Source: Armatimonadota bacterium (GTDB lineage: Bacteria > Sysuimicrobiota > Sysuimicrobiia > Sysuimicrobiales > Sysuimicrobiaceae). Taken from it: a stretch of DNA of 64,000 nt. The notes under the pieces were generated by a model. That model was not told the DNA's origin. It ran no database searches and worked only from the letters and a program-made list of their open reading frames with translations. Every line of letters begins with the position of its first letter. Positions within the stretch are counted from its first letter, which is position 1. Of this stretch, positions 1-64,000 are shown in pieces. The stretch covers positions 1 to 64,000 of the forward strand of contig JANXBY010000057.1 of the NCBI GenBank assembly GCA_025060455.1. Direction: 5' to 3'. The translations under genes were made by a program, and so were the position numbers.

Positions 1-290
1 AACATGAGGGCGAACCCGAAGGCCCAGTAGCTGAGGGCGGCGATGCTGAAGTCCATGTAGCTCTTGGTGAGGTAGTTGACGGTGTTCTTAGACCGGATGA
101 GCCCCGCGCCCAGGAGCGCGAACCCCGCCTGCATGAAGAACACCAGGAAGGCCGCCACCAGGGTCCACGTGAAGTTCACGGGCGTGTTGGGATCCGCCTT
201 CAGGGTGGCGGTGCCCATGGGATCCGCGGCCCACGCGGGCACCGTGGACAGCAGGAGCGCGACCACGGCCAGGGTCAATCGTCTGCGCAT
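1..290 (-). CDS. amt: Ammonium transporter (Amt), N-terminal part, truncated by the window edge
   Basis: Minus-strand translation from ATG at 290: MRRRLTLAVVALLLSTVPAWAADPMGTATLKADPNTPVNFTWTLVAAFLVFFMQAGFALLGAGLIRSKNTVNYLTKSYMDFSIAALSYWAFGFALMF; matches the Amt N-terminal pattern. Confidence 0.9.
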   Translation of the reverse strand, partial: MRRRLTLAVVALLLSTVPAWAADPMGTATLKADPNTPVNFTWTLVAAFLVFFMQAGFALLGAGLIRSKNTVNYLTKSYMDFSIAALSYWAFGFALM

Positions 291-300
291 CGATCCCCTC

Positions 301-400
301 CAAAAAAGGCATAGGACGCCCGGTGGGCGTCCTGGCCCGAAGTGCCTTAGAGAAAACGAGAGGGCCGGGACGTCCGCGTTCCGGGCGTCCTGGCCCTGCC
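301..400 (-). promoter_or_regulatory. amt 5' leader with a transcription attenuator (9-bp stem plus U6) and two identical 14-nt GGGCCAGGACGCCC elements
   Basis: RNA-sense AGGACGCCC-ACC-GGGCGTCCT (333-313), AUGCC, then U6 (307-302); repeats at 383-396 and 325-338. Confidence 0.75.
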
Positions 401-403
401 TCT

Positions 404-432
404 CTTATAACAGCCCCCCGCGGGGTTGTCAA
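404..432 (-). promoter_or_regulatory. Sigma-70-type promoter for amt: TTGACA-17-TATAAG
   Basis: Minus-strand TTGACA (432-427), 17-nt spacer, TATAAG (409-404). Confidence 0.75.
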
Positions 433-1016
433 CGGGTTTTTTGTTTCGGCTTCGGGGACTGAGACACGATCTCCTCGTGCACCAGCACCGCCTGCGCCAC
501 CTCCCGCATGGGACGCCGCAGGTTCCGGCTGCGCCGCTGAAGGAGCCGGTACGCTTCCTCCTCCCCCAGCCCCAGGCGGCGCATGAGAACACCCTTGGCC
601 CGCTCCACCAGCTTGCGGGTTTCCAGGGCCTCGTGGGCGTCCTGCAACTCCCGCCACCGGGCCCACGCCAGCTCCACCGCGGCCAGCAGCTCTGTGCCCA
701 CCACAGGCTTCACCACGTAGCCGAACGCACCCGCGGCGGCTGCTTGCTCCAGGAGGTCGCGGTCTGCGAACGCGGTGAGGAACACCACGGGCCGCGGGGA
801 GGTCTCCCGCAGGCGGCGAGCAACCTCGATGCCGTTCGGCGGGGGCATCCGCACGTCCAGGATCACCAGATCCGGGTCGTGGGCCCGTACCAGATCCAGG
901 CACTCCTGCCCGTCCGCGGCCTCGCCCACCACGCGGTAGCCCGCGTCCTCCAGGATGGCGCGGACTCCCATGCGCACCACCGCTTCGTCCTCTGCGATCA
1001 CGATCCGCCTGCTCAC
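429..1016 (-). CDS. ANTAR-domain response regulator (REC + ANTAR), orphan
   Basis: VSRRIVIAEDEAVVRMGVRAILEDAGYRVVGEAADG...TRKLVERAKGVLMRRLGLGEEEAYRLLQRRSRNLRRPMREVAQAVL. Confidence 0.93.
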   Translation of the reverse strand: MSRRIVIAEDEAVVRMGVRAILEDAGYRVVGEAADGQECLDLVRAHDPDLVILDVRMPPPNGIEVARRLRETSPRPVVFLTAFADRDLLEQAAAAGAFGYVVKPVVGTELLAAVELAWARWRELQDAHEALETRKLVERAKGVLMRRLGLGEEEAYRLLQRRSRNLRRPMREVAQAVLVHEEIVSQSPKPKQKTR

Positions 1017-1047
1017 CGCGCGCCTCCCGGATGTCGTGTAAACGAAA

Positions 1048-1116
1048 ACGCCCCGGTGAGGGGGCGTCGTGGCCTCAAAAAACACCGACGCCGGCGGGAT
1101 CGCCGGCGTCGTGGCC
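1048..1116 (-). promoter_or_regulatory. ANTAR-gene leader: two tandem terminator-like hairpins, each overlapped by GGCCACGACGCC
   Basis: GGCCACGACGCC at 1105-1116 and 1063-1074; hairpin 1 arms 1101-1110/1087-1096 with a U6 tract; hairpin 2 arms 1061-1067/1048-1054 followed by UUUU. Confidence 0.7.
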
Positions 1117-1131
1117 TGTGCCTTCGTGGTC

Positions 1132-1160
1132 AGAGTAACGGCCCCGGCGGGCCGTGTCAA
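1132..1160 (-). promoter_or_regulatory. Sigma-70-type promoter for the ANTAR gene: TTGACA-17-TACTCT
   Basis: TTGACA (1160-1155), 17-nt spacer with dyad ACGGCCC-GCCG-GGGCCGT, TACTCT (1137-1132). Confidence 0.7.
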
Positions 1161-4100
1161 CGGGTGCTTCGGGCCCCGGAGGCCTGTGGCGCGGGAACCT
1201 GCGCGGCGGACGGCATGGCCTGCCGAGGACGGACCGCGCGGAACTGGCGGACCACGCGCTCCCACCGGCGCAGGAGGGACTGGGCCCGGTGGCTTCCGGT
1301 GGCTTCGTGGTAGCGCACCAGCAGGGCCCGCAGTTCCTCCGCCTCCTCCTCGGACAGCGACCCGGTTTCCACGGAGTCCGCGTTCACCTGGTTTTCCAAC
1401 ACACCCGCCCCGTCCAGCACGTACGCCCGGCCACCGGTCATGCCGGCACCGAAGTTCCGGCCCACCGGCCCCAGCACCACCACCACACCACCCGTCATGT
1501 ACTCGCAGCAGTGGTCCCCGGCTCCTTCCACCACCGCCACAGCCCCGCTGTTGCGCACCGCAAAGCGCTCCCCGGCCCGGCCGGCGGCGAAGAACACTCC
1601 GCCGGTGGCGCCGTACAGGACCGTGTTGCCCACGATCACGTGGCGCCAGCTCTCCCGGTGCAGGGGCGGTGGGGGTACCACCACGATCTCCCCTCCGGAC
1701 ATGCCCTTACCCACGTAGTCGTTGGCCTCCCCCACGAGGCGCAGGTGCATCCCGGGGACGCAGAACGCGCCGAAGCTCTGCCCCGCAGCACCCTCGAAGG
1801 TCAGGCGCAGGGTACCCTCCGGCAGGCCCGCCTCCCCCCACCGCTGGGCGATCTCTCCGGCCAGGGTGGCGCCCACCGTCCGGTCCCGGTTGGTGATGGG
1901 GTGGTGGCCCTCCGCGGGGACGCCGTGCTCGATGGTCTGCCGGTACTGCTCCACCAGCAGCCGGTTCAGCTTCCCTTCCACCGGTAGGGGGTCTGCAAAC
2001 CGCCCGCGGGTCTCCCCTTCCGCGAGCTGCAGGATCTCCGACAGATCCAGCCGCTCCGCCCGATACAGGCTCACGTCCTCCCGCACGCGGAGCAGATCCA
2101 CGCGGCCGATGATCTCGTCCAGGGACCGCACGCCCATCTGCGCCAGATGCCGGCGCACGTCCTCCGCCAGGGCCCGGAAGTAAGCTTCCACGCGCTCGGG
2201 CGTTCCCGGGAACTTGTCCCGGAGATCCTCCCGCTGCGTGGCGATCCCCACGGGACAGGTGTTGCTGTGGCACTGCCGAGCCATCACGCAGCCCAGGGCC
2301 ACCAGGGCCGCGGTCCCGAACCCGAACTCGTCCGCACCCAGCAGGGCGGCCAGGACCACGTCCCGGCCCACCTTGAACCCGCCGTCCACCCGCACCCGGA
2401 CCCGTCCGCGCAGCCCGTTGGCCGACAGCGCACGGCGCGTCTCGCTGAGGCCCACTTCCCAGGGCAGGCCGGCGTTCTTGATGGAGTCGAGGGGAGAGGC
2501 GCCCGTCCCGCCCTCGTGGCCGCTGATCTGCACCACGTCCGCGAACCCCTTGGCCACGCCGGAGGCGATGGTCCCCACCCCCGTGGTGGCCACCAGCTTC
2601 ACCGCCACGTGGGCGGTGGGGTGCACCTGCTTCAGGTCGTAGATGAGCTGGGCGAGGTCCTCGATGCTGTAGATGTCGTGGTGCGGGGGAGGCGAGATGA
2701 GGGTGGTTCCCGGCTGAGTCTTCCGCAGGCGCGCGATCTCCTCCGTCACCTTATGCCCCAAGAGCTGGCCGCCCTCGCCCGGCTTGCTGCCCTGGGCCAT
2801 CTTGATCTCTAGCTCCACCGCAGACCGCAGGTAGCCCGCGGTCACCCCGAACCGGCCTGACGCCACCTGCTTGATGGTGGTGTTGGGCCAGTCGCCGTTG
2901 GGCCGCACCTGGCGGCGTGCGGGGTCCTCGCCTCCTTCGCCGCTGTTGCTGCGCATGCCGAGCCGGTTCGCGGCGATGGCCAGGGTCTCGTGGGCCTCCC
3001 GGGAAAGCGCCCCGTGCGACATGGCGGAGATGACGAACCGCCGAAGGATGCTGTCCGCGGGCTCCACCTCCTCGAGGGGGACCGGCGGCCCCGCGGGCTG
3101 AATCTCCAGCAGATCGCGGAGCGCCTGCGGAGGCCTGGACCGAACCAGCTCCGCCAGCCTCGGGTATTCCGCCTGGCCGTGGAGGCTGACCCGGTGGATG
3201 GCTTTCACCACGTCGGGCTCGAACCCGTGCTGCTCGCCGCCGTGCCGGTACCGATAGAATCCTACGTCGGGCACGGTGACGGCCTTTCCCTCCATGGCGG
3301 CGCGGTAGGCCGCGTGCCGCTCGAGGACGTCCCGGGCCAGGGCCGCCAGGTCCACCCCGGGCGCGTGGTTGGGGGTGCCCGGGAAGTACCGATCCACCAG
3401 GGAGCGGTCCAACCCGATGGTCTCGAAGATCTGGGCCCCGCAGTACGCCTGCAGGGGTGCGATCCCCATCTTGGCCATGACCTTCAGCAGCCCCGCTTCC
3501 AGGGCCTTCTTTAAGTTCTCCGCACCTTGCGGGGACAGCTTCCGGGCGGTCTGCAGGGCGAGGTACGGGTAGACCCCTTCCGCGCCGTAGCCCACCAGGC
3601 ACGCCACGTGGTGGACCTCCCGCGCTTCTCCGGTCTCCACCAGCAGGGCGGTGCGCAGCCGCAGCCCCTCGCGGATGAGGTGGTGGTGGACCGCCGCGGT
3701 CGCCAGCAGCGCCGGGATCGGCGCCCGGTGGGGCGTCAGCCCGCGGTCGGTGAGCACCAAAGCGGTGCAGCCCTCCCGCACGGCCTGCGCGGCTTCGCGG
3801 CACAGCCGCTCCAACGCCTCCTGTAGCCCCTGGGGGCCTCGCGCGGCTTCGAAGGTGGCGTCCAGCCGCCTGGGCTGTAGGGGGACTTCCTCCAGCCAGT
3901 CCAGGTCCGGCAGCACGGGGCTTGCCAGCTCCACCAGGTCCGCGTGCTCGGGAGTTTCGTCCAGGAACGACCGCCGCGGGCCCAGGCGGACCTCCAGGGA
4001 CATCACCACCCGCTCCCGCAACGGGTCGATGGGCGGGTTGGTGACCTGGGCGAACCGCTGGCGGAAGAACTGGTACAGCAACCGCGGCTGGCTGGACAGG

Positions 4101-5566
4101 GCAGAGGGCGGGGTGTCGTCGCCCATGGACCCCACCGCGTCCTTGCCCTCCGCGGCCATGGCCTGCACCACGCGCTGCACGTCTTCCTTCGTGTACCCGA
4201 AGGCGAGGTGCAGCGGGGTGAGGACCCCCTCTGCGGGCGCTTCCTCGTCCTTGGGCTTGGGATCCACCCGCACCAGCCGTTCCACCCACTTGGCGTAGGG
4301 CTGGCGAGCAGCCAACCGCCGCCGGAGCTCTGGGTGGTGCAGGAGCTGGCGATCCTCCAAGTCCACCACGATCATGTGGCCGGGCCCCAGCCGGCCGCGC
4401 TCGAGCACCCGCCCGGGCGCGATGGGCAGCACGCCCACCTCGGAAGCCGCCACCACCAGCCCGTCACGGGTGACGGTGTAGCGGGCGGGCCGCAGGCCGT
4501 TGCGATCCAGGGCCATGCCCACGGTGCGGCCGTCGAAGAAGGCCAGGGCCGCAGGGCCGTCCCAGGGTTCCACCAGGCAGGCGTGATACCGGTAGAACCC
4601 GCGCACCGCGCTGTCCAGATCCCACGCACCTTCCCAGGCTTCGGGGACCAGCATGCGGACCGCGTGGGGCAGGTCGCGGCCGCTGCGCCGGACCAGCTCC
4701 AGCACGTTGTCCAGCATGGCGCTGTCGCTGCCACCTTCCTGGATCACGGGCAGCAGCTCCTGCAGCCGGTCCTCCCACAGAGCGCTACGGAGGTCGCCCT
4801 CCCGCGCCCGCATCCAGTTCACGTTGCCGAGCAGGGTGTTGATCTCGCCGTTGTGGGCCAACAGGCGGAAGGGCTGGGCCAGCTGCCAGGAGGGGTTGGT
4901 GTTGGTGCTGTACCGCTGGTGGAACACCGCGGCGCGCACCGCGAAGTCAGGGTCCTGGAGGTCCAGGTAGAAGCGCTCCAGCTGCGGGGCCGACACCAAG
5001 GCCTTGTACACCACTGTGCGGGAGGACAGGGACGGGACGTACAGGCCCAGGGAGGCGGTGCGCTTTTCGATCCTGCGCCGCACCAGGTACAGGTGCCGCT
5101 CCAGCCCTTCGGGATCCAGCGGGAGCGCGGTGGTGAGGAGGGCCTGCTGGATCCGCGGCAGGGTCCGCAGCGCGTACTCGCCCAGGGCCTTGGGCTGCAC
5201 CGGCGGGGTGCGCCAGCCCAGCAGCCTAAGGCCCGCGCGGTCAAACTCCTCCTCGCACACCGCGCGGCAGGCCTCGTACCGGTCTTTCTGGGCGGGGAGG
5301 AAGAACATGCCCACCACCAACGGCCGCTCGTCCCCGCGGTAGCCCATCTCCCGCAGGACACGGCTGAACAGCCCCTGCGGCACCTCCGTGAGGATCCCCG
5401 CCCCGTCGCCAGTCCGGCCGTCCGCGGCCTGCGCCCCCCGGTGGGCGAGATTGCGCAGAGCCATGAGGGCCGACTGCAGCACCGCGTGGGACGGAGCTGC
5501 GTCCAGCCGCGCCACGAAGCCCACCCCGCACGCGTCGCGCTCGGGAAACGCCGCCAGAGACGTCAC
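1157..5566 (-). CDS. gltB: Glutamate synthase large subunit
   Basis: 1469 aa; N-terminal CGVGFVARLD, FMN-binding domain (SPPPHHDIYSIEDLAQLIYDLK), 3Fe-4S C-x5-C-x4-C (CVMARQCHSNTC), GXGXG C-terminal domain. Confidence 0.97.
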   Translation of the reverse strand: MTSLAAFPERDACGVGFVARLDAAPSHAVLQSALMALRNLAHRGAQAADGRTGDGAGILTEVPQGLFSRVLREMGYRGDERPLVVGMFFLPAQKDRYEACRAVCEEEFDRAGLRLLGWRTPPVQPKALGEYALRTLPRIQQALLTTALPLDPEGLERHLYLVRRRIEKRTASLGLYVPSLSSRTVVYKALVSAPQLERFYLDLQDPDFAVRAAVFHQRYSTNTNPSWQLAQPFRLLAHNGEINTLLGNVNWMRAREGDLRSALWEDRLQELLPVIQEGGSDSAMLDNVLELVRRSGRDLPHAVRMLVPEAWEGAWDLDSAVRGFYRYHACLVEPWDGPAALAFFDGRTVGMALDRNGLRPARYTVTRDGLVVAASEVGVLPIAPGRVLERGRLGPGHMIVVDLEDRQLLHHPELRRRLAARQPYAKWVERLVRVDPKPKDEEAPAEGVLTPLHLAFGYTKEDVQRVVQAMAAEGKDAVGSMGDDTPPSALSSQPRLLYQFFRQRFAQVTNPPIDPLRERVVMSLEVRLGPRRSFLDETPEHADLVELASPVLPDLDWLEEVPLQPRRLDATFEAARGPQGLQEALERLCREAAQAVREGCTALVLTDRGLTPHRAPIPALLATAAVHHHLIREGLRLRTALLVETGEAREVHHVACLVGYGAEGVYPYLALQTARKLSPQGAENLKKALEAGLLKVMAKMGIAPLQAYCGAQIFETIGLDRSLVDRYFPGTPNHAPGVDLAALARDVLERHAAYRAAMEGKAVTVPDVGFYRYRHGGEQHGFEPDVVKAIHRVSLHGQAEYPRLAELVRSRPPQALRDLLEIQPAGPPVPLEEVEPADSILRRFVISAMSHGALSREAHETLAIAANRLGMRSNSGEGGEDPARRQVRPNGDWPNTTIKQVASGRFGVTAGYLRSAVELEIKMAQGSKPGEGGQLLGHKVTEEIARLRKTQPGTTLISPPPHHDIYSIEDLAQLIYDLKQVHPTAHVAVKLVATTGVGTIASGVAKGFADVVQISGHEGGTGASPLDSIKNAGLPWEVGLSETRRALSANGLRGRVRVRVDGGFKVGRDVVLAALLGADEFGFGTAALVALGCVMARQCHSNTCPVGIATQREDLRDKFPGTPERVEAYFRALAEDVRRHLAQMGVRSLDEIIGRVDLLRVREDVSLYRAERLDLSEILQLAEGETRGRFADPLPVEGKLNRLLVEQYRQTIEHGVPAEGHHPITNRDRTVGATLAGEIAQRWGEAGLPEGTLRLTFEGAAGQSFGAFCVPGMHLRLVGEANDYVGKGMSGGEIVVVPPPPLHRESWRHVIVGNTVLYGATGGVFFAAGRAGERFAVRNSGAVAVVEGAGDHCCEYMTGGVVVVLGPVGRNFGAGMTGGRAYVLDGAGVLENQVNADSVETGSLSEEEAEELRALLVRYHEATGSHRAQSLLRRWERVVRQFRAVRPRQAMPSAAQVPAPQASGARSTR

Positions 5567-5608
5567 GGTCCCGGCTCCTCCTGCCGCAGAAATCAGAAAG
5601 AATAGCCC

Positions 5609-5654
5609 AAAGCCCGAGGGGGCCTCTGCCTGAGGAACCTCCCCCTCGGGCTTT
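5609..5654 (-). terminator. Strong hairpin in the gltB leader, possible attenuator
   Basis: 14-bp perfect arms ccccctcgggcttt/aaagcccgaggggg, about 40 nt upstream of the gltB start. Confidence 0.55.
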
Positions 5655-5770
5655 TGTCCCGACGGTGTAGCGAGCCCGGAAACTCGCCTGCGCCGCTCGG
5701 TCCAGTCCGGCCGGGGTCCTGGCCGCGGAACCCTAGGCGCACTTCCTCACGAGCGATTTCGTTTGTTTGT

Positions 5771-5799
5771 TAGATAGCAGTGTGGGGTGGGGCTGTCAA
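5771..5799 (-). promoter_or_regulatory. Sigma-70-type promoter for gltB: TTGACA-17-TATCTA
   Basis: TTGACA (5799-5794), 17-nt spacer, TATCTA (5776-5771). Confidence 0.75.
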
Positions 5800-5947
5800 C
5801 GGGTCCAAGCGGAAAATGCGGGCTTTTCCGGAAACAAGCCGGCAAAGGAGCGGTCAAATATCCGGTATTTGCGAACATTGTTTGCGGGGTCGTTCGGAAT
5901 CCTCTCCCGCGGAGTCTGGTAGAATAAACCCGGCAACCGGTGGGACC

Positions 5948-6116
5948 TTCGGGGCAGGGTGAGGGGGCCGCACGGCCCCCGATTCCCGACCGGCGGTAGG
6001 CACCGGCAGGTCCGGTGCGAGCCCGCGACCCGCGCACGGTCTGCGGCGCGGTGGACTCCGGTGGCGGCGGCAAGCCCAGTCCGGGGCCGACGGTACAGTC
6101 CGGATGGGAGAAGGTC
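5948..6116 (+). ncRNA. FMN riboswitch (RFN element)
   Basis: cttcggggcagggtg...gattcccgaccggcggtag...agcccgcga...cagtccggggccgacggtacagtccggatgggagaag, directly upstream of ribD. Confidence 0.95.
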
Positions 6117-6191
6117 CGCGGCGCGGAGGTGTTGCGTGGTCCTCCGCGCGGGTTCCGGACGTGGCGTCCGGGATTTAAGCGGCTTCCAACT

Positions 6192-6218
6192 GCGCCCGGA
6201 GGTCCTGCCTCCGGGCGC
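6192..6218 (+). promoter_or_regulatory. Riboswitch expression-platform hairpin abutting the ribD start codon
   Basis: 11-bp perfect stem gcgcccggagg-tcctg-cctccgggcgc ending one base before ATG 6219; contains GGAGG. Confidence 0.7.
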
Positions 6219-7331
6219 ATGCGTTTACAGGACGCTTTCTGGATGCGGCGGGCGCTGCAGCTAGCCGCCCTGGGCCGCGGCCGCACCAGCCCCAACCCCA
6301 TGGTGGGCGCGGTAGTGGTGCGGGACGGCGTGGAAGTGGGCTGCGGCTACCACCGGGCCGCGGGCCAACCCCACGCGGAGGTGGAGGCGTTGCAGGCCGC
6401 GGGCCTTCAAGCCCGCGGTGCTACCCTGTACGTCAACCTGGAGCCCTGCCCTCACCACGGCCGCACGCCTCCATGCACCGAGGCCATCCTGGCGGCAGGG
6501 GTCCGGCGGGTGGTGGTGGCCATGGGCGATCCCGACCCCCAGGTTTGCGGCCGCGGGCTTGCCCGTCTGCGGGAAGCGGGCGTGGAGGTAGCGAGTGGCG
6601 TCCTGGAAGCGGAGGCGCGACACCTCAACCAGGCCTACGTGAAACACCGGACTGAGCACCTGCCGTGGGTCACGTGCAAGTGGGCCATGTCCGCGGATGG
6701 GCGCATCGCCACCCGGTCGGGGGCTTCCCGGTGGATCACGGGGACGCAGGCGCGGCAGTTCGCGCACCTTCTTCGGGACCAGCACGACGCGGTGATAGTA
6801 GGTTCCGGCACTGCCCTGCGGGACGACCCTGCCCTAACCTGCCGGATCCCCGGCGGCCGGGACCCGCTGCGGGTCGTGGTGGACAGCACGCTGCGGCTTC
6901 CGCCCCACGCCCGCCTTCTCCGCGAGGGGACCTCACCGGTGGTGGTGGCCACCACCCCTCGCGCGGACGCCCAACGCGTGGACCGGCTGACGCGCGCCGG
7001 GGCGGAGGTGTGGGTGTGCGAGCCCGAAGGCGGCCGCGTGTCCCTGCGGGACCTGCTGCGCAGGCTGGCCGAGCGGGGGGTCCTGAGCGTGCTGGTGGAG
7101 GGCGGTGGCGCGTTGCACGCTTCCCTGCTGGAGGCGGGGCTGGCAGACCGGGTGGTGGCGCTGGTGGCGCCGGTCCTCATAGGCGGCGTGGACTCCCCCG
7201 GGCCGGTCTCCGGGCAGGGCGTGGCGGACCTCGTAAGCGCGCTACGCCTGGAGAACGTCACGGTGCGGCGGCTCGGGGAGGACGTGTGCGTGGAAGGTGA
7301 CGTGCGCGGCCGGTTGCGGGTGGAGGCGTAG
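6219..7331 (+). CDS. ribD: Bifunctional diaminohydroxyphosphoribosylaminopyrimidine deaminase/reductase
   Basis: MRLQDAFWMRRALQLAALGRGRTSPNPMVGAVVV...HAEVEAL...EPCPHHGRTPPC. Confidence 0.95.
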   Translation: MRLQDAFWMRRALQLAALGRGRTSPNPMVGAVVVRDGVEVGCGYHRAAGQPHAEVEALQAAGLQARGATLYVNLEPCPHHGRTPPCTEAILAAGVRRVVVAMGDPDPQVCGRGLARLREAGVEVASGVLEAEARHLNQAYVKHRTEHLPWVTCKWAMSADGRIATRSGASRWITGTQARQFAHLLRDQHDAVIVGSGTALRDDPALTCRIPGGRDPLRVVVDSTLRLPPHARLLREGTSPVVVATTPRADAQRVDRLTRAGAEVWVCEPEGGRVSLRDLLRRLAERGVLSVLVEGGGALHASLLEAGLADRVVALVAPVLIGGVDSPGPVSGQGVADLVSALRLENVTVRRLGEDVCVEGDVRGRLRVEA

Positions 7332-7916
7332 TTGTTCACCGGGATTGTGGAGGAGGTCGGGCGCGTGGAATCGCGGCGGGCCAGCCGGCTGCGGGTGGCG
7401 GCCCGGCGGGTGGTGCACGGGCTGCGGCCGGGCGACAGCGTGGCTGTGGACGGCGTGTGCCTGACCGCGGTGCGGGTGGACGAGTCGGGGTTCGAGGTGG
7501 ACCTGGGGCCGGCCACCCTGCAGCGGACCACCCTCGGGCAGCGCAAGGCGGGAGACCTGGTGAACCTGGAGCGCCCGGTCCGGGCCAACGGGCGCCTGGG
7601 AGGGCATCTGGTGCAGGGGCATGTGGACGCGGTGGGGCGGGTGAAGTCCGTGCAGCCTTCCGGCCCGTCGCGGTGGCTGGAGGTCGCGGCGCCTCAGGAG
7701 GTGCTCCGCTACCTGGTGGAGCGTGGGTCGGTGGCCGTAGACGGTGTGAGCCTCACGGTGGCGGGACTGGGCCCCCGGACCTTCCGGGTGTGCCTAATTC
7801 CGCAGACCCTGCAGCGCACGACCCTGGGCCTGCGCGGCCCCGGGGACCCGGTGAACCTCGAGGTGGACGTGCTGGCAAAGTACGTGGAGCGCCTGTTGGG
7901 AGGCCTGGCACGGTGA
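7332..7916 (+). CDS. ribE: Riboflavin synthase alpha subunit
   Basis: TTG start; MFTGIVEEVGRV... with duplicated lumazine-binding domains (GDSVAVDGVCLT / GSVAVDGVSLT). Confidence 0.93.
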   Translation: MFTGIVEEVGRVESRRASRLRVAARRVVHGLRPGDSVAVDGVCLTAVRVDESGFEVDLGPATLQRTTLGQRKAGDLVNLERPVRANGRLGGHLVQGHVDAVGRVKSVQPSGPSRWLEVAAPQEVLRYLVERGSVAVDGVSLTVAGLGPRTFRVCLIPQTLQRTTLGLRGPGDPVNLEVDVLAKYVERLLGGLAR

Positions 7917-9145
7917 GCCCGTGGGTGTCCGTGGAGGAGGCGGTGCGCCGGCTGGCGCGCGGCGAGCTGGTGGTGGTCGTGGACGACGAGCAGCGGGAGA
8001 ACGAGGGGGACTTTGTGCTGGCGGCGTGCCGGGCCACCCCGCAGGCGGTGAACCGGATGATCACCGAGGGACGGGGCCTGCTGTGCGCGCCGCTGACCGC
8101 GCGGCGCGCGAGACAGCTGGACCTTTCCCCGATGACCGTGCACAACACCAGCCGCTACGGGACCGCGTTCACCGTGTCCGTGAGCGCCCGGAAAGGTGTG
8201 GGGACCGGGATCTCCGCCTTCGACCGGGCCGCCACCCTGCGGGCCCTGGCCGACCCGGCCACCCGCCCGGAGGACCTGGACCGGCCGGGTCACGTGTTCC
8301 CCCTGGTGGCCCGGGAGGGAGGTGTGCTGGAGCGGGCGGGCCACACGGAGGCCGCGGTGGAACTGGTCCGGCGGGCGGGGCTGCCGCCCGTGGCCGCCAT
8401 CTGCGAGATCCTGGCACCGGACGGCCACATGGCGCGGGTGCCGCAGCTGGTTTCCCTGTGCGACCGGCTGGGGGTGGGAATGCTGTGGGTCGCGGACCTG
8501 GTGCGCTGGCGGCTGGAGCACGAGACCGTGGTGGAGGCGGTGGACGAAACGCAGCTGCCTGCACGGGGCGTTGTGTGGCGGCTCGTGGCGTTCCGACACC
8601 AGTTCACGGACCGGGTCCACCTGGCCCTGGTGCTGGGGAACGTGGCAGGGCCGGACCCGGTACTGGTGCGCCTGCACTCCCAGTGTCTGACCGGGGAAGC
8701 CTTCGGGTCGCGGCGGTGCGACTGCGCGGCCCAGCTGGAGGAGTCCATGCGGCGGGTGGCCCAGGAGGGACGCGGCGTGGTGGTGTACCTACGGCAGGAG
8801 GGCCGCGGCATCGGGCTGGCCAACAAGGTCCGCGCCTACGCGCTGCAGGACGCGGGGTACGATACCGTGGACGCCAACCTGGCGTTGGGGTTCCCACCCG
8901 ACGCCCGGGATCACGCGGTGGGCGCGCAGGTGGTACGGGCCCTGGGGATCCAGCGGGCACGCCTGCTCACCAACAACCCGGCCAAGGTGCGGGCCTTGGA
9001 GCAGGCGGGGGTGGAGGTGGTGGAGCGGGTGCCGCTGGTGGTGGGGGTTGGTCCGGAGAACCTCGCGTACCTGCGGGCCAAGCGGGACCGCCTGGGCCAC
9101 CTGCTGGGAGAGCTGGGAGGCGGCGATGGACGTCCGGACGTTTGA
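7913..9145 (+). CDS. ribBA: Bifunctional DHBP synthase/GTP cyclohydrolase II
   Basis: VVVDDEQRENEGDF (RibB) and HSQCLTGEAFGSRRCDCAAQLE...LRQEGRGIGLANK (RibA). Confidence 0.95.
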   Translation: MSPWVSVEEAVRRLARGELVVVVDDEQRENEGDFVLAACRATPQAVNRMITEGRGLLCAPLTARRARQLDLSPMTVHNTSRYGTAFTVSVSARKGVGTGISAFDRAATLRALADPATRPEDLDRPGHVFPLVAREGGVLERAGHTEAAVELVRRAGLPPVAAICEILAPDGHMARVPQLVSLCDRLGVGMLWVADLVRWRLEHETVVEAVDETQLPARGVVWRLVAFRHQFTDRVHLALVLGNVAGPDPVLVRLHSQCLTGEAFGSRRCDCAAQLEESMRRVAQEGRGVVVYLRQEGRGIGLANKVRAYALQDAGYDTVDANLALGFPPDARDHAVGAQVVRALGIQRARLLTNNPAKVRALEQAGVEVVERVPLVVGVGPENLAYLRAKRDRLGHLLGELGGGDGRPDV

Positions 9146-9617
9146 GGGCTCCCTGGACGGCCGGGGTCTGAGGGTGGCGGTGGTGGCGGGCCGGTTTAAC
9201 GAACGCGCCACACGGCTGCTCGTGGAAGGGGCCCTGGACGGGCTGCGTCGCTGCGGGGTCGAGGAAGCCCACGTGGCGTGGGTGCCCGGCGCATTCGAGA
9301 TTCCCCTGGTCGCGGCGCGCCTGGCGCGTTCGGGCCGCTACCACGCGGTGGTGTGCGTGGCGGCGGTGGTGCGGGGCGAAACGCCGCACTTCGAGTACGT
9401 GGCCGCCCAAAGCGCCGCGGGCATCGCCCGCGCGGCCCTCGACAGCGGGGTGCCCGTGCTGTTCGGGGTCGTCACCGCGGACGACAGCCAGCAGGCCGCC
9501 GAACGTGCGGGCGGTAAAGCGGGAAACCGCGGACGCGACGCAGCCCTGGCCGCGGTGGAGATGGCCACCCTGCTGCGGCAGCTGCCGGGCCAGCCGCCGG
9601 CACCGGAGGGAAGTTAG
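9126..9617 (+). CDS. ribH: 6,7-dimethyl-8-ribityllumazine synthase
   Basis: VVAGRFNERATRLLVEGALDGL...WVPGAFEIPLVAARLARSGRYHAVVCVAAVVRGETPHFEYVA. Confidence 0.95.
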   Translation: MDVRTFEGSLDGRGLRVAVVAGRFNERATRLLVEGALDGLRRCGVEEAHVAWVPGAFEIPLVAARLARSGRYHAVVCVAAVVRGETPHFEYVAAQSAAGIARAALDSGVPVLFGVVTADDSQQAAERAGGKAGNRGRDAALAAVEMATLLRQLPGQPPAPEGS

Positions 9618-10183
9618 GACCCGTGCTGCCCGAGGATTTCCTGGGCCACGTCCCGCATGGTGCGGCGGGTCCGGCGAGCCTCCAGCTGGATCCGGCGGAA
9701 CGCTTCTTCCTCGGAAAGCCCCTCCCGCTGCATGAGCACGCCTTTGGCCCGCTCCACCAGCTTCCGGGTGGCAAGCTGCTCTTCCAGCTCGCCGATGCGG
9801 GCGTCCTTCCGCTGCAGGTCTGAGAACCGCGCCAGGGCCACCTCGATGGCGGGCACCAGGTCCTCTTCCTTGATGGGCTTGACCAGGTACGCGAGGACCC
9901 CCGCCTCCCGGGCCTGTCGGACGAGCTCCCGCTCGCTGTACGCGGTGAGCAGCACCACCGGCGTGGGCCGCACCTCCTGGATCCGGGCGGCGGCCGCGAG
10001 CCCGTCCATCTCCGGCATCTTCACGTCCAGGAAGACCAGGTCCGGCTTGAGGCGCTGGACCAGCTCCACCGCCCGCTTGCCGTCCGCGGCCTCCCCCACC
10101 ACACGGTAGCCCCGGTCCTCCAGCATGGCCCGCAGCCCCATGCGGATCAGGGCTTCGTCGTCCGCGATCACGATCCGCCTCAC
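9614..10183 (-). CDS. ANTAR-domain response regulator, paired with the adjacent kinase
   Basis: VRRIVIADDEALIRMGLRAMLEDRGYRVVGEAADG...TRKLVERAKGVLMQREGLSEEEAFRRIQLEARRTRRTMRDVAQEIL; GTGA overlap with the kinase stop. Confidence 0.93.
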   Translation of the reverse strand: MRRIVIADDEALIRMGLRAMLEDRGYRVVGEAADGKRAVELVQRLKPDLVFLDVKMPEMDGLAAAARIQEVRPTPVVLLTAYSERELVRQAREAGVLAYLVKPIKEEDLVPAIEVALARFSDLQRKDARIGELEEQLATRKLVERAKGVLMQREGLSEEEAFRRIQLEARRTRRTMRDVAQEILGQHGS

Positions 10184-11835
10184 GTGCGCAGGACCTCCTT
10201 GGGGACGCGCACCACGAACCGGGCTCCTGCACCGCGCTGGGCCACCAGCTCCCCCCGCAGGTCCTCCCGGACCAGGGTGCGGGCGATACGCAGGCCCAGG
10301 TCGGAGGAGCGCTCCGGGTCGAAGCCTTCCGGCAAGCCGGCTCCGTCGTCCTCCACCTCCAGCACCACGTGGGTGGGGGAGTCGACGAGCCGCACCCACA
10401 GGCGGCCCCGGGTGCGGTCCCGGAAGGCGTGTTCTAGGGCGTTCTGCACGAGCTCCGTGGCCACCAGGGCCGCGGAGGTGGCGGGCTGCGAGGGGAAGTA
10501 CACGTCGTCGCCCTGCACCGTCACCTCCAGTTCCAGGTCGGGCCGGCGCATGTTGGCCACCACCGCGTGGGTGAGCCGGTCCAGCACCTCCCGGAGGTTG
10601 ACCGTCCGGAAGCCTTCCAGGGACAGGATCTCGTGCACCGCGGCGATGCCCAAAACCCGGTTGATGGTTTCCGTGAGGACCTCGCGGCCGGAGGGCTCCC
10701 GGCCGTCCGCCAGCTGCAGGCGGAGCAGCATGGCGATGGTTTGCAGGTTGTTCTTCACCCGGTGGTGCATCTCCCGCACCACCGCGGACCGCATGACCAG
10801 GTTGGCGTTCTCGATGGCCAAAGCGGTCTGCGTGGCCAGAGTGGTCAGCAAGTTGACGTCCGCGGGCGAGAACGCCGCGGGGCGAGCCCGGTAGCAGTTC
10901 AGCACGCCGATCACCCGGTCGCGGACCCGCAGGGGGACCGACACCATGGATCGCAGCCCCTCCCGGCGCGCGAACTCTGGATCGGAAAACCGCGGCTCGG
11001 ACAGGAGGTCGGGCACGATAGCCATCTCGCCGGTCTGGGCCACACGGCCGGCCACCCCGCTCCCCAGGGGAATGGGGGTGCGCTCCGTGTACCCGTCGCC
11101 AGCCGGGTGGGCTGCCGCGGGTCGAAGCACCCCCGCGGACTCGTCCAGCAGGAGGAGGGAACACAGCCGTGCCTCCAGCATGCGGGCGGCCATCTCCACG
11201 ATCACCTGCAGGACCTGCTCCAGGTACAGGGGAGAGGCCAGGGTCTGGCTGAGCTCCGCGAGGGTGGACAGCTCCCGGATCTGGCGGCGCATGTGGTCGT
11301 GGAGCGTGGCCTTCTCGATGGCTCCGCCCGCCAGGTCCGCGATCATGCTCAACAGCTCCACCTCGTCCTCGGTGAACTCGTGGGTGCTGCGGGTCTGCAC
11401 GTTCATGGCTCCCAGTACCCGGCCTCCCACCACCAGGGGCACCGCCAGAAGCGAGCGAAACCGCAGCTCCTCCGTCTCCGGCAGCAGCACGAACCGGGGG
11501 TCTTTGGGGGCGTTGCTGCTCCAGGCCGGCTGCTCGTGGCGGGCGGCCCAACCCGTGAGCCCCTCGCCCACCCGGAGGCGAGCACGCCCCACCGCTTCCG
11601 CCGCCAGTCCGGTGGTGGCCCGTAAGACCAGGTACTCCCCCTGCGGGTCCAGGAGGTACAGGGAGCAGGAGTCCATCCCCATGACCTCCGCGGTCTTGCG
11701 GGTGATGGTGGTGAGGGTGGTGTCGAGGTCGTGAGCCTGGCTGATGGTGCGGATGATCTCCCGCAGGGCCGCGATCTCCGCGGACTTGCGGTGCAGTAGG
11801 TGTTCCAGACGCGCCCGGGGCATCTCCACCCGCAT
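10180..11835 (-). CDS. Sensor histidine kinase: two GAF domains + HisKA_2 + HATPase
   Basis: GAF repeats; REMHHRVKNNLQTIAMLLRLQ (HisKA_2 H-box); ELVQNALEHAF...GLGLRIARTLV. Confidence 0.92.
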   Translation of the reverse strand: MRVEMPRARLEHLLHRKSAEIAALREIIRTISQAHDLDTTLTTITRKTAEVMGMDSCSLYLLDPQGEYLVLRATTGLAAEAVGRARLRVGEGLTGWAARHEQPAWSSNAPKDPRFVLLPETEELRFRSLLAVPLVVGGRVLGAMNVQTRSTHEFTEDEVELLSMIADLAGGAIEKATLHDHMRRQIRELSTLAELSQTLASPLYLEQVLQVIVEMAARMLEARLCSLLLLDESAGVLRPAAAHPAGDGYTERTPIPLGSGVAGRVAQTGEMAIVPDLLSEPRFSDPEFARREGLRSMVSVPLRVRDRVIGVLNCYRARPAAFSPADVNLLTTLATQTALAIENANLVMRSAVVREMHHRVKNNLQTIAMLLRLQLADGREPSGREVLTETINRVLGIAAVHEILSLEGFRTVNLREVLDRLTHAVVANMRRPDLELEVTVQGDDVYFPSQPATSAALVATELVQNALEHAFRDRTRGRLWVRLVDSPTHVVLEVEDDGAGLPEGFDPERSSDLGLRIARTLVREDLRGELVAQRGAGARFVVRVPKEVLRT

Positions 11836-12110
11836 TGTACGGCGGGACTCTCAGCTCTCGACGTTCCCGGATAGGCTCCTCGCTGGGCTGTCGATCCGCC
11901 TCCGCGGCGCCACCTGTACCCCCGCACGGACACGGTGCCTGCGGGGGGAGCCGTAGGGCTCCCTCCACCGCTTCGGCCACCGTCCCGCCAGGTCGACGGG
12001 CCCCGGGAGGGCGCTCGGCCACCCCGCGGTCCGGGCTGGTGCGCAGGGCGGTCGGTCCTTCCCGGAGGCGGGCTCTCCGACTCACCCGGCCTCCGTAGCC
12101 TCCGGGAAGT

Positions 12111-12126
12111 TGGCACGATAGTTGCA
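12111..12126 (+). promoter_or_regulatory. Sigma-54 (RpoN) -24/-12 promoter
   Basis: TGGCACG-ATAG-TTGCA, a consensus match; reads toward the glycosyltransferase gene. Confidence 0.8.
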
Positions 12127-12246
12127 AGTCAGAAACAGGCCGAACACTCGAGGCGCGTCTCTGTGTGGCCGGTGTCCAGGCGCTGGCCCGTGTCAGGTCG
12201 CCCGGAGGATTCGGCGTCCCCCTCGACCGGACGGGAGGTGACTGCT

Positions 12247-14400
12247 TTGACGGAGGGGAAGGAGAGGCTCGCGAGGGCCGCCATGGTGGCCGCCTCGTTG
12301 GTCGGTGCGGGCTACCTGGCCTGGCGGCTGGGCTGGACGCTGAACCCGGAGGCCCGGGCGTTCTCCCTGCTGCTCTGGGGTGCGGAGGCCTTCGGCTGGT
12401 TCAGCGCGGTGTTGTTCTTCTTCACCGTGTGGAAGCCGGAACGCCCACAGCCTCTCCAGCCTCCCGAGGGGCTTGCCGTGGACGTCCTCGTGCCCACCAA
12501 GGGGGAGCCCCTGTGGGTCCTGCGGCGGACCCTGCTGGCGGCCCAGCGCATCCGCTACCCGCACCGAACCCTGGTGCTGGACGACGCGGGGCGGCCTGAG
12601 GTTCGAAAGCTGGCGGCGAAGTTGGGCTGCGTGTACCTGAGCCGGCCCACCCACGAGCACGCTAAGGCGGGAAACCTGAACTTCGGGCTTCAGCACAGTG
12701 AGGCGGAGTTCGTGGCGGTCCTGGACGCGGATCACGTGGCCCTGCCGGAGTTTCTCCACCGGGTGCTGGGCTACTTCCGGGATCCCCGGGTGGCCTTCGT
12801 GCAGACACCCCAGGACTTCTACAACCTGGAGAGCTACCAGCACTGGGTTGAGCCACGGACGGGAAGAGCGTGGCACGAGCAGGTGCTGTTCTTCCGGGTG
12901 ATCCAGCCGGGTAAGCAGCGCTGGAACGCGGCCTTCTACTGCGGGTCGCCGGCGGTGCTGCGCCGGGCGGCCTTGGACGACGTGGGCGGGTTCGCCACGG
13001 AGACGGTGACGGAGGACTTCCACACCGCCGTCCGGATGCACGCGCGGGGCTGGAAATCCGTCTACCACGACGAGCCCCTGGCCTATGGCCTAGCGCCGTC
13101 CACGGTGACGCCGTACCGGGCCCAGCGGCTCCGGTGGGGCCGCGGGGCCATGCAGGTGCTCCGAGTGGAGAACCTGCTGTGGCGGCAAGGGTTGTCTCTG
13201 CCGCAGCGGGTCACGTACCTGGCCTCGGCGATCCACTGGTTCGAGGGATGGCAGAAGGCCGTGCTGTACCTGGCGCCGCCGGTGTTCTTCGCCACGGGCC
13301 AGCCCCCCATCCGGGCCGTGGACTGGGCGTTCCTGTCGGCGTTCACAGGTTACCACCTCCTGAGTAACCTGGCGTTCAAGCTGGCCAGTCGTGGCTACGG
13401 GATGGTTCTGTTGACGGAGCACTACAACATGGCGCGCTTCGCCAGCTACATCCGTGCCACCTTCAGCCTGTTGACGGGCCGGGCACGGTTCGAGGTCACC
13501 CCAAAGTCGCCGGAGCGGAAGGCGCCACCGGCCGCGGCGCTGTTGCCCCAGCTGGCGGTGTTGGCTGCAAACGCTGCGGCCGCGGTGGGCTGCGCGGTCC
13601 GGGCGCCGGCGGCCGGCGACCTCGCGGTGGCGTACGCCGTAAACGCCGTGTGGTCTGTCTGGCACACCTACCTGGCCGCGTGGGCGGTGGTTGCCGCCTA
13701 CCGCTCCCGCGACCGCAGGGCGGTCCAGCGCCTGCGGGCTCACCTGCCGGTGCGGGTGTGGTGGCAGGGCGGACGTGAGACGGTGGGGCTGCTGCGGGAC
13801 TTCCACGAGGAGGCTGCGGGGCTGGAGCTGCCGCGGGGGGACTCCCTACCTTCTGCAGGCGCCGAGGTGTTCGTCTCGCTGCCCCCCGGCTGGCCCCACG
13901 CGGACGTGGTCCTGGAAGGCCACGTGGCGTCCGTGCGAACGCGGGGCGACAGCGTCCACGTGGGTGTCCGGCTAGTGGGTGTGCTGTCGGAAGCCGCGGA
14001 TGTCTTCTTGAGCGTGGTGTTGTTCGGCGCGCAGCGCAGGCTGCTGGAGCAGGTGGGGCGGCCCACGGACCCGCTGGGGAGCCCGGAGAGGAGACGGCCC
14101 GCCGGCCAGCGGAGGCTGGAGAGCCGGCCGGTGCGGGTGGTGTGGCCGGGCGAGGCGGTGTGGGGCTTGTTGGAGGACTCCTCCACGGGCGGGGCGCGGT
14201 TGCTGGTGCCGGTACCGCCTCCCGAGGGCGGCGATGTAGCGGTGGTGGATGCAACGGAACAGACTGCCCTGTCGGGATCGGTGGTGTGGACGAAGGCCCT
14301 GCCCTTCGGGGACGGCGAGGTGTACTGGGTGGGCGTGCGCCGGATGGTCCGTCCCTCTCTGGAAGGCCGGCGGGCGCAGGCGGCCACCGCGGGTGCCTGA
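12247..14400 (+). CDS. Cellulose synthase-like family 2 glycosyltransferase, C-terminal PilZ-like domain
   Basis: VDVLVPTKGEP, LDADHVALPEFL, TEDFHTAVRM, QRLRWGRGAMQ (QxxRW), several TM segments; C-terminal DSSTGGARL. Start inferred: TTG 12247 with GGGAGG upstream. Confidence 0.85.
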   Translation: MTEGKERLARAAMVAASLVGAGYLAWRLGWTLNPEARAFSLLLWGAEAFGWFSAVLFFFTVWKPERPQPLQPPEGLAVDVLVPTKGEPLWVLRRTLLAAQRIRYPHRTLVLDDAGRPEVRKLAAKLGCVYLSRPTHEHAKAGNLNFGLQHSEAEFVAVLDADHVALPEFLHRVLGYFRDPRVAFVQTPQDFYNLESYQHWVEPRTGRAWHEQVLFFRVIQPGKQRWNAAFYCGSPAVLRRAALDDVGGFATETVTEDFHTAVRMHARGWKSVYHDEPLAYGLAPSTVTPYRAQRLRWGRGAMQVLRVENLLWRQGLSLPQRVTYLASAIHWFEGWQKAVLYLAPPVFFATGQPPIRAVDWAFLSAFTGYHLLSNLAFKLASRGYGMVLLTEHYNMARFASYIRATFSLLTGRARFEVTPKSPERKAPPAAALLPQLAVLAANAAAAVGCAVRAPAAGDLAVAYAVNAVWSVWHTYLAAWAVVAAYRSRDRRAVQRLRAHLPVRVWWQGGRETVGLLRDFHEEAAGLELPRGDSLPSAGAEVFVSLPPGWPHADVVLEGHVASVRTRGDSVHVGVRLVGVLSEAADVFLSVVLFGAQRRLLEQVGRPTDPLGSPERRRPAGQRRLESRPVRVVWPGEAVWGLLEDSSTGGARLLVPVPPPEGGDVAVVDATEQTALSGSVVWTKALPFGDGEVYWVGVRRMVRPSLEGRRAQAATAGA

Positions 14401-14401
14401 A

Positions 14402-14438
14402 CCCAAAAATCGCTGCTGCGATTTTTGGGGTGGTCTGA
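14402..14438 (+). repeat. Copy A of a dispersed palindromic element
   Basis: CCCAAAAATCGC-TGCT-GCGATTTTTGGG plus GTGGTCTGA; inverted relative to copy B. Confidence 0.8.
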
Positions 14439-14439
14439 G

Positions 14440-14979
14440 GTGGCAGAGGTTCTGCCGGTGCGCGGGCGGCCCGGGGTGGGCAAGACCACCCTCGTCAAGC
14501 GGGTGCTGGAGGCGTTCCCAGGTCGCCTCGGTGGGTTCTACACGGAGGAGGTGCGGCAGGCCGGCCGTCGCGTGGGCTTTGAGCTGGTCACCACGTCAGG
14601 TCAGCGCGTGCTGTTCGCGCACGTGCGCTTGGCGGCCGAACCCCACCGGGTCGGGCGGTACGGGGTGGACCTAGACGTCCTGGATCGGGTGGGCGTGCCC
14701 GCGGTTCGGGAGGCGGCTCGCGCGGGCTGTGGGGTGGTGGTGGACGAGATCGGAAAGATGGAGCTCGCCAGCCAGCCGTTCCGCGAAGTGCTGGAGGAGG
14801 TGGCTTCAGGGCCGGCGGTGCTGGTGGCCACCGTGCTCGCGGCGCCGCACCCCTGGGCGGAGGCGTTCCGGCGCCGGCCCGGGGTCACCGAGCTGACGCT
14901 GTCCGCGGAAAACCGGGAAGAGGTCTTCCGGCAGGCCCGGGAGTGGTTGGCGGCACGCCTGGGCCGCAAGCCGCGGTGA
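14440..14979 (+). CDS. THEP1-type nucleoside-triphosphatase/P-loop NTPase
   Basis: VRGRPGVGKTTLVKRVLEAFPGRLGGFYTEEVR...VVDEIGKMEL; start codon uncertain. Confidence 0.85.
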   Translation: MAEVLPVRGRPGVGKTTLVKRVLEAFPGRLGGFYTEEVRQAGRRVGFELVTTSGQRVLFAHVRLAAEPHRVGRYGVDLDVLDRVGVPAVREAARAGCGVVVDEIGKMELASQPFREVLEEVASGPAVLVATVLAAPHPWAEAFRRRPGVTELTLSAENREEVFRQAREWLAARLGRKPR

Positions 14980-15013
14980 GACCACCCCAAAAGTCGCTGG
15001 CGCGGTTTTTGGG
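14977..15013 (-). repeat. Copy B of the dispersed palindromic element
   Basis: TGAGACCACCCCAAAAGTCGCTGGCGCGGTTTTTGGG; 31/37 match to the reverse complement of copy A; contains the NTPase stop codon. Confidence 0.8.
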
Positions 15014-15073
15014 ATCCTCGCACAGCCCGCAACTCCCCTTGACCAGCCTGCCCGGGCTCGCCTAGCCTGAAAG

Positions 15074-15088
15074 TGAAAATGAGTTTCA
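15074..15088. promoter_or_regulatory. Candidate Zur/Fur operator overlapping the regulator start codon
   Basis: TGAAA-ATGAG-TTTCA dyad at the start of a Fur-family gene heading a zinc-uptake operon. Confidence 0.6.
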
Positions 15089-15498
15089 ATAAGTTCCTCC
15101 TGGAAACCCTGAGGGCGCGCGGGTGGCGGGTGACCGCGGCCCGGCGGGCGGTGGTGGAGGCGCTGGCGCGGGCAGGGTGCGCTGCGGACGTGCAGACCGT
15201 CTACCGACTCGCCAAGCGGGCCTACCCCAGGTTGGGGCTGGTGACGGTGTACCGCACCCTGGACCTGCTGGCCCGGGAGGGGTGGGTGCAGCGGTGGGAG
15301 GAAGGCGGTGCAGCACGTTACGAGCTGGACCAGCCCCACCACCACCACCTGGTGTGCCTGGCCTGTGGGGCTGTGCAGCGCTGGGACCGGTGCCCCGTAT
15401 CGGTGCGGGAGGGGGCCACCCTTGGCGGGTTCGTGGTCACCGGGCACCGGCTGGAGCTTGTGGGCTACTGCCGCACCTGCCGAGAGGTGGTGCGGTGA
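15079..15498 (+). CDS. zur: Fur-family transcriptional regulator, probably Zur
   Basis: RVTAARRAVVEAL...TVYRTLDLLAREG...HHHHLVCLACGAV...YCRTC; first gene of znuACB. Confidence 0.88.
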   Translation: MSFNKFLLETLRARGWRVTAARRAVVEALARAGCAADVQTVYRLAKRAYPRLGLVTVYRTLDLLAREGWVQRWEEGGAARYELDQPHHHHLVCLACGAVQRWDRCPVSVREGATLGGFVVTGHRLELVGYCRTCREVVR

Positions 15499-16442
15499 GG
15501 GCCTGGGCGATGGTGGCGGCGTTGCTGCTGGCGGGCTGCCTGCCGCAGCCTACCACGCCGCGGAAGTCCGTGGTAGCCACCTTCTACCCCCTGTATGAAC
15601 TGGCCCGGCAAGTCGGGGGTGACCGCGTAGAGGTCCGTCAGCTGGTGCCCTCCGGGGCCGAGGTGCACGACTACGAACCGACCCCAGGGGACTTGGCCCG
15701 GCTGCGGCAGGCGGCGGTGTTCGTGTACAACGGCGCGGGCCTGGAGCGGTGGGTGTCCAAGCTGGAGGGTGAACTGCCCGCGGGCGCGGTACGGGTGGAG
15801 GCGACCCGCGGGCTGCCGCTGATCCGCGCCGAAGCGGAGTTGCACGAGCACGGGCATGGGCACGAGTCCGGGCATGGGCACGAGCCCGGGCGCACCGAGC
15901 AGCTCGACCCGCACGTGTGGCTGGACCCCGTGCTGGCGCAGGCGGTCGTCGACAACATCGCGGACGGGCTGGTGCAGGCGGACTCCGCAGGTGAAGCTAG
16001 CTACCGCCGCCGCGCGCTGGATGCCAAGCAGCGCTTGGAGCAGCTCCACCACCGCTACCAGCGCGCCCTGGCCCGCTGCCGGACGCGCGTGCTGTTGACC
16101 TCCCACGCGGCGTTCGGGTATCTGGCCCGGCGGTACGGGCTGCGGCTGGTCTCCGTGGCCGGCGCCAACCCAGAAGCCGAGCCGTCGCCCCGGCGGCTGC
16201 GGCAGCTCGTTGCCCTCGCGCGGCAGGAAGGCGTGCGGGCGGTGTTCGCGGAGAGCAGGGGCGCCCACCGTACGGCGGAGAGCCTGGCCCGCGAACTTGG
16301 GGTGCCCGTGCGGGCGCTAGACCCGTTGGAGGTGGGGCCCCGCCCCGGGCAGGACTACTTCCGGAGGGTGGAAGCGAACCTGGAGCAGCTGGCGGAGGGG
16401 CTGGACTGCCAGACTCCGGAGCCCGCGGGAGGCGGACGGTGA
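15495..16442 (+). CDS. znuA: Zinc ABC transporter substrate-binding lipoprotein
   Basis: Lipobox LLLAGC; ATFYPLYELARQVGGDRVEV; His-rich loop HEHGHGHESGHGHE; LDPHVWLDP. Confidence 0.92.
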   Translation: MRAWAMVAALLLAGCLPQPTTPRKSVVATFYPLYELARQVGGDRVEVRQLVPSGAEVHDYEPTPGDLARLRQAAVFVYNGAGLERWVSKLEGELPAGAVRVEATRGLPLIRAEAELHEHGHGHESGHGHEPGRTEQLDPHVWLDPVLAQAVVDNIADGLVQADSAGEASYRRRALDAKQRLEQLHHRYQRALARCRTRVLLTSHAAFGYLARRYGLRLVSVAGANPEAEPSPRRLRQLVALARQEGVRAVFAESRGAHRTAESLARELGVPVRALDPLEVGPRPGQDYFRRVEANLEQLAEGLDCQTPEPAGGGR

Positions 16443-17194
16443 TGGCCGGCGAGGTCATAGCCGAGCTGGAGCACGTGTGCGTGGACTTTGACGGGGAACG
16501 GGTGCTGGACCGCGTGGACTTGCAGATCCGCAGGGGCGACTTCCTCGGTGTCATCGGGCCCAACGGCGCAGGCAAGACCACCTTGTTGAGGGTCCTTGTG
16601 GGCCTGGTACGGCCCAGCTGCGGTCACGTGCGGCTGTTCGGACAGGACGTGCGGCAGTTCCGGCAGTGGCACCGGGTGGGCTACGTGCCGCAGAAGGCGG
16701 TGGCGTTCGAGACGCGGTTCCCGGCCACGGTGTTGGAGGTGGTGTTGAGCGGGCGGGCGGGGCGCGTGGGCGCCGGGCGGCGGTTCCGGCCCGAAGACCG
16801 GACCGCGGCGGTGGTGGCCCTTCGGACGGTGGGGCTGTGGGAGGTACGGGACCGGCTGGTCGGGCGGCTGTCGGTGGGACAGCAGCAGCGGGTGTTTGTG
16901 GCCCGGGCCCTGGCCAACGAGCCTGAGCTCTTGCTGCTGGACGAGCCGACGGTGGGCGTGGACCCGGAAGGCGAGGAGCGGTTTTACGGGCTGCTGCACC
17001 GGCTGAACCAGGAACGGGGCACCACGGTGGTGCTGGTGTCCCACGACGTGGCCGCGGTGGCACGTGAGGTGTCGCAGCTCGCGTGTTTGAACCGGACGCT
17101 GTTCTTCCACGGGCCGCCGGAGGAAGCGCTGCGGGCGGGCACGCTGGAGAAGCTGTACGGTACCCGCAGCCTGCTGGTCACCCACCGGCACTGA
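16442..17194 (+). CDS. znuC: Zinc ABC transporter ATP-binding protein
   Basis: GPNGAGKTTLL, LSVGQQQRVFVARAL, LLLLDEPTVGVD. Confidence 0.92.
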   Translation: MAGEVIAELEHVCVDFDGERVLDRVDLQIRRGDFLGVIGPNGAGKTTLLRVLVGLVRPSCGHVRLFGQDVRQFRQWHRVGYVPQKAVAFETRFPATVLEVVLSGRAGRVGAGRRFRPEDRTAAVVALRTVGLWEVRDRLVGRLSVGQQQRVFVARALANEPELLLLDEPTVGVDPEGEERFYGLLHRLNQERGTTVVLVSHDVAAVAREVSQLACLNRTLFFHGPPEEALRAGTLEKLYGTRSLLVTHRH

Positions 17195-17201
17195 GGGAGC
17201 G

Positions 17202-18002
17202 GTGGAACTGCTTCAGTACGGGTTCATGCAACGGGCCCTGCTGGCAGGGCTGCTGCTGGCGGTGGCCGCCCCCGCGGTGGGCGTGTTCGTCGTGTTGCGG
17301 CGGCTGAGCCCCATCGCGGACACCCTGGCCCACGTGGCGCTGGCGGGGGTGGGGGCCGCGCTGCTGCTCGGGGTGTCGCCGGCTCTGGGGGCCCTGCTGT
17401 TTACCGTGGCGGGGGCCGTAGGCGTGGAGCGCCTGCGGGCTTCCGGCCGGCTGTACGGGGAGGCGGCCCTGGCCCTGTTCCTCAGCGGCGGCCTGGCGGT
17501 GGCCTTGCTGCTACTGAGCCTCGCAGGTGGGGTGAACGCCGACCTGCTGGGCTACCTCTTTGGCGCGGTGACCGCGGTCCGGCCCTCGGACCTTGTGTGG
17601 ATGGCCGCGCTAGCGCTCGTGGTGTGCGGCAGCGTGGCGTTGTTTTACAAGGACCTGTTCGCCCTCACGTTCGACGAGGAGGCAGCCCGGGTTCAGGGGG
17701 TGCCCGTGGACGCCCTGAACCTGCTCCTCGCGGTACTGGTGGCGGTCACCGTGGTCGTGGGCATGCGGGTGGTGGGCGTGCTGCTCACCGGCGCCCTGCT
17801 GGTGGTCCCCGCCCTCACCGGCATGCGGCTGGCGCGCAGCTTCCGCGCCACCATGGCGGTGGCCGTGGGGGCGGCGGTGGCCGCGGTGGTGGTGGGCCTG
17901 GTAGCCAGCTTCTACCTGGACGTGACGCCCAGCGGGGCGGTGGTGTTGGCCAGCCTGGCGCTGTTCGCGGCGGCGTCGTGGGTGCCCCAGAGGAGCCGGT
18001 GA
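17202..18002 (+). CDS. znuB: Zinc ABC transporter permease
   Basis: ABC-3 family permease: FVVLRRLSPIADTLAHVALAGVGAALL; operon position. Confidence 0.92.
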   Translation: MELLQYGFMQRALLAGLLLAVAAPAVGVFVVLRRLSPIADTLAHVALAGVGAALLLGVSPALGALLFTVAGAVGVERLRASGRLYGEAALALFLSGGLAVALLLLSLAGGVNADLLGYLFGAVTAVRPSDLVWMAALALVVCGSVALFYKDLFALTFDEEAARVQGVPVDALNLLLAVLVAVTVVVGMRVVGVLLTGALLVVPALTGMRLARSFRATMAVAVGAAVAAVVVGLVASFYLDVTPSGAVVLASLALFAAASWVPQRSR

Positions 18003-18544
18003 CCACCGCGCAGGCCGGGGGCTGCAACGCCCCGCGCACGGTCCACACTGTGGGACACTCCACGAGGTCCCTGGCGCAGTTCCTGCAGCTGCTCAAGGCA
18101 CACGGGGTGGCCGTGGTGGTGGACGTGCGCAGGTGGCCCACCTCCCGCCGGTTCCCGCACTTCCGGAAGGAGCAGCTGGAGCGGGGGCTGGGCGCGGAGG
18201 GGATCGGGTACGTGTGGCGGCATGCGCTGGGCGGCTTCCGCCGGCCGTCTGCGGACTCGCCGAACACCGGGTGGCGGGTGGGCGCCTTTCGGGCCTACGC
18301 GGACTTCATGCTCACGGAGGAGTTCCAGAGGGTCCTGGAAGGGCTGGAGGAACTGGCCCAGCAGCAGCGGGTGGCCCTTATGTGCGCGGAGGCCACGCCC
18401 TGGAGGTGCCACCGACAGCTGCTCGCGGACGCCTTCCTCGTCCGGGGCTGGAACGTCCGGCACATCACCGACCGGGGCTGCGAACCCCACCGGCTCACGC
18501 CCTTCGCGCGGGTGGAGGGAACCCGGATCCTGTACCCGGGGTGA
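17999..18544 (+). CDS. DUF488 domain protein
   Basis: TVHTVGHSTRSLAQFLQLLKAHGVAVVVDVRRWPTSRRFPHF...LMCAEATPWRCHRQLLAD. Confidence 0.88.
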   Translation: MTTAQAGGCNAPRTVHTVGHSTRSLAQFLQLLKAHGVAVVVDVRRWPTSRRFPHFRKEQLERGLGAEGIGYVWRHALGGFRRPSADSPNTGWRVGAFRAYADFMLTEEFQRVLEGLEELAQQQRVALMCAEATPWRCHRQLLADAFLVRGWNVRHITDRGCEPHRLTPFARVEGTRILYPG

Positions 18545-18610
18545 GGGAGCCGGGGGTGCCCACCGTGCGGGGCAGCGGCCCACCTGGACGTGACGCGCAA
18601 GCCCATGAGG

Positions 18611-19711
18611 TCACCACAGGCCCGGCACGCGGGTGCCGCAGTCGGGGCACGTCCCGCCGGTGGCTGCGAGTCGGTTCTGCAGGACCCGGAAGCCCCATCG
18701 CTCCACCACCAGCGCGCCACACCCGTGGCAGTAGGTGTTTTCGTAGCGGCCCACCTGCCCGGGGAGGTTGCCCGCGTACACATACCGCAGCCCGGCCTCC
18801 TCCCCAATGCGGGCGGCGCGGAGCAGGGTGTCCGGAGGCGTGTTGGGGGTGTCCGTCATCCGGTAGTCGCTGTGAAACGCGGTCACATGCCAGGGAATGA
18901 AGGGGGACACGCTGGTCAGGTAGGCTGCCGCGTCGCGCAGCTCCTGCTCGTCGTCGTTAAAGCCGGGCACCACCAGGGTGACCACCTCCACCCAGAAACC
19001 GCGCTGGTAAGCCCCGCGGATGGTCTCCAGGACCGTCTGCAGCTTGCCGCCCAGGAGCCGGTAGTTCTTCTCCCTCATGGTCTTGAGATCGACCTTGTAC
19101 AGGTCCACGTACGGCCGGAGGTAGTCGAGGACCTCGGGGGTGGCGTTCCCGTTGGATACGTAGCTCCCCACCAGGCCGTGGCGCTTGCCCTCCCGGAACA
19201 GCGCCACCGCCCACTCGCTGGTGATGAGGGGCTCGTTGTACGTACTCGTGAGCACCCGCGCGCCGGACCGCAGGGCCAGCTGCACGAACTCCTCGGGCCT
19301 GATGGGCGTGAAATCCGCGAGGCGCGTGGCCACGGGGTCGCGGAGGCTCTGGCTCAGCTGCCAGTTCTGGCAGTAAGGGCACTGCAGGTCGCAGCCCAGC
19401 ATGCCGAAGCTCAGAGCCCGGGCGCCGGGGTAGGCGTGGAAGAAGGGTTTCTTCTCGATGGGATCCAGCTGCAGGGCACCCACGTAGCCCCACGGCACGT
19501 ACAGCTTGCCGGCGCGGTTGAACCGGACCCGGCAGATCCCCGAAAGCCCGTCGAAGATCACACACCGGTGGCCGCAGGCGAAGCACTCCACCTTGTCCCC
19601 GTCCAGCCGGCGGTACAGCTCGCCCTCCCGGGTCATGTCCTGCAGGACCCGACCCAGGGGGGTCTGCTGCGCTTCCCGCACGCTCAGCCGGCGGTAGGGC
19701 TCCCGGGCCAT
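18611..19711 (-). CDS. amrS: AmmeMemoRadiSam system radical SAM enzyme
   Basis: CFACGHRCVIFDGLSGICRVRFN...GCDLQCPYCQNWQLSQ (CxxxCxxC-type)...YNEP. Confidence 0.87.
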   Translation of the reverse strand: MAREPYRRLSVREAQQTPLGRVLQDMTREGELYRRLDGDKVECFACGHRCVIFDGLSGICRVRFNRAGKLYVPWGYVGALQLDPIEKKPFFHAYPGARALSFGMLGCDLQCPYCQNWQLSQSLRDPVATRLADFTPIRPEEFVQLALRSGARVLTSTYNEPLITSEWAVALFREGKRHGLVGSYVSNGNATPEVLDYLRPYVDLYKVDLKTMREKNYRLLGGKLQTVLETIRGAYQRGFWVEVVTLVVPGFNDDEQELRDAAAYLTSVSPFIPWHVTAFHSDYRMTDTPNTPPDTLLRAARIGEEAGLRYVYAGNLPGQVGRYENTYCHGCGALVVERWGFRVLQNRLAATGGTCPDCGTRVPGLW

Positions 19712-19791
19712 CCCGCACCCCTCAAACCCACTGTACCGCTCCGGCGGGGCTCCCTCGTTCCGGTGGGTTCAGAAAGATGCCGACTGCGGGG

Positions 19792-20427
19792 TCAAGAGCG
19801 GTTGGCCGCGCGGACCCGCAGCTCCACCGTGACCTTGACCAGGTCCTCTGCTACGAAGAACAGGAAGCGGGGGACGGGCATTCCGTAGTCGGACATGCGC
19901 AGCTCGAACTCCGCACGGCCGCGGAAGCCGTCGGGCAACGGTGTCACCTGGGCTGGGGCGGAGACCGGTCGCGTCACACCCCGCAGGGTGAGCCGGCCGT
20001 GGACCACGGCCGGGAGGGTGCCGATCACCCGCGCGGCGTCCGTGGAAACCATGCCCTGGAAGGTGATGGTGGGGTACTGCTCCGTCAGCAGCTGTTGACG
20101 GTGCATCTGGGTGTCCCGGAGGGCCAGCCCCGTGGTGACCGAACGCGCGAACACGGTGAGTTCCAGGTCCGCCACGAAGCTCCGCTCCCCCGTCTGGCGC
20201 ACCACCGCCGTCCCCTCGAACTGCTGGGCGCGGACCCGGAACCCGCCTACGTTGTCCCGCGCGAACAGCTCTACCCGGGAGTCCTCGGGGACCACCACAA
20301 AGCGACCCGTGGCCAGTAGCTGTGCGTGGCCTGCCGCCACGGCCAACATGGCCACCAGCACCCCTGCCACAGCGGGGCCCACACGCTTCCCGGGCCGGGC
20401 CGACAAGCTGCGCGCCGCGTCCTGCAC
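19792..20427 (-). CDS. YceI family protein with signal peptide
   Basis: VVPEDSRVELFARDNVGGFRVRAQQFEGTAVV...ITFQGMVSTDAARVIGTL...VHGRLTLRGVTRPV. Confidence 0.85.
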   Translation of the reverse strand: MQDAARSLSARPGKRVGPAVAGVLVAMLAVAAGHAQLLATGRFVVVPEDSRVELFARDNVGGFRVRAQQFEGTAVVRQTGERSFVADLELTVFARSVTTGLALRDTQMHRQQLLTEQYPTITFQGMVSTDAARVIGTLPAVVHGRLTLRGVTRPVSAPAQVTPLPDGFRGRAEFELRMSDYGMPVPRFLFFVAEDLVKVTVELRVRAANRS

Positions 20428-20744
20428 AGCGAACAGCCTACCAGCTCCCCTGAACGTCTTCCACCGGCCCCGGACTCCTGGCGTCGAGGGCAGTCCCCGC
20501 GGTGTCCTTCAGGGGACTCGCCCAGTCACCCACCACCGCGGCCCTGTGGGCCTCCGTCCCCCCAAAGTAGCTGTCCTCGACTTTTTCTTGGCGTTGTCCC
20601 GCCCGCCACCGGTGTTGGCCATGAGGACCGCCAGCAGCTGGGCGCTCAGGATGGCCCCGGCCAGCAGCAGGCCCGGATTTTCCCGGAACTGATGCCTCCC
20701 TTCCACATGATGCTTCTGAACCCCATCAGCTCCGCGCGCGGCCA

Positions 20745-21200
20745 TTACCGATTGGCCTGCACAACCAGAGCCTGCGGGCAGCCAGCAGCCCGACCGGCCA
20801 CCAGCCGCAGCAGGGCGCCCTCGCGGGCCACATCCCGCAGGGCCAGCGCGTGCCCTCCTGCCCGGAGTTCCTGCCGTGCGGCGTGGCTGACACGGAGGAC
20901 CAAAGCGCGGAGCCGGCGTGGGGGAGAGGTGGTCTCGAACCAGCTTCCACGCCGCATGAAGCCGTCGCTCGGCAGCCCCCATCCCACCGAGCGGAACCGC
21001 ATGCCCTCCAGCCAGACGGTGCCGTCCGGGGCCACGCGGTACCGTTCCACCACCGGGCTGCGCTCCACCGAGTGCAGGTAGCGCAGCTCGAACCGCCCGT
21101 CCGCAGGTAAACACAACACCCGGGGTAGTCCCGCGAACGCCGCCGCCAGGACCCCCACCAGGACAGCGGCAAAACCGGCCCCGGCCACGGCTCGGTTCAC
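20745..21200 (-). CDS. DUF1850 family protein
   Basis: FELRYLHSVERSPVVERYRVAPDGTVWLEGMRFRSVGWGLPSDG. Confidence 0.75.
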   Translation of the reverse strand: MNRAVAGAGFAAVLVGVLAAAFAGLPRVLCLPADGRFELRYLHSVERSPVVERYRVAPDGTVWLEGMRFRSVGWGLPSDGFMRRGSWFETTSPPRRLRALVLRVSHAARQELRAGGHALALRDVAREGALLRLVAGRAAGCPQALVVQANR

Positions 21201-21673
21201 CGCGGCCCAGCAGGGGCCCGGCGGGTTTGTGGCCGGTACACCACCCGGGCACCCAGCCCGATGCCGTGCCGCGCGAAGAAGCCCTGGTTCACCTCCAGGG
21301 CGTACTGGGCCTCGTGGCGCGAGAGGTAGATAGGGATGTCGCCGCCGGGCTGCGGTGGGTCCATATCCTGGATGTCCACGATGCGCCAGCGGCTGTCGAT
21401 GAAGGCGATGGACAGGGGGATGTAGGTGTTCTTCATCCAGAAAGCCAGGCGTTGGGGTGACTCGAACACGAACAGCATGCCGGCGTACTCCGGAAGCCAC
21501 GTGCGGTACATGAGGCCGCGGGCACGGGTGGTCACGGTGTCGGCCACCTCCACTTCCAGGCTCACCCGTCGGGCCCCGTCCACGAGGATCACCGTGCCCC
21601 TCTTGAACTCAGGAGCTGCGGAGGACGTGGAAGCCCACGCAAGAAGCGCTGCCAGCAGGAGCGCTGCACGCAT
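21197..21673 (-). CDS. DUF192 family secreted protein
   Basis: LEVEVADTVTTRARGLMYRTWLPEYAGMLFVFESPQRLAFWMKNTYIPLSIAFID. Confidence 0.92.
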   Translation of the reverse strand: MRAALLLAALLAWASTSSAAPEFKRGTVILVDGARRVSLEVEVADTVTTRARGLMYRTWLPEYAGMLFVFESPQRLAFWMKNTYIPLSIAFIDSRWRIVDIQDMDPPQPGGDIPIYLSRHEAQYALEVNQGFFARHGIGLGARVVYRPQTRRAPAGPR

Positions 21674-21696
21674 CGGGAAACCCCACCGGGCCGTCT

Positions 21697-21729
21697 ACAC
21701 CACCCCAAGAATCGCGGGCGATTTTGGGA
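21697..21729 (-). repeat. Copy C of the dispersed palindromic element (shorter)
   Basis: ACACCACCCCAAGAATCGC-GGGCGATTTTGGGA. Confidence 0.65.
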
Positions 21730-21774
21730 GACCCCAGTCCCCCTCCACACGTTCCGTGTTACACGGACAGGATC

Positions 21775-22758
21775 CTAGCCCGATTGTACCCAGCGGTTCA
21801 AAAGCTCCGTGGGCACCGCCTCCAGCACGAGTAGGCCGGAGCCCCGCACCACAAACAGCTGCAGGGGCTGGCCAGGAGGGTGTTGGCCCACAGCCAGCTG
21901 CAGGTCCTCCGGGCCCCGCACGGTCCGGCCCGCTGCCCGCACCACGAAGTCGCCAGGCCGGAGGCCGGCGCGGTCTGCCGCTGACCCCGGCTGCACCTGT
22001 ACCACCCGGGCGCACCGGTCCGCTTCCAGCCGGTGCTCCACCACCACCCGCCGGTCCAGCCGGGCTGGTTCCGCGGCCACACCCAGGTAGGCCCGCCGCA
22101 CCCGCCCGTGGCGCAGCAGCTCGCCGACCACCCAACGGGCGGTGTTCACCGGGATGGCAAAACACAGCCCCTGCGCTCCCGCGATGACCGCGGTGTTGAT
22201 GCCCACCACCCGTCCCCACGTGTCCACCAGGGGGCCCCCGGAGTTGCCTGGGTTCAGTGCGGCGTCGGTCTGGATGACGTTCTCGATGACCCAGCCGCTC
22301 TGGCTGTACAGGGTCCGGCCAAGGGCACTCACGACCCCCGCGGTGACGGTGGCCGCGAACCCAAGGGGATTCCCGATGGCCACCACCAGCTGGCCCACCC
22401 GCAGCCGGCTGGAGTCGCCCAGTTCCGCGGCGGCAAGACCGTCCTCCGGAACCCGCAGGAGGGCGAGGTCGGTGTGCGGGTCCTCTCCGACCGTGGAGGC
22501 GGGAAGGGTGCGTCCGTCCGGCAACCCCACCACCACGCGACGCCGTCCTCGCACCACGTGGTGGTTGGTGAGCACGTAACCGTCGGGGGCCACCACCAGC
22601 CCGCTGGCACCTCCGGCCCGCCCCACAGGGCCCGGCCGCCCAACACCCACGCTGACCACCGCGGGCCCCGCGCGTTCCACCGCCCGGGTGACCGCCCGGG
22701 AGTAGGCGTCCAGGAGCTGGTCGTCGTCCGGCTCAAAGGGCGTGTGTCCGGGTTCCAC
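21775..22758 (-). CDS. Trypsin-like (DegP/HtrA-type) serine protease with PDZ domain
   Basis: VLTNHHVV, TDLALLRV, NPGNSGGPLVDTWGRVVGINTAV, C-terminal PDZ. Confidence 0.92.
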   Translation of the reverse strand: MEPGHTPFEPDDDQLLDAYSRAVTRAVERAGPAVVSVGVGRPGPVGRAGGASGLVVAPDGYVLTNHHVVRGRRRVVVGLPDGRTLPASTVGEDPHTDLALLRVPEDGLAAAELGDSSRLRVGQLVVAIGNPLGFAATVTAGVVSALGRTLYSQSGWVIENVIQTDAALNPGNSGGPLVDTWGRVVGINTAVIAGAQGLCFAIPVNTARWVVGELLRHGRVRRAYLGVAAEPARLDRRVVVEHRLEADRCARVVQVQPGSAADRAGLRPGDFVVRAAGRTVRGPEDLQLAVGQHPPGQPLQLFVVRGSGLLVLEAVPTELLNRWVQSG

Positions 22759-22875
22759 AGCACCTCCGCAAACGCGAGGGGTGCTGGAGATATTTCCGAG
22801 GGCCCCGGGGGCGGTTGGGCGGTGTCGTCCGTGGCTCTGACAGGGGGAGCGGGCGCCAGCGCGAATACCACCCGT

Positions 22876-23736
22876 ATGAGCCAGCTGAAGGAGACTCGGG
22901 TACGGGACAACGTGTGGGTTTGGAGCTTCCACGGGGACGGTCCGGCGGCCAGCTACGGGGCCAACTGCGTGGCGGTCGTGGCGGACGCAGGTGTGGTGCT
23001 CGTGGACGTGCTGTTCTCCCCCTCCCACGCGCGCCAGGTGGAAGCGGCCCTCCGGCAAAAGACGGACCGGCCGATCCGGGTGGTGGTGCTGACCCACCAC
23101 CACGCGGACCACACGTGGGGCGCGGTGCACTTCGTCCGCCAGGGCGCTTTGGTGGTCTCGCACCGGGCGTGCCGGGACCGGATGGCCTCGGACCATCCCA
23201 GCCAGCTGCTCGCCCGACGCGCTCAGGCGGAGGCCGCGGACCTGCTCGCGGACGTGGTCCTGGTGCTCCCCTCCCTGACCCTGGACCATGGGATCGGGCT
23301 GCACCTGGGCGAGGAGGTGGAGGTGTGGCACCCCGGCCACGGCCACACCCCCGGGGACGTGTTCGTGTACCTGCCCGAGGCCGGGGTGGCGGTGTGCGGA
23401 GACCTGGTGTTCCACGGCTTCCACTTCAACTACCAGGACGCGGACCGGGAGGGCGTGCGGCGGGGGCTGGAGGCCCTGCGGTCCCTGGACGCGGAAGTGT
23501 TCGTGCCGGGGCACGGCCCTCCGGGAGGGCCGGAGTTGCTGGGCCAACAGCTGGCCTACCACGACGCCGTGGAGGACGTGGTGCGGCAGGGGCTGGCCGA
23601 GGGCAAGGGGGAGGCACAGGTGACCGCGGACCTGCGGGCGCGGTTCCCGGGATACGGGCTGGAGTCGGTGCTGCCGGTGACCTACGCACGGGTGCGCGAG
23701 TGGTTGCTGCGTCCAGCCCGGGGAGGTCGCCTGTGA
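22876..23736 (+). CDS. Metallo-beta-lactamase fold hydrolase
   Basis: VLTHHHADHTWGAVHF, PGHGHTPGDVFVYLPE, GDLVFHG, FVPGHGP. Confidence 0.92.
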   Translation: MSQLKETRVRDNVWVWSFHGDGPAASYGANCVAVVADAGVVLVDVLFSPSHARQVEAALRQKTDRPIRVVVLTHHHADHTWGAVHFVRQGALVVSHRACRDRMASDHPSQLLARRAQAEAADLLADVVLVLPSLTLDHGIGLHLGEEVEVWHPGHGHTPGDVFVYLPEAGVAVCGDLVFHGFHFNYQDADREGVRRGLEALRSLDAEVFVPGHGPPGGPELLGQQLAYHDAVEDVVRQGLAEGKGEAQVTADLRARFPGYGLESVLPVTYARVREWLLRPARGGRL

Positions 23737-24974
23737 GGCTGGTGTGTGACCTGCACGTCCACTCGAAGTACAGCCGCGCCACCAGCCGCGACATGGACGT
23801 GGAGCAGATCAGCCTTTGGGCACAGCGGAAAGGGATCCACGTGGTCGGGACCGGGGACTTCACGCACCCCGTGTGGCTTCGGGAGCTGCGCGCCAAGCTG
23901 GAGCCAGCCGAACCCGGGCTGTACCGGTACGGGGAGACCCGGTTCGTCCTGACCGCGGAGGTCAGCAACGTCTACCCTCAGGACGGCCGCCTGCGGAAGG
24001 TGCACAGCATCCTCCTCAGCCCGTCCTTCGAGGTGTGCGAGCGGATCGCCGCGGTGCTGGGACGGTTCGGTAACCTGTTGGCCGACGGCCGCCCGACGTT
24101 GACGGTGTCCTGCGCGCGGCTGGTGGAGTACGTGATGGAGATCTCCCCCGACTGCCTGGTGATCCCCGCCCACGCCTGGACCCCGTGGTTTTCCGTGTTC
24201 GGTTCGCAGTCGGGCTTCGACGACCTGGAGAGCTGTTTTGGGGACCAGCTGCCCCACGTGCGGGCGATCGAGACCGGGCTCAGCAGCGACCCGCCCATGA
24301 ACTGGCGGTGCAGCTTCCTGGACGGGGTGACCCTGGTGTCCTTCAGCGACGCCCACTCGCCCTCCAAACTGGGGCGGGAGGCGACGGTGCTGGACTGCGA
24401 CCGCTCCTACCCCGCCATCGTGCGCGCCCTGCGCACGGGCCGGGTGGCCTACACCATCGAGTTCTTCCCAGAAGAGGGCAAGTACCACTACGACGGCCAC
24501 CGGGCCTGCGGGGTGCGGTGGCCGCCCCGCACCACCCGGGAGCACGGCGGCCGCTGCCCCAAGTGCGGCCGCCCGGTGACGGTGGGCGTGCTGCACCGTG
24601 TGGAGTCCCTGGCGGACCGAGAGGAGGGCACACGTCCTCCAGGCCGGCCCGGCTACCGCAACCTGATCCCCCTGGAGGAGATCTTGGCCGAGGCGATGGG
24701 GCAGGGGGTGGGGACCGGACGGGTTCGCGACGAGTACCTAAAGCTGGTGGGGCGGTTCGGGGACGAACTGCGGGTGCTGGAGGACGTGCCCCTGGAGGAG
24801 CTGGAGCGCGCCGCACACCCCAGGGTGGTGGAGGGGATCCGCCGGATGCGGGCGGGCCAGGTGTACATCGAGCCCGGCTACGACGGCGAGTTCGGGCGCG
24901 TCCACCTCTTCGAGGAAAGCGCCCACTCATCCGGCCCCACGGAGGCGGAGCCTGCCCAGATGAGCCTGTTCTGA
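23733..24974 (+). CDS. Endonuclease Q-like PHP-domain nuclease
   Basis: DLHVHSKYSRATSRDMDVEQISLWAQRKGIHVVGTGDFTHPVW...FSDAHSPSKLGREATVLDCD...CPKCGRPVTVGVLHRVE; ends QMSLF. Confidence 0.85.
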   Translation: MRLVCDLHVHSKYSRATSRDMDVEQISLWAQRKGIHVVGTGDFTHPVWLRELRAKLEPAEPGLYRYGETRFVLTAEVSNVYPQDGRLRKVHSILLSPSFEVCERIAAVLGRFGNLLADGRPTLTVSCARLVEYVMEISPDCLVIPAHAWTPWFSVFGSQSGFDDLESCFGDQLPHVRAIETGLSSDPPMNWRCSFLDGVTLVSFSDAHSPSKLGREATVLDCDRSYPAIVRALRTGRVAYTIEFFPEEGKYHYDGHRACGVRWPPRTTREHGGRCPKCGRPVTVGVLHRVESLADREEGTRPPGRPGYRNLIPLEEILAEAMGQGVGTGRVRDEYLKLVGRFGDELRVLEDVPLEELERAAHPRVVEGIRRMRAGQVYIEPGYDGEFGRVHLFEESAHSSGPTEAEPAQMSLF

Positions 24975-24977
24975 GCC

Positions 24978-26165
24978 ATGGCCGCCCGCACCCCCACCGT
25001 GGTGCTGCGGCGCGGCCGGGAGCGGCGGCTGCGCGCGGGCCACCTGTGGGTGTTCGAGGGCGAGGTGGAGGAGGTGCGCGGGGACCCGGCACCCGGCGAG
25101 TTGGTGGAGGTGCGGTCGTGGCGGCAGGAGTTCCTGGGCCGAGGGACGTACAGCCCGCAGTCCGCCATCCGGGTCCGGCTGCTCACGCACCAGGAAGAGC
25201 GCGTGGACGAAGCCCTGTTCGAACGCCGGCTGCGGCAGGCCCTGCAGCTGCGGGAGCGGGTGGTCTCCGGCACCACGGCCTACCGGGTCGTCTACGGAGA
25301 AGGAGACCTGCTGCCGGGTCTGGTGGTAGACCGCTACAACGACCTGCTGGTGATGCAGACCCTGGCGGTGGGCATGGACGTGCGGAAAGAGCTGCTGGCC
25401 GACCTCCTCCTGTCGCTCACGGGCTGCCGCGCGGTGTACCTGCGCAACGACCCCCACGTGCGGGAGCTGGAGGGCCTGCCGCGGCACCAGGGCTTCCTGC
25501 GAGGGGAGGCGGAGTTGCGGCAGGTGGTGGAGGAAGGGCCGGCGCGGTTCGTGGTGGACGTGCAGGGAGGGCAGAAGACGGGGTGGTTCTGCGACCAGCG
25601 GGAGAACCGGCTCAACGTGGCCGCCCTCGCCCGCGGCGGGGAGGCCCTGGAGGTTTTCTGCTACACGGGGGCGTTCGGGGTGCACGCGGCGCTGGCGGGA
25701 GCTCGGTCGGTGCTGGGCATCGAGATCAGCGAGGAGGCGGTGCGCCTGGCGCGCGAGAACGCCCGGCGGAACGGTGTGGTGGACCGGTGCGAGTACCGGG
25801 TCGCGAACGCCTTCGACGAGCTGCGGGCGCTGGCGCGCGAGGGGCGGTCCTTCGACTGGGTGGTGGTGGACCCACCCGCCTTCGCGCGGCGCAAGGAGGC
25901 CGTCCCCCGGGCGCTGTCGGGCTACCGGGACGTGAACCTGTGGGCTCTGAAGCTCCTGCGGCCAGGAGGGTTCCTCGTCACGTGCTCGTGCTCGTACCAC
26001 GTGGACGACGCGGCCCTGTGGGGCGTGGTGCTGGACGCGGCCCAGGACGCCGGCCGCCGCCTGCGGCTGGTGGAACTGCGGTCCCAGGCCCGGGACCACC
26101 CCGCGCTGGCCGCCATGCCGGAGACCCGGTACCTGAAGTGCTTCGTGCTGCAGGCAGTCTGCTAG
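24978..26165 (+). CDS. Class I rRNA SAM methyltransferase (RlmI/RlmK type, N-terminal PUA)
   Basis: RERRLRAGHLWVFEGEVEEV...KTGWFCDQRENR...VFCYTGAFGVHAALAGA...WVVVDPPAFARRK. Confidence 0.9.
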   Translation: MAARTPTVVLRRGRERRLRAGHLWVFEGEVEEVRGDPAPGELVEVRSWRQEFLGRGTYSPQSAIRVRLLTHQEERVDEALFERRLRQALQLRERVVSGTTAYRVVYGEGDLLPGLVVDRYNDLLVMQTLAVGMDVRKELLADLLLSLTGCRAVYLRNDPHVRELEGLPRHQGFLRGEAELRQVVEEGPARFVVDVQGGQKTGWFCDQRENRLNVAALARGGEALEVFCYTGAFGVHAALAGARSVLGIEISEEAVRLARENARRNGVVDRCEYRVANAFDELRALAREGRSFDWVVVDPPAFARRKEAVPRALSGYRDVNLWALKLLRPGGFLVTCSCSYHVDDAALWGVVLDAAQDAGRRLRLVELRSQARDHPALAAMPETRYLKCFVLQAVC

Positions 26166-26258
26166 GCGGGTGGTCACGGGCGTGGCGGCTGCCCGGGCCG
26201 GCAGCTAAAATGGAAGTGGCGGACGTGGCGGTCCGGACCGGGAGGTGTGGCACAGCGG

Positions 26259-26297
26259 CCGACGGGAGGGCGCAAGCCCCTCCCGTCGTTTTTTTCG
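26259..26297 (+). terminator. Rho-independent terminator
   Basis: gacgggaggg-cgcaagc-ccctcccgtc followed by g and T7. Confidence 0.85.
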
Positions 26298-26313
26298 AAG
26301 GAGGGAACGCGAG

Positions 26314-27930
26314 TTGGCGACGCTGCGCACGAACGAGGGAACCTGGCAGCGGCCGGGAGACGGACGGCCGCCCGAGAAGGTGAGGGCGTTGGCCACGCGT
26401 CAGATCAGCATCACGGACGACCTGGAAGCCCTGCTGGCGGTGCTGCCCCCGCACATCCGGGAGGCGGTGGAGCGCCTGGACCGGCGGGACACCCTGCTGG
26501 AGGTGGTCATGGATCTCGGTCGGGTCCCGGAGGCCCGCTTCACGGACGGCACCCAGGTCTTGCCGGTGCGGGAAGTGACCCGCGAGGACCTGGCGTACGT
26601 GGCCCAGCGCGTGGGGCGGTTCGGCAAGGACAACCGCGCCGGGATCGAGCGCACCCTGCACCGGATTTCGGCCATCCGCAACCGCATGGGGGAGATCGTG
26701 GGACTCACCTGCCGCGTGGGCAGGGCGGTGTACGGCACCGTGGACATCGTGCGGGACGTGATCGAGGCGGGGGAGTCCATCCTGCTGCTGGGCCGACCAG
26801 GGGTGGGCAAGACCACCCTGCTGCGGGAGGCTGCCCGGGTGCTGGCGGACGAGCTGGGCAAGCGGGTGGTGGTGGTGGACACCTCGAACGAGATCGCGGG
26901 GGACGGCGACATCCCGCACCCGGGGATTGGCCGGGCGCGGCGCATGCAGGTCCCGGAACCCTCCCTCCAGCACGCGGTAATGATCGAGGCGGTGGAGAAC
27001 CACATGCCCGAGGTCATCGTGATCGACGAGATCGGCACCGAAGCGGAGGCCCTCGCCGCCCGCACCATCGCGGAGCGGGGGGTGCAGCTCATCGCCACCG
27101 CCCACGGCAACACCTTGGACAACCTCCTGCAGAACCCCACCCTGTGCGACCTGGTGGGCGGCATCCAGGCGGTCACCCTGTCCGACGAGGAGGCCCGGCG
27201 CCGGGGGACCCAGAAGACCGTGCTGGAGCGCAAAGCGCCCCCCACCTTCGACGTGGTGATCGAGATCCAGGAGAAGGATAAGCTGGCGGTGCACCACAAC
27301 GTGGCGGAAGTGGTGGACCGGTTCCTGCGGGGCGTCCCGCCGCGGCCGGAAGTCCGGGTCCGCACCACCGAGGGCGGGGTGGAGATCCAGCCCGCGCAGG
27401 TGCGGGTGGAATCCTTCGCACCCCAGGGCCCTTTCGCCACCCAAGCTCCTGAGGCAGGCGGCCGTCCGGGCCGGAAGGTCCTGCGGATCTACCCCTACGC
27501 GGTGAGCCGGAACCGGCTGGAGCGAGCCATCCGCGAACTGCGGGTGCCGGCTTACGTGGTGGACCACCTGGAGGAGGCGGACCTGGTGGTGACCGTGAAG
27601 TCGCAGGAGAAGCGGCAGCCCAAGCGGCTCCGGGACGCCCAAATGCGCGGCATGCCCCTGCACGTGGTCCGCAGCAACACCGTCACCCAGCTGGAGGCGT
27701 TTCTGCGGTCCCTGTTCGACGTGGGCGACTACCTGGACGACCAGGAGGCGGCCCTGCGCGAGGTGGAGGACGCCATCCGCGAGGTGCTGGAGGAAGCACA
27801 GCCGGTGGAGCTTTCCCCCCAGAACGCGTACATCCGGCGGCTCCAGCACCAGCTGGTGCAGCGCTATGGGCTGTCCTCCGAGAGCAAAGGGGAAGAGCCC
27901 TTCCGCCGCGTGGTCATCTACCCGCGGTAG
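26314..27930 (+). CDS. Ycf45/R3H-type AAA+ ATPase
   Basis: LLGRPGVGKTTLLREAARVLADELGKRVVVVDTSNEIAGDGDIPHPGIGRARRMQVP...VIVIDEIGTEAEALAARTIAERGVQLIATAHGN; C-terminal R3H-like. TTG start inferred from AAGGAGGG. Confidence 0.85.
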   Translation: MATLRTNEGTWQRPGDGRPPEKVRALATRQISITDDLEALLAVLPPHIREAVERLDRRDTLLEVVMDLGRVPEARFTDGTQVLPVREVTREDLAYVAQRVGRFGKDNRAGIERTLHRISAIRNRMGEIVGLTCRVGRAVYGTVDIVRDVIEAGESILLLGRPGVGKTTLLREAARVLADELGKRVVVVDTSNEIAGDGDIPHPGIGRARRMQVPEPSLQHAVMIEAVENHMPEVIVIDEIGTEAEALAARTIAERGVQLIATAHGNTLDNLLQNPTLCDLVGGIQAVTLSDEEARRRGTQKTVLERKAPPTFDVVIEIQEKDKLAVHHNVAEVVDRFLRGVPPRPEVRVRTTEGGVEIQPAQVRVESFAPQGPFATQAPEAGGRPGRKVLRIYPYAVSRNRLERAIRELRVPAYVVDHLEEADLVVTVKSQEKRQPKRLRDAQMRGMPLHVVRSNTVTQLEAFLRSLFDVGDYLDDQEAALREVEDAIREVLEEAQPVELSPQNAYIRRLQHQLVQRYGLSSESKGEEPFRRVVIYPR

Positions 27931-27943
27931 TGGGCGGCGCTCG

Positions 27944-28585
27944 GTGAGGGGGCTGTACATCGCCCTGGAGGGCCCGGAGGGGTCCGGCAAGACCACCCAG
28001 CTAAGGCGGCTGGCCGCGCGCCTGCGCCAGCGGGGTCTGGAGGTGGTGGAGGTGCGAGAGCCGGGCAGCACCGCCCTGGGCGAGCAGGTCCGGGCCCTGC
28101 TGGAGGATCCGGCGCACGGGGACATGACCGCGGAGGCGGAAGCTTTGCTGTTCGCCGCGGCCCGGGCCCAGCTCCTGCGCTGCGTGGTCCGGCCGGCCCT
28201 GGAACAGGGAAGGGTGGTGCTGTCCGACCGCTGCGTGTACGCCTCCCTGGCCTACCAGGGGTACGGCAGGGGCCTGGGGGAGGAGGTGGTCCGCCGGGTG
28301 AACGAGGTGGCCACCGGCGGCCTGCTCCCGGACCTCGTGGTCCTCCTGGACCTGCCCGTGGAGGAGGGCTTGGTGCGGGACGCCGGCAAGAGCCGGTCCG
28401 GCGGCGACCGGATCGGACAGGAGGCGGTGGAGTTCCACCGCCGCGTCCGGGAAGGGTATCTGCGGCTGAGCCGCGAAGACCGGCGCATCCGCGTGGTCCG
28501 GGCGGACGACGACCCGGACCGGGTGGCGGAGCAGGTGTGGGAGGCGGTGCGGCCCCTGGTGGAGGGGTGCAGGGAGGCCCCGTGA
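27944..28585 (+). CDS. tmk: Thymidylate kinase
   Basis: YIALEGPEGSGKTTQLRRLAARL...VREPGSTALGEQVR...LSDRCVYASLAYQGYGRGLG. Confidence 0.93.
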   Translation: MRGLYIALEGPEGSGKTTQLRRLAARLRQRGLEVVEVREPGSTALGEQVRALLEDPAHGDMTAEAEALLFAAARAQLLRCVVRPALEQGRVVLSDRCVYASLAYQGYGRGLGEEVVRRVNEVATGGLLPDLVVLLDLPVEEGLVRDAGKSRSGGDRIGQEAVEFHRRVREGYLRLSREDRRIRVVRADDDPDRVAEQVWEAVRPLVEGCREAP

Positions 28586-28911
28586 AGCTGGTGCTGGCCA
28601 TCGTACAGGAAAAGGACTCCGGCCGGCTCATGGACGCCCTGACGGAGGCGGGCTTCCAGGCTACCCTGCTGGCCTCCACGGGCGGCTTCCTGCGCACCGG
28701 CAACGCCACCGTTCTCATCGGAGTCGACGACGGGCAGGTGGAGCAGGTCCTGGGGGTGGTGCGGCAGACCTGCCGCGTGCGCGAGCAGCTCATGAGCCCC
28801 ATCCCGCCGGTGGTGGAACCTGTGGACGCGTACGCCGCGTACCCCGTGAAGGTCCAGGTGGGCGGGGCGGTGGTGTTCGTGCTGAGCGTGGACCGGATGG
28901 AGCGGGTGTAG
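28582..28911 (+). CDS. Cyclic-di-AMP receptor, PII-like (PstA/DarA)
   Basis: VKLVLAIVQEKDSGRLMDALTEAGFQATLLASTGGFLRTGNATVLIGVDD. Confidence 0.9.
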   Translation: MKLVLAIVQEKDSGRLMDALTEAGFQATLLASTGGFLRTGNATVLIGVDDGQVEQVLGVVRQTCRVREQLMSPIPPVVEPVDAYAAYPVKVQVGGAVVFVLSVDRMERV

Positions 28912-28920
28912 GGGGCACCG

Positions 28921-29931
28921 GTGCGGTTCGCGGACGTGCTGGACCAGCACCACGCGGTGGGGCTGTTGCGGGCGGCCCTGCGCAGCGGGCGGGTGCACCA
29001 CGCGTACTTGTTCTGCGGGCCCGCGGGGACCGGCCGGTCGGAGACCGCCGCGGCGTTCGCGCAGGCGCTGCAGTGCGCGCGCTACCACGAGGACAGCTGC
29101 GGTACCTGCGGGGGGTGCCGGAAGGTGTCGTCGGGGCTACACCCCGACGTGCGGTGGGTGCGGCCCCTGGAGGGAAAGACGTCCATCGGCATCGACCAGG
29201 TGCGAGAGGTGCGGCGGGAAGCCGCCTACGGGCCCGCGGAGGGCCGGTGGAAGGTGTTCGTGTTCTGCCCTGCGGACACCATGCTGGCGGAGGCCCAGAA
29301 CAGCCTGCTGAAGCTTCTGGAGGAGCCGCCGGAGGGTGTGGTGCTGGTGCTGGTGACGGAGTCCGCGCACGCGCTGCTGCCCACGGTAGTGTCCCGTTGC
29401 CAGATGGTGCGCTTCAACCTGGTCCCCCTCACGCAGATCGAACACGCCCTGCGGGTGCAGTTCGGCGTAGACCCCGCCCGGGCTCGGGTCCTGGCGGCGC
29501 TGTCGGGAGGGCGGGCGGCACGGGCGGCGGCGTGGTCCCGGGACCCGGAAGCCCTGGCGGACCGCGACGCGGTGGTGGAAGGCCTGCTGCGCGCCGAGCG
29601 GGAGGGGCTGCTGGCTGCCCTGCAGGCCTGCGAGTTCCTGGCGCAGGATCGTGCCAGGATCGCGGAGCGGCTCGAGGTGGCCGCCCTCTGGTACCGGGAC
29701 CTGCTGGTGTGGCGGGAGACCCACGACCCGTCCCTCCTGGTGAACGTGGACCGGCAGCAGGACATCGAGCGGGCCGCGCAGACCCTGGACAGCCGCGCCC
29801 TGCGGCGGCGGTTGGAGGCCCTGGAGGAAGCGCGGGCGGCGATTCGGCGGAACGTCAACCCACGCCTGGCCCTGGAGGCAGCGTTTCTTCGGTTCGACGC
29901 GGGCGAGCCGGTGGCGCGCAACGCGGACTGA
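28921..29931 (+). CDS. holB: DNA polymerase III delta' subunit
   Basis: HAYLFCGPAGTGRSETAAAFAQAL, zinc motif CGTCGGCRKV, AEAQNSLLKLLEEPPEGVVLVLVTES. Confidence 0.93.
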   Translation: MRFADVLDQHHAVGLLRAALRSGRVHHAYLFCGPAGTGRSETAAAFAQALQCARYHEDSCGTCGGCRKVSSGLHPDVRWVRPLEGKTSIGIDQVREVRREAAYGPAEGRWKVFVFCPADTMLAEAQNSLLKLLEEPPEGVVLVLVTESAHALLPTVVSRCQMVRFNLVPLTQIEHALRVQFGVDPARARVLAALSGGRAARAAAWSRDPEALADRDAVVEGLLRAEREGLLAALQACEFLAQDRARIAERLEVAALWYRDLLVWRETHDPSLLVNVDRQQDIERAAQTLDSRALRRRLEALEEARAAIRRNVNPRLALEAAFLRFDAGEPVARNAD

Positions 29932-29941
29932 CGGTTGCCTG

Positions 29942-30178
29942 TCAGCGCAGCAGCTTGGGCACAAGCCACAGCAGCACCAGCACCGCGCCCGCGGCCAGCC
30001 AAATCCACATCTGGGCGGAGCGGGGGCGCGCGGACCGGTGCAGCCCCTCCGCGCACGGCCGGCACAGGTTGCCGCCCGCGGCCCGCACCACGCAGCTGTT
30101 GCACACGGGCCGTCCGCACCGGTTGCAGTACTGCAGGGCGTCGCGCTCGGGGTGGTAGGCGCAACGGATAGGGCTCAC
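29942..30178 (-). CDS. Small B-box-type zinc-finger membrane protein
   Basis: CAYHPERDALQYCNRCGRPVCNSCVVRAAGGNLCRPCAEG plus one C-terminal TM. Confidence 0.75.
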   Translation of the reverse strand: MSPIRCAYHPERDALQYCNRCGRPVCNSCVVRAAGGNLCRPCAEGLHRSARPRSAQMWIWLAAGAVLVLLWLVPKLLR

Positions 30179-31020
30179 GGCTCCTGCCTCCCGTCCCGCA
30201 GCCGCTTGAGCCGCCGGAGGTTGGCGCGGTCAGGGCCTGCCCGGTCGAACCCCGGGGTCTCGATGACGCCGCACAGATGCCGCAGCTCGGGGTGGTTGAC
30301 CCACGCACGGAACCCTTCCAGGCCGATCCGGCCCTCACCGATGTTCTCGTGCCGGTCCAGCCCGCTGCCGAGGTCGGCGCGGGAGTCATTCAGGTGCAGG
30401 AGCTTGAGCCGCCCCAGCCCCACCTGGTCCCGGAACGCGGCCAGGGTAGCCTCCACGCCCTCTCGGGTGCGCAGGTCCCACCCCGCGGCGAACAGGTGGG
30501 CGGTGTCCAGACACACGCCCACCCGAGGGTGCCCGTGCAGGGCGTCCAGCACCGCCCGCAGCTCCTCAAAGGTGGCTCCGAGGGTGCGGCCCGCGCTGCC
30601 CTCCAGCAGCACCCAGCCGCCGTCGGAGTCCGCCAGGGCCCGGCGGACCGCGCCGGCTACCCGCTTCAGGGCTCGGGACACCGGGAGGTCGTGGCGGCTA
30701 CCCAGGTGCGCGACCACCCCGAGGCCCCCGGCCTGCTCCACGGTCCGCAAGGCGTGGGCCAGGTGGCGGACCGACCGCTCGAACACCTCACCCTCTGACG
30801 ACAGGTTCACCAGGTAGGCCGCGTGGGCCACGAGGGGCCGCAGGCCGAAAGCGCGGCAGCGGCGGCGTAGCTCCGCGAGGTCGTCAGGGAGGTAGTGGAC
30901 CTCCCGCCACGTGCGCGGGCTGCCCACGAAGATCTGCAGGCACTCGCACCCCAGGCGCGCCGCCCGGTCCGCGGCTTCGTAGATGTGGCCCCGGATGGAC
31001 ACGTGGGCGCCGAAACGCAC
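30175..31020 (-). CDS. nfo: Endonuclease IV (AP endonuclease)
   Basis: GAHVSIRGHIYEAADRAARLGCECLQIFVGSPRTW...LHLNDSRADLGSGLDRHENIGEGRIGLEGFRAWVNHPEL. Confidence 0.95.
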   Translation of the reverse strand: MRFGAHVSIRGHIYEAADRAARLGCECLQIFVGSPRTWREVHYLPDDLAELRRRCRAFGLRPLVAHAAYLVNLSSEGEVFERSVRHLAHALRTVEQAGGLGVVAHLGSRHDLPVSRALKRVAGAVRRALADSDGGWVLLEGSAGRTLGATFEELRAVLDALHGHPRVGVCLDTAHLFAAGWDLRTREGVEATLAAFRDQVGLGRLKLLHLNDSRADLGSGLDRHENIGEGRIGLEGFRAWVNHPELRHLCGVIETPGFDRAGPDRANLRRLKRLRDGRQEP

Positions 31021-31061
31021 GGTGGTACTGTACGGGACGAACCGCGCGGTATCCTGGTGGC

Positions 31062-31943
31062 GTGTCGGCCAAAGTGAGGCGGATGCTGGCAGACGTGGCG
31101 CTGCTGGCGGTGGCGGTGGCCTGGGGTGTCACGTTCCCGCTGGCCAAGTGGATCCTGCAGGCGGTTCCTCCCTTCTGGTACCTGGCGGTGCGGTTTGCGG
31201 TGGCGGCGTGCCTGCTGGTGGCCTTGAGCTGGCGGCAGCTGGTGGGACTGCCGGGGGCGGCGTGGTCTGGCGCGGCCTCTGTGGGTCTGGCCCTCGGCGC
31301 CGGATACGTGCTGCAGACGTGGGGCCTGGGCGGCGGGCGCCGCGGACGCCGCCTTCATCACCGTCTGCTCGTGGTGCTGGTGCCCGTGCTCGGCGCCCTG
31401 TGGGGCCGCATCGCCCGGTGGGAGTGGGGCGGGGTGCTGGTGGGGACCTTGGGCCTCGGGCTGCTGACCGGTGGCGCCTCCTGCGCGGGGGTCGCGGAGC
31501 TGTTGCTGCTCGGGTGCGCGACGTCGTTCGCCGTGCACATCCTCCTGCTGGACGCCGTGGCCCCGCGGATTCCCTCCGTCTGCCTGGCCGCGGTGCAGAC
31601 CCTGGTGGTGGCAGCGGCCACAGCTCCCTTCGCCGCCACGCAGCCGACCCCCGGAGGTGTGCCAACGGTGGTGTGGGCCTCCGTGGCCGGGATGGGGATC
31701 GTGGCCAGTGCGGGGGCGTTCGTGGTGCAGTCGTGGGCGCAGCGTTTTACCCCGCCCACCCACGTGGGCCTGGTGTTGACCGCGGAGCCCCTGTCGGCCG
31801 CCCTCGTGGCCCGGTGGTGGCTCGGGGAGGTCCTGAACCCGGCGCAGTGGGTGGGGGCGGCCCTGATCCTCACGGGGATAGCCCTGGTGCACCTCCGCGG
31901 CCCCGAACCACTTGCCCAGCTGGAAGGCTCCGTGCGCGCGTGA
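31062..31943 (+). CDS. EamA/DMT family permease, with an apparent internal compensated frameshift
   Basis: AVAWGVTFPLAKWILQAVPPFWYLAVRF...GYVLQTWGL...VVLVPVLGALWGR. Confidence 0.85.
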   Translation: MSAKVRRMLADVALLAVAVAWGVTFPLAKWILQAVPPFWYLAVRFAVAACLLVALSWRQLVGLPGAAWSGAASVGLALGAGYVLQTWGLGGGRRGRRLHHRLLVVLVPVLGALWGRIARWEWGGVLVGTLGLGLLTGGASCAGVAELLLLGCATSFAVHILLLDAVAPRIPSVCLAAVQTLVVAAATAPFAATQPTPGGVPTVVWASVAGMGIVASAGAFVVQSWAQRFTPPTHVGLVLTAEPLSAALVARWWLGEVLNPAQWVGAALILTGIALVHLRGPEPLAQLEGSVRA

Positions 31944-31956
31944 GGAGGGAGACGGC

Positions 31957-33123
31957 GTGGAACGAAAGCCTGGCTTCAACACCCTGGCAGCCCACGCGGG
32001 CCGGCTGGCCGACCCGTACGGGGCCGTGGCCCCGCCCATCTACCAGTCGTCCACCTTCGCCTTCCCCACGGTGGAGGAGGGCGCGCGGCGCGCCACCTCG
32101 TACTCGGAGGCGTTCTACACCCGGTGGGGCAACCCCACGGTCCGGCTGGCGGAGCAGCGGCTGGCGGCCCTGGAAGGGGCGGAGGCGTGCGTGCTCACCG
32201 CGTCGGGGATGGCCGCGGTGAGCGTGGCGGTGCTGTCGGCGGTCCGGGCGGGAGACCACGTGGTGTGCGCGGACTGCGTGTACTCGGGCACCTTCGAGCT
32301 GTTCCACCGGGTGCTGCCCCGGCTAGGCGTCGAGACCACCTTCGTAGACCCGAAGGACCCGGACAACTACGCCCGCGCCCTGCGCCCGAACACACGGCTG
32401 GTGTACGTGGAGACCCCCGCGAACCCGGTCCTCTCCGTCACGGACATCCGGGCGGTGGCGGAGCTCAGCCGCCGCGTGGGGGCGGTGTGCGTGGCGGACA
32501 ACACCTTCGCCACCCCCTACAACACTCGGCCTCTGGAGTTGGGGGTGGACGTGGTGGTGCACAGCGCCACCAAGTACCTGGGAGGCCACCACCACCTGGT
32601 CCTGGGTGCGGTGGCGGGCCCCGAGCGGCTGTTGCCGGCGTGGCGGGAGCAGCTGAGGGTGTTCGGCGGGTGCGCGGACCCCTTCTCCGCCTGGCTGCTG
32701 CTCACCGGTGTGCAGACCCTGGGGCTGCGAGTGGAGCGGCAGAACGCCACCGCGCACGCGTTGGCGGAGTTCCTGCAGGGCCACCCTCGGGTGGAGCGGG
32801 TGTACTACCCGGGCCTGCCCGACCACCCGGGGCACACGGTGGCCCGCGGGCAGATGCGGGGCTTTGGAGGCGTGTTGAGCTTCGAGGTAGCCGGAGGGCT
32901 GGAAGCGGGCCGGCGCGTGGTGGAGCGGCTGCGGTGGATGAAGCTGGCGGTGAGCCTGGGCGGTGTGCACACCCTGGTCACCCACGCGGCCAGCACCACC
33001 CACGTGCACGTGCCCCGGGAGGAGCGGATGCGGGCCGGCATCTCCGACGGCTTGATCCGCGTGGCGGTGGGGATCGAGGACGTGGAAGACCTCCTGGAGG
33101 ACCTGGAGCAGGCGCTGGCGTGA
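31957..33123 (+). CDS. Cys/Met-metabolism PLP-dependent transsulfuration enzyme
   Basis: TSYSEAFYTRWGNPTVRLAEQRLAALEGAEACVLTASGMAA...YVETPANPVLSVTDI...HSATKYLGGHHH. Confidence 0.93.
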   Translation: MERKPGFNTLAAHAGRLADPYGAVAPPIYQSSTFAFPTVEEGARRATSYSEAFYTRWGNPTVRLAEQRLAALEGAEACVLTASGMAAVSVAVLSAVRAGDHVVCADCVYSGTFELFHRVLPRLGVETTFVDPKDPDNYARALRPNTRLVYVETPANPVLSVTDIRAVAELSRRVGAVCVADNTFATPYNTRPLELGVDVVVHSATKYLGGHHHLVLGAVAGPERLLPAWREQLRVFGGCADPFSAWLLLTGVQTLGLRVERQNATAHALAEFLQGHPRVERVYYPGLPDHPGHTVARGQMRGFGGVLSFEVAGGLEAGRRVVERLRWMKLAVSLGGVHTLVTHAASTTHVHVPREERMRAGISDGLIRVAVGIEDVEDLLEDLEQALA

Positions 33124-33605
33124 TGGACGCCAGGGTGGCACAGCTGCTGGCGCGGACAAAGGTGGTCGTACAGCCGGACCGGCTGGTGTGGGTGAGCTTG
33201 CCGCCGTCCGAGCGCGGCCGGTTGCAGCGCCGCGCGGACCGGTTCCACTCGCCCTTCTGCCTCACGTTCTCCGCGCGGGAAGTCTCCGTGGTGTGTCGGG
33301 AGGTGGAGTGGGACCAGGTCGGCAAGGGGCTGCGGCCGCGGGCGGTGCAGCGGGGCTACCGGATGGTCACCCTGGACGCGGAGCTGGACCTGGACGTGGT
33401 GGGCTACCTGAAGGTGGTCACCGAACACCTGGCGCGGGCGGGGGTACCGGTGTCCGTGGTGTCCACCTTCCACCGGGACCACCTGTTGGTCCGCGAAGAG
33501 GACCTGCCGCGGGCCCAGGCCTTGCTGGAGGCGCTGGTCCGGGAGTGCGCGGGAATGCCCGCTGCCCCAGAGCCGTCGCACCGTCCGGGAGGTGGAGAAC
33601 CGTGA
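33123..33605 (+). CDS. ACT-domain-like protein
   Basis: YRMVTLDAELDLDVVGYLKVVTEHLARAGVPVSVVSTFHRDHLLVREEDL, ACT-like C-terminal half. Confidence 0.6.
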   Translation: MDARVAQLLARTKVVVQPDRLVWVSLPPSERGRLQRRADRFHSPFCLTFSAREVSVVCREVEWDQVGKGLRPRAVQRGYRMVTLDAELDLDVVGYLKVVTEHLARAGVPVSVVSTFHRDHLLVREEDLPRAQALLEALVRECAGMPAAPEPSHRPGGGEP

Positions 33606-34048
33606 GCGCGGCGCGAGGCGCTCCCGAGCAGCCCGGGCTGCTGGAGGAGGCGAAGGCCATCCTGCGTGCCGCGCGCCGGATCGCGGTGGTAGGGCTTTCG
33701 GACAAACCGCACCGGCCGAGCTACGGCGTGGCGCGGTACCTCCGGGAGCAAGGTTACGAGATCGTGCCGGTCAACCCGCACGTGCGCGAGGCCCTGGGGC
33801 TGCGCAGCTACCCCAGCTTGCGCGAAGTCGGCGGACCCGTGGACGTGGTGCAGATCTTCCGCCGGCCGGAGTTCGTGCCCGAGGTGGTGGAGGACGCGGT
33901 GGCAGTCGGCGCGTGGGCAGTATGGATGCAGGAGGGCGTGCGGCACGAGAAAGCCGCGCGCCGGGCCCGGGAGGCGGGGCTGCGGGTGGTGATGGACGCC
34001 TGCATGGCGGTGGTGCACCGACTGCTCCGGGCCCGGGGCGAGCTGTAG
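33602..34048 (+). CDS. CoA-binding (YccU-type) protein
   Basis: RIAVVGLSDKPHRPSYGVARYLREQGYEIVPVNPHVREALGLRSYPSL. Confidence 0.9.
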   Translation: MSAARGAPEQPGLLEEAKAILRAARRIAVVGLSDKPHRPSYGVARYLREQGYEIVPVNPHVREALGLRSYPSLREVGGPVDVVQIFRRPEFVPEVVEDAVAVGAWAVWMQEGVRHEKAARRAREAGLRVVMDACMAVVHRLLRARGEL

Positions 34049-34051
34049 ACG

Positions 34052-34750
34052 TTGTGGAAGATGGGACGTGCGCAAGTGACTTGGCGGGACTTCCGCTCGT
34101 TGCCGGGGAACTGCCCGGTCACCTGGGGCGTGATCGTGGCCAACGGGGTCACCTTCCTGCTGTCGTTCTTGGGCTGGCACCTGCCGCTGGCATACCACCC
34201 GCACAGCGTGGCCGAACGCCCGTGGACGGTGTTCACGTATGCCCTCGACGGAGCAGGTCCGGTGGTGTCGCTGCTGCTGTCGGCCTACGTGTTCGGGCTG
34301 TTCGGCGGCAGCCTGGAACGGGCGTGGCTGGTTCGAGACTACGTGCGGTTCTTGCTGCTCACCACACCCGCCCCCGCCCTGGCCCTGTGGTTGGCGGGAG
34401 CGTGGACCGGGCGGACCGCCGGGCTTGCGGGGCTGTGGTTGCCGGTGGCCGCGTGCGCGGTGGCGTGGTCCCGCCTGCACCCCACGGAGCGGCTGCTCGC
34501 GTACTTCGTGGTGCCCTTGGAGGGCCGGTGGGTGGGAGTGCTCAGCACGGTGCTGGTGTTCTTTTCGTTCCCGTTTCCGTTGGGCGTGCCGGCCCTTGCA
34601 GGCTGCGCGGTGGCGTGGTGGTACGTCCGCGGGGGCCGGTACGGGGTGGTACGGTGGCCGGGACGCGCGGCGAACCCTCTGGAGGCCTACCGGCGCTGGC
34701 GGCGCAAGCGGGAGTTCCTGCGGCTCATGCGGCGCAGCGGACTTCACTGA
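34052..34750 (+). CDS. Rhomboid-like polytopic membrane protein
   Basis: Multiple TM segments; FTYALDGAGPVVSLLLSAYVFGLFGGSLERAW; no clear GxSG. Confidence 0.55.
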   Translation: MWKMGRAQVTWRDFRSLPGNCPVTWGVIVANGVTFLLSFLGWHLPLAYHPHSVAERPWTVFTYALDGAGPVVSLLLSAYVFGLFGGSLERAWLVRDYVRFLLLTTPAPALALWLAGAWTGRTAGLAGLWLPVAACAVAWSRLHPTERLLAYFVVPLEGRWVGVLSTVLVFFSFPFPLGVPALAGCAVAWWYVRGGRYGVVRWPGRAANPLEAYRRWRRKREFLRLMRRSGLH

Positions 34751-34822
34751 CCGCCACATCCGCCTTCACAGCCTGTTGACGGTCCGGGTCCACCGTAGAG
34801 AAACACAAGAGGGGGTGCCGGC

Positions 34823-35188
34823 ATGGACCGGAGACGGGTTGCCAGGTGGGTTCTGGGGCTGGCCTTGCTGGCCGGGGCGGCGTCCGGCGAGGGCTGGGCG
34901 CACCACGGCTGGTCGTCGTACGACGAGGCACGGCCCCTGAGCTTGACCGGGACCGTGGAGGAGGCCAGCTTCGAGCACCCGCACGCCGCAGCCCGGGTGC
35001 GGGCGGAGGGTCGGAGCTGGCTGGTGGTGCTGCCGCCTCCCACCCGCGCGGTGGCGCTGGGAGTCACGAGGGAGCTGCTGCGGCCGGGGGTCCGGGTGAC
35101 GGTGGAAGGGTACCCGCACCGCCGCCAGCCGAACGAGTTGCGGGCGGTGCGGCTGGTGGTGGACGAGCAGGTTTTCCGGCTGCGGTGA
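34823..35188 (+). CDS. DUF6152-like secreted protein
   Basis: Signal peptide; AHHGWSSYDEARPLSLTGTVEEASFEHPHA. Confidence 0.7.
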   Translation: MDRRRVARWVLGLALLAGAASGEGWAHHGWSSYDEARPLSLTGTVEEASFEHPHAAARVRAEGRSWLVVLPPPTRAVALGVTRELLRPGVRVTVEGYPHRRQPNELRAVRLVVDEQVFRLR

Positions 35189-35670
35189 GCCACGGCCCGG
35201 AGTGGCTCGTAGCGCTGGAACGCTCCGCGCTGGCCGTGTGGATGCGCCAGGCGCTGTGGGCGTACCCGGTTGCGGAGGTGGTCCACCTGGTGGGCGTGGC
35301 CTTGCTGGTGGGCTGTGCCGCCGCGTTCGACCTCCGGCTGCTCGGGCTTTCCGGTCACCTGTCCGTGCAGCACCTGGCCGTCCACCTCCTGCCCTGGGCG
35401 TGGCGGGGCTTCGGCTTGGCGGCGGTGACCGGCACCCTCATGTTCGCGGCCCACGCCTCCGACTGGTGGCAGAACCCCGTGTTTCCGGTCAAGATGGGTT
35501 TGGTGGCCCTGGGAGGGGTGAACGTGTGGGTGTTCCGTCGGGGCGCCTACCGGTCCGTGGCCCGGTGGGACCGGGGGGCTCCACCGCCCGCGGCCAGGGT
35601 GGCAGGAGCGGTGTCCCTCGCCGTTTGGCTGGCAACCGTGGCGTGCGGCCGTCTGCTGGCATACCTGTGA
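35185..35670 (+). CDS. DUF6644-like membrane protein
   Basis: MRQALWAYPVAEVVHLVGVALLVGCAAAFDLRLLG; GTGA overlap with the upstream gene. Confidence 0.65.
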   Translation: MSHGPEWLVALERSALAVWMRQALWAYPVAEVVHLVGVALLVGCAAAFDLRLLGLSGHLSVQHLAVHLLPWAWRGFGLAAVTGTLMFAAHASDWWQNPVFPVKMGLVALGGVNVWVFRRGAYRSVARWDRGAPPPAARVAGAVSLAVWLATVACGRLLAYL

Positions 35671-36641
35671 TGACGCGAGGGGCGGTGTTGGTGGCGCTGG
35701 CGGTGCTGGTGGCCGCGACCACCGCGGCGGGCCAGACCTTTTCGCCCCAGGTCCTCTACGAGCGTGCGGCGCCCGCGGTGGCCCTGGTCCGCACCGTGCA
35801 GGAAGACCGTCAGGGCGCGGGCAGCGCGTTCGCCATCTCCCGGGATGGCTGGGTGGTCACCGCGGCGCACGTGGTGCGCCGGGCAGACCGGATCTCCGTG
35901 GAGTTCGAGGTAGGCCGGCGGCTCCGGGCACGGCTGGTGGGTTACGACGCGCGACGGGACGTCGCCCTGCTGCGGGTGGACGCCACAGGGCTCGCGTTTC
36001 TGCGGCTGGCGGAGCCGGGCGGGCTGCAGGTGGGCGAACCCGTGGCGGTTATCGGCAACCCGCGGGGGCGCCCCAAGGTGCTCACCACGGGCGTCCTGCT
36101 GGACGTAGGGCTGACCCTGCCTGGTCTGGTGCCGGGCATCTTGATCCGGGTGAGCGCGGAGGTGGCACCGGGCAGCTCCGGAGGGCCGGTGCTAACAAGC
36201 CGCGGGGACGTGGCGGGGGTGGTGGTGGCCGTCTCCGCACGCCCCGGGGCGGAGGGCGGCTTGGCGGTGAGCAGCGCCGCGGTGGCACAGGTGTTACCCA
36301 GCCTCATGGCGGGCGCGCGGGTGGAGCGGGCGTGGATCGGCATCCTGGGCACCACGGTGACACCCGAGCTGGCCCGCGAGCGAGGCCTGGCGGTGCACAG
36401 GGGCGTGCTGGTGGTGGAGGTGGTGGCGGACGCGCCCGCGGAGCGGGCGGGGCTGCGTCCCGACTCCGGCCACGGAGCTCCGGGGGACGTGATTGTGGCC
36501 CTCAACGGGCGTCCGGTGGACACCATGGAGGACCTGCTGGGCTTGTTGGCCGAACACCAACCGGGCGACCGGGTACGGCTGCGGGTGGTGCGGGGCACGG
36601 GCGTGGTGGACGTGGAGCTGGTGTTGGGGGTCCGGCCTTGA
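35670..36641 (+). CDS. Secreted trypsin-like serine protease with PDZ domain
   Basis: VVTAAHVV, RDVALLRVD, EVAPGSSGGPVLTSRGDVAGVV, PDZ. Confidence 0.88.
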   Translation: MTRGAVLVALAVLVAATTAAGQTFSPQVLYERAAPAVALVRTVQEDRQGAGSAFAISRDGWVVTAAHVVRRADRISVEFEVGRRLRARLVGYDARRDVALLRVDATGLAFLRLAEPGGLQVGEPVAVIGNPRGRPKVLTTGVLLDVGLTLPGLVPGILIRVSAEVAPGSSGGPVLTSRGDVAGVVVAVSARPGAEGGLAVSSAAVAQVLPSLMAGARVERAWIGILGTTVTPELARERGLAVHRGVLVVEVVADAPAERAGLRPDSGHGAPGDVIVALNGRPVDTMEDLLGLLAEHQPGDRVRLRVVRGTGVVDVELVLGVRP

Positions 36642-37381
36642 CACGGGAGGCAGCGGCCCTGCGCCCGCCGCGGAGGTGGCCCACGGTTCCTCTCGGCACG
36701 GCCCTGGTGGTCGAGGACGAGCCGGAGATCGCCCGCCTGGTGCAGGGGTACCTGGAGCGGGAGGGGTTCCGGGTGACGGTGGCTTCGGACGGGACGCAGG
36801 CTCTGGAGCTGTTCGCCCGGCTGCACCCGGAGGTGGTGGTGTTGGACCTCATGCTGCCGGGTACCGACGGGTGGGAGGTGTGCCGTCGGATCCGGGAGCG
36901 GTCGCGGTGTCCGGTGGTGATGCTCACCGCCCGCGACGGGGTGGACGACCGGGTGCAGGGCCTGGAGCTCGGCGCCGACGACTACGTGACCAAGCCGTTC
37001 AGCCCGCGGGAGCTGGTGGCCCGGGTCCGGGCGGTGGTGCGCCGGCACCGGTGGGGCGGACGGGAGGTCCTGCGGGTGGGGGAACTCGTGGTGGACTTCC
37101 GCCGCCGGCGCGTCCGCAGGGGCCACAAGCGGGTAGAGCTCACCCCCACCGAGTGGAAGCTGCTGGAGGTGCTCGCGAGCCAGCCGGGCCACGTGCTCAC
37201 CCGGTGGCAGATCATCGAGCGCGTCTACGGGGAGTCCTTCGAGGGGTTCGAGCGCACCGTGGACGTGCACGTGAAGAACCTGCGCCAGAAGCTGGAGCCG
37301 AACCCGCAGCAGCCCCGGTACGTGCTCACCGTGCACGGGGTGGGCTACAAGTTCGCCAAAACTCCCCATGAGTCCGTCTAG
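36638..37381 (+). CDS. OmpR/PhoB-type response regulator
   Basis: ALVVEDEPEIARLVQGYLEREGF...LDLMLPGTDGWEV...ERTVDVHVKNLRQKLEP...VHGVGYKF. Confidence 0.93.
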   Translation: MTREAAALRPPRRWPTVPLGTALVVEDEPEIARLVQGYLEREGFRVTVASDGTQALELFARLHPEVVVLDLMLPGTDGWEVCRRIRERSRCPVVMLTARDGVDDRVQGLELGADDYVTKPFSPRELVARVRAVVRRHRWGGREVLRVGELVVDFRRRRVRRGHKRVELTPTEWKLLEVLASQPGHVLTRWQIIERVYGESFEGFERTVDVHVKNLRQKLEPNPQQPRYVLTVHGVGYKFAKTPHESV

Positions 37382-38561
37382 GGAACCGCCCACCCCGCCT
37401 GTCCGGCGGACGTTCGGCCTGCGGGCGCAGCTCGCCCTGGCGTTTGCCGCCGTGGCGCTGCTGGCGGTGGTGGCGGTGGGGTTGTGGGCGCAGCACCTGA
37501 CCGCGGTGCGGTTCCAGGCCTACATGGAACGGGTCCGGCGCGGGCAGGTGCCGTGGCTGGCCGAACAGCCGGCGCACGTGAGGGAGCTGTGGCTGCAGAG
37601 CCTGCAGCCCAAGGTCTGGCTGTTCCGGGCTTCCCAGCGCAAGTTCCTGGGCGCCTTCAACCAGTCCCTGTGGCTTGGGGGGGGCACCGCGGCGGCGGTG
37701 GCGGTCCTGGCGGGCTTGTGGCTGGCGGGCCGGCTCACGCGTCCCCTGGCAGAGCTGCAGGCAGCCGCGCGCGCCATCGCCTCCGGGCGGCTGGACCACC
37801 GGGTGCGGGCCCGGGGCGGCGAGATGGGGGAGGTGGCGGAGGCCTTCAACGCCATGGCCGCCCGCCTGGAAGCGGACGAGCGGCTGAGGAGGGAGTTTCT
37901 GGCCGCGGTGGCGCACGAGCTGAGAACGCCCCTGGCGAACGTGCAGGCGCACCTGGAGGCGTTTCTCGACGGCGTGGCCGAACCCACCCCGGAGCGTATT
38001 GCGGCCCTGCACACCCAGACGGTGTTGCTGAGCCGCCTGGTGAACGACCTGCGGGACCTCACGTTGGCCCAGGCGGGCGCCCTGCCCCTGCACCGCTCCC
38101 GCGTGGACCTGGAGGAGGTGTGCCGGGAGGTGGTGGAAGCCCTCCAGCCGTGGTTCGAGGAGCGGGGGCTTTCTGCGGAGGTGCAGGCCGAGGGAGCCGT
38201 ACACGCGTGGGGAGACCCGCAGCGGGTCCGGCAGGTGGTTCAGAACCTGGTGCACAACGCGGTGCGGTTCAGCCCCGCGGGAGGGCGGGTCCGCTTGCAG
38301 CTGGCGTTGCGCGGCGGCTGGGCCGAGTTGGCGGTGGAGGACGAGGGGCCGGGGATCTCGCCGGAGGACCTTGAGCGGGTGTTCGAGCCCTTCTACCGTG
38401 CGGAGCCCTCCCGGAGCCGGCAGGCGGGCGGAAGCGGCCTGGGCCTGGCGGTGGTGAAGCACTTGGTGCTGGCGCACGGCGGCAGCGTGCGGGCGGAGCG
38501 GCGGCCGGAGGGCGGAAGCCGTTTCGTGGTGCAGTTCCCGACCCCGCCCGCAGGCTCATGA
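37368..38561 (+). CDS. HAMP-containing sensor histidine kinase
   Basis: HAMP; FLAAVAHELRTPLANVQAHLEAFLDG; NLVHNAVRFSPAGG; GSGLGLAVVKHLV. Confidence 0.93.
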   Translation: MSPSREPPTPPVRRTFGLRAQLALAFAAVALLAVVAVGLWAQHLTAVRFQAYMERVRRGQVPWLAEQPAHVRELWLQSLQPKVWLFRASQRKFLGAFNQSLWLGGGTAAAVAVLAGLWLAGRLTRPLAELQAAARAIASGRLDHRVRARGGEMGEVAEAFNAMAARLEADERLRREFLAAVAHELRTPLANVQAHLEAFLDGVAEPTPERIAALHTQTVLLSRLVNDLRDLTLAQAGALPLHRSRVDLEEVCREVVEALQPWFEERGLSAEVQAEGAVHAWGDPQRVRQVVQNLVHNAVRFSPAGGRVRLQLALRGGWAELAVEDEGPGISPEDLERVFEPFYRAEPSRSRQAGGSGLGLAVVKHLVLAHGGSVRAERRPEGGSRFVVQFPTPPAGS

Positions 38562-39472
38562 GCTTCCGCTGGGCCGGCCTCCTGGCGGTGCTGGCCCTGT
38601 GGCCGCTGGCCGCAGCCGCCTGCCACCTCGTGTGGAGGCGCCGCGCGCCGCGGGCATACGGGCACCCCACCGCCGCCTGGCTGCCCGCGGCGTCCCCGGG
38701 CCGCGCGTGGTGGGCTTTCTGGGGAGCCCTGGCGATGACCACCCTGGCAGCGGCGCGGCCCACGGCACCCTGGCCGGTCCCCGCCACGTGGCCCGTGGTG
38801 CTGGTGGTGGACGTCAGCCGCAGCATGGAGGAGGACGACATCTGGCCCTCCCGCCTGGAGGCGGCCAAGAGGGCGGCGTCGGAGTTCGTGCAGCGGCTGC
38901 CCCACGGCACCCGGGTGGGGCTGGTGACGTTCGGCAACTTCGCCACGGTGGTAGTCCCCCTCACCGCGGACCGGGCCCGGGTGGTGGAGGCCACCCGACG
39001 GCTGTCCACGCAGCTCCGCACCCAGCTGGGAGCCGGCCTGCTGGAAGCGGTGCGCCTTCTGGAGCAGGACGGGGATGAGCGGGCAGAAGTCCGCGGGGTG
39101 GCGGTGCTGCTGTCGGACGGCCGCTACAGCGACGGTCCGACCCCGGAAGAGGCCGCGCGACGCGCCGTGGAGGCGCGCGTGCGGGTGTACACCGTCGGCA
39201 TCGCCACCACCCGGCCGGCGCACCTGCTGCGCAGCGGGTACTGGGGTCTGCTGGACGAACCCACCCTGCGCGCCATCGCGGAGCGCACCGGCGGGCGCTA
39301 CTACCGCACCACCAGCGCCGCGCAGCTCCGCCAGGCGTACCGGGACCTGGCCCGGCGGGTCGGCTGGCGCTGGAGCTCGGAAGAGGTGGGGGCCTTGTTC
39401 GCCCTGGCCGGCGCGGTGCTCCTGGTGGGCGCGGTGGCCGCCTCGGTGCGCCGCGCGCCGTTGCTCGCTTGA
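38558..39472 (+). CDS. VWA-domain membrane protein (BatA-like)
   Basis: VVLVVDVSRSMEEDDIWPSRLEAAKRAASEFV (MIDAS DxSxS), flanking TM segments. Confidence 0.88.
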   Translation: MSFRWAGLLAVLALWPLAAAACHLVWRRRAPRAYGHPTAAWLPAASPGRAWWAFWGALAMTTLAAARPTAPWPVPATWPVVLVVDVSRSMEEDDIWPSRLEAAKRAASEFVQRLPHGTRVGLVTFGNFATVVVPLTADRARVVEATRRLSTQLRTQLGAGLLEAVRLLEQDGDERAEVRGVAVLLSDGRYSDGPTPEEAARRAVEARVRVYTVGIATTRPAHLLRSGYWGLLDEPTLRAIAERTGGRYYRTTSAAQLRQAYRDLARRVGWRWSSEEVGALFALAGAVLLVGAVAASVRRAPLLA

Positions 39473-39497
39473 CGGCCCCGCCCCGCCTCCCTATTGT
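39469..39497 (+). promoter_or_regulatory. Sigma-70-type promoter for ddl-dapF: TTGACG-17-TATTGT
   Basis: Hexamers with a 17-nt spacer; the TGA of the upstream stop lies inside TTGACG. Confidence 0.6.
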
Positions 39498-39539
39498 CAC
39501 ACTGGTCGCCTGACCACCCGTGGACACGCGGAGGAGCTC

Positions 39540-40625
39540 GTGGGCCGGTTGACCCTGGCCGTGCTGTACGGCGGCCGGTCGGGAGAACACGAGGTGTCGT
39601 GCGTCTCTGCGCGGAACGTGGTGCGCGCCGCGGATCCAGAGCGGTTCTCCGTGGTGGAGGTGTTCATCGCGCCCGACGGCCGGTGGTGGGTGGACGGGAA
39701 GCCCGTGTGGCTACGCCTGGACCGGATGGGCCAGGCGGTGTTCGTGGCGGACGGGCGCGAGATCCTCTGCGACGTGGTGTTCCCCGTGCTGCACGGCACC
39801 TATGGGGAAGACGGGACCGTGCAGGGCCTCTTGGAGATGGTGAACGTTCCGTACGTGGGAGCGGACGTGTTGGGCTCCGCGTTGGGGATGGACAAGGGTG
39901 TGCAGAAGGCTTTGCTCCGGGACGCGGGACTCCCCGTAGTGCCGTTCGCGGTGGTGCCCGCCACCCAGTGGGAACGCGACCCCTTGGGCGTGCGGGCGCA
40001 GGTGGAGTCCTTGGGCTACCCCTGCTTCGTTAAGCCCACCCGCCTGGGCTCCTCCGTGGGGGTGCACCGCGTGGACCGGCCGGAGGCCCTGGCCGCGGCG
40101 GTGGAGGACGCCCTGCGGTACGATCTTGCCGTGATCGTGGAGCGTGCGGTTCCCGACCCGGTGGAGGTGGAGGTCAGCGTGCTGGGCAACGACGACCCCA
40201 TCGCCTCCGTGCCGGGCGAGATCCGTCCCACCCGGCCCCAGCACGCCTTCTACGACTACGAGGCCAAGTACCTGGACCCGCAGGGAGCGGAGCTGGTGGT
40301 GCCGGCCCAGATCCCGCCAGAACGGGCGGAGGAGGTGCGAACCCTGGCCCTGCGGGCCTTCCAGACCCTGAGGCTGTGTGGGATGGCGCGGGTGGACTTC
40401 CTCCTGGAGCGGGACGGTGTGGTGTACGTCAGCGAGGTGAACACCATCCCCGGCTTCACCCCCATCAGCATGTACCCGAGGCTGTGGGAGGCCTCCGGGA
40501 TCCCGTACCGGGAGCTCATCAGCCGCCTCGTAGACCTCGCCCTGGAACGCTGGCGGCGGCGGAACGCCCTGTGCACCACCTACGAGGGCGGCCGGCGGAT
40601 CCGGATGGAGGGTGCGCGCGGATGA
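39540..40625 (+). CDS. ddl: D-alanine--D-alanine ligase
   Basis: LAVLYGGRSGEHEVSCVSA...HGTYGEDGTVQGLLEMVNVPYVGADVLGSALGMDK...VNTIPGFTPISMYPRLWEASGI. Confidence 0.95.
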   Translation: MGRLTLAVLYGGRSGEHEVSCVSARNVVRAADPERFSVVEVFIAPDGRWWVDGKPVWLRLDRMGQAVFVADGREILCDVVFPVLHGTYGEDGTVQGLLEMVNVPYVGADVLGSALGMDKGVQKALLRDAGLPVVPFAVVPATQWERDPLGVRAQVESLGYPCFVKPTRLGSSVGVHRVDRPEALAAAVEDALRYDLAVIVERAVPDPVEVEVSVLGNDDPIASVPGEIRPTRPQHAFYDYEAKYLDPQGAELVVPAQIPPERAEEVRTLALRAFQTLRLCGMARVDFLLERDGVVYVSEVNTIPGFTPISMYPRLWEASGIPYRELISRLVDLALERWRRRNALCTTYEGGRRIRMEGARG

Positions 40626-41485
40626 GCCGGTTCGTGAAGTCCCACGCCCTCGGCAACGACTACATCGTGTTGGAATCCCACGGACTGGCGTTCCCCCTGA
40701 CCCCGGAGGCGGTCCGCCGGCTGTGCGACCGCCACTTCGGGGTGGGCTCCGACGGGGTGCTGGTGCGCGTTCCCTCCGACCGGGCGGACTTCGGGCTGCG
40801 CATCTACAACCCCGACGGCAGCGAGGCGGAGAAGAGCGGCAACGGGCTGAGGATCTTCGCCAAGTACCTGTACGACCACGGGCACGCCCCCGGGCCGCAG
40901 TTCACCGTGGAGACCCCGGGCGGCGTGGTCCGGTGCGAGGTGGAAGCCCAGGTCGGCCGCGCGGTGCGGGTGACCGTGGACATGGGCGAGGCCACCTTCA
41001 CCAGCACCCGGATCCCCGTCCTGGGGCCGCCGCGAGAGGTGGTGGATGAGCCGCTGGAGGTGGAGGGCACCGCCCTGCGGATCACCGCGGTGAACGTGGG
41101 CAACCCGCACTGCGTGGTGTTCACAGACCAGCTGGCAGCGGTGGACCTTGCACGCCTGGGCCCGGCCCTGGAGCGCCACCCCCTGTTCCCGCAGAGGACC
41201 AACGTCCAGTTCGCCCAGGTGCTGGGCCCGGACCGCGTCCGCATCCGGATCTGGGAGCGGGGTGCGGGGGAGACTTTGGCCTCGGGCTCCAGTGCCTGCG
41301 CGGTGGCCGCCGCGTGCGTGCGGCGCGGGGTGGCAGGCCCGCACGTGCAGGTGGAGATGGACGGAGGTGTCCTGCAGGTGTCCGTGGAGGAGGGCTTCCG
41401 GCTGCGCATGTCCGGCCCCGCGGAGGAGGTGTACGCGGGAGAGCTGGCCGCGGAGTTCGTGGACCTGCTGCGGGGGGCGGCGTGA
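40622..41485 (+). CDS. dapF: Diaminopimelate epimerase
   Basis: KSHALGNDYIVLES...NPDGSEAEKSGNGLRIFAKYL...ERGAGETLASGSSACAVAAA. Confidence 0.95.
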   Translation: MSRFVKSHALGNDYIVLESHGLAFPLTPEAVRRLCDRHFGVGSDGVLVRVPSDRADFGLRIYNPDGSEAEKSGNGLRIFAKYLYDHGHAPGPQFTVETPGGVVRCEVEAQVGRAVRVTVDMGEATFTSTRIPVLGPPREVVDEPLEVEGTALRITAVNVGNPHCVVFTDQLAAVDLARLGPALERHPLFPQRTNVQFAQVLGPDRVRIRIWERGAGETLASGSSACAVAAACVRRGVAGPHVQVEMDGGVLQVSVEEGFRLRMSGPAEEVYAGELAAEFVDLLRGAA

Positions 41486-42264
41486 GGGTCCGTGGAGTGA
41501 TCCTGGACCTGGACGGGGTGGTGTACCGGGGCCGCCAGGCGCTGCCGGGGGCTGCGGAGTTCTTGGCCTGGCTGAGGGATCGGGAGATCCCCTTCGCCTT
41601 CGTGACCAACAACTCCACCCGCACGCCAGGGCAGTACGTGGACCACCTGGCGGCCCTGGGAATCGCCGCGGAGGAAGGGCAGGTGGTGACCTCCGCCCTG
41701 TGCGCGGCGGAGCTACTGCGGCAGTGGGGACTGCGGGGGAGGGTGCTGGTGGTGGGCGGGGACGGGCTTCGGGAGGCGGTCCAGCAGGCCGGCTACGTTC
41801 TGGCGGACGATCCGGACGTGGCGGCGGTGGTGGTGGGGCTCGACACGGACCTCACCTACGCCCGGCTGCGGACCGCCTGCTCCGCGGTGCGGCGCGGAGC
41901 ACGGTTCGTGGCCACCAACCTGGACGCCAACCTGCCCGTGGAAGGGGAGCTGTGGCCGGGCGCGGGCGCCATCGTGGCCGCCATCCGGACGGCCACCGGG
42001 CGGGAGCCGGTGGCGGTGGGCAAGCCGGAGCGATACCCCTTCGAGGCAGCTCTACGGCGTCTCGGCACGCATCCGGAGGAGACCCTCATGGTGGGCGACC
42101 AGATCGCCACCGACGTGGTGGGTGCCGCGCGGCTGGGCATCCGCACCGTGCTGGTGCTGACCGGTGTGGCGTCCGAGGACGAGGTGGAAGATGCGGCGGT
42201 GCGGCCGGAGTGGGTAGCCAGGGACTTGGCGGACCTGCTGCAGCAACTCCGCCGGGCGGTGTAA
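41482..42264 (+). CDS. HAD-superfamily class IIA (NagD-like) hydrolase
   Basis: ILDLDGVVYRGRQALPGAAEFL...FVTNNSTRTPGQYV...VGDQIATDVVGAARLGIRTVLVLTGV. Confidence 0.92.
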   Translation: MRVRGVILDLDGVVYRGRQALPGAAEFLAWLRDREIPFAFVTNNSTRTPGQYVDHLAALGIAAEEGQVVTSALCAAELLRQWGLRGRVLVVGGDGLREAVQQAGYVLADDPDVAAVVVGLDTDLTYARLRTACSAVRRGARFVATNLDANLPVEGELWPGAGAIVAAIRTATGREPVAVGKPERYPFEAALRRLGTHPEETLMVGDQIATDVVGAARLGIRTVLVLTGVASEDEVEDAAVRPEWVARDLADLLQQLRRAV

Positions 42265-42290
42265 CCCTTGCGCCGCCGAGGAGGTGTGGT

Positions 42291-43565
42291 GTGCGGAAGG
42301 TGCTGTACGTGATCCTGGACGGGCTTGGGGACCGCGCGGTGGCAGCCTTGGGTGGGCGCACGCCCCTGGAGGCCGCCCACACGCCCCACCTGGACGCCCT
42401 GGCGGCCGGCGGGCAGCAGGGGCTCGTGGTGACGGTGGGCGAGGGCATCGCACCCGAGTCGGACGTGGCGGTCACCGCCATCCTGGGCTACGACCCCTTC
42501 CAGCACCACGCGGGCCGCGGGCTCCTTGAAGCCCTCGGCATGGACATCCCGTTCCGCGACGGCAACCTGGCGCTCCGGGGCAACTTCGCCACTGGGGGGG
42601 AGGGACGCCGGATCCTGGACCGGAGGGTGGGACGAAGCCTGCGCAGCGAGGAGGCCAAGGAGCTGGCGCAGGCGGTGCAGCGGGAGGTACAGCTTCCGGG
42701 AGCCAGCTTCCGGTTTGAGGCGAGCGTGGGCCACCGGTGCGTGCTGGTGCTGTACGACCCGCAACTCCACCTGTCGGGCCAGATCTCCAACACCGACCCC
42801 GCCTACGGCCGCGTGGGCGCCTTGGGGGTGGCCCGGACCGTGGTGCGGGACGAGGTGGAGACCTGCGTGCCCCTGGATGGCGGACCGGGTGCGCGCCGGG
42901 CCGCGGAGCTGGTGAACGAGTTCACGGAACGCAGCCGACGGGTGCTGGAGGACCACCCGGTGAACCAGCGCCGCCGCAGCCGGGGCGAGCCTCCTGCGAA
43001 CCTGGTCCTGCTGCGGGACGCCAGCGACCACGTGCCCCAGATCCCGCCGTTTGCGGAGCGGTTCGGCGCCCGGTTCGCGTGCTTCGTGGAGATGCCCGTG
43101 GAGCGCGGGATCGCCCGGTTGCTGGGCATGGGGGTGGTGGAAGTCCCTCCCAGCGGCCGCGACCCCAAGGTGTACACCCGCTGGGCTGAGGAGGCCCTGC
43201 GGCAGCTGGACCGCTGGGACGGGCTGTACGTGCACTTGAAGGGGCCCGACGAGCCGGGACACGACGGCGACTGGGACGGAAAGCGCGCGGTGGTGGAGGG
43301 GATCGACGAGCACTTCTTCGGGCCCCTGTGCCACGGGCTGCGGGGACGCGGGGACGTGGTGGTGGCAGTGACCGCGGACCACGCCACCGTGTGCGAGGTG
43401 GGCGCGCACACGGACGACCCGGTGCCGCTAGTGGTCTGGGGCGGCGGGGTGGAGCCGGACGGCGCGGGGGGCTTCGGCGAGGGTGCGGCGGCGCGGGGAC
43501 GGCTGGGCCGGCTGCGGGGCGTGGAGGTCCTGCCCCTCCTGCTGGAGCGGGCGCGGGGCGCGTAA
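42291..43565 (+). CDS. apgM: 2,3-bisphosphoglycerate-independent phosphoglycerate mutase, archaeal type
   Basis: VLYVILDGLGDRAVAALGGRTPLEAAHTPHLDALA...ESDVAVTAILGYDP...HLKGPDEPGHDGDWDGK...VTADHATVCEVGAHTDDPVPLVVWG. Confidence 0.92.
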   Translation: MRKVLYVILDGLGDRAVAALGGRTPLEAAHTPHLDALAAGGQQGLVVTVGEGIAPESDVAVTAILGYDPFQHHAGRGLLEALGMDIPFRDGNLALRGNFATGGEGRRILDRRVGRSLRSEEAKELAQAVQREVQLPGASFRFEASVGHRCVLVLYDPQLHLSGQISNTDPAYGRVGALGVARTVVRDEVETCVPLDGGPGARRAAELVNEFTERSRRVLEDHPVNQRRRSRGEPPANLVLLRDASDHVPQIPPFAERFGARFACFVEMPVERGIARLLGMGVVEVPPSGRDPKVYTRWAEEALRQLDRWDGLYVHLKGPDEPGHDGDWDGKRAVVEGIDEHFFGPLCHGLRGRGDVVVAVTADHATVCEVGAHTDDPVPLVVWGGGVEPDGAGGFGEGAAARGRLGRLRGVEVLPLLLERARGA

Positions 43566-43610
43566 GCGGGATTCCTGGCGCAGGCGAGGGCGGAGGCCCG
43601 GCGACCAGGC

Positions 43611-44285
43611 GTGTCGGGACGGCCCGCGGAGACCTGGGACTACCGCCTCGTTCGGGCGCTGGTGCGAGGGGGGCTGTGGTTCGCCTTCGGCTTCCGCACC
43701 GTGGGCGCAGAGCTGTGCCCACCGCACGGGCCGCTGATCGTGGCGGCCAACCACCGCTCGTGGCTGGACCCCGTGGTCCTGGCGGCGGCGCTGCCGCGGC
43801 GCGCGGTGTTCGTGGGAGCGGAGGAGCTGCTGGGCCGAAGGCTCACACCCGGGTTCGTGCCGTGGGCACCCCTCATCCGGGTGATCGCGCCGGTGGTTCG
43901 ATGGTACGGGTTCGTGCCGGTCCGGCGGACGGAGCTGGACCCTGGCGCATACACCGGGGCCGCCTTCCGCGCGGCCCTCCAGGTGCTGAGGGCGGGAGGA
44001 CTCCTCGCTCTGTTCCCGGAAGGCGGGGTGAACCGCACGGACCTGCCCCTGGCGCCCCTGCGGCGCGGGGTGGCGGCCCTGAGCCTCCGAAGCGGCGCCG
44101 CAGTTCTGCCCACATGGATCTACGGCACCGACCGGGCTCTGCCCCTGGGTGAGGTGGTGCCACGACCGCGCCGGGTGTCGGTCCGGTTCGGCCCGCCCCT
44201 CCACCCGCGGGGCGAAGAGGAACAGGTTCTGTTGGATCGGATCCGGGCGGCGCTGCTGGACCTTTACGCGGCAGGCCCCCCGTGA
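43611..44285 (+). CDS. plsC: 1-acyl-sn-glycerol-3-phosphate acyltransferase
   Basis: VAANHRSWLDPVVLAAALPRRAVFVGAEELLG...LFPEGGVNRTD. Confidence 0.88.
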   Translation: MSGRPAETWDYRLVRALVRGGLWFAFGFRTVGAELCPPHGPLIVAANHRSWLDPVVLAAALPRRAVFVGAEELLGRRLTPGFVPWAPLIRVIAPVVRWYGFVPVRRTELDPGAYTGAAFRAALQVLRAGGLLALFPEGGVNRTDLPLAPLRRGVAALSLRSGAAVLPTWIYGTDRALPLGEVVPRPRRVSVRFGPPLHPRGEEEQVLLDRIRAALLDLYAAGPP

Positions 44286-44292
44286 CCCACGG

Positions 44293-45099
44293 TCACCGCG
44301 GTCCCCTCCTCCACCACGACGACACCGCCGCCCGGCCCCGGTACGCCGCGTACAGGCCCAGGCCCGTGAACACCAGCCCGCCCACCAGGTTACCGACGGT
44401 GACCGGCAGCTGGTTCCACAGCCACCAGTCCGCCACGGAGACGCGGGCACCTACCAGCATCCCCGTGGGGATCACGAACAGGTTCACCACGGAGTGCTCG
44501 TAGCCCTGGGCGAAGAAGGTGAGGATGGGAAGCCACATGGCCGCGATCTTGCCGCCCGTGGACTGGGACGTGAACGACAGCGCCACTCCGAGGGTCACCA
44601 TCCAGTTGCACAGCACCGCCTTGGCGAAGGCCAGCCGTAGCCCCGCGGGCCCCAGCCGGGCGTAGTCCAGCGTCTTGGCCTCCGCCGCCGCGGCCAGCTG
44701 GCGCGCCACGTGGGAGTCTGGCCCCGTGGCGGCCACGAACAACAGGGCGTACGCCAAAGCACCGAGGAGGTTGCCCAGGAACACCCAGGCCCAGCTGCGG
44801 ACCATGGCGACCGGGCTCGCACGCGCCTCCAGGACCGCCAGCGGGAGCAGGGCGAAGTTTCCAGTGACCAGCTCCAGCCCCAGCAGCACGATCATCACGA
44901 ACCCCACGGGGAAGAGGACGGCGCCTACCAGGGGCAGACGGGTCTGCAGGCTGGCGGTAAAGGCCAGGGTGGTGGCAAAGCCTAGGAGGGCGGCCGAGAG
45001 GAAGCCGCGCACCACGAGCTCCTGCACCCGCAGCTGTGCCTTCGCCGCCCCGGCTTCCACCATGTGGTGCACCACGAGGTCCGGCCGCACGTACGACAT
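44293..45099 (-). CDS. nirC: Formate/nitrite transporter, probably nitrite (NirC-like)
   Basis: FNT family: LVGAVLFPVGFVMIVLLGLELVTGNFALLPLAVLEAR...NWMVTLGVALSF...GYEHSVVNLFVIPTGM; next to nirA. Confidence 0.88.
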   Translation of the reverse strand: MSYVRPDLVVHHMVEAGAAKAQLRVQELVVRGFLSAALLGFATTLAFTASLQTRLPLVGAVLFPVGFVMIVLLGLELVTGNFALLPLAVLEARASPVAMVRSWAWVFLGNLLGALAYALLFVAATGPDSHVARQLAAAAEAKTLDYARLGPAGLRLAFAKAVLCNWMVTLGVALSFTSQSTGGKIAAMWLPILTFFAQGYEHSVVNLFVIPTGMLVGARVSVADWWLWNQLPVTVGNLVGGLVFTGLGLYAAYRGRAAVSSWWRRGPR

Positions 45100-45100
45100 C

Positions 45101-46966
45101 TCACACCTCCTCCGGGGGCTGTACGGTGACCCGTCCTCCTTCCAACGACACGCGGTAGGTGCGCAAGGCCAGGGACGAGTCCGTCTGGCAGCGTCCCGTG
45201 CTCAGGCAGAAGCGGTACCCGTGGGCGGGACAGACCACATGACCGTCGTCCACGGACCCACCTGCCAAGGACGCGCCTCCGTGAGGGCAGGTGTCCTGCA
45301 CCGCGTACACGGTGCCGTTGTGCCGGAACACCGCCACCGCCTGGCCTGCCACGCGCACCACCCGCGCGCCTCCCTCCGGGAGGTCCGCCAGCGGGATCGT
45401 GGAGCCCTCTGAAGCGGGGACGTCCGGCTGCGGGGAGGCGGGCCGCAGGCGCGCGCGGAGTTCGTCGAAGTTCCCCCACCGCAGAAGGGCTTCCAGCACA
45501 GGGAGCAGGGCGTCGCACGGCACGTCCTCCAGCAGCTTCACCCCCACCACAGGGTTGGGGCCCGCGCGGCCGGCCACGTATACGTCCACCGCCTCTGCCA
45601 CCTCCGCGCCCCGGCGGACTTTCTTGCCCACCAGCCCCACGTCCGCCACGCCGTGGTTGCCGCAGCCCGCCGGGCAGCCGGACCAGTGGACAGCGAGCGG
45701 GCGGGTCACCCGGCCCTCCAGCGCCCGGGCCAATGCCAGCGCCCGTCGCTTGGTGTCGATGAGGGCCAGGTTGCAGTAGTCAGTACCCGTGCAGGTCACC
45801 AGGCCGCGCCACGCGGGGGGTGGGTCGGGCGGCAGGTCCCGCAGCAGGGGCTCCTGTAGGAGGGCGTGGAGCCGGTCTTCCGGCACGTGGGGAAGGATCA
45901 GGTTCTGCCCGGTGGTGAACCGCACCTCGCCTTCGCCGTACCCCTCGCTCAGGCGGGCGACCTCCATGAGCTGGTGGGCGTGCAGCCGGCCCACGGGCAC
46001 CCACAGCCCCACGGCATAGCGGCCGGCCTGCTTTTGCGGGACCACACCCAAGTGGTCACTGGACCCGGGCTGACGCGCGTCCCTGCCCGCCCGCGGTAGC
46101 GAGCGTCCCAACTGCTCCTCCACCGCGGCCCGGAGCCGCACCACGCCCCAGCTGTCCAGCAGGAAGCTCAAGCGCGCCTTGCTGCGGCTCTGCCGTGGCC
46201 CGTAGTCCCGGAACACCGCCACCACGGCCAGGCACACCTCCGGAGCCTCTTCGGGGGTGACGAAGGCGTCCAGGGGGACGGCGGGCCGGTAGCCACCCGA
46301 CCCCATCTTGCCGCCCACGAGCACGTTGAACCCCACCTCGTGCCGGCCTTCCACCTCGCGCACCGCGGGCACCAGGGCCAGGTCCTGGGTCTCCGCGTGG
46401 GTGCAGTTCTCCACGCAGCCGGTGATGGTCACGTTGAACTTCCGGGGCAGGTTGGTCACCGCCCGGTTGCCCACCACCCGCCGGGTCAGCGCGCGCACCA
46501 CCTCCGACGCGTCGAACAGCTCCGTGCGCACCACGCCGGCCAGCGGACAGCCGACCACGTTGCGCACGTTGTCCATGCCCGTCTGCAACGTGGTCAGCCC
46601 GACCCGCTGCAGCCGGGCCAGAAGCTCTGGGACGTCCTCGATCCGGATCCACCGGAGCTGGAGCTGCTGCCGGGTGGTCACGTCCAGCACGCCCCGTCCC
46701 AGCTCCTGGGAGATGGCGGCCAGCTCCCGTACCTGGGCCGCGCTGGCGATGCCGTTGGGGATGCGGACCCGGACCATGAAGAAGCCCGGCTGTCCCTCGC
46801 TCTGCCGCCGCAGGAAGATGCCCCACCACTTCAGGCGCTCCACGTCGTCCTTCGGGATCGCCGGCCACCCGGCTTCCGCGTAGCGCGACAGGTCGCCGAT
46901 CACGTCCAGGCCGTCGCGGACGGCCTTCAGGGCCTCGATGGCGTTCGCCGCACCGTTCCCGGTCAT
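45101..46966 (-). CDS. nirA: Ferredoxin-type nitrite reductase fused to a C-terminal Rieske (NirD-like) domain
   Basis: NVRNVVGCPLAGV, NLPRKFNVTITGCVENCTHAETQDLALVP, HWSGCPAGCGNHGVADVGLVGKK; Rieske CPHGGASLAGGSVDDGHVVCPAHGYRF. Confidence 0.9.
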   Translation of the reverse strand: MTGNGAANAIEALKAVRDGLDVIGDLSRYAEAGWPAIPKDDVERLKWWGIFLRRQSEGQPGFFMVRVRIPNGIASAAQVRELAAISQELGRGVLDVTTRQQLQLRWIRIEDVPELLARLQRVGLTTLQTGMDNVRNVVGCPLAGVVRTELFDASEVVRALTRRVVGNRAVTNLPRKFNVTITGCVENCTHAETQDLALVPAVREVEGRHEVGFNVLVGGKMGSGGYRPAVPLDAFVTPEEAPEVCLAVVAVFRDYGPRQSRSKARLSFLLDSWGVVRLRAAVEEQLGRSLPRAGRDARQPGSSDHLGVVPQKQAGRYAVGLWVPVGRLHAHQLMEVARLSEGYGEGEVRFTTGQNLILPHVPEDRLHALLQEPLLRDLPPDPPPAWRGLVTCTGTDYCNLALIDTKRRALALARALEGRVTRPLAVHWSGCPAGCGNHGVADVGLVGKKVRRGAEVAEAVDVYVAGRAGPNPVVGVKLLEDVPCDALLPVLEALLRWGNFDELRARLRPASPQPDVPASEGSTIPLADLPEGGARVVRVAGQAVAVFRHNGTVYAVQDTCPHGGASLAGGSVDDGHVVCPAHGYRFCLSTGRCQTDSSLALRTYRVSLEGGRVTVQPPEEV

Positions 46967-47112
46967 GGTCGCCTCCTGCTGCACGAGGTGTGGTTGGGAA
47001 CGACGGGGTTCGGGCGGCTTCAGGGCCGGAGAACGGGCGCCAGGACCCGGCGGGCACCCAGCTTGGGGAAAGCGGCCGCTAGGCCGGAGGAGACTTCGAG
47101 GTCTTTGGAAAA

Positions 47113-47141
47113 CGCATACGCGACAGCCCCGAGGTTGTCAA
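47113..47141 (-). promoter_or_regulatory. Sigma-70-type promoter for nirA: TTGACA-17-TATGCG
   Basis: Minus-strand hexamers with 17-nt spacing, about 140 nt upstream of the nirA start. Confidence 0.55.
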
Positions 47142-47172
47142 GGGGCCTGGCGCGCCCCAGGAGGTGTGGAGG

Positions 47173-47748
47173 ATGGCGAAAGGATGGGTGCGGGTGCTGG
47201 GGTTTGCCGGGAGCCTGCGGCGGGGTTCGTACAACCGGGCGCTCGTGCGGGCCGCGGCGGAGGTGGCGCCGGAGGACGTCCGCGTGGAGGTGTTCGACCT
47301 GGACGGAATCCCCCTGTACAACATGGACGTGGAGCAGCAGGGCTTGCCGGAGGCGGTGGTGGCGTTCAAGCGCGCCATCCGGGAGGCGGACGCGGTGTTG
47401 ATCGCCACGCCCGAGCACAACTGGTCCTTTCCGGGGGTGCTGAAGAACGCCCTGGACTGGGCCGCGCGGCCGTCCGGGGACAACCCCTTCCGCGGGAAGC
47501 CCGTGGCCGTGGTGGGTGCCACCACCGGGCAGTGGGGCACCCTGCGGGCACAGCTACACCTGCGGCAGGTCCTGGCGTACCTGGAGACGCACCCGCTGAG
47601 CCGTCCGGAGGTCCTGGTGACCCATGCGCGGGAAAAGTTCGACGCGGAAGGCCGTCTGGCGGACGAAGGAACCCGCACCCGGCTGCGCGAGCTGCTGGTG
47701 GCACTGCGGGACTGGACCTACCAGCTGGCGCGACGCGAAGCCCCGTAA
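47173..47748 (+). CDS. NADPH-dependent FMN reductase family protein
   Basis: VLGFAGSLRRGSYNRALVRAA...YNMDVE...IATPEHNWSFPGVLKNALDWAARP...PVAVVGATTGQWGTLRAQLHLR. Confidence 0.92.
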   Translation: MAKGWVRVLGFAGSLRRGSYNRALVRAAAEVAPEDVRVEVFDLDGIPLYNMDVEQQGLPEAVVAFKRAIREADAVLIATPEHNWSFPGVLKNALDWAARPSGDNPFRGKPVAVVGATTGQWGTLRAQLHLRQVLAYLETHPLSRPEVLVTHAREKFDAEGRLADEGTRTRLRELLVALRDWTYQLARREAP

Positions 47749-47763
47749 CATCCTACCCGCCTC

Positions 47764-47793
47764 TTGACGCACGGGAGCAACGGTCGCTATATT
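47764..47793 (+). promoter_or_regulatory. Sigma-70-type promoter for the sulfate-assimilation operon: TTGACG-18-TATATT
   Basis: TTGACG 47764-47769, TATATT 47788-47793. Confidence 0.65.
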
Positions 47794-47815
47794 CGCAGCC
47801 AAAGGAACCGTGGCC

Positions 47816-47899
47816 ATGAAGCGACCCATCGTCCTTTCGGCTTCGGTGGTCCGCCCTCGGCAGTGCATCTGTCCTAGGCGGGAGGAATCCCGGGCCTAG
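47816..47899 (+). CDS. Candidate leader peptide MKRPIVLSASVVRPRQCICPRREESRA upstream of sat
   Basis: ATG preceded by AAAGGA at SD spacing; 27 aa; shares R-x-C-I-C-P-x-R with a second leader at 55938. Confidence 0.6.
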   Translation: MKRPIVLSASVVRPRQCICPRREESRA

Positions 47900-48006
47900 C
47901 AGGGCCGGGTTCCTTCCGCGGCTTCCGGTTTTCCCCTAGCCGTTCCAAGACGAACGTCGCGCCGCGTTGCGCAGGGGCGTGCGTGTGCGCGAGGAGGAGG
48001 TGTGGT

Positions 48007-49167
48007 GTGGTCGCACCCCACGGAGGCCAACTCGTGCAGCGGGTCGTCGAGGGTTCGCGGGCGGACTCCCTGCGGGCGGAGGCCAGCCGGCTGCCCGCGG
48101 TGACCCCGAGCCCGAAGGAGGCCGCCGACGTGGTGCTGGTGGCCAACGGCGCGTACAGCCCGCTCGTGGGCTTCATGGACCGCGAGACGTACCGGTCGGT
48201 CCTGCACACCCTCCACCTGCCGGACGGGCTGCCGTGGACGCTGCCCGTCACCCTCCCGGTGCCGGAGGAGTTGGCCCGCCGGCTGGGTGCAGCTAGCCGG
48301 CTGTCGGTACGGGCGCCGGGGCTGCTGGCGGTGGTGGAGGTCACGGAGGTGTACCGCCGCGAGCTGGAGGAGGAGGCGCTGGCGGTGTTCGGCACCACGG
48401 ATCCCACGCATCCGGGCGTGGCGCGGCTGCTGCGGGAGTCCCCCTGGACGGTGGCCGGGCCCCTGTGGTTGGTGGAGCGTCCCCGCGGTCCGTTTGCGGA
48501 CCGGGAGCTGGATCCCGTTCAGACCCGGGCGCACTTCGCGCAGGCGGGCTGGCGGACGGTCACCGCGTTCCAGACCCGCAACCCCGTCCACCGCGCCCAT
48601 GAGTACCTGCACAAGTGCGCCCTGGAAACCACGGACGGGCTGTTCCTGCACCCCCTGGTGGGGGAGACCAAGGACGACGACGTGCCCGCCGGGGTCCGCA
48701 TGCGCGCGTACGAGGTGCTGCTGGACCTGTACTACCCGAAGGACCGCGTCCTGCTGGCGGCGTTTCCCGCGGCCATGCGGTACGCGGGCCCGCGGGAGGC
48801 GGTGTTCCACGCCCTCGTGCGGAAGAACTACGGCTGCACCCACATCCTCATCGGCCGCGACCACGCAGGCGTCGGAGGCTTCTACGACCCGTACGCGGCT
48901 CACCGCATCTTCGATCGGTTCGACCCCGCCCGGCTGGGGATCACGCCGGTGTTCTTCGGGGAGGCGTTCTACTGCCGGCGGTGCGACGCCATGGCCACCG
49001 ACCGCAGCTGCCCGCACCCTACGGACGCCCGCGTGAATCCCAGCGGGACGTGGGTCCGGAGGCTGCTGCGTGCGGGCCAGCTGCCGCCGCCGCAGGTGAT
49101 GCGCCCGGAGGTGGCGCAGGTGCTGCGGGAGTACTACACGCAGCCGGTGGCCGAGCAGGCGGGCTAG
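48007..49167 (+). CDS. sat: ATP sulfurylase (sulfate adenylyltransferase)
   Basis: ANGAYSPLVGFMDRETY, TAFQTRNPVHRAHEYLHKCALE, LIGRDHAGVGGFYDPYAAH, FGEAFYCRRCDAMATDRSCPH. Confidence 0.95.
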   Translation: MVAPHGGQLVQRVVEGSRADSLRAEASRLPAVTPSPKEAADVVLVANGAYSPLVGFMDRETYRSVLHTLHLPDGLPWTLPVTLPVPEELARRLGAASRLSVRAPGLLAVVEVTEVYRRELEEEALAVFGTTDPTHPGVARLLRESPWTVAGPLWLVERPRGPFADRELDPVQTRAHFAQAGWRTVTAFQTRNPVHRAHEYLHKCALETTDGLFLHPLVGETKDDDVPAGVRMRAYEVLLDLYYPKDRVLLAAFPAAMRYAGPREAVFHALVRKNYGCTHILIGRDHAGVGGFYDPYAAHRIFDRFDPARLGITPVFFGEAFYCRRCDAMATDRSCPHPTDARVNPSGTWVRRLLRAGQLPPPQVMRPEVAQVLREYYTQPVAEQAG

Positions 49168-49182
49168 GAAGGGGGAGACGGG

Positions 49183-51108
49183 ATGGCACAGGTTCAGACC
49201 GGGCCGCAGGTCACGTGGGAGCTCGTGCTCAAGCGCAACTCCATCGAACGGCTCAAGCGGGAGAAGTTCCCCTTGGACATCGTGGACGAACTGCCAGACC
49301 TCATCGCGCGGGGCTACGAGGCCATCCCAGAGGAGGACATCGTGCGCCTCAACTGGTGGGGCCTCACCCACGACAAGCCGAAGGTGGGGACCTTCATGGT
49401 GCGCATCAAGGTCCCCGGGGGAAGGGTGCGGCCCGCGCAGCTGGTGGCTTTGGGGCAGGTCGCCCGCCGCTACGGCCGCAACTACGGAGAGCTCACCACC
49501 CGACAGGGCATCCAGCTGCACTGGGTGCGGCTGGAACAACTGCCGGAAGTCCTCTCCGCGGTACAGGCAACGGGGCTGACCACCGTGGGCGGGGAAGGCG
49601 ACACGGTCCGCAACGTGACCAGCTGCCCCGTGGCAGGGGTGGACCGCCAGGAGCTGTTTGACGTGCGCCCCGTGGTGGAGGCGGTGGCGCGGTTCTTCTA
49701 CGGCCACCGGGACTACAGCAACCTGCCCCGCAAGCACAAGTACACCATCAGCGCCTGCCCCGCCCAGTGCAACGCGCCGGAGATCCACGACGTGGCGTTG
49801 GTGGGCGTGCTGAAGGACGGCCGGCCGGGGTTCGCGGTGCGGGTGGGCGGAGGGCTATCGGCCACACCGCGGATCAGCCGGGACCTGGGGGTGTTCGTGC
49901 CCGCAGATCCTCCACACGGAGTGGTGGAGGTGCTGCGGGCCATCACCGACACCTGGCAGAACGACCTGCGGTACCGCCTGAGCCGCGCCAAGGCCCGGAT
50001 CAAGTTCATGGTGGACGACTACGGGCCGGAGGCGGTGCGGGCGATGGTGGAGGCCCGGCTGGGCTATCGCCTGGAGGACGGTCGCGCACCGGCGCCCACC
50101 CACGACACGGACCACCTGGGCGTGCACCCGCAGAAGCAACCGGGGTTGGTGTACGTGGGCGTTCCGGTGCCCATGGGGTGGATCACCGGAGATCAGCTGG
50201 TGGCCCTGGGCGAGCTGGTGGGCTCCTTCGGGGGAGAAGTGCGCTTCACCCGCACGCAGAACCTCATCGTCACCGACGTCCCGGAGGACCGGCTGCACTC
50301 CGTGGTGCGGGAGCTGGCGGCGGTCGGCCTCGACCCGAGCCGCAACCCCGTCTACGGTCGGTCGGTGGCGTGCACCGACCACCGCTTCTGCAACTACTCG
50401 GTGGCGGAGACCAAGGGCAAGCTCAAGGAGATCCTGGAGGAGCTGGAACGGCGGTTCGGGCGGGAGGTGGCGGATCTGCGCATCTACACCGACGGCTGCC
50501 CGCACGCGTGCGCCCACCACTGGGTCGGGGACATCGGCCTGCAGGGCACCACCACCCTGCACCCGGGGCGGGGCGTGCGGGTGGAGGCCTACGACGTGTG
50601 CCTGCGCGGCGGGCTCGGAACGCGGGCCGCCATCGGAAAGCCCCTGATCCGGCGCGTGCCGGAGGACCGGATCGTGGAGGTGGTGTGCCGGCTGCTGGAG
50701 GGGTGGCTGCGGGAGCGCCGGACGCGCGGGACGGGATTCGCCTTCCGGGACTTCGTGGACGCGCACACGGACGACCAGCTACAGGCCCTGGCGCTCGGAG
50801 AAGGGGCAGGGGACGAGGCCGCGCCGCGGCGGCCGGTGGTGCGCGTGCCCGGCATGCTCCTGCCCTACAGCGAGGGCGCCGACCGGTTGGAGGTGGACGC
50901 CCGCACCGTGCGGGAAGCCTTGGAGGTCCTGCGGGCCCGCTACCCGCAGCTGGTGGCGCAGGTCCTCACGCCCGACGGGCAGGTCCACCCGAGCGTCAAC
51001 CTGTTCGTGGGCGAGGAGGACGTGCGGGGACTGGGAGGGCTGGACGCGCCCCTGCGTCCGGGCGAGGAGCTCACTATCCTCCCCGCCCTGGCGGGCGGTG
51101 GTGCGTGA
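49183..51108 (+). CDS. Ferredoxin-type sulfite reductase with C-terminal ThiS/MoaD/CysO-like sulfur-carrier domain
   Basis: NVTSCPVAGVDRQELFDVRP, NLPRKHKYTISACPAQCNAPEIHDVALV, IYTDGCPHACAHHWVGDIGLQG; C-terminus VRVPGMLLPYSEGADRLEVDARTVREALEVL...VNLFVGEEDVRGLGGLDAPLRPGEELTILPALAGGGA. Confidence 0.9.
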   Translation: MAQVQTGPQVTWELVLKRNSIERLKREKFPLDIVDELPDLIARGYEAIPEEDIVRLNWWGLTHDKPKVGTFMVRIKVPGGRVRPAQLVALGQVARRYGRNYGELTTRQGIQLHWVRLEQLPEVLSAVQATGLTTVGGEGDTVRNVTSCPVAGVDRQELFDVRPVVEAVARFFYGHRDYSNLPRKHKYTISACPAQCNAPEIHDVALVGVLKDGRPGFAVRVGGGLSATPRISRDLGVFVPADPPHGVVEVLRAITDTWQNDLRYRLSRAKARIKFMVDDYGPEAVRAMVEARLGYRLEDGRAPAPTHDTDHLGVHPQKQPGLVYVGVPVPMGWITGDQLVALGELVGSFGGEVRFTRTQNLIVTDVPEDRLHSVVRELAAVGLDPSRNPVYGRSVACTDHRFCNYSVAETKGKLKEILEELERRFGREVADLRIYTDGCPHACAHHWVGDIGLQGTTTLHPGRGVRVEAYDVCLRGGLGTRAAIGKPLIRRVPEDRIVEVVCRLLEGWLRERRTRGTGFAFRDFVDAHTDDQLQALALGEGAGDEAAPRRPVVRVPGMLLPYSEGADRLEVDARTVREALEVLRARYPQLVAQVLTPDGQVHPSVNLFVGEEDVRGLGGLDAPLRPGEELTILPALAGGGA

Positions 51109-51118
51109 GGAGGGCGAG

Positions 51119-51919
51119 ATGGCGAGGGTTTTGGCCTTCGACGACCTGCAGATCGGAGAGATCGCCCTGGAGCTGGACGACCGGGAGCCCCAGGAGGTGA
51201 TCGCGTGGGCCCTGGAGACGTTCGGCGACCGGGTGGCGGTGGTGACCGCCCTCCAGGCGGAGGGGATGGCCATCCTGGACATGGCCACGCGGCTGCGGCC
51301 GGACGTGCGGGTGCTCACCGTGGACACCGGACGCCTCCCCCAGGCCACGTACGCGTTCCTGGACCGGGTACGGGAACACTACCCGCGGGCAAAGTTCCAG
51401 GTCCTGTTCCCGGACCACCGGGAGGTGGAGGCTATGGTGCAGCGGCACGGGGTCAACCTCTTCTACCGATCGGTGCCCCTGCGGCTGCTGTGCTGCCAGG
51501 TGCGGAAAGTCCGGCCCCTGGTCCGGGGCCTGGAGCAGCTGGACGCGTGGATCACCGGGCTGCGGCGTGAGCAGTGGGCGTCCCGGGCCAACATCCGCAA
51601 GGTGGAGCTGGACCACGATCACGACGGCATCGTGAAGGTCAACCCCCTCGCGGACTGGACCAAGGAGGAGGTGTGGGAGTACCTGTACGCGCACGGGGTG
51701 CCCGTCCACCCGCTGTACGAGCAGGGGTACACCAGCATCGGCTGCGACCCGTGCACGCGGCCAATCCAGCCCGGCGAGGACGACCGGGCGGGCCGGTGGT
51801 GGTGGGAGGAGGGCGCCCCGAAGGAGTGCGGGATCCACTGCCCCATCGAGACGGGCGGGTTCGAGCATGAGGCCCACGCCATCCTGGGCGAAGCCCACCG
51901 GGAGGAGGTGTGGCGGTGA
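51119..51919 (+). CDS. cysH: Phosphoadenylyl-/adenylyl-sulfate reductase, 4Fe-4S type
   Basis: [23 protein letters not shown]...[14 protein letters not shown]...[13 protein letters not shown]...KECGIHC. Confidence 0.93.
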
Positions 51920-52938
51920 CGGAGGCGACGTCGCACGTGGACCGGGAGTCCGCGGAGCTGCTGGCGGAGGAGGTGGAGGCGCTGGCCCGGGCGCTGCCCG
52001 AGCCGCAGCGGGAGCGGGCGCGGGCGGCGTCGGAACGGCTGCGGCGCGGCGAGTTCCCCGAGGATCTGGTGGACGTGGTGGAGTCTGCGGTGGCCCTCTC
52101 CCTGCAGACGGGCCGGGCGCGACGGCGCTACCGGGCAGAGGGGGAGCGGCTGCTCACCCAGGTCCTGTGGCGCACCCCACGCGGTCAGGCCCTGCAGCGC
52201 CGACTGGAGGCTACCAACCGGGCGCTGCAGGCCCTGCGGGGCCGACGCCTGGACAGCGTGCGGGTGGCCGCCCGCACCCTGGGCGACTACTCCGTGGTGC
52301 TCCGGGCAGAGGGCGTGGCGCTGACGCTTGCCGCCCGGGCCGACGGGGTGGAGCTGGAGAGCGTGTCGGTGGACGGTGAGCGGGACCAGACCCGTGGGGT
52401 GTGCGTCTGGCTCACGGGGCTTCCCGGCGCGGGCAAGAGCACGCTGGCAGAGCTTGTGGCGGAGCGCCTGCGCGAGGTCGGACGCCCGGTGGAAGTACTC
52501 GACGGCGACGCGGTGCGGCAGCACTTCTCCCGCGGGCTGGGGTTTTCCCGAGAAGACCGGGTAGAAAACGTGCGGCGGGTGGCCTATGTGGCCGGGCTGC
52601 TGGTCCGGCACGGGATCGTGGTGCTGGCCGCCCTCATCTCGCCCTACCGGGATGCCCGCGCCCAGGCGCGGGAGCTGGTGGGCCCTGACTTCCTGGAGGT
52701 GTACGTGCGCTGTCCGCTGGACGTCCTGGTGGCCCGCGACCCCAAGGGGTTGTACGCACGCGCCCTGCGCGGCGAGATCCCCAACTTCACGGGCGTCAGC
52801 GACCCGTACGAGGAGCCGGAGTCGCCCGACCTGGTGGTGGACACTCACCGCGAGATCCCGGCGGAGGCCGCGGCCCGAATCGTGCGGCTGTTGGAGGCGC
52901 GGGGCTACCTGGCCACGGGAAGCGGAGGGCCGGTGTGA
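51910..52938 (+). CDS. cysC: APS kinase with ~155-aa N-terminal extension domain
   Basis: [65 protein letters not shown]...[36 protein letters not shown]. Confidence 0.92.
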
Positions 52939-53738
52939 GCTGGCGGGTGGTGCTCCTGGAGTCGCGGTGGCCGCAGGTGCTGGCGGACCTGGTCCGCCGG
53001 CAAGGGTGGGAACCGGTGTGCGCGCCGGCGGTGGAGGAGGTGCCCGTGCCTGCGGAGGAGGTGGCGGACCCGCTGCGCCGCCTGTGCGCCCTGGAGGTGG
53101 ACTGGGCGGTGTTCCTCACCGGTGTGGGGGTGGAGAGGCTGTACGACGCCGCGCAGCAGCTCAAGCTGACCGAGGCGTTCGTGCGAGCCCTGCAGCGGGT
53201 GCCGGTGGCGGTCCGCGGCCCTAAGCCCGTGGCGGTCCTGGGGCGGTGGGGCGTACACCCGCGGTTGTCGGCGCCCTCCCCACACACCACCGAGGAGCTG
53301 TGCGCTGCTCTGGCGGCGGTGGATCTGTCGGGGCGGCGGGTGTTCGTCCAGCACTACGGCGAGCCCAACGCCCGTCTGCGGGACTTCCTCCTGGTCCGTG
53401 GCGCGGAGGTGGTGGACGCGTTGCCGTACCGGTGGGCGTTGCCCCAGGACACCGCGCCGCTCGCTTCCGCGGTGCGGGCGCTGGTGGCGGGCGAAGCGGA
53501 CGCCCTGGTGGTCACCAGCCGGCCGCAGGTCCTGCACCTGTTCGCGGTGGCGGAGCAGCAGGGACTCCATACAGCGCTGCGGGAGGCTCTCAACGGGCCG
53601 GTGGTGGTGGCCGCGGTGGGGCCCACGAGCCAGCGGACGCTGGAGTCGTTCGGAGTCCGGGTGACGCTGACGCCTGAGCACCCCAAGATGCGACCGCTGG
53701 TGGCGGCCTTGGCGTCCCACTGGGCGGGTCAGGCATGA
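52935..53738 (+). CDS. hemD: Uroporphyrinogen-III synthase
   Basis: [34 protein letters not shown]...[11 protein letters not shown]...[16 protein letters not shown]...[18 protein letters not shown]. Confidence 0.85.
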
Positions 53739-54370
53739 CGGTCTACCCCCTGTTCGTGGATTTGCGGGGCCGCCGCTGCGTGGTGGTGGGAGGGAGCCCC
53801 CCGGCAGAGGCCAAGGTGGCGGCGCTGCTGGAGTGCGGCGCGGACGTGGTGGTGGTGAGCCCTCGGGTCACAGAACGGCTGCAGGCGTGGGCGGCCCAAG
53901 GCCGCGTGCGTTGGGAAGCCAGGCCGTACCGGACCGGCGACCTGGAAGGAGCGTGGCTGGTGGTCTCGGCGCCCGACGACCGGGAGGTGAACGCCCGGGT
54001 GTGGGAGGAAGCGCAGGCGCGGGGGGTGTGGATGAACGCCGTGGACGACCCGCCACACTGCAGCTTCATCGCGCCCGCGGTATACCGCCAGGGGGCTTTG
54101 GTGGTGGCGGTGTGCACCTCGGGCAGGGCTCCGGCCCTCGCCGTGCGCCTGCGGGATCGGTTCGCCGCCCAGCTGGGGCCGGAGTACGCGGCGTTCCTGG
54201 AGCTGGCGGGCGAGCTGCGGGAGGAGCTGGCCCGCAGGATCCCGGAGTTCCACCGCCGCCGTGAAGCCTGGTACCGGATCGTGGACTCCGACGTGCTGGA
54301 CTGGCTGCGGGCCGGCCAGCAGGAGCGGGCCCGGCAGCGCCTCCTGCAGCTGTTGGAGGAAGGTGCGTGA
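53735..54370 (+). CDS. Precorrin-2 dehydrogenase/sirohydrochlorin ferrochelatase-type protein
   Basis: YPLFVDLRGRRCVVVGGSPPAEAKVAALLECGADVVVVSP...NAVDDPPHCSFIAPAVYRQGALVVAVCTSGRAPALAVRLRD. Confidence 0.92.
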   Translation: MTVYPLFVDLRGRRCVVVGGSPPAEAKVAALLECGADVVVVSPRVTERLQAWAAQGRVRWEARPYRTGDLEGAWLVVSAPDDREVNARVWEEAQARGVWMNAVDDPPHCSFIAPAVYRQGALVVAVCTSGRAPALAVRLRDRFAAQLGPEYAAFLELAGELREELARRIPEFHRRREAWYRIVDSDVLDWLRAGQQERARQRLLQLLEEGA

Positions 54371-55128
54371 GCGGGAAGGTGTTCCTGGTGGGTGCGGGTC
54401 CGGGTGACCCCGAACTCATCACGGTGCGGGGGCTTCGGGTGCTGCGGGAGGCGGACGTGGTGGTGTACGACCGCTTGGTGCACCCTGCGCTGGTGGATGA
54501 GGCGCCCGCGGGCGCGGAGCGGGTGTACGCGGGCAAGCACCCAGGAGGGCTGCGCACTTCCCAGGAGCAGATCGTGCAGGTGCTGGTGGACCGGGCCCGG
54601 AGGGGCCTTCGGGTGGTCCGGCTGAAGGGTGGAGACCCGTTCGTGTTCGGCCGCGGCGGCGAGGAGGTGGAAGCACTCCGGGAAGCAGGCGTGCCGTACG
54701 AGGTGGTCCCCGGCGTCACCGCCGCGGTGGCCGTGCCAGCTGCCGCGCAGATCCCCGTGACCCACCGGGAACGGGCGTCTGCCTTCGCGGTGGTCACCGG
54801 TCACGCCTGTGAGGCCTCTCCAGGAGTGGACTGGTCGGCCCTCGTACGCGTTCCCACCCTGGTGGTGCTCATGGGCCTGCGGCGGCTCCCTCAGGTGGTG
54901 GACCAGCTCCTGGCCGCGGGGGCGGAGCCGGACACGCCCGTGGCCATGGTCGCCCGCGGGACGCTGCCGGACCAGCGTGTGGTCGTCGCAACCCTGGGCA
55001 CCGTGGTGGAGGACGTGCAGCGGGCGGGGCTGCAGCCGCCGGCCACCCTCGTGGTCGGCCGGGTGGTGCAGCTTGCCCGGGAGGCGGGCGCGTGGGGTCC
55101 AACAGGCTTCGCGGCGGGACGGGCGTGA
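54367..55128 (+). CDS. cobA: Uroporphyrinogen-III C-methyltransferase (SUMT)
   Basis: VFLVGAGPGDPELITVRGLRVLREADVVVYDRLV...VRLKGGDPFVFGRGGEEVEALREAGVPYEVVPGVTAAVAVPAAAQIPVTHR. Confidence 0.95.
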   Translation: MSGKVFLVGAGPGDPELITVRGLRVLREADVVVYDRLVHPALVDEAPAGAERVYAGKHPGGLRTSQEQIVQVLVDRARRGLRVVRLKGGDPFVFGRGGEEVEALREAGVPYEVVPGVTAAVAVPAAAQIPVTHRERASAFAVVTGHACEASPGVDWSALVRVPTLVVLMGLRRLPQVVDQLLAAGAEPDTPVAMVARGTLPDQRVVVATLGTVVEDVQRAGLQPPATLVVGRVVQLAREAGAWGPTGFAAGRA

Positions 55129-55141
55129 CGGAGGAGTGTGG

Positions 55142-55885
55142 ATGCTACTGCTCCTGGTGGCCCTGGCGTTTGGCGCCGGGTTTGTGGACACCGCCCTGGG
55201 GATGGGGTACGGGACGGTCCTCGGTCCGCTGCTGCTGGCGGCGGGCTACCGACTGCCAGAAGCCGTCCCGGCCCTCCTGCTCTCCCAGGTGGTCGCTGGG
55301 CTGGTGGGTGCGCGCTTCCACCACGCCAACGGCAACGCGTCATTTGGCCGGAACTCCGCACACCTGCGGGTTGCCACGGTCCTGATCGGTGCGGGTCTCG
55401 TGGGTGGGGCCGCGGGACCCTGGCTGGCAGGCCGCGTCCCCGAGTTCGTGGTACGGGCGTACATGGGGCTCATGATCGCGGGACTGGGCGCGTGGCTCCT
55501 GGTGGGCCGGCAGCCCCGCAACTTCTCCTGGGGCCGCTTGGTGGCCGTCGGTGCCCTGGCGTCGGTGAACAAAGGGCTCACCGGCGGCGGCTACGGACCC
55601 CTCATCGCTGGCGGGCAGATAGTGGCGGGACTGGACCCCAAAGCGGCGGTGGCCGTGACCAACCTCGCGGAGGCGGTGGTTTCCCTGGCCGCGGTGGGCG
55701 GCTACGCGTGGTGGTTTTCGGGCGCGTGGCGGTGGGAGCTGGTGTTGGCGGTGACGTGCGGGGCGGTGCTGGCAGTACCGCTGGGTGCGCGGACGGTCCG
55801 GCGGGCGGAGGCCGGACGGCTTCGCCGGTGGGTGGCAGGTGTTACCGTCTGCCTTGGGCTCCTGGTCCTGACGTCCGTCGCGTAG
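55142..55885 (+). CDS. TauE/SafE family permease
   Basis: ALAFGAGFVDTALGMGYGTVLGPLLLAAGYRLPEAVPALLLSQVVAGLVGARFHH...SVNKGLTGGGYGPLI. Confidence 0.9.
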   Translation: MLLLLVALAFGAGFVDTALGMGYGTVLGPLLLAAGYRLPEAVPALLLSQVVAGLVGARFHHANGNASFGRNSAHLRVATVLIGAGLVGGAAGPWLAGRVPEFVVRAYMGLMIAGLGAWLLVGRQPRNFSWGRLVAVGALASVNKGLTGGGYGPLIAGGQIVAGLDPKAAVAVTNLAEAVVSLAAVGGYAWWFSGAWRWELVLAVTCGAVLAVPLGARTVRRAEAGRLRRWVAGVTVCLGLLVLTSVA

Positions 55886-55899
55886 TGCGCCCGGATCCC

Positions 55900-55928
55900 T
55901 TGACACCCCGGAACGGCGGTGCTAAAAG
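55900..55928 (+). promoter_or_regulatory. Sigma-70-type promoter for the sulfurtransferase unit: TTGACA-17-TAAAAG
   Basis: TTGACA 55900-55905, 17-nt spacer, TAAAAG 55923-55928. Confidence 0.7.
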
Positions 55929-55937
55929 AGACGGAGC

Positions 55938-56018
55938 ATGAAGTGGCAACGTTACGCACCGCGCAGCTGCATCTGTCCGTGGCGGAGGCGGGGTCTGCCT
56001 TCGCTGCGCCCCTTGTAA
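55938..56018 (+). CDS. Candidate leader peptide MKWQRYAPRSCICPWRRRGLPSLRPL upstream of the sulfurtransferase
   Basis: 26 aa; begins just after the promoter; shares CICP-x-R with the sat leader; followed by an intrinsic terminator. Confidence 0.65.
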   Translation: MKWQRYAPRSCICPWRRRGLPSLRPL

Positions 56019-56054
56019 GCACCCGCGAAGCCAACCCTGTCTCCGCTGAGCCGT

Positions 56055-56078
56055 GCCCAGGTCGGCACCTGGGCTTTT
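56055..56078 (+). terminator. Intrinsic terminator/attenuator between leader peptide and sulfurtransferase
   Basis: GCCCAGGT-CGGC-ACCTGGGC followed by TTTTCTGT; lies between promoter and gene. Confidence 0.85.
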
Positions 56079-56126
56079 CTGTCTCTCAAGCTTTCAAAGG
56101 TCCGTGCGCCCGAGGAGGTGACAGGA

Positions 56127-56986
<860 letters not shown>

Positions 56987-56990
<4 letters not shown>

Positions 56991-57436
56991 GGGACTTGCG
57001 TCGGGTAGACCATAACGCCCTGCGGACCAACCAGGCCTGCGTGGTGGGCTTCACGGTTCTGGCATTCCTGCTGGACTGGCCGTGGCTGGTGGCGCTGGTG
57101 GCGGCGGTGATGCTGGTGGGGACCGCGGACCCGCGGCTGGCGCTGTTCCAGCAGGCCTACCACCAGTGGCTGAAGGGCCGGGTCCTACAGCCCGACGAGC
57201 GGGAAGACGACCCCCTGCCGCACCGGTTCGCGCAGGGGATGGCGGGAAGCGTGCTGCTGCTGGCCGCGTTGAGCCTGTGGGGCGGATATATCCTCCTCGG
57301 CTGGATCCTCGCGTGGCTGGTGGTGGTCCTGGCCGCGGTCAACCTGTTGTTCGGATTCTGCGCGGGCTGCTTCGTGTTTTACCAACTGGCCCGCCGGGGG
57401 TTTGTGCGCAGCGGTTCGGCGCACGGAGGGTCGTGA
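56987..57436 (+). CDS. DUF4395 membrane protein
   Basis: [54 protein letters not shown]...[17 protein letters not shown]. Confidence 0.85.
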
Positions 57437-57858
57437 TGGACCGGCTGTGGGTGGTGTTGGCGGTGGCGGCCGCCCTCGCCCTGGCGGCGGGCTGGGTGCG
57501 GTGCCGTGACCGACGTCTCGCACGCCGGCTACGACTGCCACCCGGCCCCGCGGTGGTGGCCTTCACCCACCGGCTGTGTGCTCCGTGCCGCACCCAGCAG
57601 CTGCCCGCCCTCCAGCGTCTCCAGCGGGTCACCGGCACCCGCGTTCGGGTGCAGGTGGTGGACGTGGGTCGCCATCCGGAGGTGGCGCGCCGCTTCGGGA
57701 TCTTCACCGTCCCGTCCAGCGTGGTGGTGGGGCCGGACGGGCGGGTGGTGGCCTTCAATCACGGGTTTGCGGACGATGGCAAGCTGCTGCGCCAGCTCGG
57801 CTGGAACGGGTCCCACCAGCCCGCGCGGCGACCCGCGGAGGCGTCTCACATCACCTGA
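57436..57858 (+). CDS. Membrane-anchored thioredoxin-family protein
   Basis: AFTHRLCAPCRTQQLPALQRLQRVTGTRVRVQVVDVGRHPEVARRFGIFTVPSSVVVGPDGRVV. Confidence 0.88.
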   Translation: MDRLWVVLAVAAALALAAGWVRCRDRRLARRLRLPPGPAVVAFTHRLCAPCRTQQLPALQRLQRVTGTRVRVQVVDVGRHPEVARRFGIFTVPSSVVVGPDGRVVAFNHGFADDGKLLRQLGWNGSHQPARRPAEASHIT

Positions 57859-58250
57859 CGCACCTGGTTCCCGAAGTAGCCCACCAGCACTAAGAGCCCT
57901 GCCCCCAGGGCTGAAAGGGCCAGGGTCCAGCGGTGGGCCCGGGGTGCCTTCAGGCGCAGGATCAGGTTCGCCGCGTACAGCCCCGTGGCCGCGTACGCCA
58001 GCAGGCTGTGGGCCGTGTGCCGGGCCAGGAAGGCGGCACCCACGCCCTCCCGTTGGAGCCGCGCGACGTCGTAGAAGGCGGTGGCGATGGCCACCGGGGC
58101 GGCCACGAGGCCCAGGGCCACCAGCCACGTGGCCATAGACCGGTACAGCTCGGCGGGGCGCCACGCGTACAGGAGGTCGAACAGCAGGGCGGTGATCCAA
58201 AGGGCGATGGGAAAGTCCGTCACGGGCGGGTGGAACAGGTAGCCGACCAT
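57846..58250 (-). CDS. DUF2231-type membrane protein
   Basis: MVGYLFHPPVTDFPIALWITALLFDLLYAWRP...FYDVARLQREG...AHSLLAYAATGLYAANL. Confidence 0.75.
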   Translation of the reverse strand: MVGYLFHPPVTDFPIALWITALLFDLLYAWRPAELYRSMATWLVALGLVAAPVAIATAFYDVARLQREGVGAAFLARHTAHSLLAYAATGLYAANLILRLKAPRAHRWTLALSALGAGLLVLVGYFGNQVRQVM

Positions 58251-58383
58251 CTCCCCCTCCTGCGTTCGTGCTCCCACAGCTTTTCGCCGCCCGCGGTGGC
58301 CACTCCCTCGTGCGTTGTCCGGCCGGGGGGGCTGTCGTAGAATGCGGGCTGACGCAGCCGCGGCCAGAACCTTCGGAGGGAGC

Positions 58384-59820
58384 ATGGAAGCCAAGGCGTG
58401 GGTCCGGGAAATCCCCCGCAAGCAGGACAACCTGTCCGAGTGGTACACCGCGGTCCTGCTGAAGGCCGAAATGGTGGACTACTCGCCGGTGCGGGGCTGC
58501 ATGGTGATCCGACCCTACGGGTGGGCGGTGTGGGAGGCCATCCAGCGGTGGCTGGACGCGGAGTTCCGACGCACGGGCCACCAGACCGCGGCCTTCCCCC
58601 TGTTCGTGCCAGAGTCCCTGCTCCAGCGGGAGGCGGAGCACGTGCAAGGGTTCGCCCCTCAGGTGGCGTGGGTGACCCACGGTGGGGACGAGGAGCTGGC
58701 GGAGCGCCTGGCGGTCCGCCCCACCTCCGAGGCCATCATCATGCCCATGTACGCCCGGTGGATCCGGTCCTACCGCGACCTGCCGGTGTTGATCCTGCAG
58801 TGGTGCAGCGTGGTGCGGTGGGAGAAGGCCACCCGGCCGTTCCTGCGGACTACGGAGTTCTTCTGGCACGAGGGACACACCGCACACCGGACCGCGGAGG
58901 AGGCCGACGCGGAGTGCCGGCTCATCCTGGACATCTACCGCCGGCTGTTGGAAGAGCAGCTGGCCATGCCGGTGCTGGTGGGCCGCAAGCCCGACAGCGA
59001 GAAGTTCGCCGGGGCGGACTGGACGTACACCCTGGAGGCTCTCATGCCCGACGGACAGGCCATCCAGGCGGGGACCTCCCACTTCCTGGGCCAGAACTTC
59101 GCCCGCGCCTTCGACGTGAAGTTCTTGGACCGGGACAACACCGAGAAGTACGTGTGGACCACTTCCTGGGCGGTGACCACCCGCCTGGTGGGCGCTCTGG
59201 TCATGGCTCACGGGGACGACCGCGGGCTGTTCCTGCCGCCCCGGGTGGCACCGGTTCAGGTGGTGGTGGTTCCGGTGCGGGCAGAGCGGGAGCCTGCGGT
59301 GCTGGAGCGGGCCCGTCAGCTGGCCGCGCAGCTGTCCGAGCGGTTTCGGGTGAGGCTGGACGACCGGGAGGAGTACACGCCCGGCTGGAAGTTCAACGAG
59401 TGGGAGATGCGGGGCGTGCCCCTGCGGGTGGAGCTGGGGCCCCGGGACCTGCAGCAGGGCCAGGCGGTGCTGGTGGCACGGGATGCGGAAGGGACCCGAC
59501 AGCCGGTGCCCCTGGACGGCCTCGTGGATCGGGTGGGCGAGGAGCTGGAGGCAATCCAGGAGCGCATGCTGGAGCGGGCCCGGGCGTACCTGGCCGCCCA
59601 CACGGTGCGGGTGGAAGACTACGGCGAAGCGGTGCAGCTCATCCGCCAGCGGAAGGGCTTCGTGGGCGTGCGGTGGTGCGGCGACACTTCCTGTGAGGAC
59701 CGGCTGCGGGACGAAACTGGAGGCTCGCCGCGGGTGATCCCCGAGGAGGCCGTGAACGGGGCCTGCCTGGTTTGCGGCCGGAAGGCCAACGCCCTGGTGT
59801 ACTTCGCGCGCGCGTACTGA
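58384..59820 (+). CDS. proS: Prolyl-tRNA synthetase, archaeal/eukaryotic type
   Basis: DNLSEWYTAVLLKAEMVDYSPVRGCMVIRPYGWAVWEAIQRWLDAEFRRTGHQTAAFPLFVPESLL...RPTSEAIIMPMYARWIRSYRDLPVLILQWCSVVRWEK. Confidence 0.95.
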   Translation: MEAKAWVREIPRKQDNLSEWYTAVLLKAEMVDYSPVRGCMVIRPYGWAVWEAIQRWLDAEFRRTGHQTAAFPLFVPESLLQREAEHVQGFAPQVAWVTHGGDEELAERLAVRPTSEAIIMPMYARWIRSYRDLPVLILQWCSVVRWEKATRPFLRTTEFFWHEGHTAHRTAEEADAECRLILDIYRRLLEEQLAMPVLVGRKPDSEKFAGADWTYTLEALMPDGQAIQAGTSHFLGQNFARAFDVKFLDRDNTEKYVWTTSWAVTTRLVGALVMAHGDDRGLFLPPRVAPVQVVVVPVRAEREPAVLERARQLAAQLSERFRVRLDDREEYTPGWKFNEWEMRGVPLRVELGPRDLQQGQAVLVARDAEGTRQPVPLDGLVDRVGEELEAIQERMLERARAYLAAHTVRVEDYGEAVQLIRQRKGFVGVRWCGDTSCEDRLRDETGGSPRVIPEEAVNGACLVCGRKANALVYFARAY

Positions 59821-59837
59821 GGTCCGGGAGGCGGGCG

Positions 59838-62093
59838 GTGGCAACGGGCGTGCGGGGCTGGGATCCGCGGCTGTGGGCCAGCTGGAAGCCATTCGGGGTA
59901 GGGGAGCGCCGGCCGAACAACTACCTGGAGATCGCCCGCGCGGTTTGGGAGAACCGCGGGGCCCTGGGATACGCGTGGCGCATCCTCACCCAGGGGGTTT
60001 GCGACGGGTGCGCCTTGGGCACCGCGGGGCTGCGGGACTGGACGGTGCCCGGGGTGCACCTGTGCAACGTGCGCCTGCGGCTGCTACGCCTGAACACCCT
60101 ACCGGCCCTCGACTCCTCGGCCCTGGCGGACGTGTCCCGCCTGGTCGGGCTTTCTGACGACGCCCTGCGGCGCATGGGCCGGCTGGCCCACCCCATGGCC
60201 TGGAAAAGCGGGGAGGCGGGGTTCCGGCGCGTCTCGTGGGAAGAGGCCCTGGAGCTGGCGGCAGGCCGGCTGCGGGCCTCCGCCCCCCACAGGATCGCCT
60301 TGTACCTGACCAGCCGGGGCCTGGGAAACGAACACTACTACGCGGCCCAGAAGGCCGCCCGCGCCCTGGGAACCAACAATATCGACAACGCCGCGCGGGT
60401 ATGCCACGCGCCCAGCACGCTGGTGCTCAAGCAGACCCTGGGGGTGGGTGCCAGCACCTGCTCCTACACGGACCTGCTGGGCACAGACCTCGCGGTGTTC
60501 GTGGGGTCCAACGTGGCCAACAACCAGCCCGTGATGATGAAGTACCTGTACTACGCCCGGCGCCTCGGGACCCGGGTGGTGTGCGTGAACCCTTACCGGG
60601 AGCCCGGAATGGAGCGCTACTGGGTCCCCTCCATTCCCGAAAGCGCCCTGTTCGGCACCCGCATCACGGACCGCTTCTTCCTGGTACGGGTGGGCGGCGA
60701 CGCGGCCTTCCTCACGGGCACCCTGCGGTGGATGGTGGAACGCGGGTGGGTGGACGACCAGTTCATCGCCCGGCACACCACCGGCTTTGGGGAGCTGGTG
60801 CAGGCGTTGCAGGCCCAGAGTTGGGAAGACTTGGAGCGGGCCAGCGGTTGCACGCGGGAGGAGATGCTGGAGTTCGCTCAGATGCTGGCGCAGGCCCGCA
60901 CCGCGGTGTTCGTGTGGTCCATGGGGGTCACGCAGCACCGCTGCGGGGAGGACAACGTCCGAGCCATCGTGAACCTGGCGCTCAGCAAGGGGTTCGTGGG
61001 GCGTGAGAAGTGCGGGCTGATGCCCATCCGCGGCCACTCCGGGGTACAGGGCGGGGCGGAGATGGGCGCCTACGCCACGGTGTTCCCGGGAGGGGTGCCC
61101 GTTAACCCTGCGAACGCCCGGCGGTTTGCGGAGCTGTGGGGCTTCCCGGTGCCGGAGGAGCCGGGGCTCACTGCACCCGAGATGGTGGACGCGGCCGCCC
61201 AAGGGGGGCTGGACGTGCTGGTGTGCGTGGGCGGCAACTTCCTCGAGGTGCTGCCGGACCCCGCGTACGTGCGCGAAGCGTTGGAACGGGTTCCCGTGCG
61301 GGTGCACCTGGACGTGGTGCTGTCCCCCACCGCCTTGGTGCCCGCCAAGGAGTGGGTGGTGCTGTTGCCGGCCACCACGCGGTACGAGGTGCCCGGAGGG
61401 GTGACGGAGACCACCACGGAGCGCCGGGTGGTGTTCAGCCCCGAGGTTCCGGGGCCTCGGGTGGGCGAGGCCCGCCCCGAGTGGGAGGTGTTGTTGGAGC
61501 TGGCCCGCCGGGCCCGGCCCGAGCTGCAGGACCGGCTGCAGTTCCCGGACACCGCAGCCCTCCGGGAGGAGATCGCCCGCGCAGTGCCCTTCTACGACGG
61601 GATCCAGCGCCTGAGGCGGGCGGGCGACCAGTTCCAGTACGGCGGTGCGCGGCTGTGCGAAGGTTGGCGCTTCCCCACTCCGGACGGCAGGGCGCGCTTT
61701 TCCGTGGTGGTGCCCAGGCCTTCCGAGGTGCCGGAGGGCGCCTTCCTCCTCACCACCCGGCGCGGCCGTCAGTTCAACAGCATGGTCCAGGGGGGCCGCG
61801 ATGGGCTGACGGGCGCGGAGCGCGACGCGGTGTTCATGAGCGGAGAAGACGCCGCACGACTGGGACTGGGCGAGGGACAGAGGGTGGTGGTGCGCAGCCC
61901 GACAGGGACTTTTCGCGGGCGGGTGCGGATCGCACCCGTCCGGCCGGGTACCCTGCAGGCGTACTGGCCGGAGGCCAACGTCCTGATCGGCCGCGACCGG
62001 CGGTCCGGTGAGTCGCGGATCCCCGACTACAACACCATCGTGTGGGTGGAGCCGGAATCCGGAGCCAGCCAAGCGGCGCCTACCGGGCAGTAG
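59838..62093 (+). CDS. FdhF/YdeP-family molybdopterin oxidoreductase
   Basis: LYLTSRGLGNEHYYAAQKAARALGTNNIDNAARVCHAPS, GVGASTCSYTDLLGTDLAVFVGSNVANNQPVMMKYLYYAR, VVCVNPYREPGMERYWVPS. Confidence 0.85.
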   Translation: MATGVRGWDPRLWASWKPFGVGERRPNNYLEIARAVWENRGALGYAWRILTQGVCDGCALGTAGLRDWTVPGVHLCNVRLRLLRLNTLPALDSSALADVSRLVGLSDDALRRMGRLAHPMAWKSGEAGFRRVSWEEALELAAGRLRASAPHRIALYLTSRGLGNEHYYAAQKAARALGTNNIDNAARVCHAPSTLVLKQTLGVGASTCSYTDLLGTDLAVFVGSNVANNQPVMMKYLYYARRLGTRVVCVNPYREPGMERYWVPSIPESALFGTRITDRFFLVRVGGDAAFLTGTLRWMVERGWVDDQFIARHTTGFGELVQALQAQSWEDLERASGCTREEMLEFAQMLAQARTAVFVWSMGVTQHRCGEDNVRAIVNLALSKGFVGREKCGLMPIRGHSGVQGGAEMGAYATVFPGGVPVNPANARRFAELWGFPVPEEPGLTAPEMVDAAAQGGLDVLVCVGGNFLEVLPDPAYVREALERVPVRVHLDVVLSPTALVPAKEWVVLLPATTRYEVPGGVTETTTERRVVFSPEVPGPRVGEARPEWEVLLELARRARPELQDRLQFPDTAALREEIARAVPFYDGIQRLRRAGDQFQYGGARLCEGWRFPTPDGRARFSVVVPRPSEVPEGAFLLTTRRGRQFNSMVQGGRDGLTGAERDAVFMSGEDAARLGLGEGQRVVVRSPTGTFRGRVRIAPVRPGTLQAYWPEANVLIGRDRRSGESRIPDYNTIVWVEPESGASQAAPTGQ

Positions 62094-62739
62094 GGCCTGC
62101 ACCGGGCCGCAGGCGGGCCAACGCCGCCGCGTAATCCGCGGGGGTGTTCACGTTCACAAAGCTCAACAGGTCCGGGTCCCACGGGCGGAGCACCTCCTCC
62201 GGCACGTACCGAACCCGGATGCGGGCCAGCAGGTGGCGCACGGAGCCGCCGCCTGCCTCCAGGACAGCCTCCGCCGCATAGGCGGCGTCGCGCCGGTACA
62301 CCGCGCACAGGGGGTGCGGCCGGTCGGTCAGGGGCACCGCGGCGTCCACCCCTTCCATCAGGTCCGCGAGGCCCGCGAGGAGGGCGGGCTGGACGAAGGG
62401 GAGGTCGCACGCCACCACCGCCGCGCACGGTGTGGGGCAGGCGCGCAGGCCGGCCTCGATGCCGGCCACCGGACCATGCCCCGGCCAGCGGTCTGCGACC
62501 ACGGGCACGCGCAGGCCAAAGTCGCGCCGCGGATCTGAGGCCACCACATACACGGGATTGCAGCACGTTCGGATCCGGCGCACCACGTGGCCGAGCAGGG
62601 TGGTGCCCGCGAACGGCAGCAGCGCCTTGTCGGTGCCCATGCGTCGGCTGCGGCCGCCCGCCAGCACCACTCCACCCAGCCGCTCGCCCGCGCGGTATCC
62701 AGACAACGGACTCCGACTCCTGGCGAACTCACCTCCCAT
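62080..62739 (-). CDS. mobA: Molybdenum cofactor guanylyltransferase
   Basis: GVVLAGGRSRRMGTDKALLPFAGTTLLGHVVRRI...AAVVACDLPFVQPALLAGLADLM...HPLCAVYRRDA; start uncertain. Confidence 0.9.
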   Translation of the reverse strand: MGGEFARSRSPLSGYRAGERLGGVVLAGGRSRRMGTDKALLPFAGTTLLGHVVRRIRTCCNPVYVVASDPRRDFGLRVPVVADRWPGHGPVAGIEAGLRACPTPCAAVVACDLPFVQPALLAGLADLMEGVDAAVPLTDRPHPLCAVYRRDAAYAAEAVLEAGGGSVRHLLARIRVRYVPEEVLRPWDPDLLSFVNVNTPADYAAALARLRPGAGPTAR

Positions 62740-62806
62740 GGTGGGAGCGGCCGGGTCCCCCCACAAGGGCAGACAGGGGCCGTCCCTTGCGCCATGCTAG
62801 GGAGGG

Positions 62807-64000
62807 ATGGCGGAGCGTGTGGCCGACGTTCTGCGCAGGCTGCTGGAGTCCGCGGAACCCGTGGGGGTGGAGTGGGTCACCGCCACGGAGGCGGTCGGGC
62901 GGGTGGTCGCGGAGGAGGTGCGTAGCCGCCGGGCGGCACCTGGGTTTGCCAGGGCCGCCATGGACGGGTACGTGTGCCACGACGCGGACGTGTGCGGTGC
63001 CTCTGCGGACCGTCCCGCCTACCTTCTGGTGACCGGTGAGTGCCGTCCCGGAAAACCCCCCGCTGCGGGGCCTGACCGGGGCGAGGCGTGGGTGATCAGC
63101 ACGGGGGCGGCCATGCCCTTGCGCGGGGACAGGGTGTTGCCGGTGGAAGTGGTTCGACGGGAGGGGGCGGTGCTGGTGGTGGCACAAAACCCTCCCCACA
63201 AAACGCACGTGGTCGCGCCCGACGAGGATCTCCCCGAGGGAACGTGCGTGCTGGAACCGGGGCAGGTGGCAGGCCCGGGCGGCGTGGCCGCCCTCGTGGC
63301 CGGCGGCGTGCGCGAGGTCCGGGTGTACCGCAGGCCCCGGGTGGTGGTGTTCTGTACCGGCGACGAGCTGTCCGAGCCGCCGGATGCCCCACCGGCGGGA
63401 AAGGTGTTCAACACGAACGCCTTCGCCCTCCTAGCGGAGGTATCGGCGTTGGGCTGCCGGGTGGACTACGGCGGGACGCTGCCGGACCGGCCCGAAGCAC
63501 TGCGGGCGGCGTTTTTGCGCGCGCTCTCCGGCCCGTACGACGTGGTGCTCACCACGGGCGCGGTGTCCGTGGGGCGATACGACCGTGTGCCGCGGGTGTG
63601 GCTGGACCTGGGAGCGGAAAAGGTTGCTGGCCGCGTGGATCTGAAGCCCGGAGGCCCGTTCTTCGCAGCGCGGTTGAAGGACCGGTGGGCGGTAGCTCTG
63701 TCGGGAAGCCCGTCCGCGTGCCTTGCCGCCTACCACCTGCTGGTAAGGCCCCTGCTGCTGCGCCTAGCGGGCCGGCGGCAGGTGGTGCGGCCGGTGGTCA
63801 CGGCGGCGCTGCGGGGCTGCCTGCCGCCCAGCGGCCGGGTGCGGGCGGTGTGGGCCCGGATCCTTCCGGAACAGGACGGGCTGGCGGTACAGCCCCTGCT
63901 GGGCCCGGTGTTCCAAAGCCTAGCGGCCGCGCAGGCGCTCATCCTGCTGGGAGCCGGCGCCCCGATCCTGCGGGAAGGATCTGTGGTGCCGGCCCTGCTC
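62807..64000 (+). CDS. moeA: Molybdopterin molybdenumtransferase, truncated at the window end
   Basis: EAVGRVVAEEVRSRRAAPGFARAAMDGYVC...AWVISTGAAMPLRGDRVLPVEVV...VVVFCTGDELSEPP; no stop before 64000, hence absent from the ORF track. Confidence 0.92.
   Translation, partial: MAERVADVLRRLLESAEPVGVEWVTATEAVGRVVAEEVRSRRAAPGFARAAMDGYVCHDADVCGASADRPAYLLVTGECRPGKPPAAGPDRGEAWVISTGAAMPLRGDRVLPVEVVRREGAVLVVAQNPPHKTHVVAPDEDLPEGTCVLEPGQVAGPGGVAALVAGGVREVRVYRRPRVVVFCTGDELSEPPDAPPAGKVFNTNAFALLAEVSALGCRVDYGGTLPDRPEALRAAFLRALSGPYDVVLTTGAVSVGRYDRVPRVWLDLGAEKVAGRVDLKPGGPFFAARLKDRWAVALSGSPSACLAAYHLLVRPLLLRLAGRRQVVRPVVTAALRGCLPPSGRVRAVWARILPEQDGLAVQPLLGPVFQSLAAAQALILLGAGAPILREGSVVPALL

Follow-up and report, generated by a model that had tools for sequence, protein, structure and literature searches.

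Putative cysteine-responsive leader-peptide attenuators upstream of sulfur genes across the phylum Sysuimicrobiota

Cysteine attenuators of mycobacteria were first predicted by Seliverstov et al. 2005 (PMC1262725); in their leaders, Cys codons follow one another in runs close to the stop codon, and a conserved hairpin was not found by those authors. Leaderless short ORFs of mycobacteria that encode poly-Cys peptides respond to cysteine, as the work of Canestrari et al. 2020 is cited in PMC9094748 and PMC13236596. In Streptomyces lividans, the metL leader MSTTSDRTPATEATTTPGARCMCRRMCAF has been described as methionine-dependent (PMC8079986). This leader (..GARCMCRRMCAF) has Cys-Met-Cys-Arg-Arg-Met-Cys upstream of metNIQ, and cysteine may be its signal as much as methionine.

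The window (the whole stretch of 64,000 nucleotides that was analysed) contains two short Cys-containing leader ORFs, both of which sit within one sulfur-assimilation locus. The initial annotation had pointed out a 27-codon ORF with the Shine-Dalgarno (SD) sequence AAAGGA between a promoter and sat, and a second short ORF upstream of a rhodanese gene (55938-56018). Both are present in the sequence, and the 11-mer that it described as common to the two leaders is TGCATCTGTCC. No match was found in Rfam within the window at the gathering threshold or among NCBIfam models for either window leader peptide at E<=10, and the searched paper on the phylum mentions neither leader peptides nor attenuation. 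The features are as follows (R1 is the leader profile described below).

47764-47793, + strand, sigma-70-type promoter of the sat leader, TTGACG-18-TATATT (promoter scan)
47801-47806, + strand, SD of the sat leader ORF, AAAGGA (read in the sequence)
47816-47899, + strand, sat leader ORF, MKRPIVLSASVVRPRQCICPRREESRA and stop, ATG to TAG, 27 codons (R1, E 2e-8; training-set member)
47864-47872, + strand, Cys1-Ile-Cys2 codons of the sat leader, TGC ATC TGT
47878-47890, + strand, segment 1 of the sat leader, the 5' arm of the helix, GCGGGAGGAATCC, beginning 5 nt past Cys2
47907-47919, + strand, segment 4 of the sat leader, the 3' arm, GGGTTCCTTCCGC
48007-49167, + strand, sat, ATP sulfurylase, gene 1 of the operon, start re-assigned to GTG (HMM)
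55900-55928, + strand, probable promoter of the rhodanese leader, TTGACA-17-TAAAAG, with a weak -10 (by eye; uncalled in the scan)
55938-56018, + strand, rhodanese (sulfurtransferase) leader ORF, MKWQRYAPRSCICPWRRRGLPSLRPL and stop (R1, E 7e-8; training-set member)
55968-55976, + strand, Cys1-Ile-Cys2 codons of the rhodanese leader, TGC ATC TGT
55980-55994, + strand, segment 1 of the rhodanese leader, TGGCGGAGGCGGGGT
55997-56004, + strand, segment 2 of the rhodanese leader, GCCTTCGC, the proximal alternative partner of segment 1
56034-56048, + strand, segment 4 of the rhodanese leader, ACCCTGTCTCCGCTG, the distal partner of segment 1, 15 bp
56055-56084, + strand, intrinsic-terminator-like hairpin GCCCAGGTCGGCACCTGGGC TTTTCTGTCT, between the rhodanese leader (past segment 4) and the gene start (terminator scan)
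56127-56990, + strand, two-domain rhodanese, 3-mercaptopyruvate/thiosulfate sulfurtransferase type (HMM)

The stem-loop that had been reported beside the sat leader was found (47878-47890/47907-47919), with an inner CCCGGGCC/GGGCCGGG-type stem adding to it; the stop codon, which had been placed at its base, lies in the loop instead (TAG, 47897-47899). A U-tract directly after this hairpin had also been supposed, but TTTT (47929-47932) lies some 10 nt beyond the stem, where the scan called no canonical terminator. The strong terminator-like hairpin at 56055-56084 had no evident counterpart among the aligned relatives. Between sat and the rhodanese gene lie genes that, from a reading of their ORF translations only, appear to be sulfite/nitrite-reductase-like, PAPS-reductase-like, APS-kinase-like and siroheme-synthesis-like, together with one for a TSUP-like transporter. 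A second sulfite/nitrite-reductase-like gene (45101-46984, minus strand; translation read) is divergent and upstream of the sat operon, and the C-terminal stretch of its product resembles a Rieske ferredoxin domain (translation read). Elsewhere in the phylum, the assimilatory NirA/sulfite-reductase-like protein of locus L058 (1073-2899) has a C-terminal ThiS/MoaD-like sulfur-carrier domain by HMM, which is an unusual fusion of a reductase and a sulfur-carrier domain in one protein; the window protein at 49183-51108 is close to it in length and appears alike.

To compare the leaders, we used the profile R1, which was built from sequence only with 59 leaders in a gapless alignment (A1) and covers a core of 38 nt. 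In the phylum Sysuimicrobiota (CSP1-3), R1 matched 90 loci at E<1e-3 in 37 of 43 genomes, the remaining six having no clear leader copy; 31 of the 90 matches were outside the training set. Among 350 genomes of other phyla, no match reached E<1e-3 and the best had E=0.002. Conservation of the CICP core in relatives, the check that had been set in advance, was thus borne out, and the leader family is phylum-wide. We consider it likely that these leaders are cysteine-responsive, ribosome-mediated attenuators of a phylum-wide sulfur regulon. Comparative sequence data point to this reading through the ORF with its translation-type conservation, an invariant TGT at the second Cys codon (Cys-2), a covarying helix at a fixed spacing from it, the promoters, the association with sulfur genes and the restriction to the phylum. 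The suggestion of the initial annotation that the sat leader is a Cys-codon attenuator with a new core motif therefore gains support from the coding-type conservation, the hairpin geometry and the genes downstream, with stalling as its predicted step.

Across 86 leaders, the consensus is [Y/F]-x-P-R-[Q/E]-C-I-C-[P/L]. Upstream of the core, the core frame contained no stop codon in 853 codons, while the other frames contained 28 and 5, and in the Pro, Arg, Gln/Glu and Cys-1 codons positions 1 and 2 are fixed and the third varies. The stop-free core frame, this 2-1 codon pattern and the synonymous variation suggest that the core is translated. The two Cys codons differ in their constraint: Cys-2 is TGT in 86 of 86 leaders, and Cys-1 is TGC in 66, TGT in 19 and GGT in one (L256), which therefore has Gly at Cys-1 and a single Cys codon in the core. 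In the ordinary genes sampled, TGT makes up about 8-11% of Cys codons (14 of 183 in genes that follow the leaders, 7 of 65 in window genes). The core had no RNA partner when compared with shuffled controls (z=1.8 and 0.9), so that pairing with the flanking RNA was rejected as an explanation of its invariance.

These features also bear on a different signal, namely arrest of the ribosome by the P-R-x-Cys-Ile-Cys peptide itself, which would respond to cysteine or to the sulfur/redox state, with the same RNA logic but without codon hunger. The Pro-Arg before the cysteines and the Ile between them are conserved as amino acids with free third positions, Cys-Ile-Cys is kept in 85 of 86 leaders whatever the neighbouring residues, and the core is without an RNA partner. 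Two Cys codons (one in L256) are also few for a codon-counting sensor, which would need neither the invariant Ile nor the flanking P-R, and both points speak against the attenuator reading. Also weighing against it are the six genomes without a clear leader copy, the targets tied to sulfur only indirectly, the missing U-tract after the helix, and an SD exposure that shows no consistent switch on folding. However, the Arg before the core and the Pro after it are replaceable across leaders (by V, I, C, L, N or F and by L, R or M, respectively), L256 has dispensed with Cys at the first position, and the invariant choice of a synonymous TGT at Cys-2 points to decoding and not to the residue alone. 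We therefore regard arrest by the nascent peptide as unlikely.

Segment 1 follows immediately 3' of the core and takes the forms GCGGAGG, GCGGGGG, GCGAAGG and others. Its complementary partner was strongly enriched downstream (z=21.6 against shuffled controls) and not upstream (z=0.4). In the rhodanese and DUF4395 leaders, aligned with MAFFT without regard to pairing, the helix between segments 1 and 4 (1:4) had 96.2% of cells paired, as compared with 42-57% when the arms were slid, and showed 18 two-sided changes against 5.6 in shuffles (reached in 0 of 500). The proximal helix with GCCTTCGC (1:2) was paired in 97.9% and is near-invariant, with little covariation. Both helices are conserved in the rhodanese and DUF4395 leaders, and the other leader classes have one helix. 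In a free search, the best helix began at index 17-20 in 64 of 85 leaders, on a numbering that puts Cys-2 at index 12-14; in most leaders the helix begins 3-5 nt past the Cys-2 codon. Segment 1 is kept as RNA even when it is shifted by 1 nt against the reading frame (CICPRAK, CICPRGG, CICLCGG). In L252, L253 and L259, an unrelated sequence has taken the place of segment 1 altogether and yet pairs at the same position. The stop codon of the leader is usually in the 5' arm or the loop of the helix and otherwise after it.

In the mechanism that we propose, a dedicated promoter would drive a very short ORF ending in P-R-[Q/E]-Cys-Ile-Cys(UGU)-[P/L]. When Cys-tRNA is plentiful, the ribosome would reach the stop codon and leave, segment 1 would pair with segment 4, and expression of the sulfur gene would be low. 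When Cys-tRNA is scarce, the ribosome would wait with Cys-2 in the A site and its leading edge over the first bases of segment 1, and by blocking the helix it would allow the sulfur gene to be expressed. In the longer leaders (rhodanese and DUF4395), pairing of segment 2 with segment 1 would exclude 1:4, as do the alternative arms of the trp type. The footprint of a ribosome extends about 12 nt downstream from the first base of its A-site codon. With Cys-2 in the A site, its edge would lie at about index 24 and mask the helix start; with Cys-1 there, the edge would lie at about index 18 and leave the helix free. This geometry would fit the strict retention of Cys-2, the looser retention of Cys-1 (Gly in L256) and the fixed spacing. 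We infer the stall at Cys-2 and the off-step, and we draw the on-when-cysteine-is-short direction from the targets.

How the helix would lower expression was considered from the sequence that follows it, which is a pyrimidine tract consisting mainly of C (C-rich at positions 2-6). No U-tract was found after the helix across the leaders, although canonical U-tract terminators are present elsewhere in this genome, which argues that 1:4 is not an ordinary intrinsic terminator. An intrinsic terminator was rejected on this ground and because the sole clear terminator-like hairpin (56055-56074) is unconserved in relatives.

Control by SD occlusion has been proposed for some leader attenuators of high-GC bacteria. 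Applied here, the helix would hide or free the SD of the downstream gene, with the CCUCC of segment 4 acting as an anti-Shine-Dalgarno-like element; in fact, CCUCC or CUCC of segment 4 can pair with GGAGG of segment 1 or of the gene, and the missing U-tract would be accounted for. When 55 leaders were folded with the ribosome at Cys-1, at Cys-2 or at the stop codon, however, exposure of the gene's SD did not change consistently: its predicted mean over the 55 loci was 0.26 in the free RNA, 0.23 for a stall at Cys-2 and 0.27 for a ribosome at the stop, with no common direction among the loci, and an SD sequestration switch was rejected on this basis. Moreover, freeing segment 4 would cause repression in starvation, opposite to the direction that sat and sulfonate uptake call for. 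We thus hold SD occlusion to be quite unlikely. Because the tract is C-rich and not a U-tract, Rho is encoded in this genome and SD exposure does not switch, we favour an off-step in which Rho, or the hairpin itself, would assist termination.

The genes downstream were assigned for the 83 leaders that have downstream sequence. The targets are rhodanese (20), RimK-like ATP-grasp ligase (11), DUF4395 (10), ThiF/MoeB-rhodanese (7), TusA (7), ATP sulfurylase (6), sulfonate/taurine binding protein (6), sulfite/nitrite reductase (5), OsmC (4), cystathionine synthase (2), YeeE/Sulf_transp (2), SBP_bac_5 (1), SBP56 (1) and one unclear case. At least 12 different gene families are found downstream, almost all of them sulfur-related, with only an indirect relation to sulfur for the ATP-grasp, DUF4395 and SBP_bac_5 targets. 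Note that the ATP-grasp ligase is the second commonest target (L017, L035, L085, L088, L092, L239, L247, L249, L250, L255 and L257); given this link to the cysteine regulon, the ligase may function in making thiols or cysteinyl peptides. Promoters of the TTGACA-17-TAnnnT type are found upstream of many leaders. In about 34 of the 83, the leader start lies 6-13 nt after the TAnnnT -10 box, a distance suggesting that these leaders are translated in a leaderless or near-leaderless manner; the others have an SD.

The position of the element just downstream of promoters, and the invariance of ATCTGTC as nucleotides apart from single exceptions, might also be expected if the conserved 38-mer were a DNA or RNA site for a binding protein and the ORF incidental. 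We find this very improbable, since only the core frame is free of stops and combines 2-1 codon conservation with synonymous variation, as a translated sequence does, in-frame starts adjoin the promoters, and covariation in the helix 3' of the core marks it as an RNA structure.

In the genome of the window (2.26 Mb), the pattern CICPxR had six matches as compared with none for the reversed pattern. Five are leaders (short ORFs), and the sixth (L005) is antisense inside an acetolactate-synthase-like gene. Four of the leaders precede sat, the rhodanese gene, a ThiF/MoeB-rhodanese fusion and a gene for a TusA protein, and the fifth is at a rearranged contig end. This last one (L002, G000:C6:1-2045) is an orphan leader, ..FAPRQCICPGRGRGCGARHTGLRVA, at 529-551 on the minus strand, which adjoins the contig end and is also beside a truncated DoxX-like frame in reverse orientation. 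The locus looks like a rearrangement or an assembly break; in HRbin32 (L042), a leader closely resembling it precedes a sulfonate-binding protein.

A gene-first search recovered core variants such as CICL unprompted. It found the sat leader in all six sat-bearing genomes of the window's family (f1) and leaders at many rhodanese genes. Leaders at sat were seen only in this family, while sat genes in other families were found without one, and an ancestral control of sat was therefore rejected. In an exact DNA pattern scan of 85,488 GTDB genomes, the matches outside the phylum were mostly in or antisense to long ORFs or had no leader context; together with the search of 350 genomes by R1, this led us to reject a spread of the leader outside the phylum. 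That the two window ORFs are alike by chance can be dismissed: short patterns do recur, as the chance match L005 and the single CICPxR matches of other phyla (mostly inside or antisense to long ORFs) illustrate, but 90 profile matches restricted to a single phylum, and lying upstream of sulfur genes, refute it.

Returning to the cysteine-responsive attenuator, we tentatively put forward, as a possibility, a more specific form of it. Cys-Ile-Cys(UGU) may be a dedicated stalling module in which the peptide context and the wobble-decoded UGU favour a stall at Cys-2; the sulfur regulon of a whole phylum (a dozen families, at most five loci per genome) might then be under one translation-based sensor, with a mechanical hairpin-occlusion switch that could do without a U-tract terminator or a protein regulator. 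The leader provides a predicted sulfur regulatory code for an uncultured, globally distributed phylum and marks the genes of its cysteine regulon, including DUF4395, the ATP-grasp ligase and OsmC, the roles of which are unclear. Cysteine attenuation thus probably exists outside Actinobacteria, with a clear and testable geometry of ribosome and hairpin. That UGU is invariant at one of the two Cys codons offers an unusually clean example from nature of selection on a synonymous codon, and it would allow codon hunger to be separated from peptide-mediated arrest.

Among the known systems, S-box/SAM and other sulfur riboswitches and T-boxes likewise control sulfur genes by cis-acting RNA, but the sensor here is a translated ORF. 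The general features of ribosome-mediated attenuators were found: a short leader ORF with codons of the end product, which conservation suggests to be translated; a covarying helix, in most leaders 3-5 nt past Cys-2, that a stalled ribosome could block; and downstream genes that make or acquire cysteine (Sat, SiR, sulfonate uptake, cystathionine synthase and sulfurtransferases). As in attenuators of the trp/his type, there is a leader peptide with regulatory codons, the two helices of the rhodanese and DUF4395 leaders may be mutually exclusive, and the stop codon lies inside the switching region. These leaders differ from that type in having only two regulatory codons and no U-tract of an intrinsic terminator (the GC hairpin of the trp type is directly followed by a U-tract, whereas a mainly-C pyrimidine tract was found here), and it seems to be the 5' arm of the terminal helix on which the ribosome acts directly. 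The S. lividans metL leader, as described in PMC8079986, is a leaderless short ORF, as many of the present leaders may be, and resembles them in having R-C-x-C-x-R upstream of an uptake operon for sulfur amino acids and hairpins that lack a U-tract; it has Cys-Met-Cys, as compared with Cys-Ile-Cys here, and comes from a different phylum.

The mycobacterial attenuators also have a short Cys-containing ORF upstream of sulfur/cysteine genes, which here too may often be leaderless or nearly so, no obvious U-tract terminator, and a presumed stalling of the ribosome at Cys codons. In contrast to them, the leaders of Sysuimicrobiota, an unrelated phylum, are without the defining run of consecutive Cys codons and have Cys-Ile-Cys in 85 of 86 cases, with an invariant UGU, a conserved P-R-x-C-I-C-P peptide, a helix that covaries and keeps its spacing, and a regulon of a dozen families. 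On the best reading of these sequences, the Sysuimicrobiota leader would work like the mycobacterial attenuators but is not a member of them by sequence.

Follow-up and report, generated by a model that had tools for sequence, protein, structure and literature searches.

Features of the sulfurtransferase locus

In the window, by which we mean the whole stretch of 64,000 nucleotides that was analysed, a gene for a sulfurtransferase is preceded by a promoter, a short leader ORF, four RNA strands with pairing capacity and an intrinsic terminator (Table 1). The promoter hexamers lie at 55900-55905 and 55923-55928, separated by a spacer of 17 nt, and the distance from the -10 element to the leader ATG at 55938 is 9 nt. 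The leader has 26 residues, contains two Cys codons and ends with a TAA stop codon at 56016-56018. A first-pass annotation of this DNA had proposed the promoter, leader, Cys codons, pairings, terminator and gene start, and the coordinates of all of them were confirmed in the sequence. Its suggestion of a near-leaderless start also held, and the start codons are close to the promoter in the relatives too. Note that the sequence past the terminator (56076-56086, CTGTCTCTC) repeats part of strand D (CTGTCTCC); in the full-length RNA, a pairing of this sequence with the Shine-Dalgarno and start-codon region of the sulfurtransferase is predicted.

Table 1. Coordinates of the features at the two leader loci of the window
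Feature	Position	Strand	Basis
Promoter of sat leader, TTGACG-18-TATATT	47764..47793	+	sequence scan
Sister leader MKRPIVLSASVVRPRQCICPRREESRA before sat	47816..47899	+	kept in G038, G039, G040
A:D stem of sat leader (GCGGGAGGAATCCCG / CCGGGTTCCTTCCGC)	47878..47919	+	14/15 pairs
Sigma-70-type promoter TTGACA-17-TAAAAG (extended TGCTAAAAG)	55900..55928	+	sequence
Putative leader peptide ORF MKWQRYAPRSCICPWRRRGLPSLRPL, near-leaderless	55938..56018	+	sequence, homologues, codon-structured conservation
Control codons Cys-Ile-Cys (TGC ATC TGT)	55968..55976	+	TGC at 55968, TGT at 55974
Strand A (GCGGAGGCGGGGT)	55982..55994	+	starts 14 nt after first Cys codon; covariation
Strand B (GCCTTCGC), able to pair with A (alternative) or C	55997..56004	+	homologue alignment
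Strand C (GCGAAGCC), partner of B within the A:D stem	56025..56032	+	fold
Strand D (ACCCTGTCTCCGC), 13 bp with A	56034..56046	+	pairing, RNAalifold, covariation
Intrinsic terminator GCCCAGGT-CGGC-ACCTGGGC-TTTT, apparently lineage-specific	56055..56078	+	sequence, folding, homologue scan
Shine-Dalgarno AGGAGG of sulfurtransferase	56113..56118	+	sequence
Two-domain rhodanese-type sulfurtransferase gene, ATG 56127	56127..56990	+	Pfam PF00581, E 3e-41

The same annotation had called this leader the second of a CICP type in the window, and indeed a sister leader stands before sat. It is conserved throughout the four genomes that belong by assignment to the genus of the window, that of the window included. 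The pattern TGYATHTGYCC matched twice in the window, against 0.10 matches expected. A third CICP leader was rejected, as the sole other match of the strict pattern in this genome is inside what looks like a biotin-ligase-type coding sequence (L002) and is regarded as chance. The same strand carries, upstream of the sulfurtransferase, sat, sulfite reductase, cysH, an adenylylsulfate-kinase-type gene and hemD, together with a cysG-N-type gene, a uroporphyrinogen methyltransferase-type gene and an unassigned ORF, apparently for a membrane permease. Two products of this region deserve mention: the sulfite/nitrite reductase-type protein (49183-51105) carries a C-terminal ThiS (ubiquitin-like) domain at residues 570-639, an unusual fusion, and the adenylylsulfate-kinase product (51910-52935) has about 150 extra N-terminal residues, the match to the kinase domain beginning at residue 158-161.

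Distribution of the leader family and its genes

Both leaders of the window belong to a family with the core P-R-x-C-I-C-[P/L/R]. We retrieved relatives with the sulfurtransferase protein as query, independently of the leader motif, and a CIC leader was found upstream of the sulfurtransferase at 17 distinct loci of the class of the window. With sequence patterns, the leader was found in 31 of the 43 sampled genomes of the phylum of the window. The 26-nt leader pattern gave 48 matches in these genomes (about 8 for the reversed pattern), and the 21-nt core pattern TGYATHTGYC-N5-CGRAGG gave 54 (none reversed). A Chloroflexota form, TGYATHTGYCC-N3-GCGGGGG, matched 26 times in 250 genomes and never in reverse. 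Note that these patterns presuppose the spacing, for which the protein-derived set is the unbiased evidence.

Among about 80 sulfurtransferase loci outside the phylum, only L052 had a convincing Cys leader. The best match among named genomes was an 'ANGP1' record (L033), which we take to belong to the Sysuimicrobiota lineage. Two loci labelled as archaeal (Nitrosocosmicus; L073 and L081) both have a short LCICKPY ORF 300-400 nt upstream of the sulfurtransferase, which could be chance in AT-rich DNA. The Rfam covariance models gave no match at the gathering threshold in the window and only chance-level matches at E values up to 10, and NCBIfam has no model for the leader.

The leaders directly precede genes for the sulfurtransferase, Sat, a sulfite/nitrite reductase, a DUF4395 membrane protein and a PLP enzyme of Cys/Met metabolism, as well as OsmC-like, NMT1-like and family-5 solute-binding proteins, an ATP-grasp-type protein and TusA, the last recognised by eye. 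In Chloroflexota, a cysteine-synthase-like PLP enzyme is a further target. The targets are thus mostly in sulfur and cysteine metabolism. The first-pass annotation had suggested a two-member Cys regulon; the Cys regulon stands, and two members are too few, because about ten gene families carry the leader across the phylum.

Evidence for translation of the leader

In the Pro and Arg codons just before the Cys motif, the first two positions are conserved and the wobble base varies freely, and the Arg codon is sometimes AGG instead of CGN. Such a pattern is the mark of a translated peptide, so that the leader ORF is probably translated and, as expected of an attenuator, a short, apparently coding ORF with Cys codons stands before sulfur or cysteine genes. 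A TTGAC-type promoter was found at the matching position before 51 of 66 leaders, and the first start codon in frame frequently lies only 8-10 nt beyond the -10 element, suggesting that leaderless or near-leaderless initiation is common. The analysis supports the earlier proposal of a translated Cys leader with almost no 5' UTR and with conditional control.

There is also conservation at the nucleotide level. The leaders share ATCTGTC, and 65 of 66 have TGT as their second Cys codon, although TGC and TGT occur in the downstream genes in a ratio of 134 to 23 (15% TGT). A search for a pairing partner of the invariant ATCTGTCC found none better than for scrambled seeds.

A covarying helix at a fixed distance from the Cys codons

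The first-pass annotation had pointed to two alternative pairings. One of them, GCGGAG (55982-55987) with CTCCGC (56041-56046), proved to be the core of a helix of 11-18 bp between strands A and D. Strand A consists of GCGGAGG and an extension, and in the long-form leaders it pairs over 11-18 pairs with strand D (...TCTCCGC), located 60-95 nt downstream. In the alignment of 19 loci, 98.7% of the A:D cells were paired, against 46-55% when the partner was slid, and 22 cells showed double changes, against 5.6 in shuffles. RNAalifold, run unaided, found the A:D helix and no other. When D was swapped among loci, the pairs in the extension dropped from 5.1-5.3 of 8 to 4.0 +/- 0.17, a difference beyond all 5000 permutations. 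The covariation analysis across homologues that the annotation had proposed thus strongly supports A:D. For the other pairing, CTTCGC (55999-56004) with GCGAAG (56025-56030), the coordinates were right and B:C folds inside the A:D stem; strand C is variable in the homologues. The A:B pairing, formed in 98% of cells of the 19 loci, is almost without covariation and reflects sequence conservation.

A sub-family of short leaders (RPRECICPPRR*) has a local hairpin only, in which GCGGAGG/CCTCCGC is replaced by GCGAAGG/CCTTCGC, a compensatory change. In the loci from the protein search, the distance from the first base of the first Cys codon (Cys1) to the start of strand A is 14 nt, with the exception of L020, which has an inserted hairpin. 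The covariation of A:D and the spacing of A together place a conserved RNA where the position of a ribosome could control its pairing.

The inserted hairpin, of about 45 nt, lies between the Cys codons and A in L020-L022, and A:D is kept in L021 and L022. The inserted sequence of L020 differs. By its appearance, the insert is a small mobile or REP-like hairpin tolerated in frame. At L157, two further near-perfect hairpins (CCAGCGAAATCTT.../AAGATTTCGCTGG and CTACAAAATACC.../TTTTGTGG) lie between the leader and the gene; each precedes a GGGGAC/GGGGAG-like sequence, and they resemble repeated mobile hairpins.

The terminator in the window and in relatives

The intrinsic terminator at 56055-56078 is real, as the first-pass annotation had it. 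It is the sole terminator-like site in 10.5 kb, and shuffled sequence averages 2.4 such sites, so the terminator alone is not statistically striking. The annotation had also read it as conditional, with the upstream pairings deciding its formation, and had named the lack of a mutually exclusive antiterminator on folding as the result that would speak against this. When we folded the RNA with a ribosome footprint, the terminator stem had a probability of 0.96-0.97 with no ribosome, with a ribosome stalled at Cys1 or at the second Cys codon, and with a ribosome at the stop codon. It starts 8 nt past D and neither overlaps nor competes with A:D, and folding found no competing partner beyond a weak duplex. 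A switch between terminator and antiterminator is therefore unsupported at the window locus, and for this terminator the result that the annotation had named as speaking against it was obtained. Among about 60 leaders of the phylum, this was the only strong U-tract terminator, a weak one being present in L005; it is apparently a lineage-specific addition.

In the Chloroflexota loci L239 and L241, D doubles as the 5' arm of a U-tract terminator. The predicted probability of this terminator is 0.00 with a ribosome stalled at Cys1 and 0.96-0.99 with a ribosome at the stop codon, so that on folding A:D would exclude the terminator and the starved state would be ON. In L237 and L238, also from Chloroflexota, the terminator wins in all ribosome states at equilibrium. 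A separate terminator after D recurs in several Chloroflexota loci, such as L240, L252 and L253, indicating that the arrangement in the window is not unique.

Proposed mechanism and alternatives

We consider it likely that the leader in the window is a cysteine-responsive, ribosome-mediated attenuator, with A:D as the expression-permitting state under starvation. The cells probably sense cysteine shortage by the stalling of ribosomes on the Cys codons. Transcription would begin at the leader AUG or no more than a few bases from it, and the leader would be translated by a ribosome. When charged Cys-tRNA is scarce, the ribosome would stall with the first Cys codon in its A site. The footprint of a ribosome extends about 12-13 nt beyond the first base of the codon in the A site, so a ribosome hungry at Cys1 should end just before A, with its leading edge near 55980 and A (from 55982) just free, and A:D would be possible. 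The free A would pair with D and enclose B:C, giving the state that permits expression. With ample cysteine, the ribosome would move on over A and B to the stop codon and bar A:D, and D would be left free and the downstream gene held off. The flip of the terminator in L239 and L241 makes expression on starvation the most likely sign, and the insert in L020-L022 suggests that A stays free, and is not masked, during the stall. Masking of A by the stalled ribosome was rejected as a general model, since the insert prevents masking and A:D persists in two of these loci. We infer the stall, the sign at the window locus and the output step in the phylum. Several observations sit uneasily with the attenuator as proposed: U-tract terminators are absent elsewhere in the phylum, a ribosome at the stop codon would sit over the local hairpin of the short type, the terminators of L237 and L238 do not respond to the ribosome on folding, and D pairs with the Shine-Dalgarno region of its own gene no better than with those of others.

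This last point bears on the manner in which D could act. Free D might sequester the Shine-Dalgarno sequence of the sulfurtransferase, with A competing for D, as in translational attenuation. D contains CUCC, complementary to GGAG, and D:SD pairing was predicted at many loci with A and B masked; in an earlier set, one permutation test gave p 0.05. However, this weak first signal was lost with a cleaner set (p 0.28; similarity of A versus the Shine-Dalgarno, p 0.52), reversed sequences paired as strongly as the real ones, and in the full transcript of the window the Shine-Dalgarno is about two-thirds paired in all ribosome states alike. We therefore rejected D as a Shine-Dalgarno sequestrator and regard translational attenuation of this type as unlikely. 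Classical transcription attenuation, in which a stall at the Cys codons forms an antiterminator that blocks the 56055-56078 terminator, would suit the order of promoter, leader, strong terminator and gene, and the same logic works by folding in L239 and L241; yet we think it improbable at the window locus, given a terminator that is insensitive to the ribosome, has no strong competitor and is missing in the homologues.

Alternatively, a C-rich untranslated stretch might load Rho after termination of leader translation, A:D hiding this stretch during an upstream stall. In the 100 nt before the gene, C exceeds G at 46 of 54 leader loci (0.38 vs 0.30), compared with 13 of 31 leaderless controls (0.31 vs 0.31), and a Rho mechanism was proposed for the mycobacterial cys leaders (PMC1262725). 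The evidence is compositional, though, and the controls were drawn from other phyla; moreover, the leaders of the short type expose the C-rich stretch in both states. Rho-dependent attenuation is thus possible, if somewhat doubtful. Finally, the conserved nucleotides might form an RNA or protein-binding element to which the CIC peptide is incidental. The conservation of ATCTGTC and the nearly invariant TGT would agree with this, but the wobble variation of the upstream Pro and Arg codons, the start codons close to the promoter and the lack of a conserved pairing partner for the motif make such an element very unlikely.

If the attenuator reading is correct, our results suggest that ribosomes stalling on a compact, conserved leader serve as cysteine sensors in two little-studied phyla, and that about ten gene families are tied to cysteine status, among them DUF4395, OsmC-like and ATP-grasp genes, whose role is uncertain. 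They also suggest that more than 60 comparable attenuators form a natural set, with a constant spacing between the edge of the ribosome and the helix and with an output module that changes from one phylum to the other. With somewhat less than even confidence, we propose a distinct class of cysteine-sensing RNA leaders, common to or ancestral in the phylum of the window and Chloroflexota. Its members would have a stem at the edge of a ribosome stalled on Cys1, a second Cys codon fixed as TGT and, in the phylum of the window, a phylum-wide sulfur regulon. In Chloroflexota the output would be an intrinsic terminator; in the phylum of the window it would be a step other than a terminator, possibly Rho-dependent. 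A full-text search of the literature, weak evidence because subscription papers were mostly outside it, returned no account of the motif in the phylum of the window or in Chloroflexota.

Comparison with known systems

Attenuators of the E. coli trp/his type combine control codons and alternative pairings, with the position of the ribosome as the sensor. The folding of L239 and L241 in Chloroflexota matches this logic, whereas the terminator in the window lies outside the alternative pairing.

Leader peptides that mediate cysteine attenuation are known, or have been predicted, from mycobacteria and further Actinobacteria (PMC1262725) and for cysS of Rhodobacterales (PMC8632094). The uORFC-8-2 motif of the latter resembles our leaders in having Cys codons in a short uORF and predicted ribosome-mediated attenuation. 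However, its Cys codons are in tandem and lie within the first stem, all its members have a U-run terminator and cysS is the sole target, while the leaders described here have no general terminator and many target genes. The leaders of the cys operons of Mycobacterium and Propionibacterium and of cbs in Bifidobacterium (PMC1262725) share with ours the Cys codons and the lack of an obvious terminator, but they are without conserved hairpins, in contrast to the strongly covarying helix found here.

A similar layout is seen in the polycysteine leaderless sORFs of mycobacteria (Canestrari et al. 2020, doi 10.1111/mmi.14498). According to papers that cite this work, these conserved regulatory sORFs respond to cysteine by a mechanism termed translation attenuation. 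As described there, they are, like our leaders, short, leaderless or nearly so, rich in Cys and located before cysteine or sulfur genes, and the near-leaderless start is shared. The consecutive run of Cys codons near the end of the leaderless ORF, given there as typical, was not found in our leaders, which have only C-I-C, often in mid-peptide. From the mycobacterial sORFs as so described, the present leaders differ in their C-I-C core with a fixed TGT, their position-locked A:D helix and their occurrence in different phyla.
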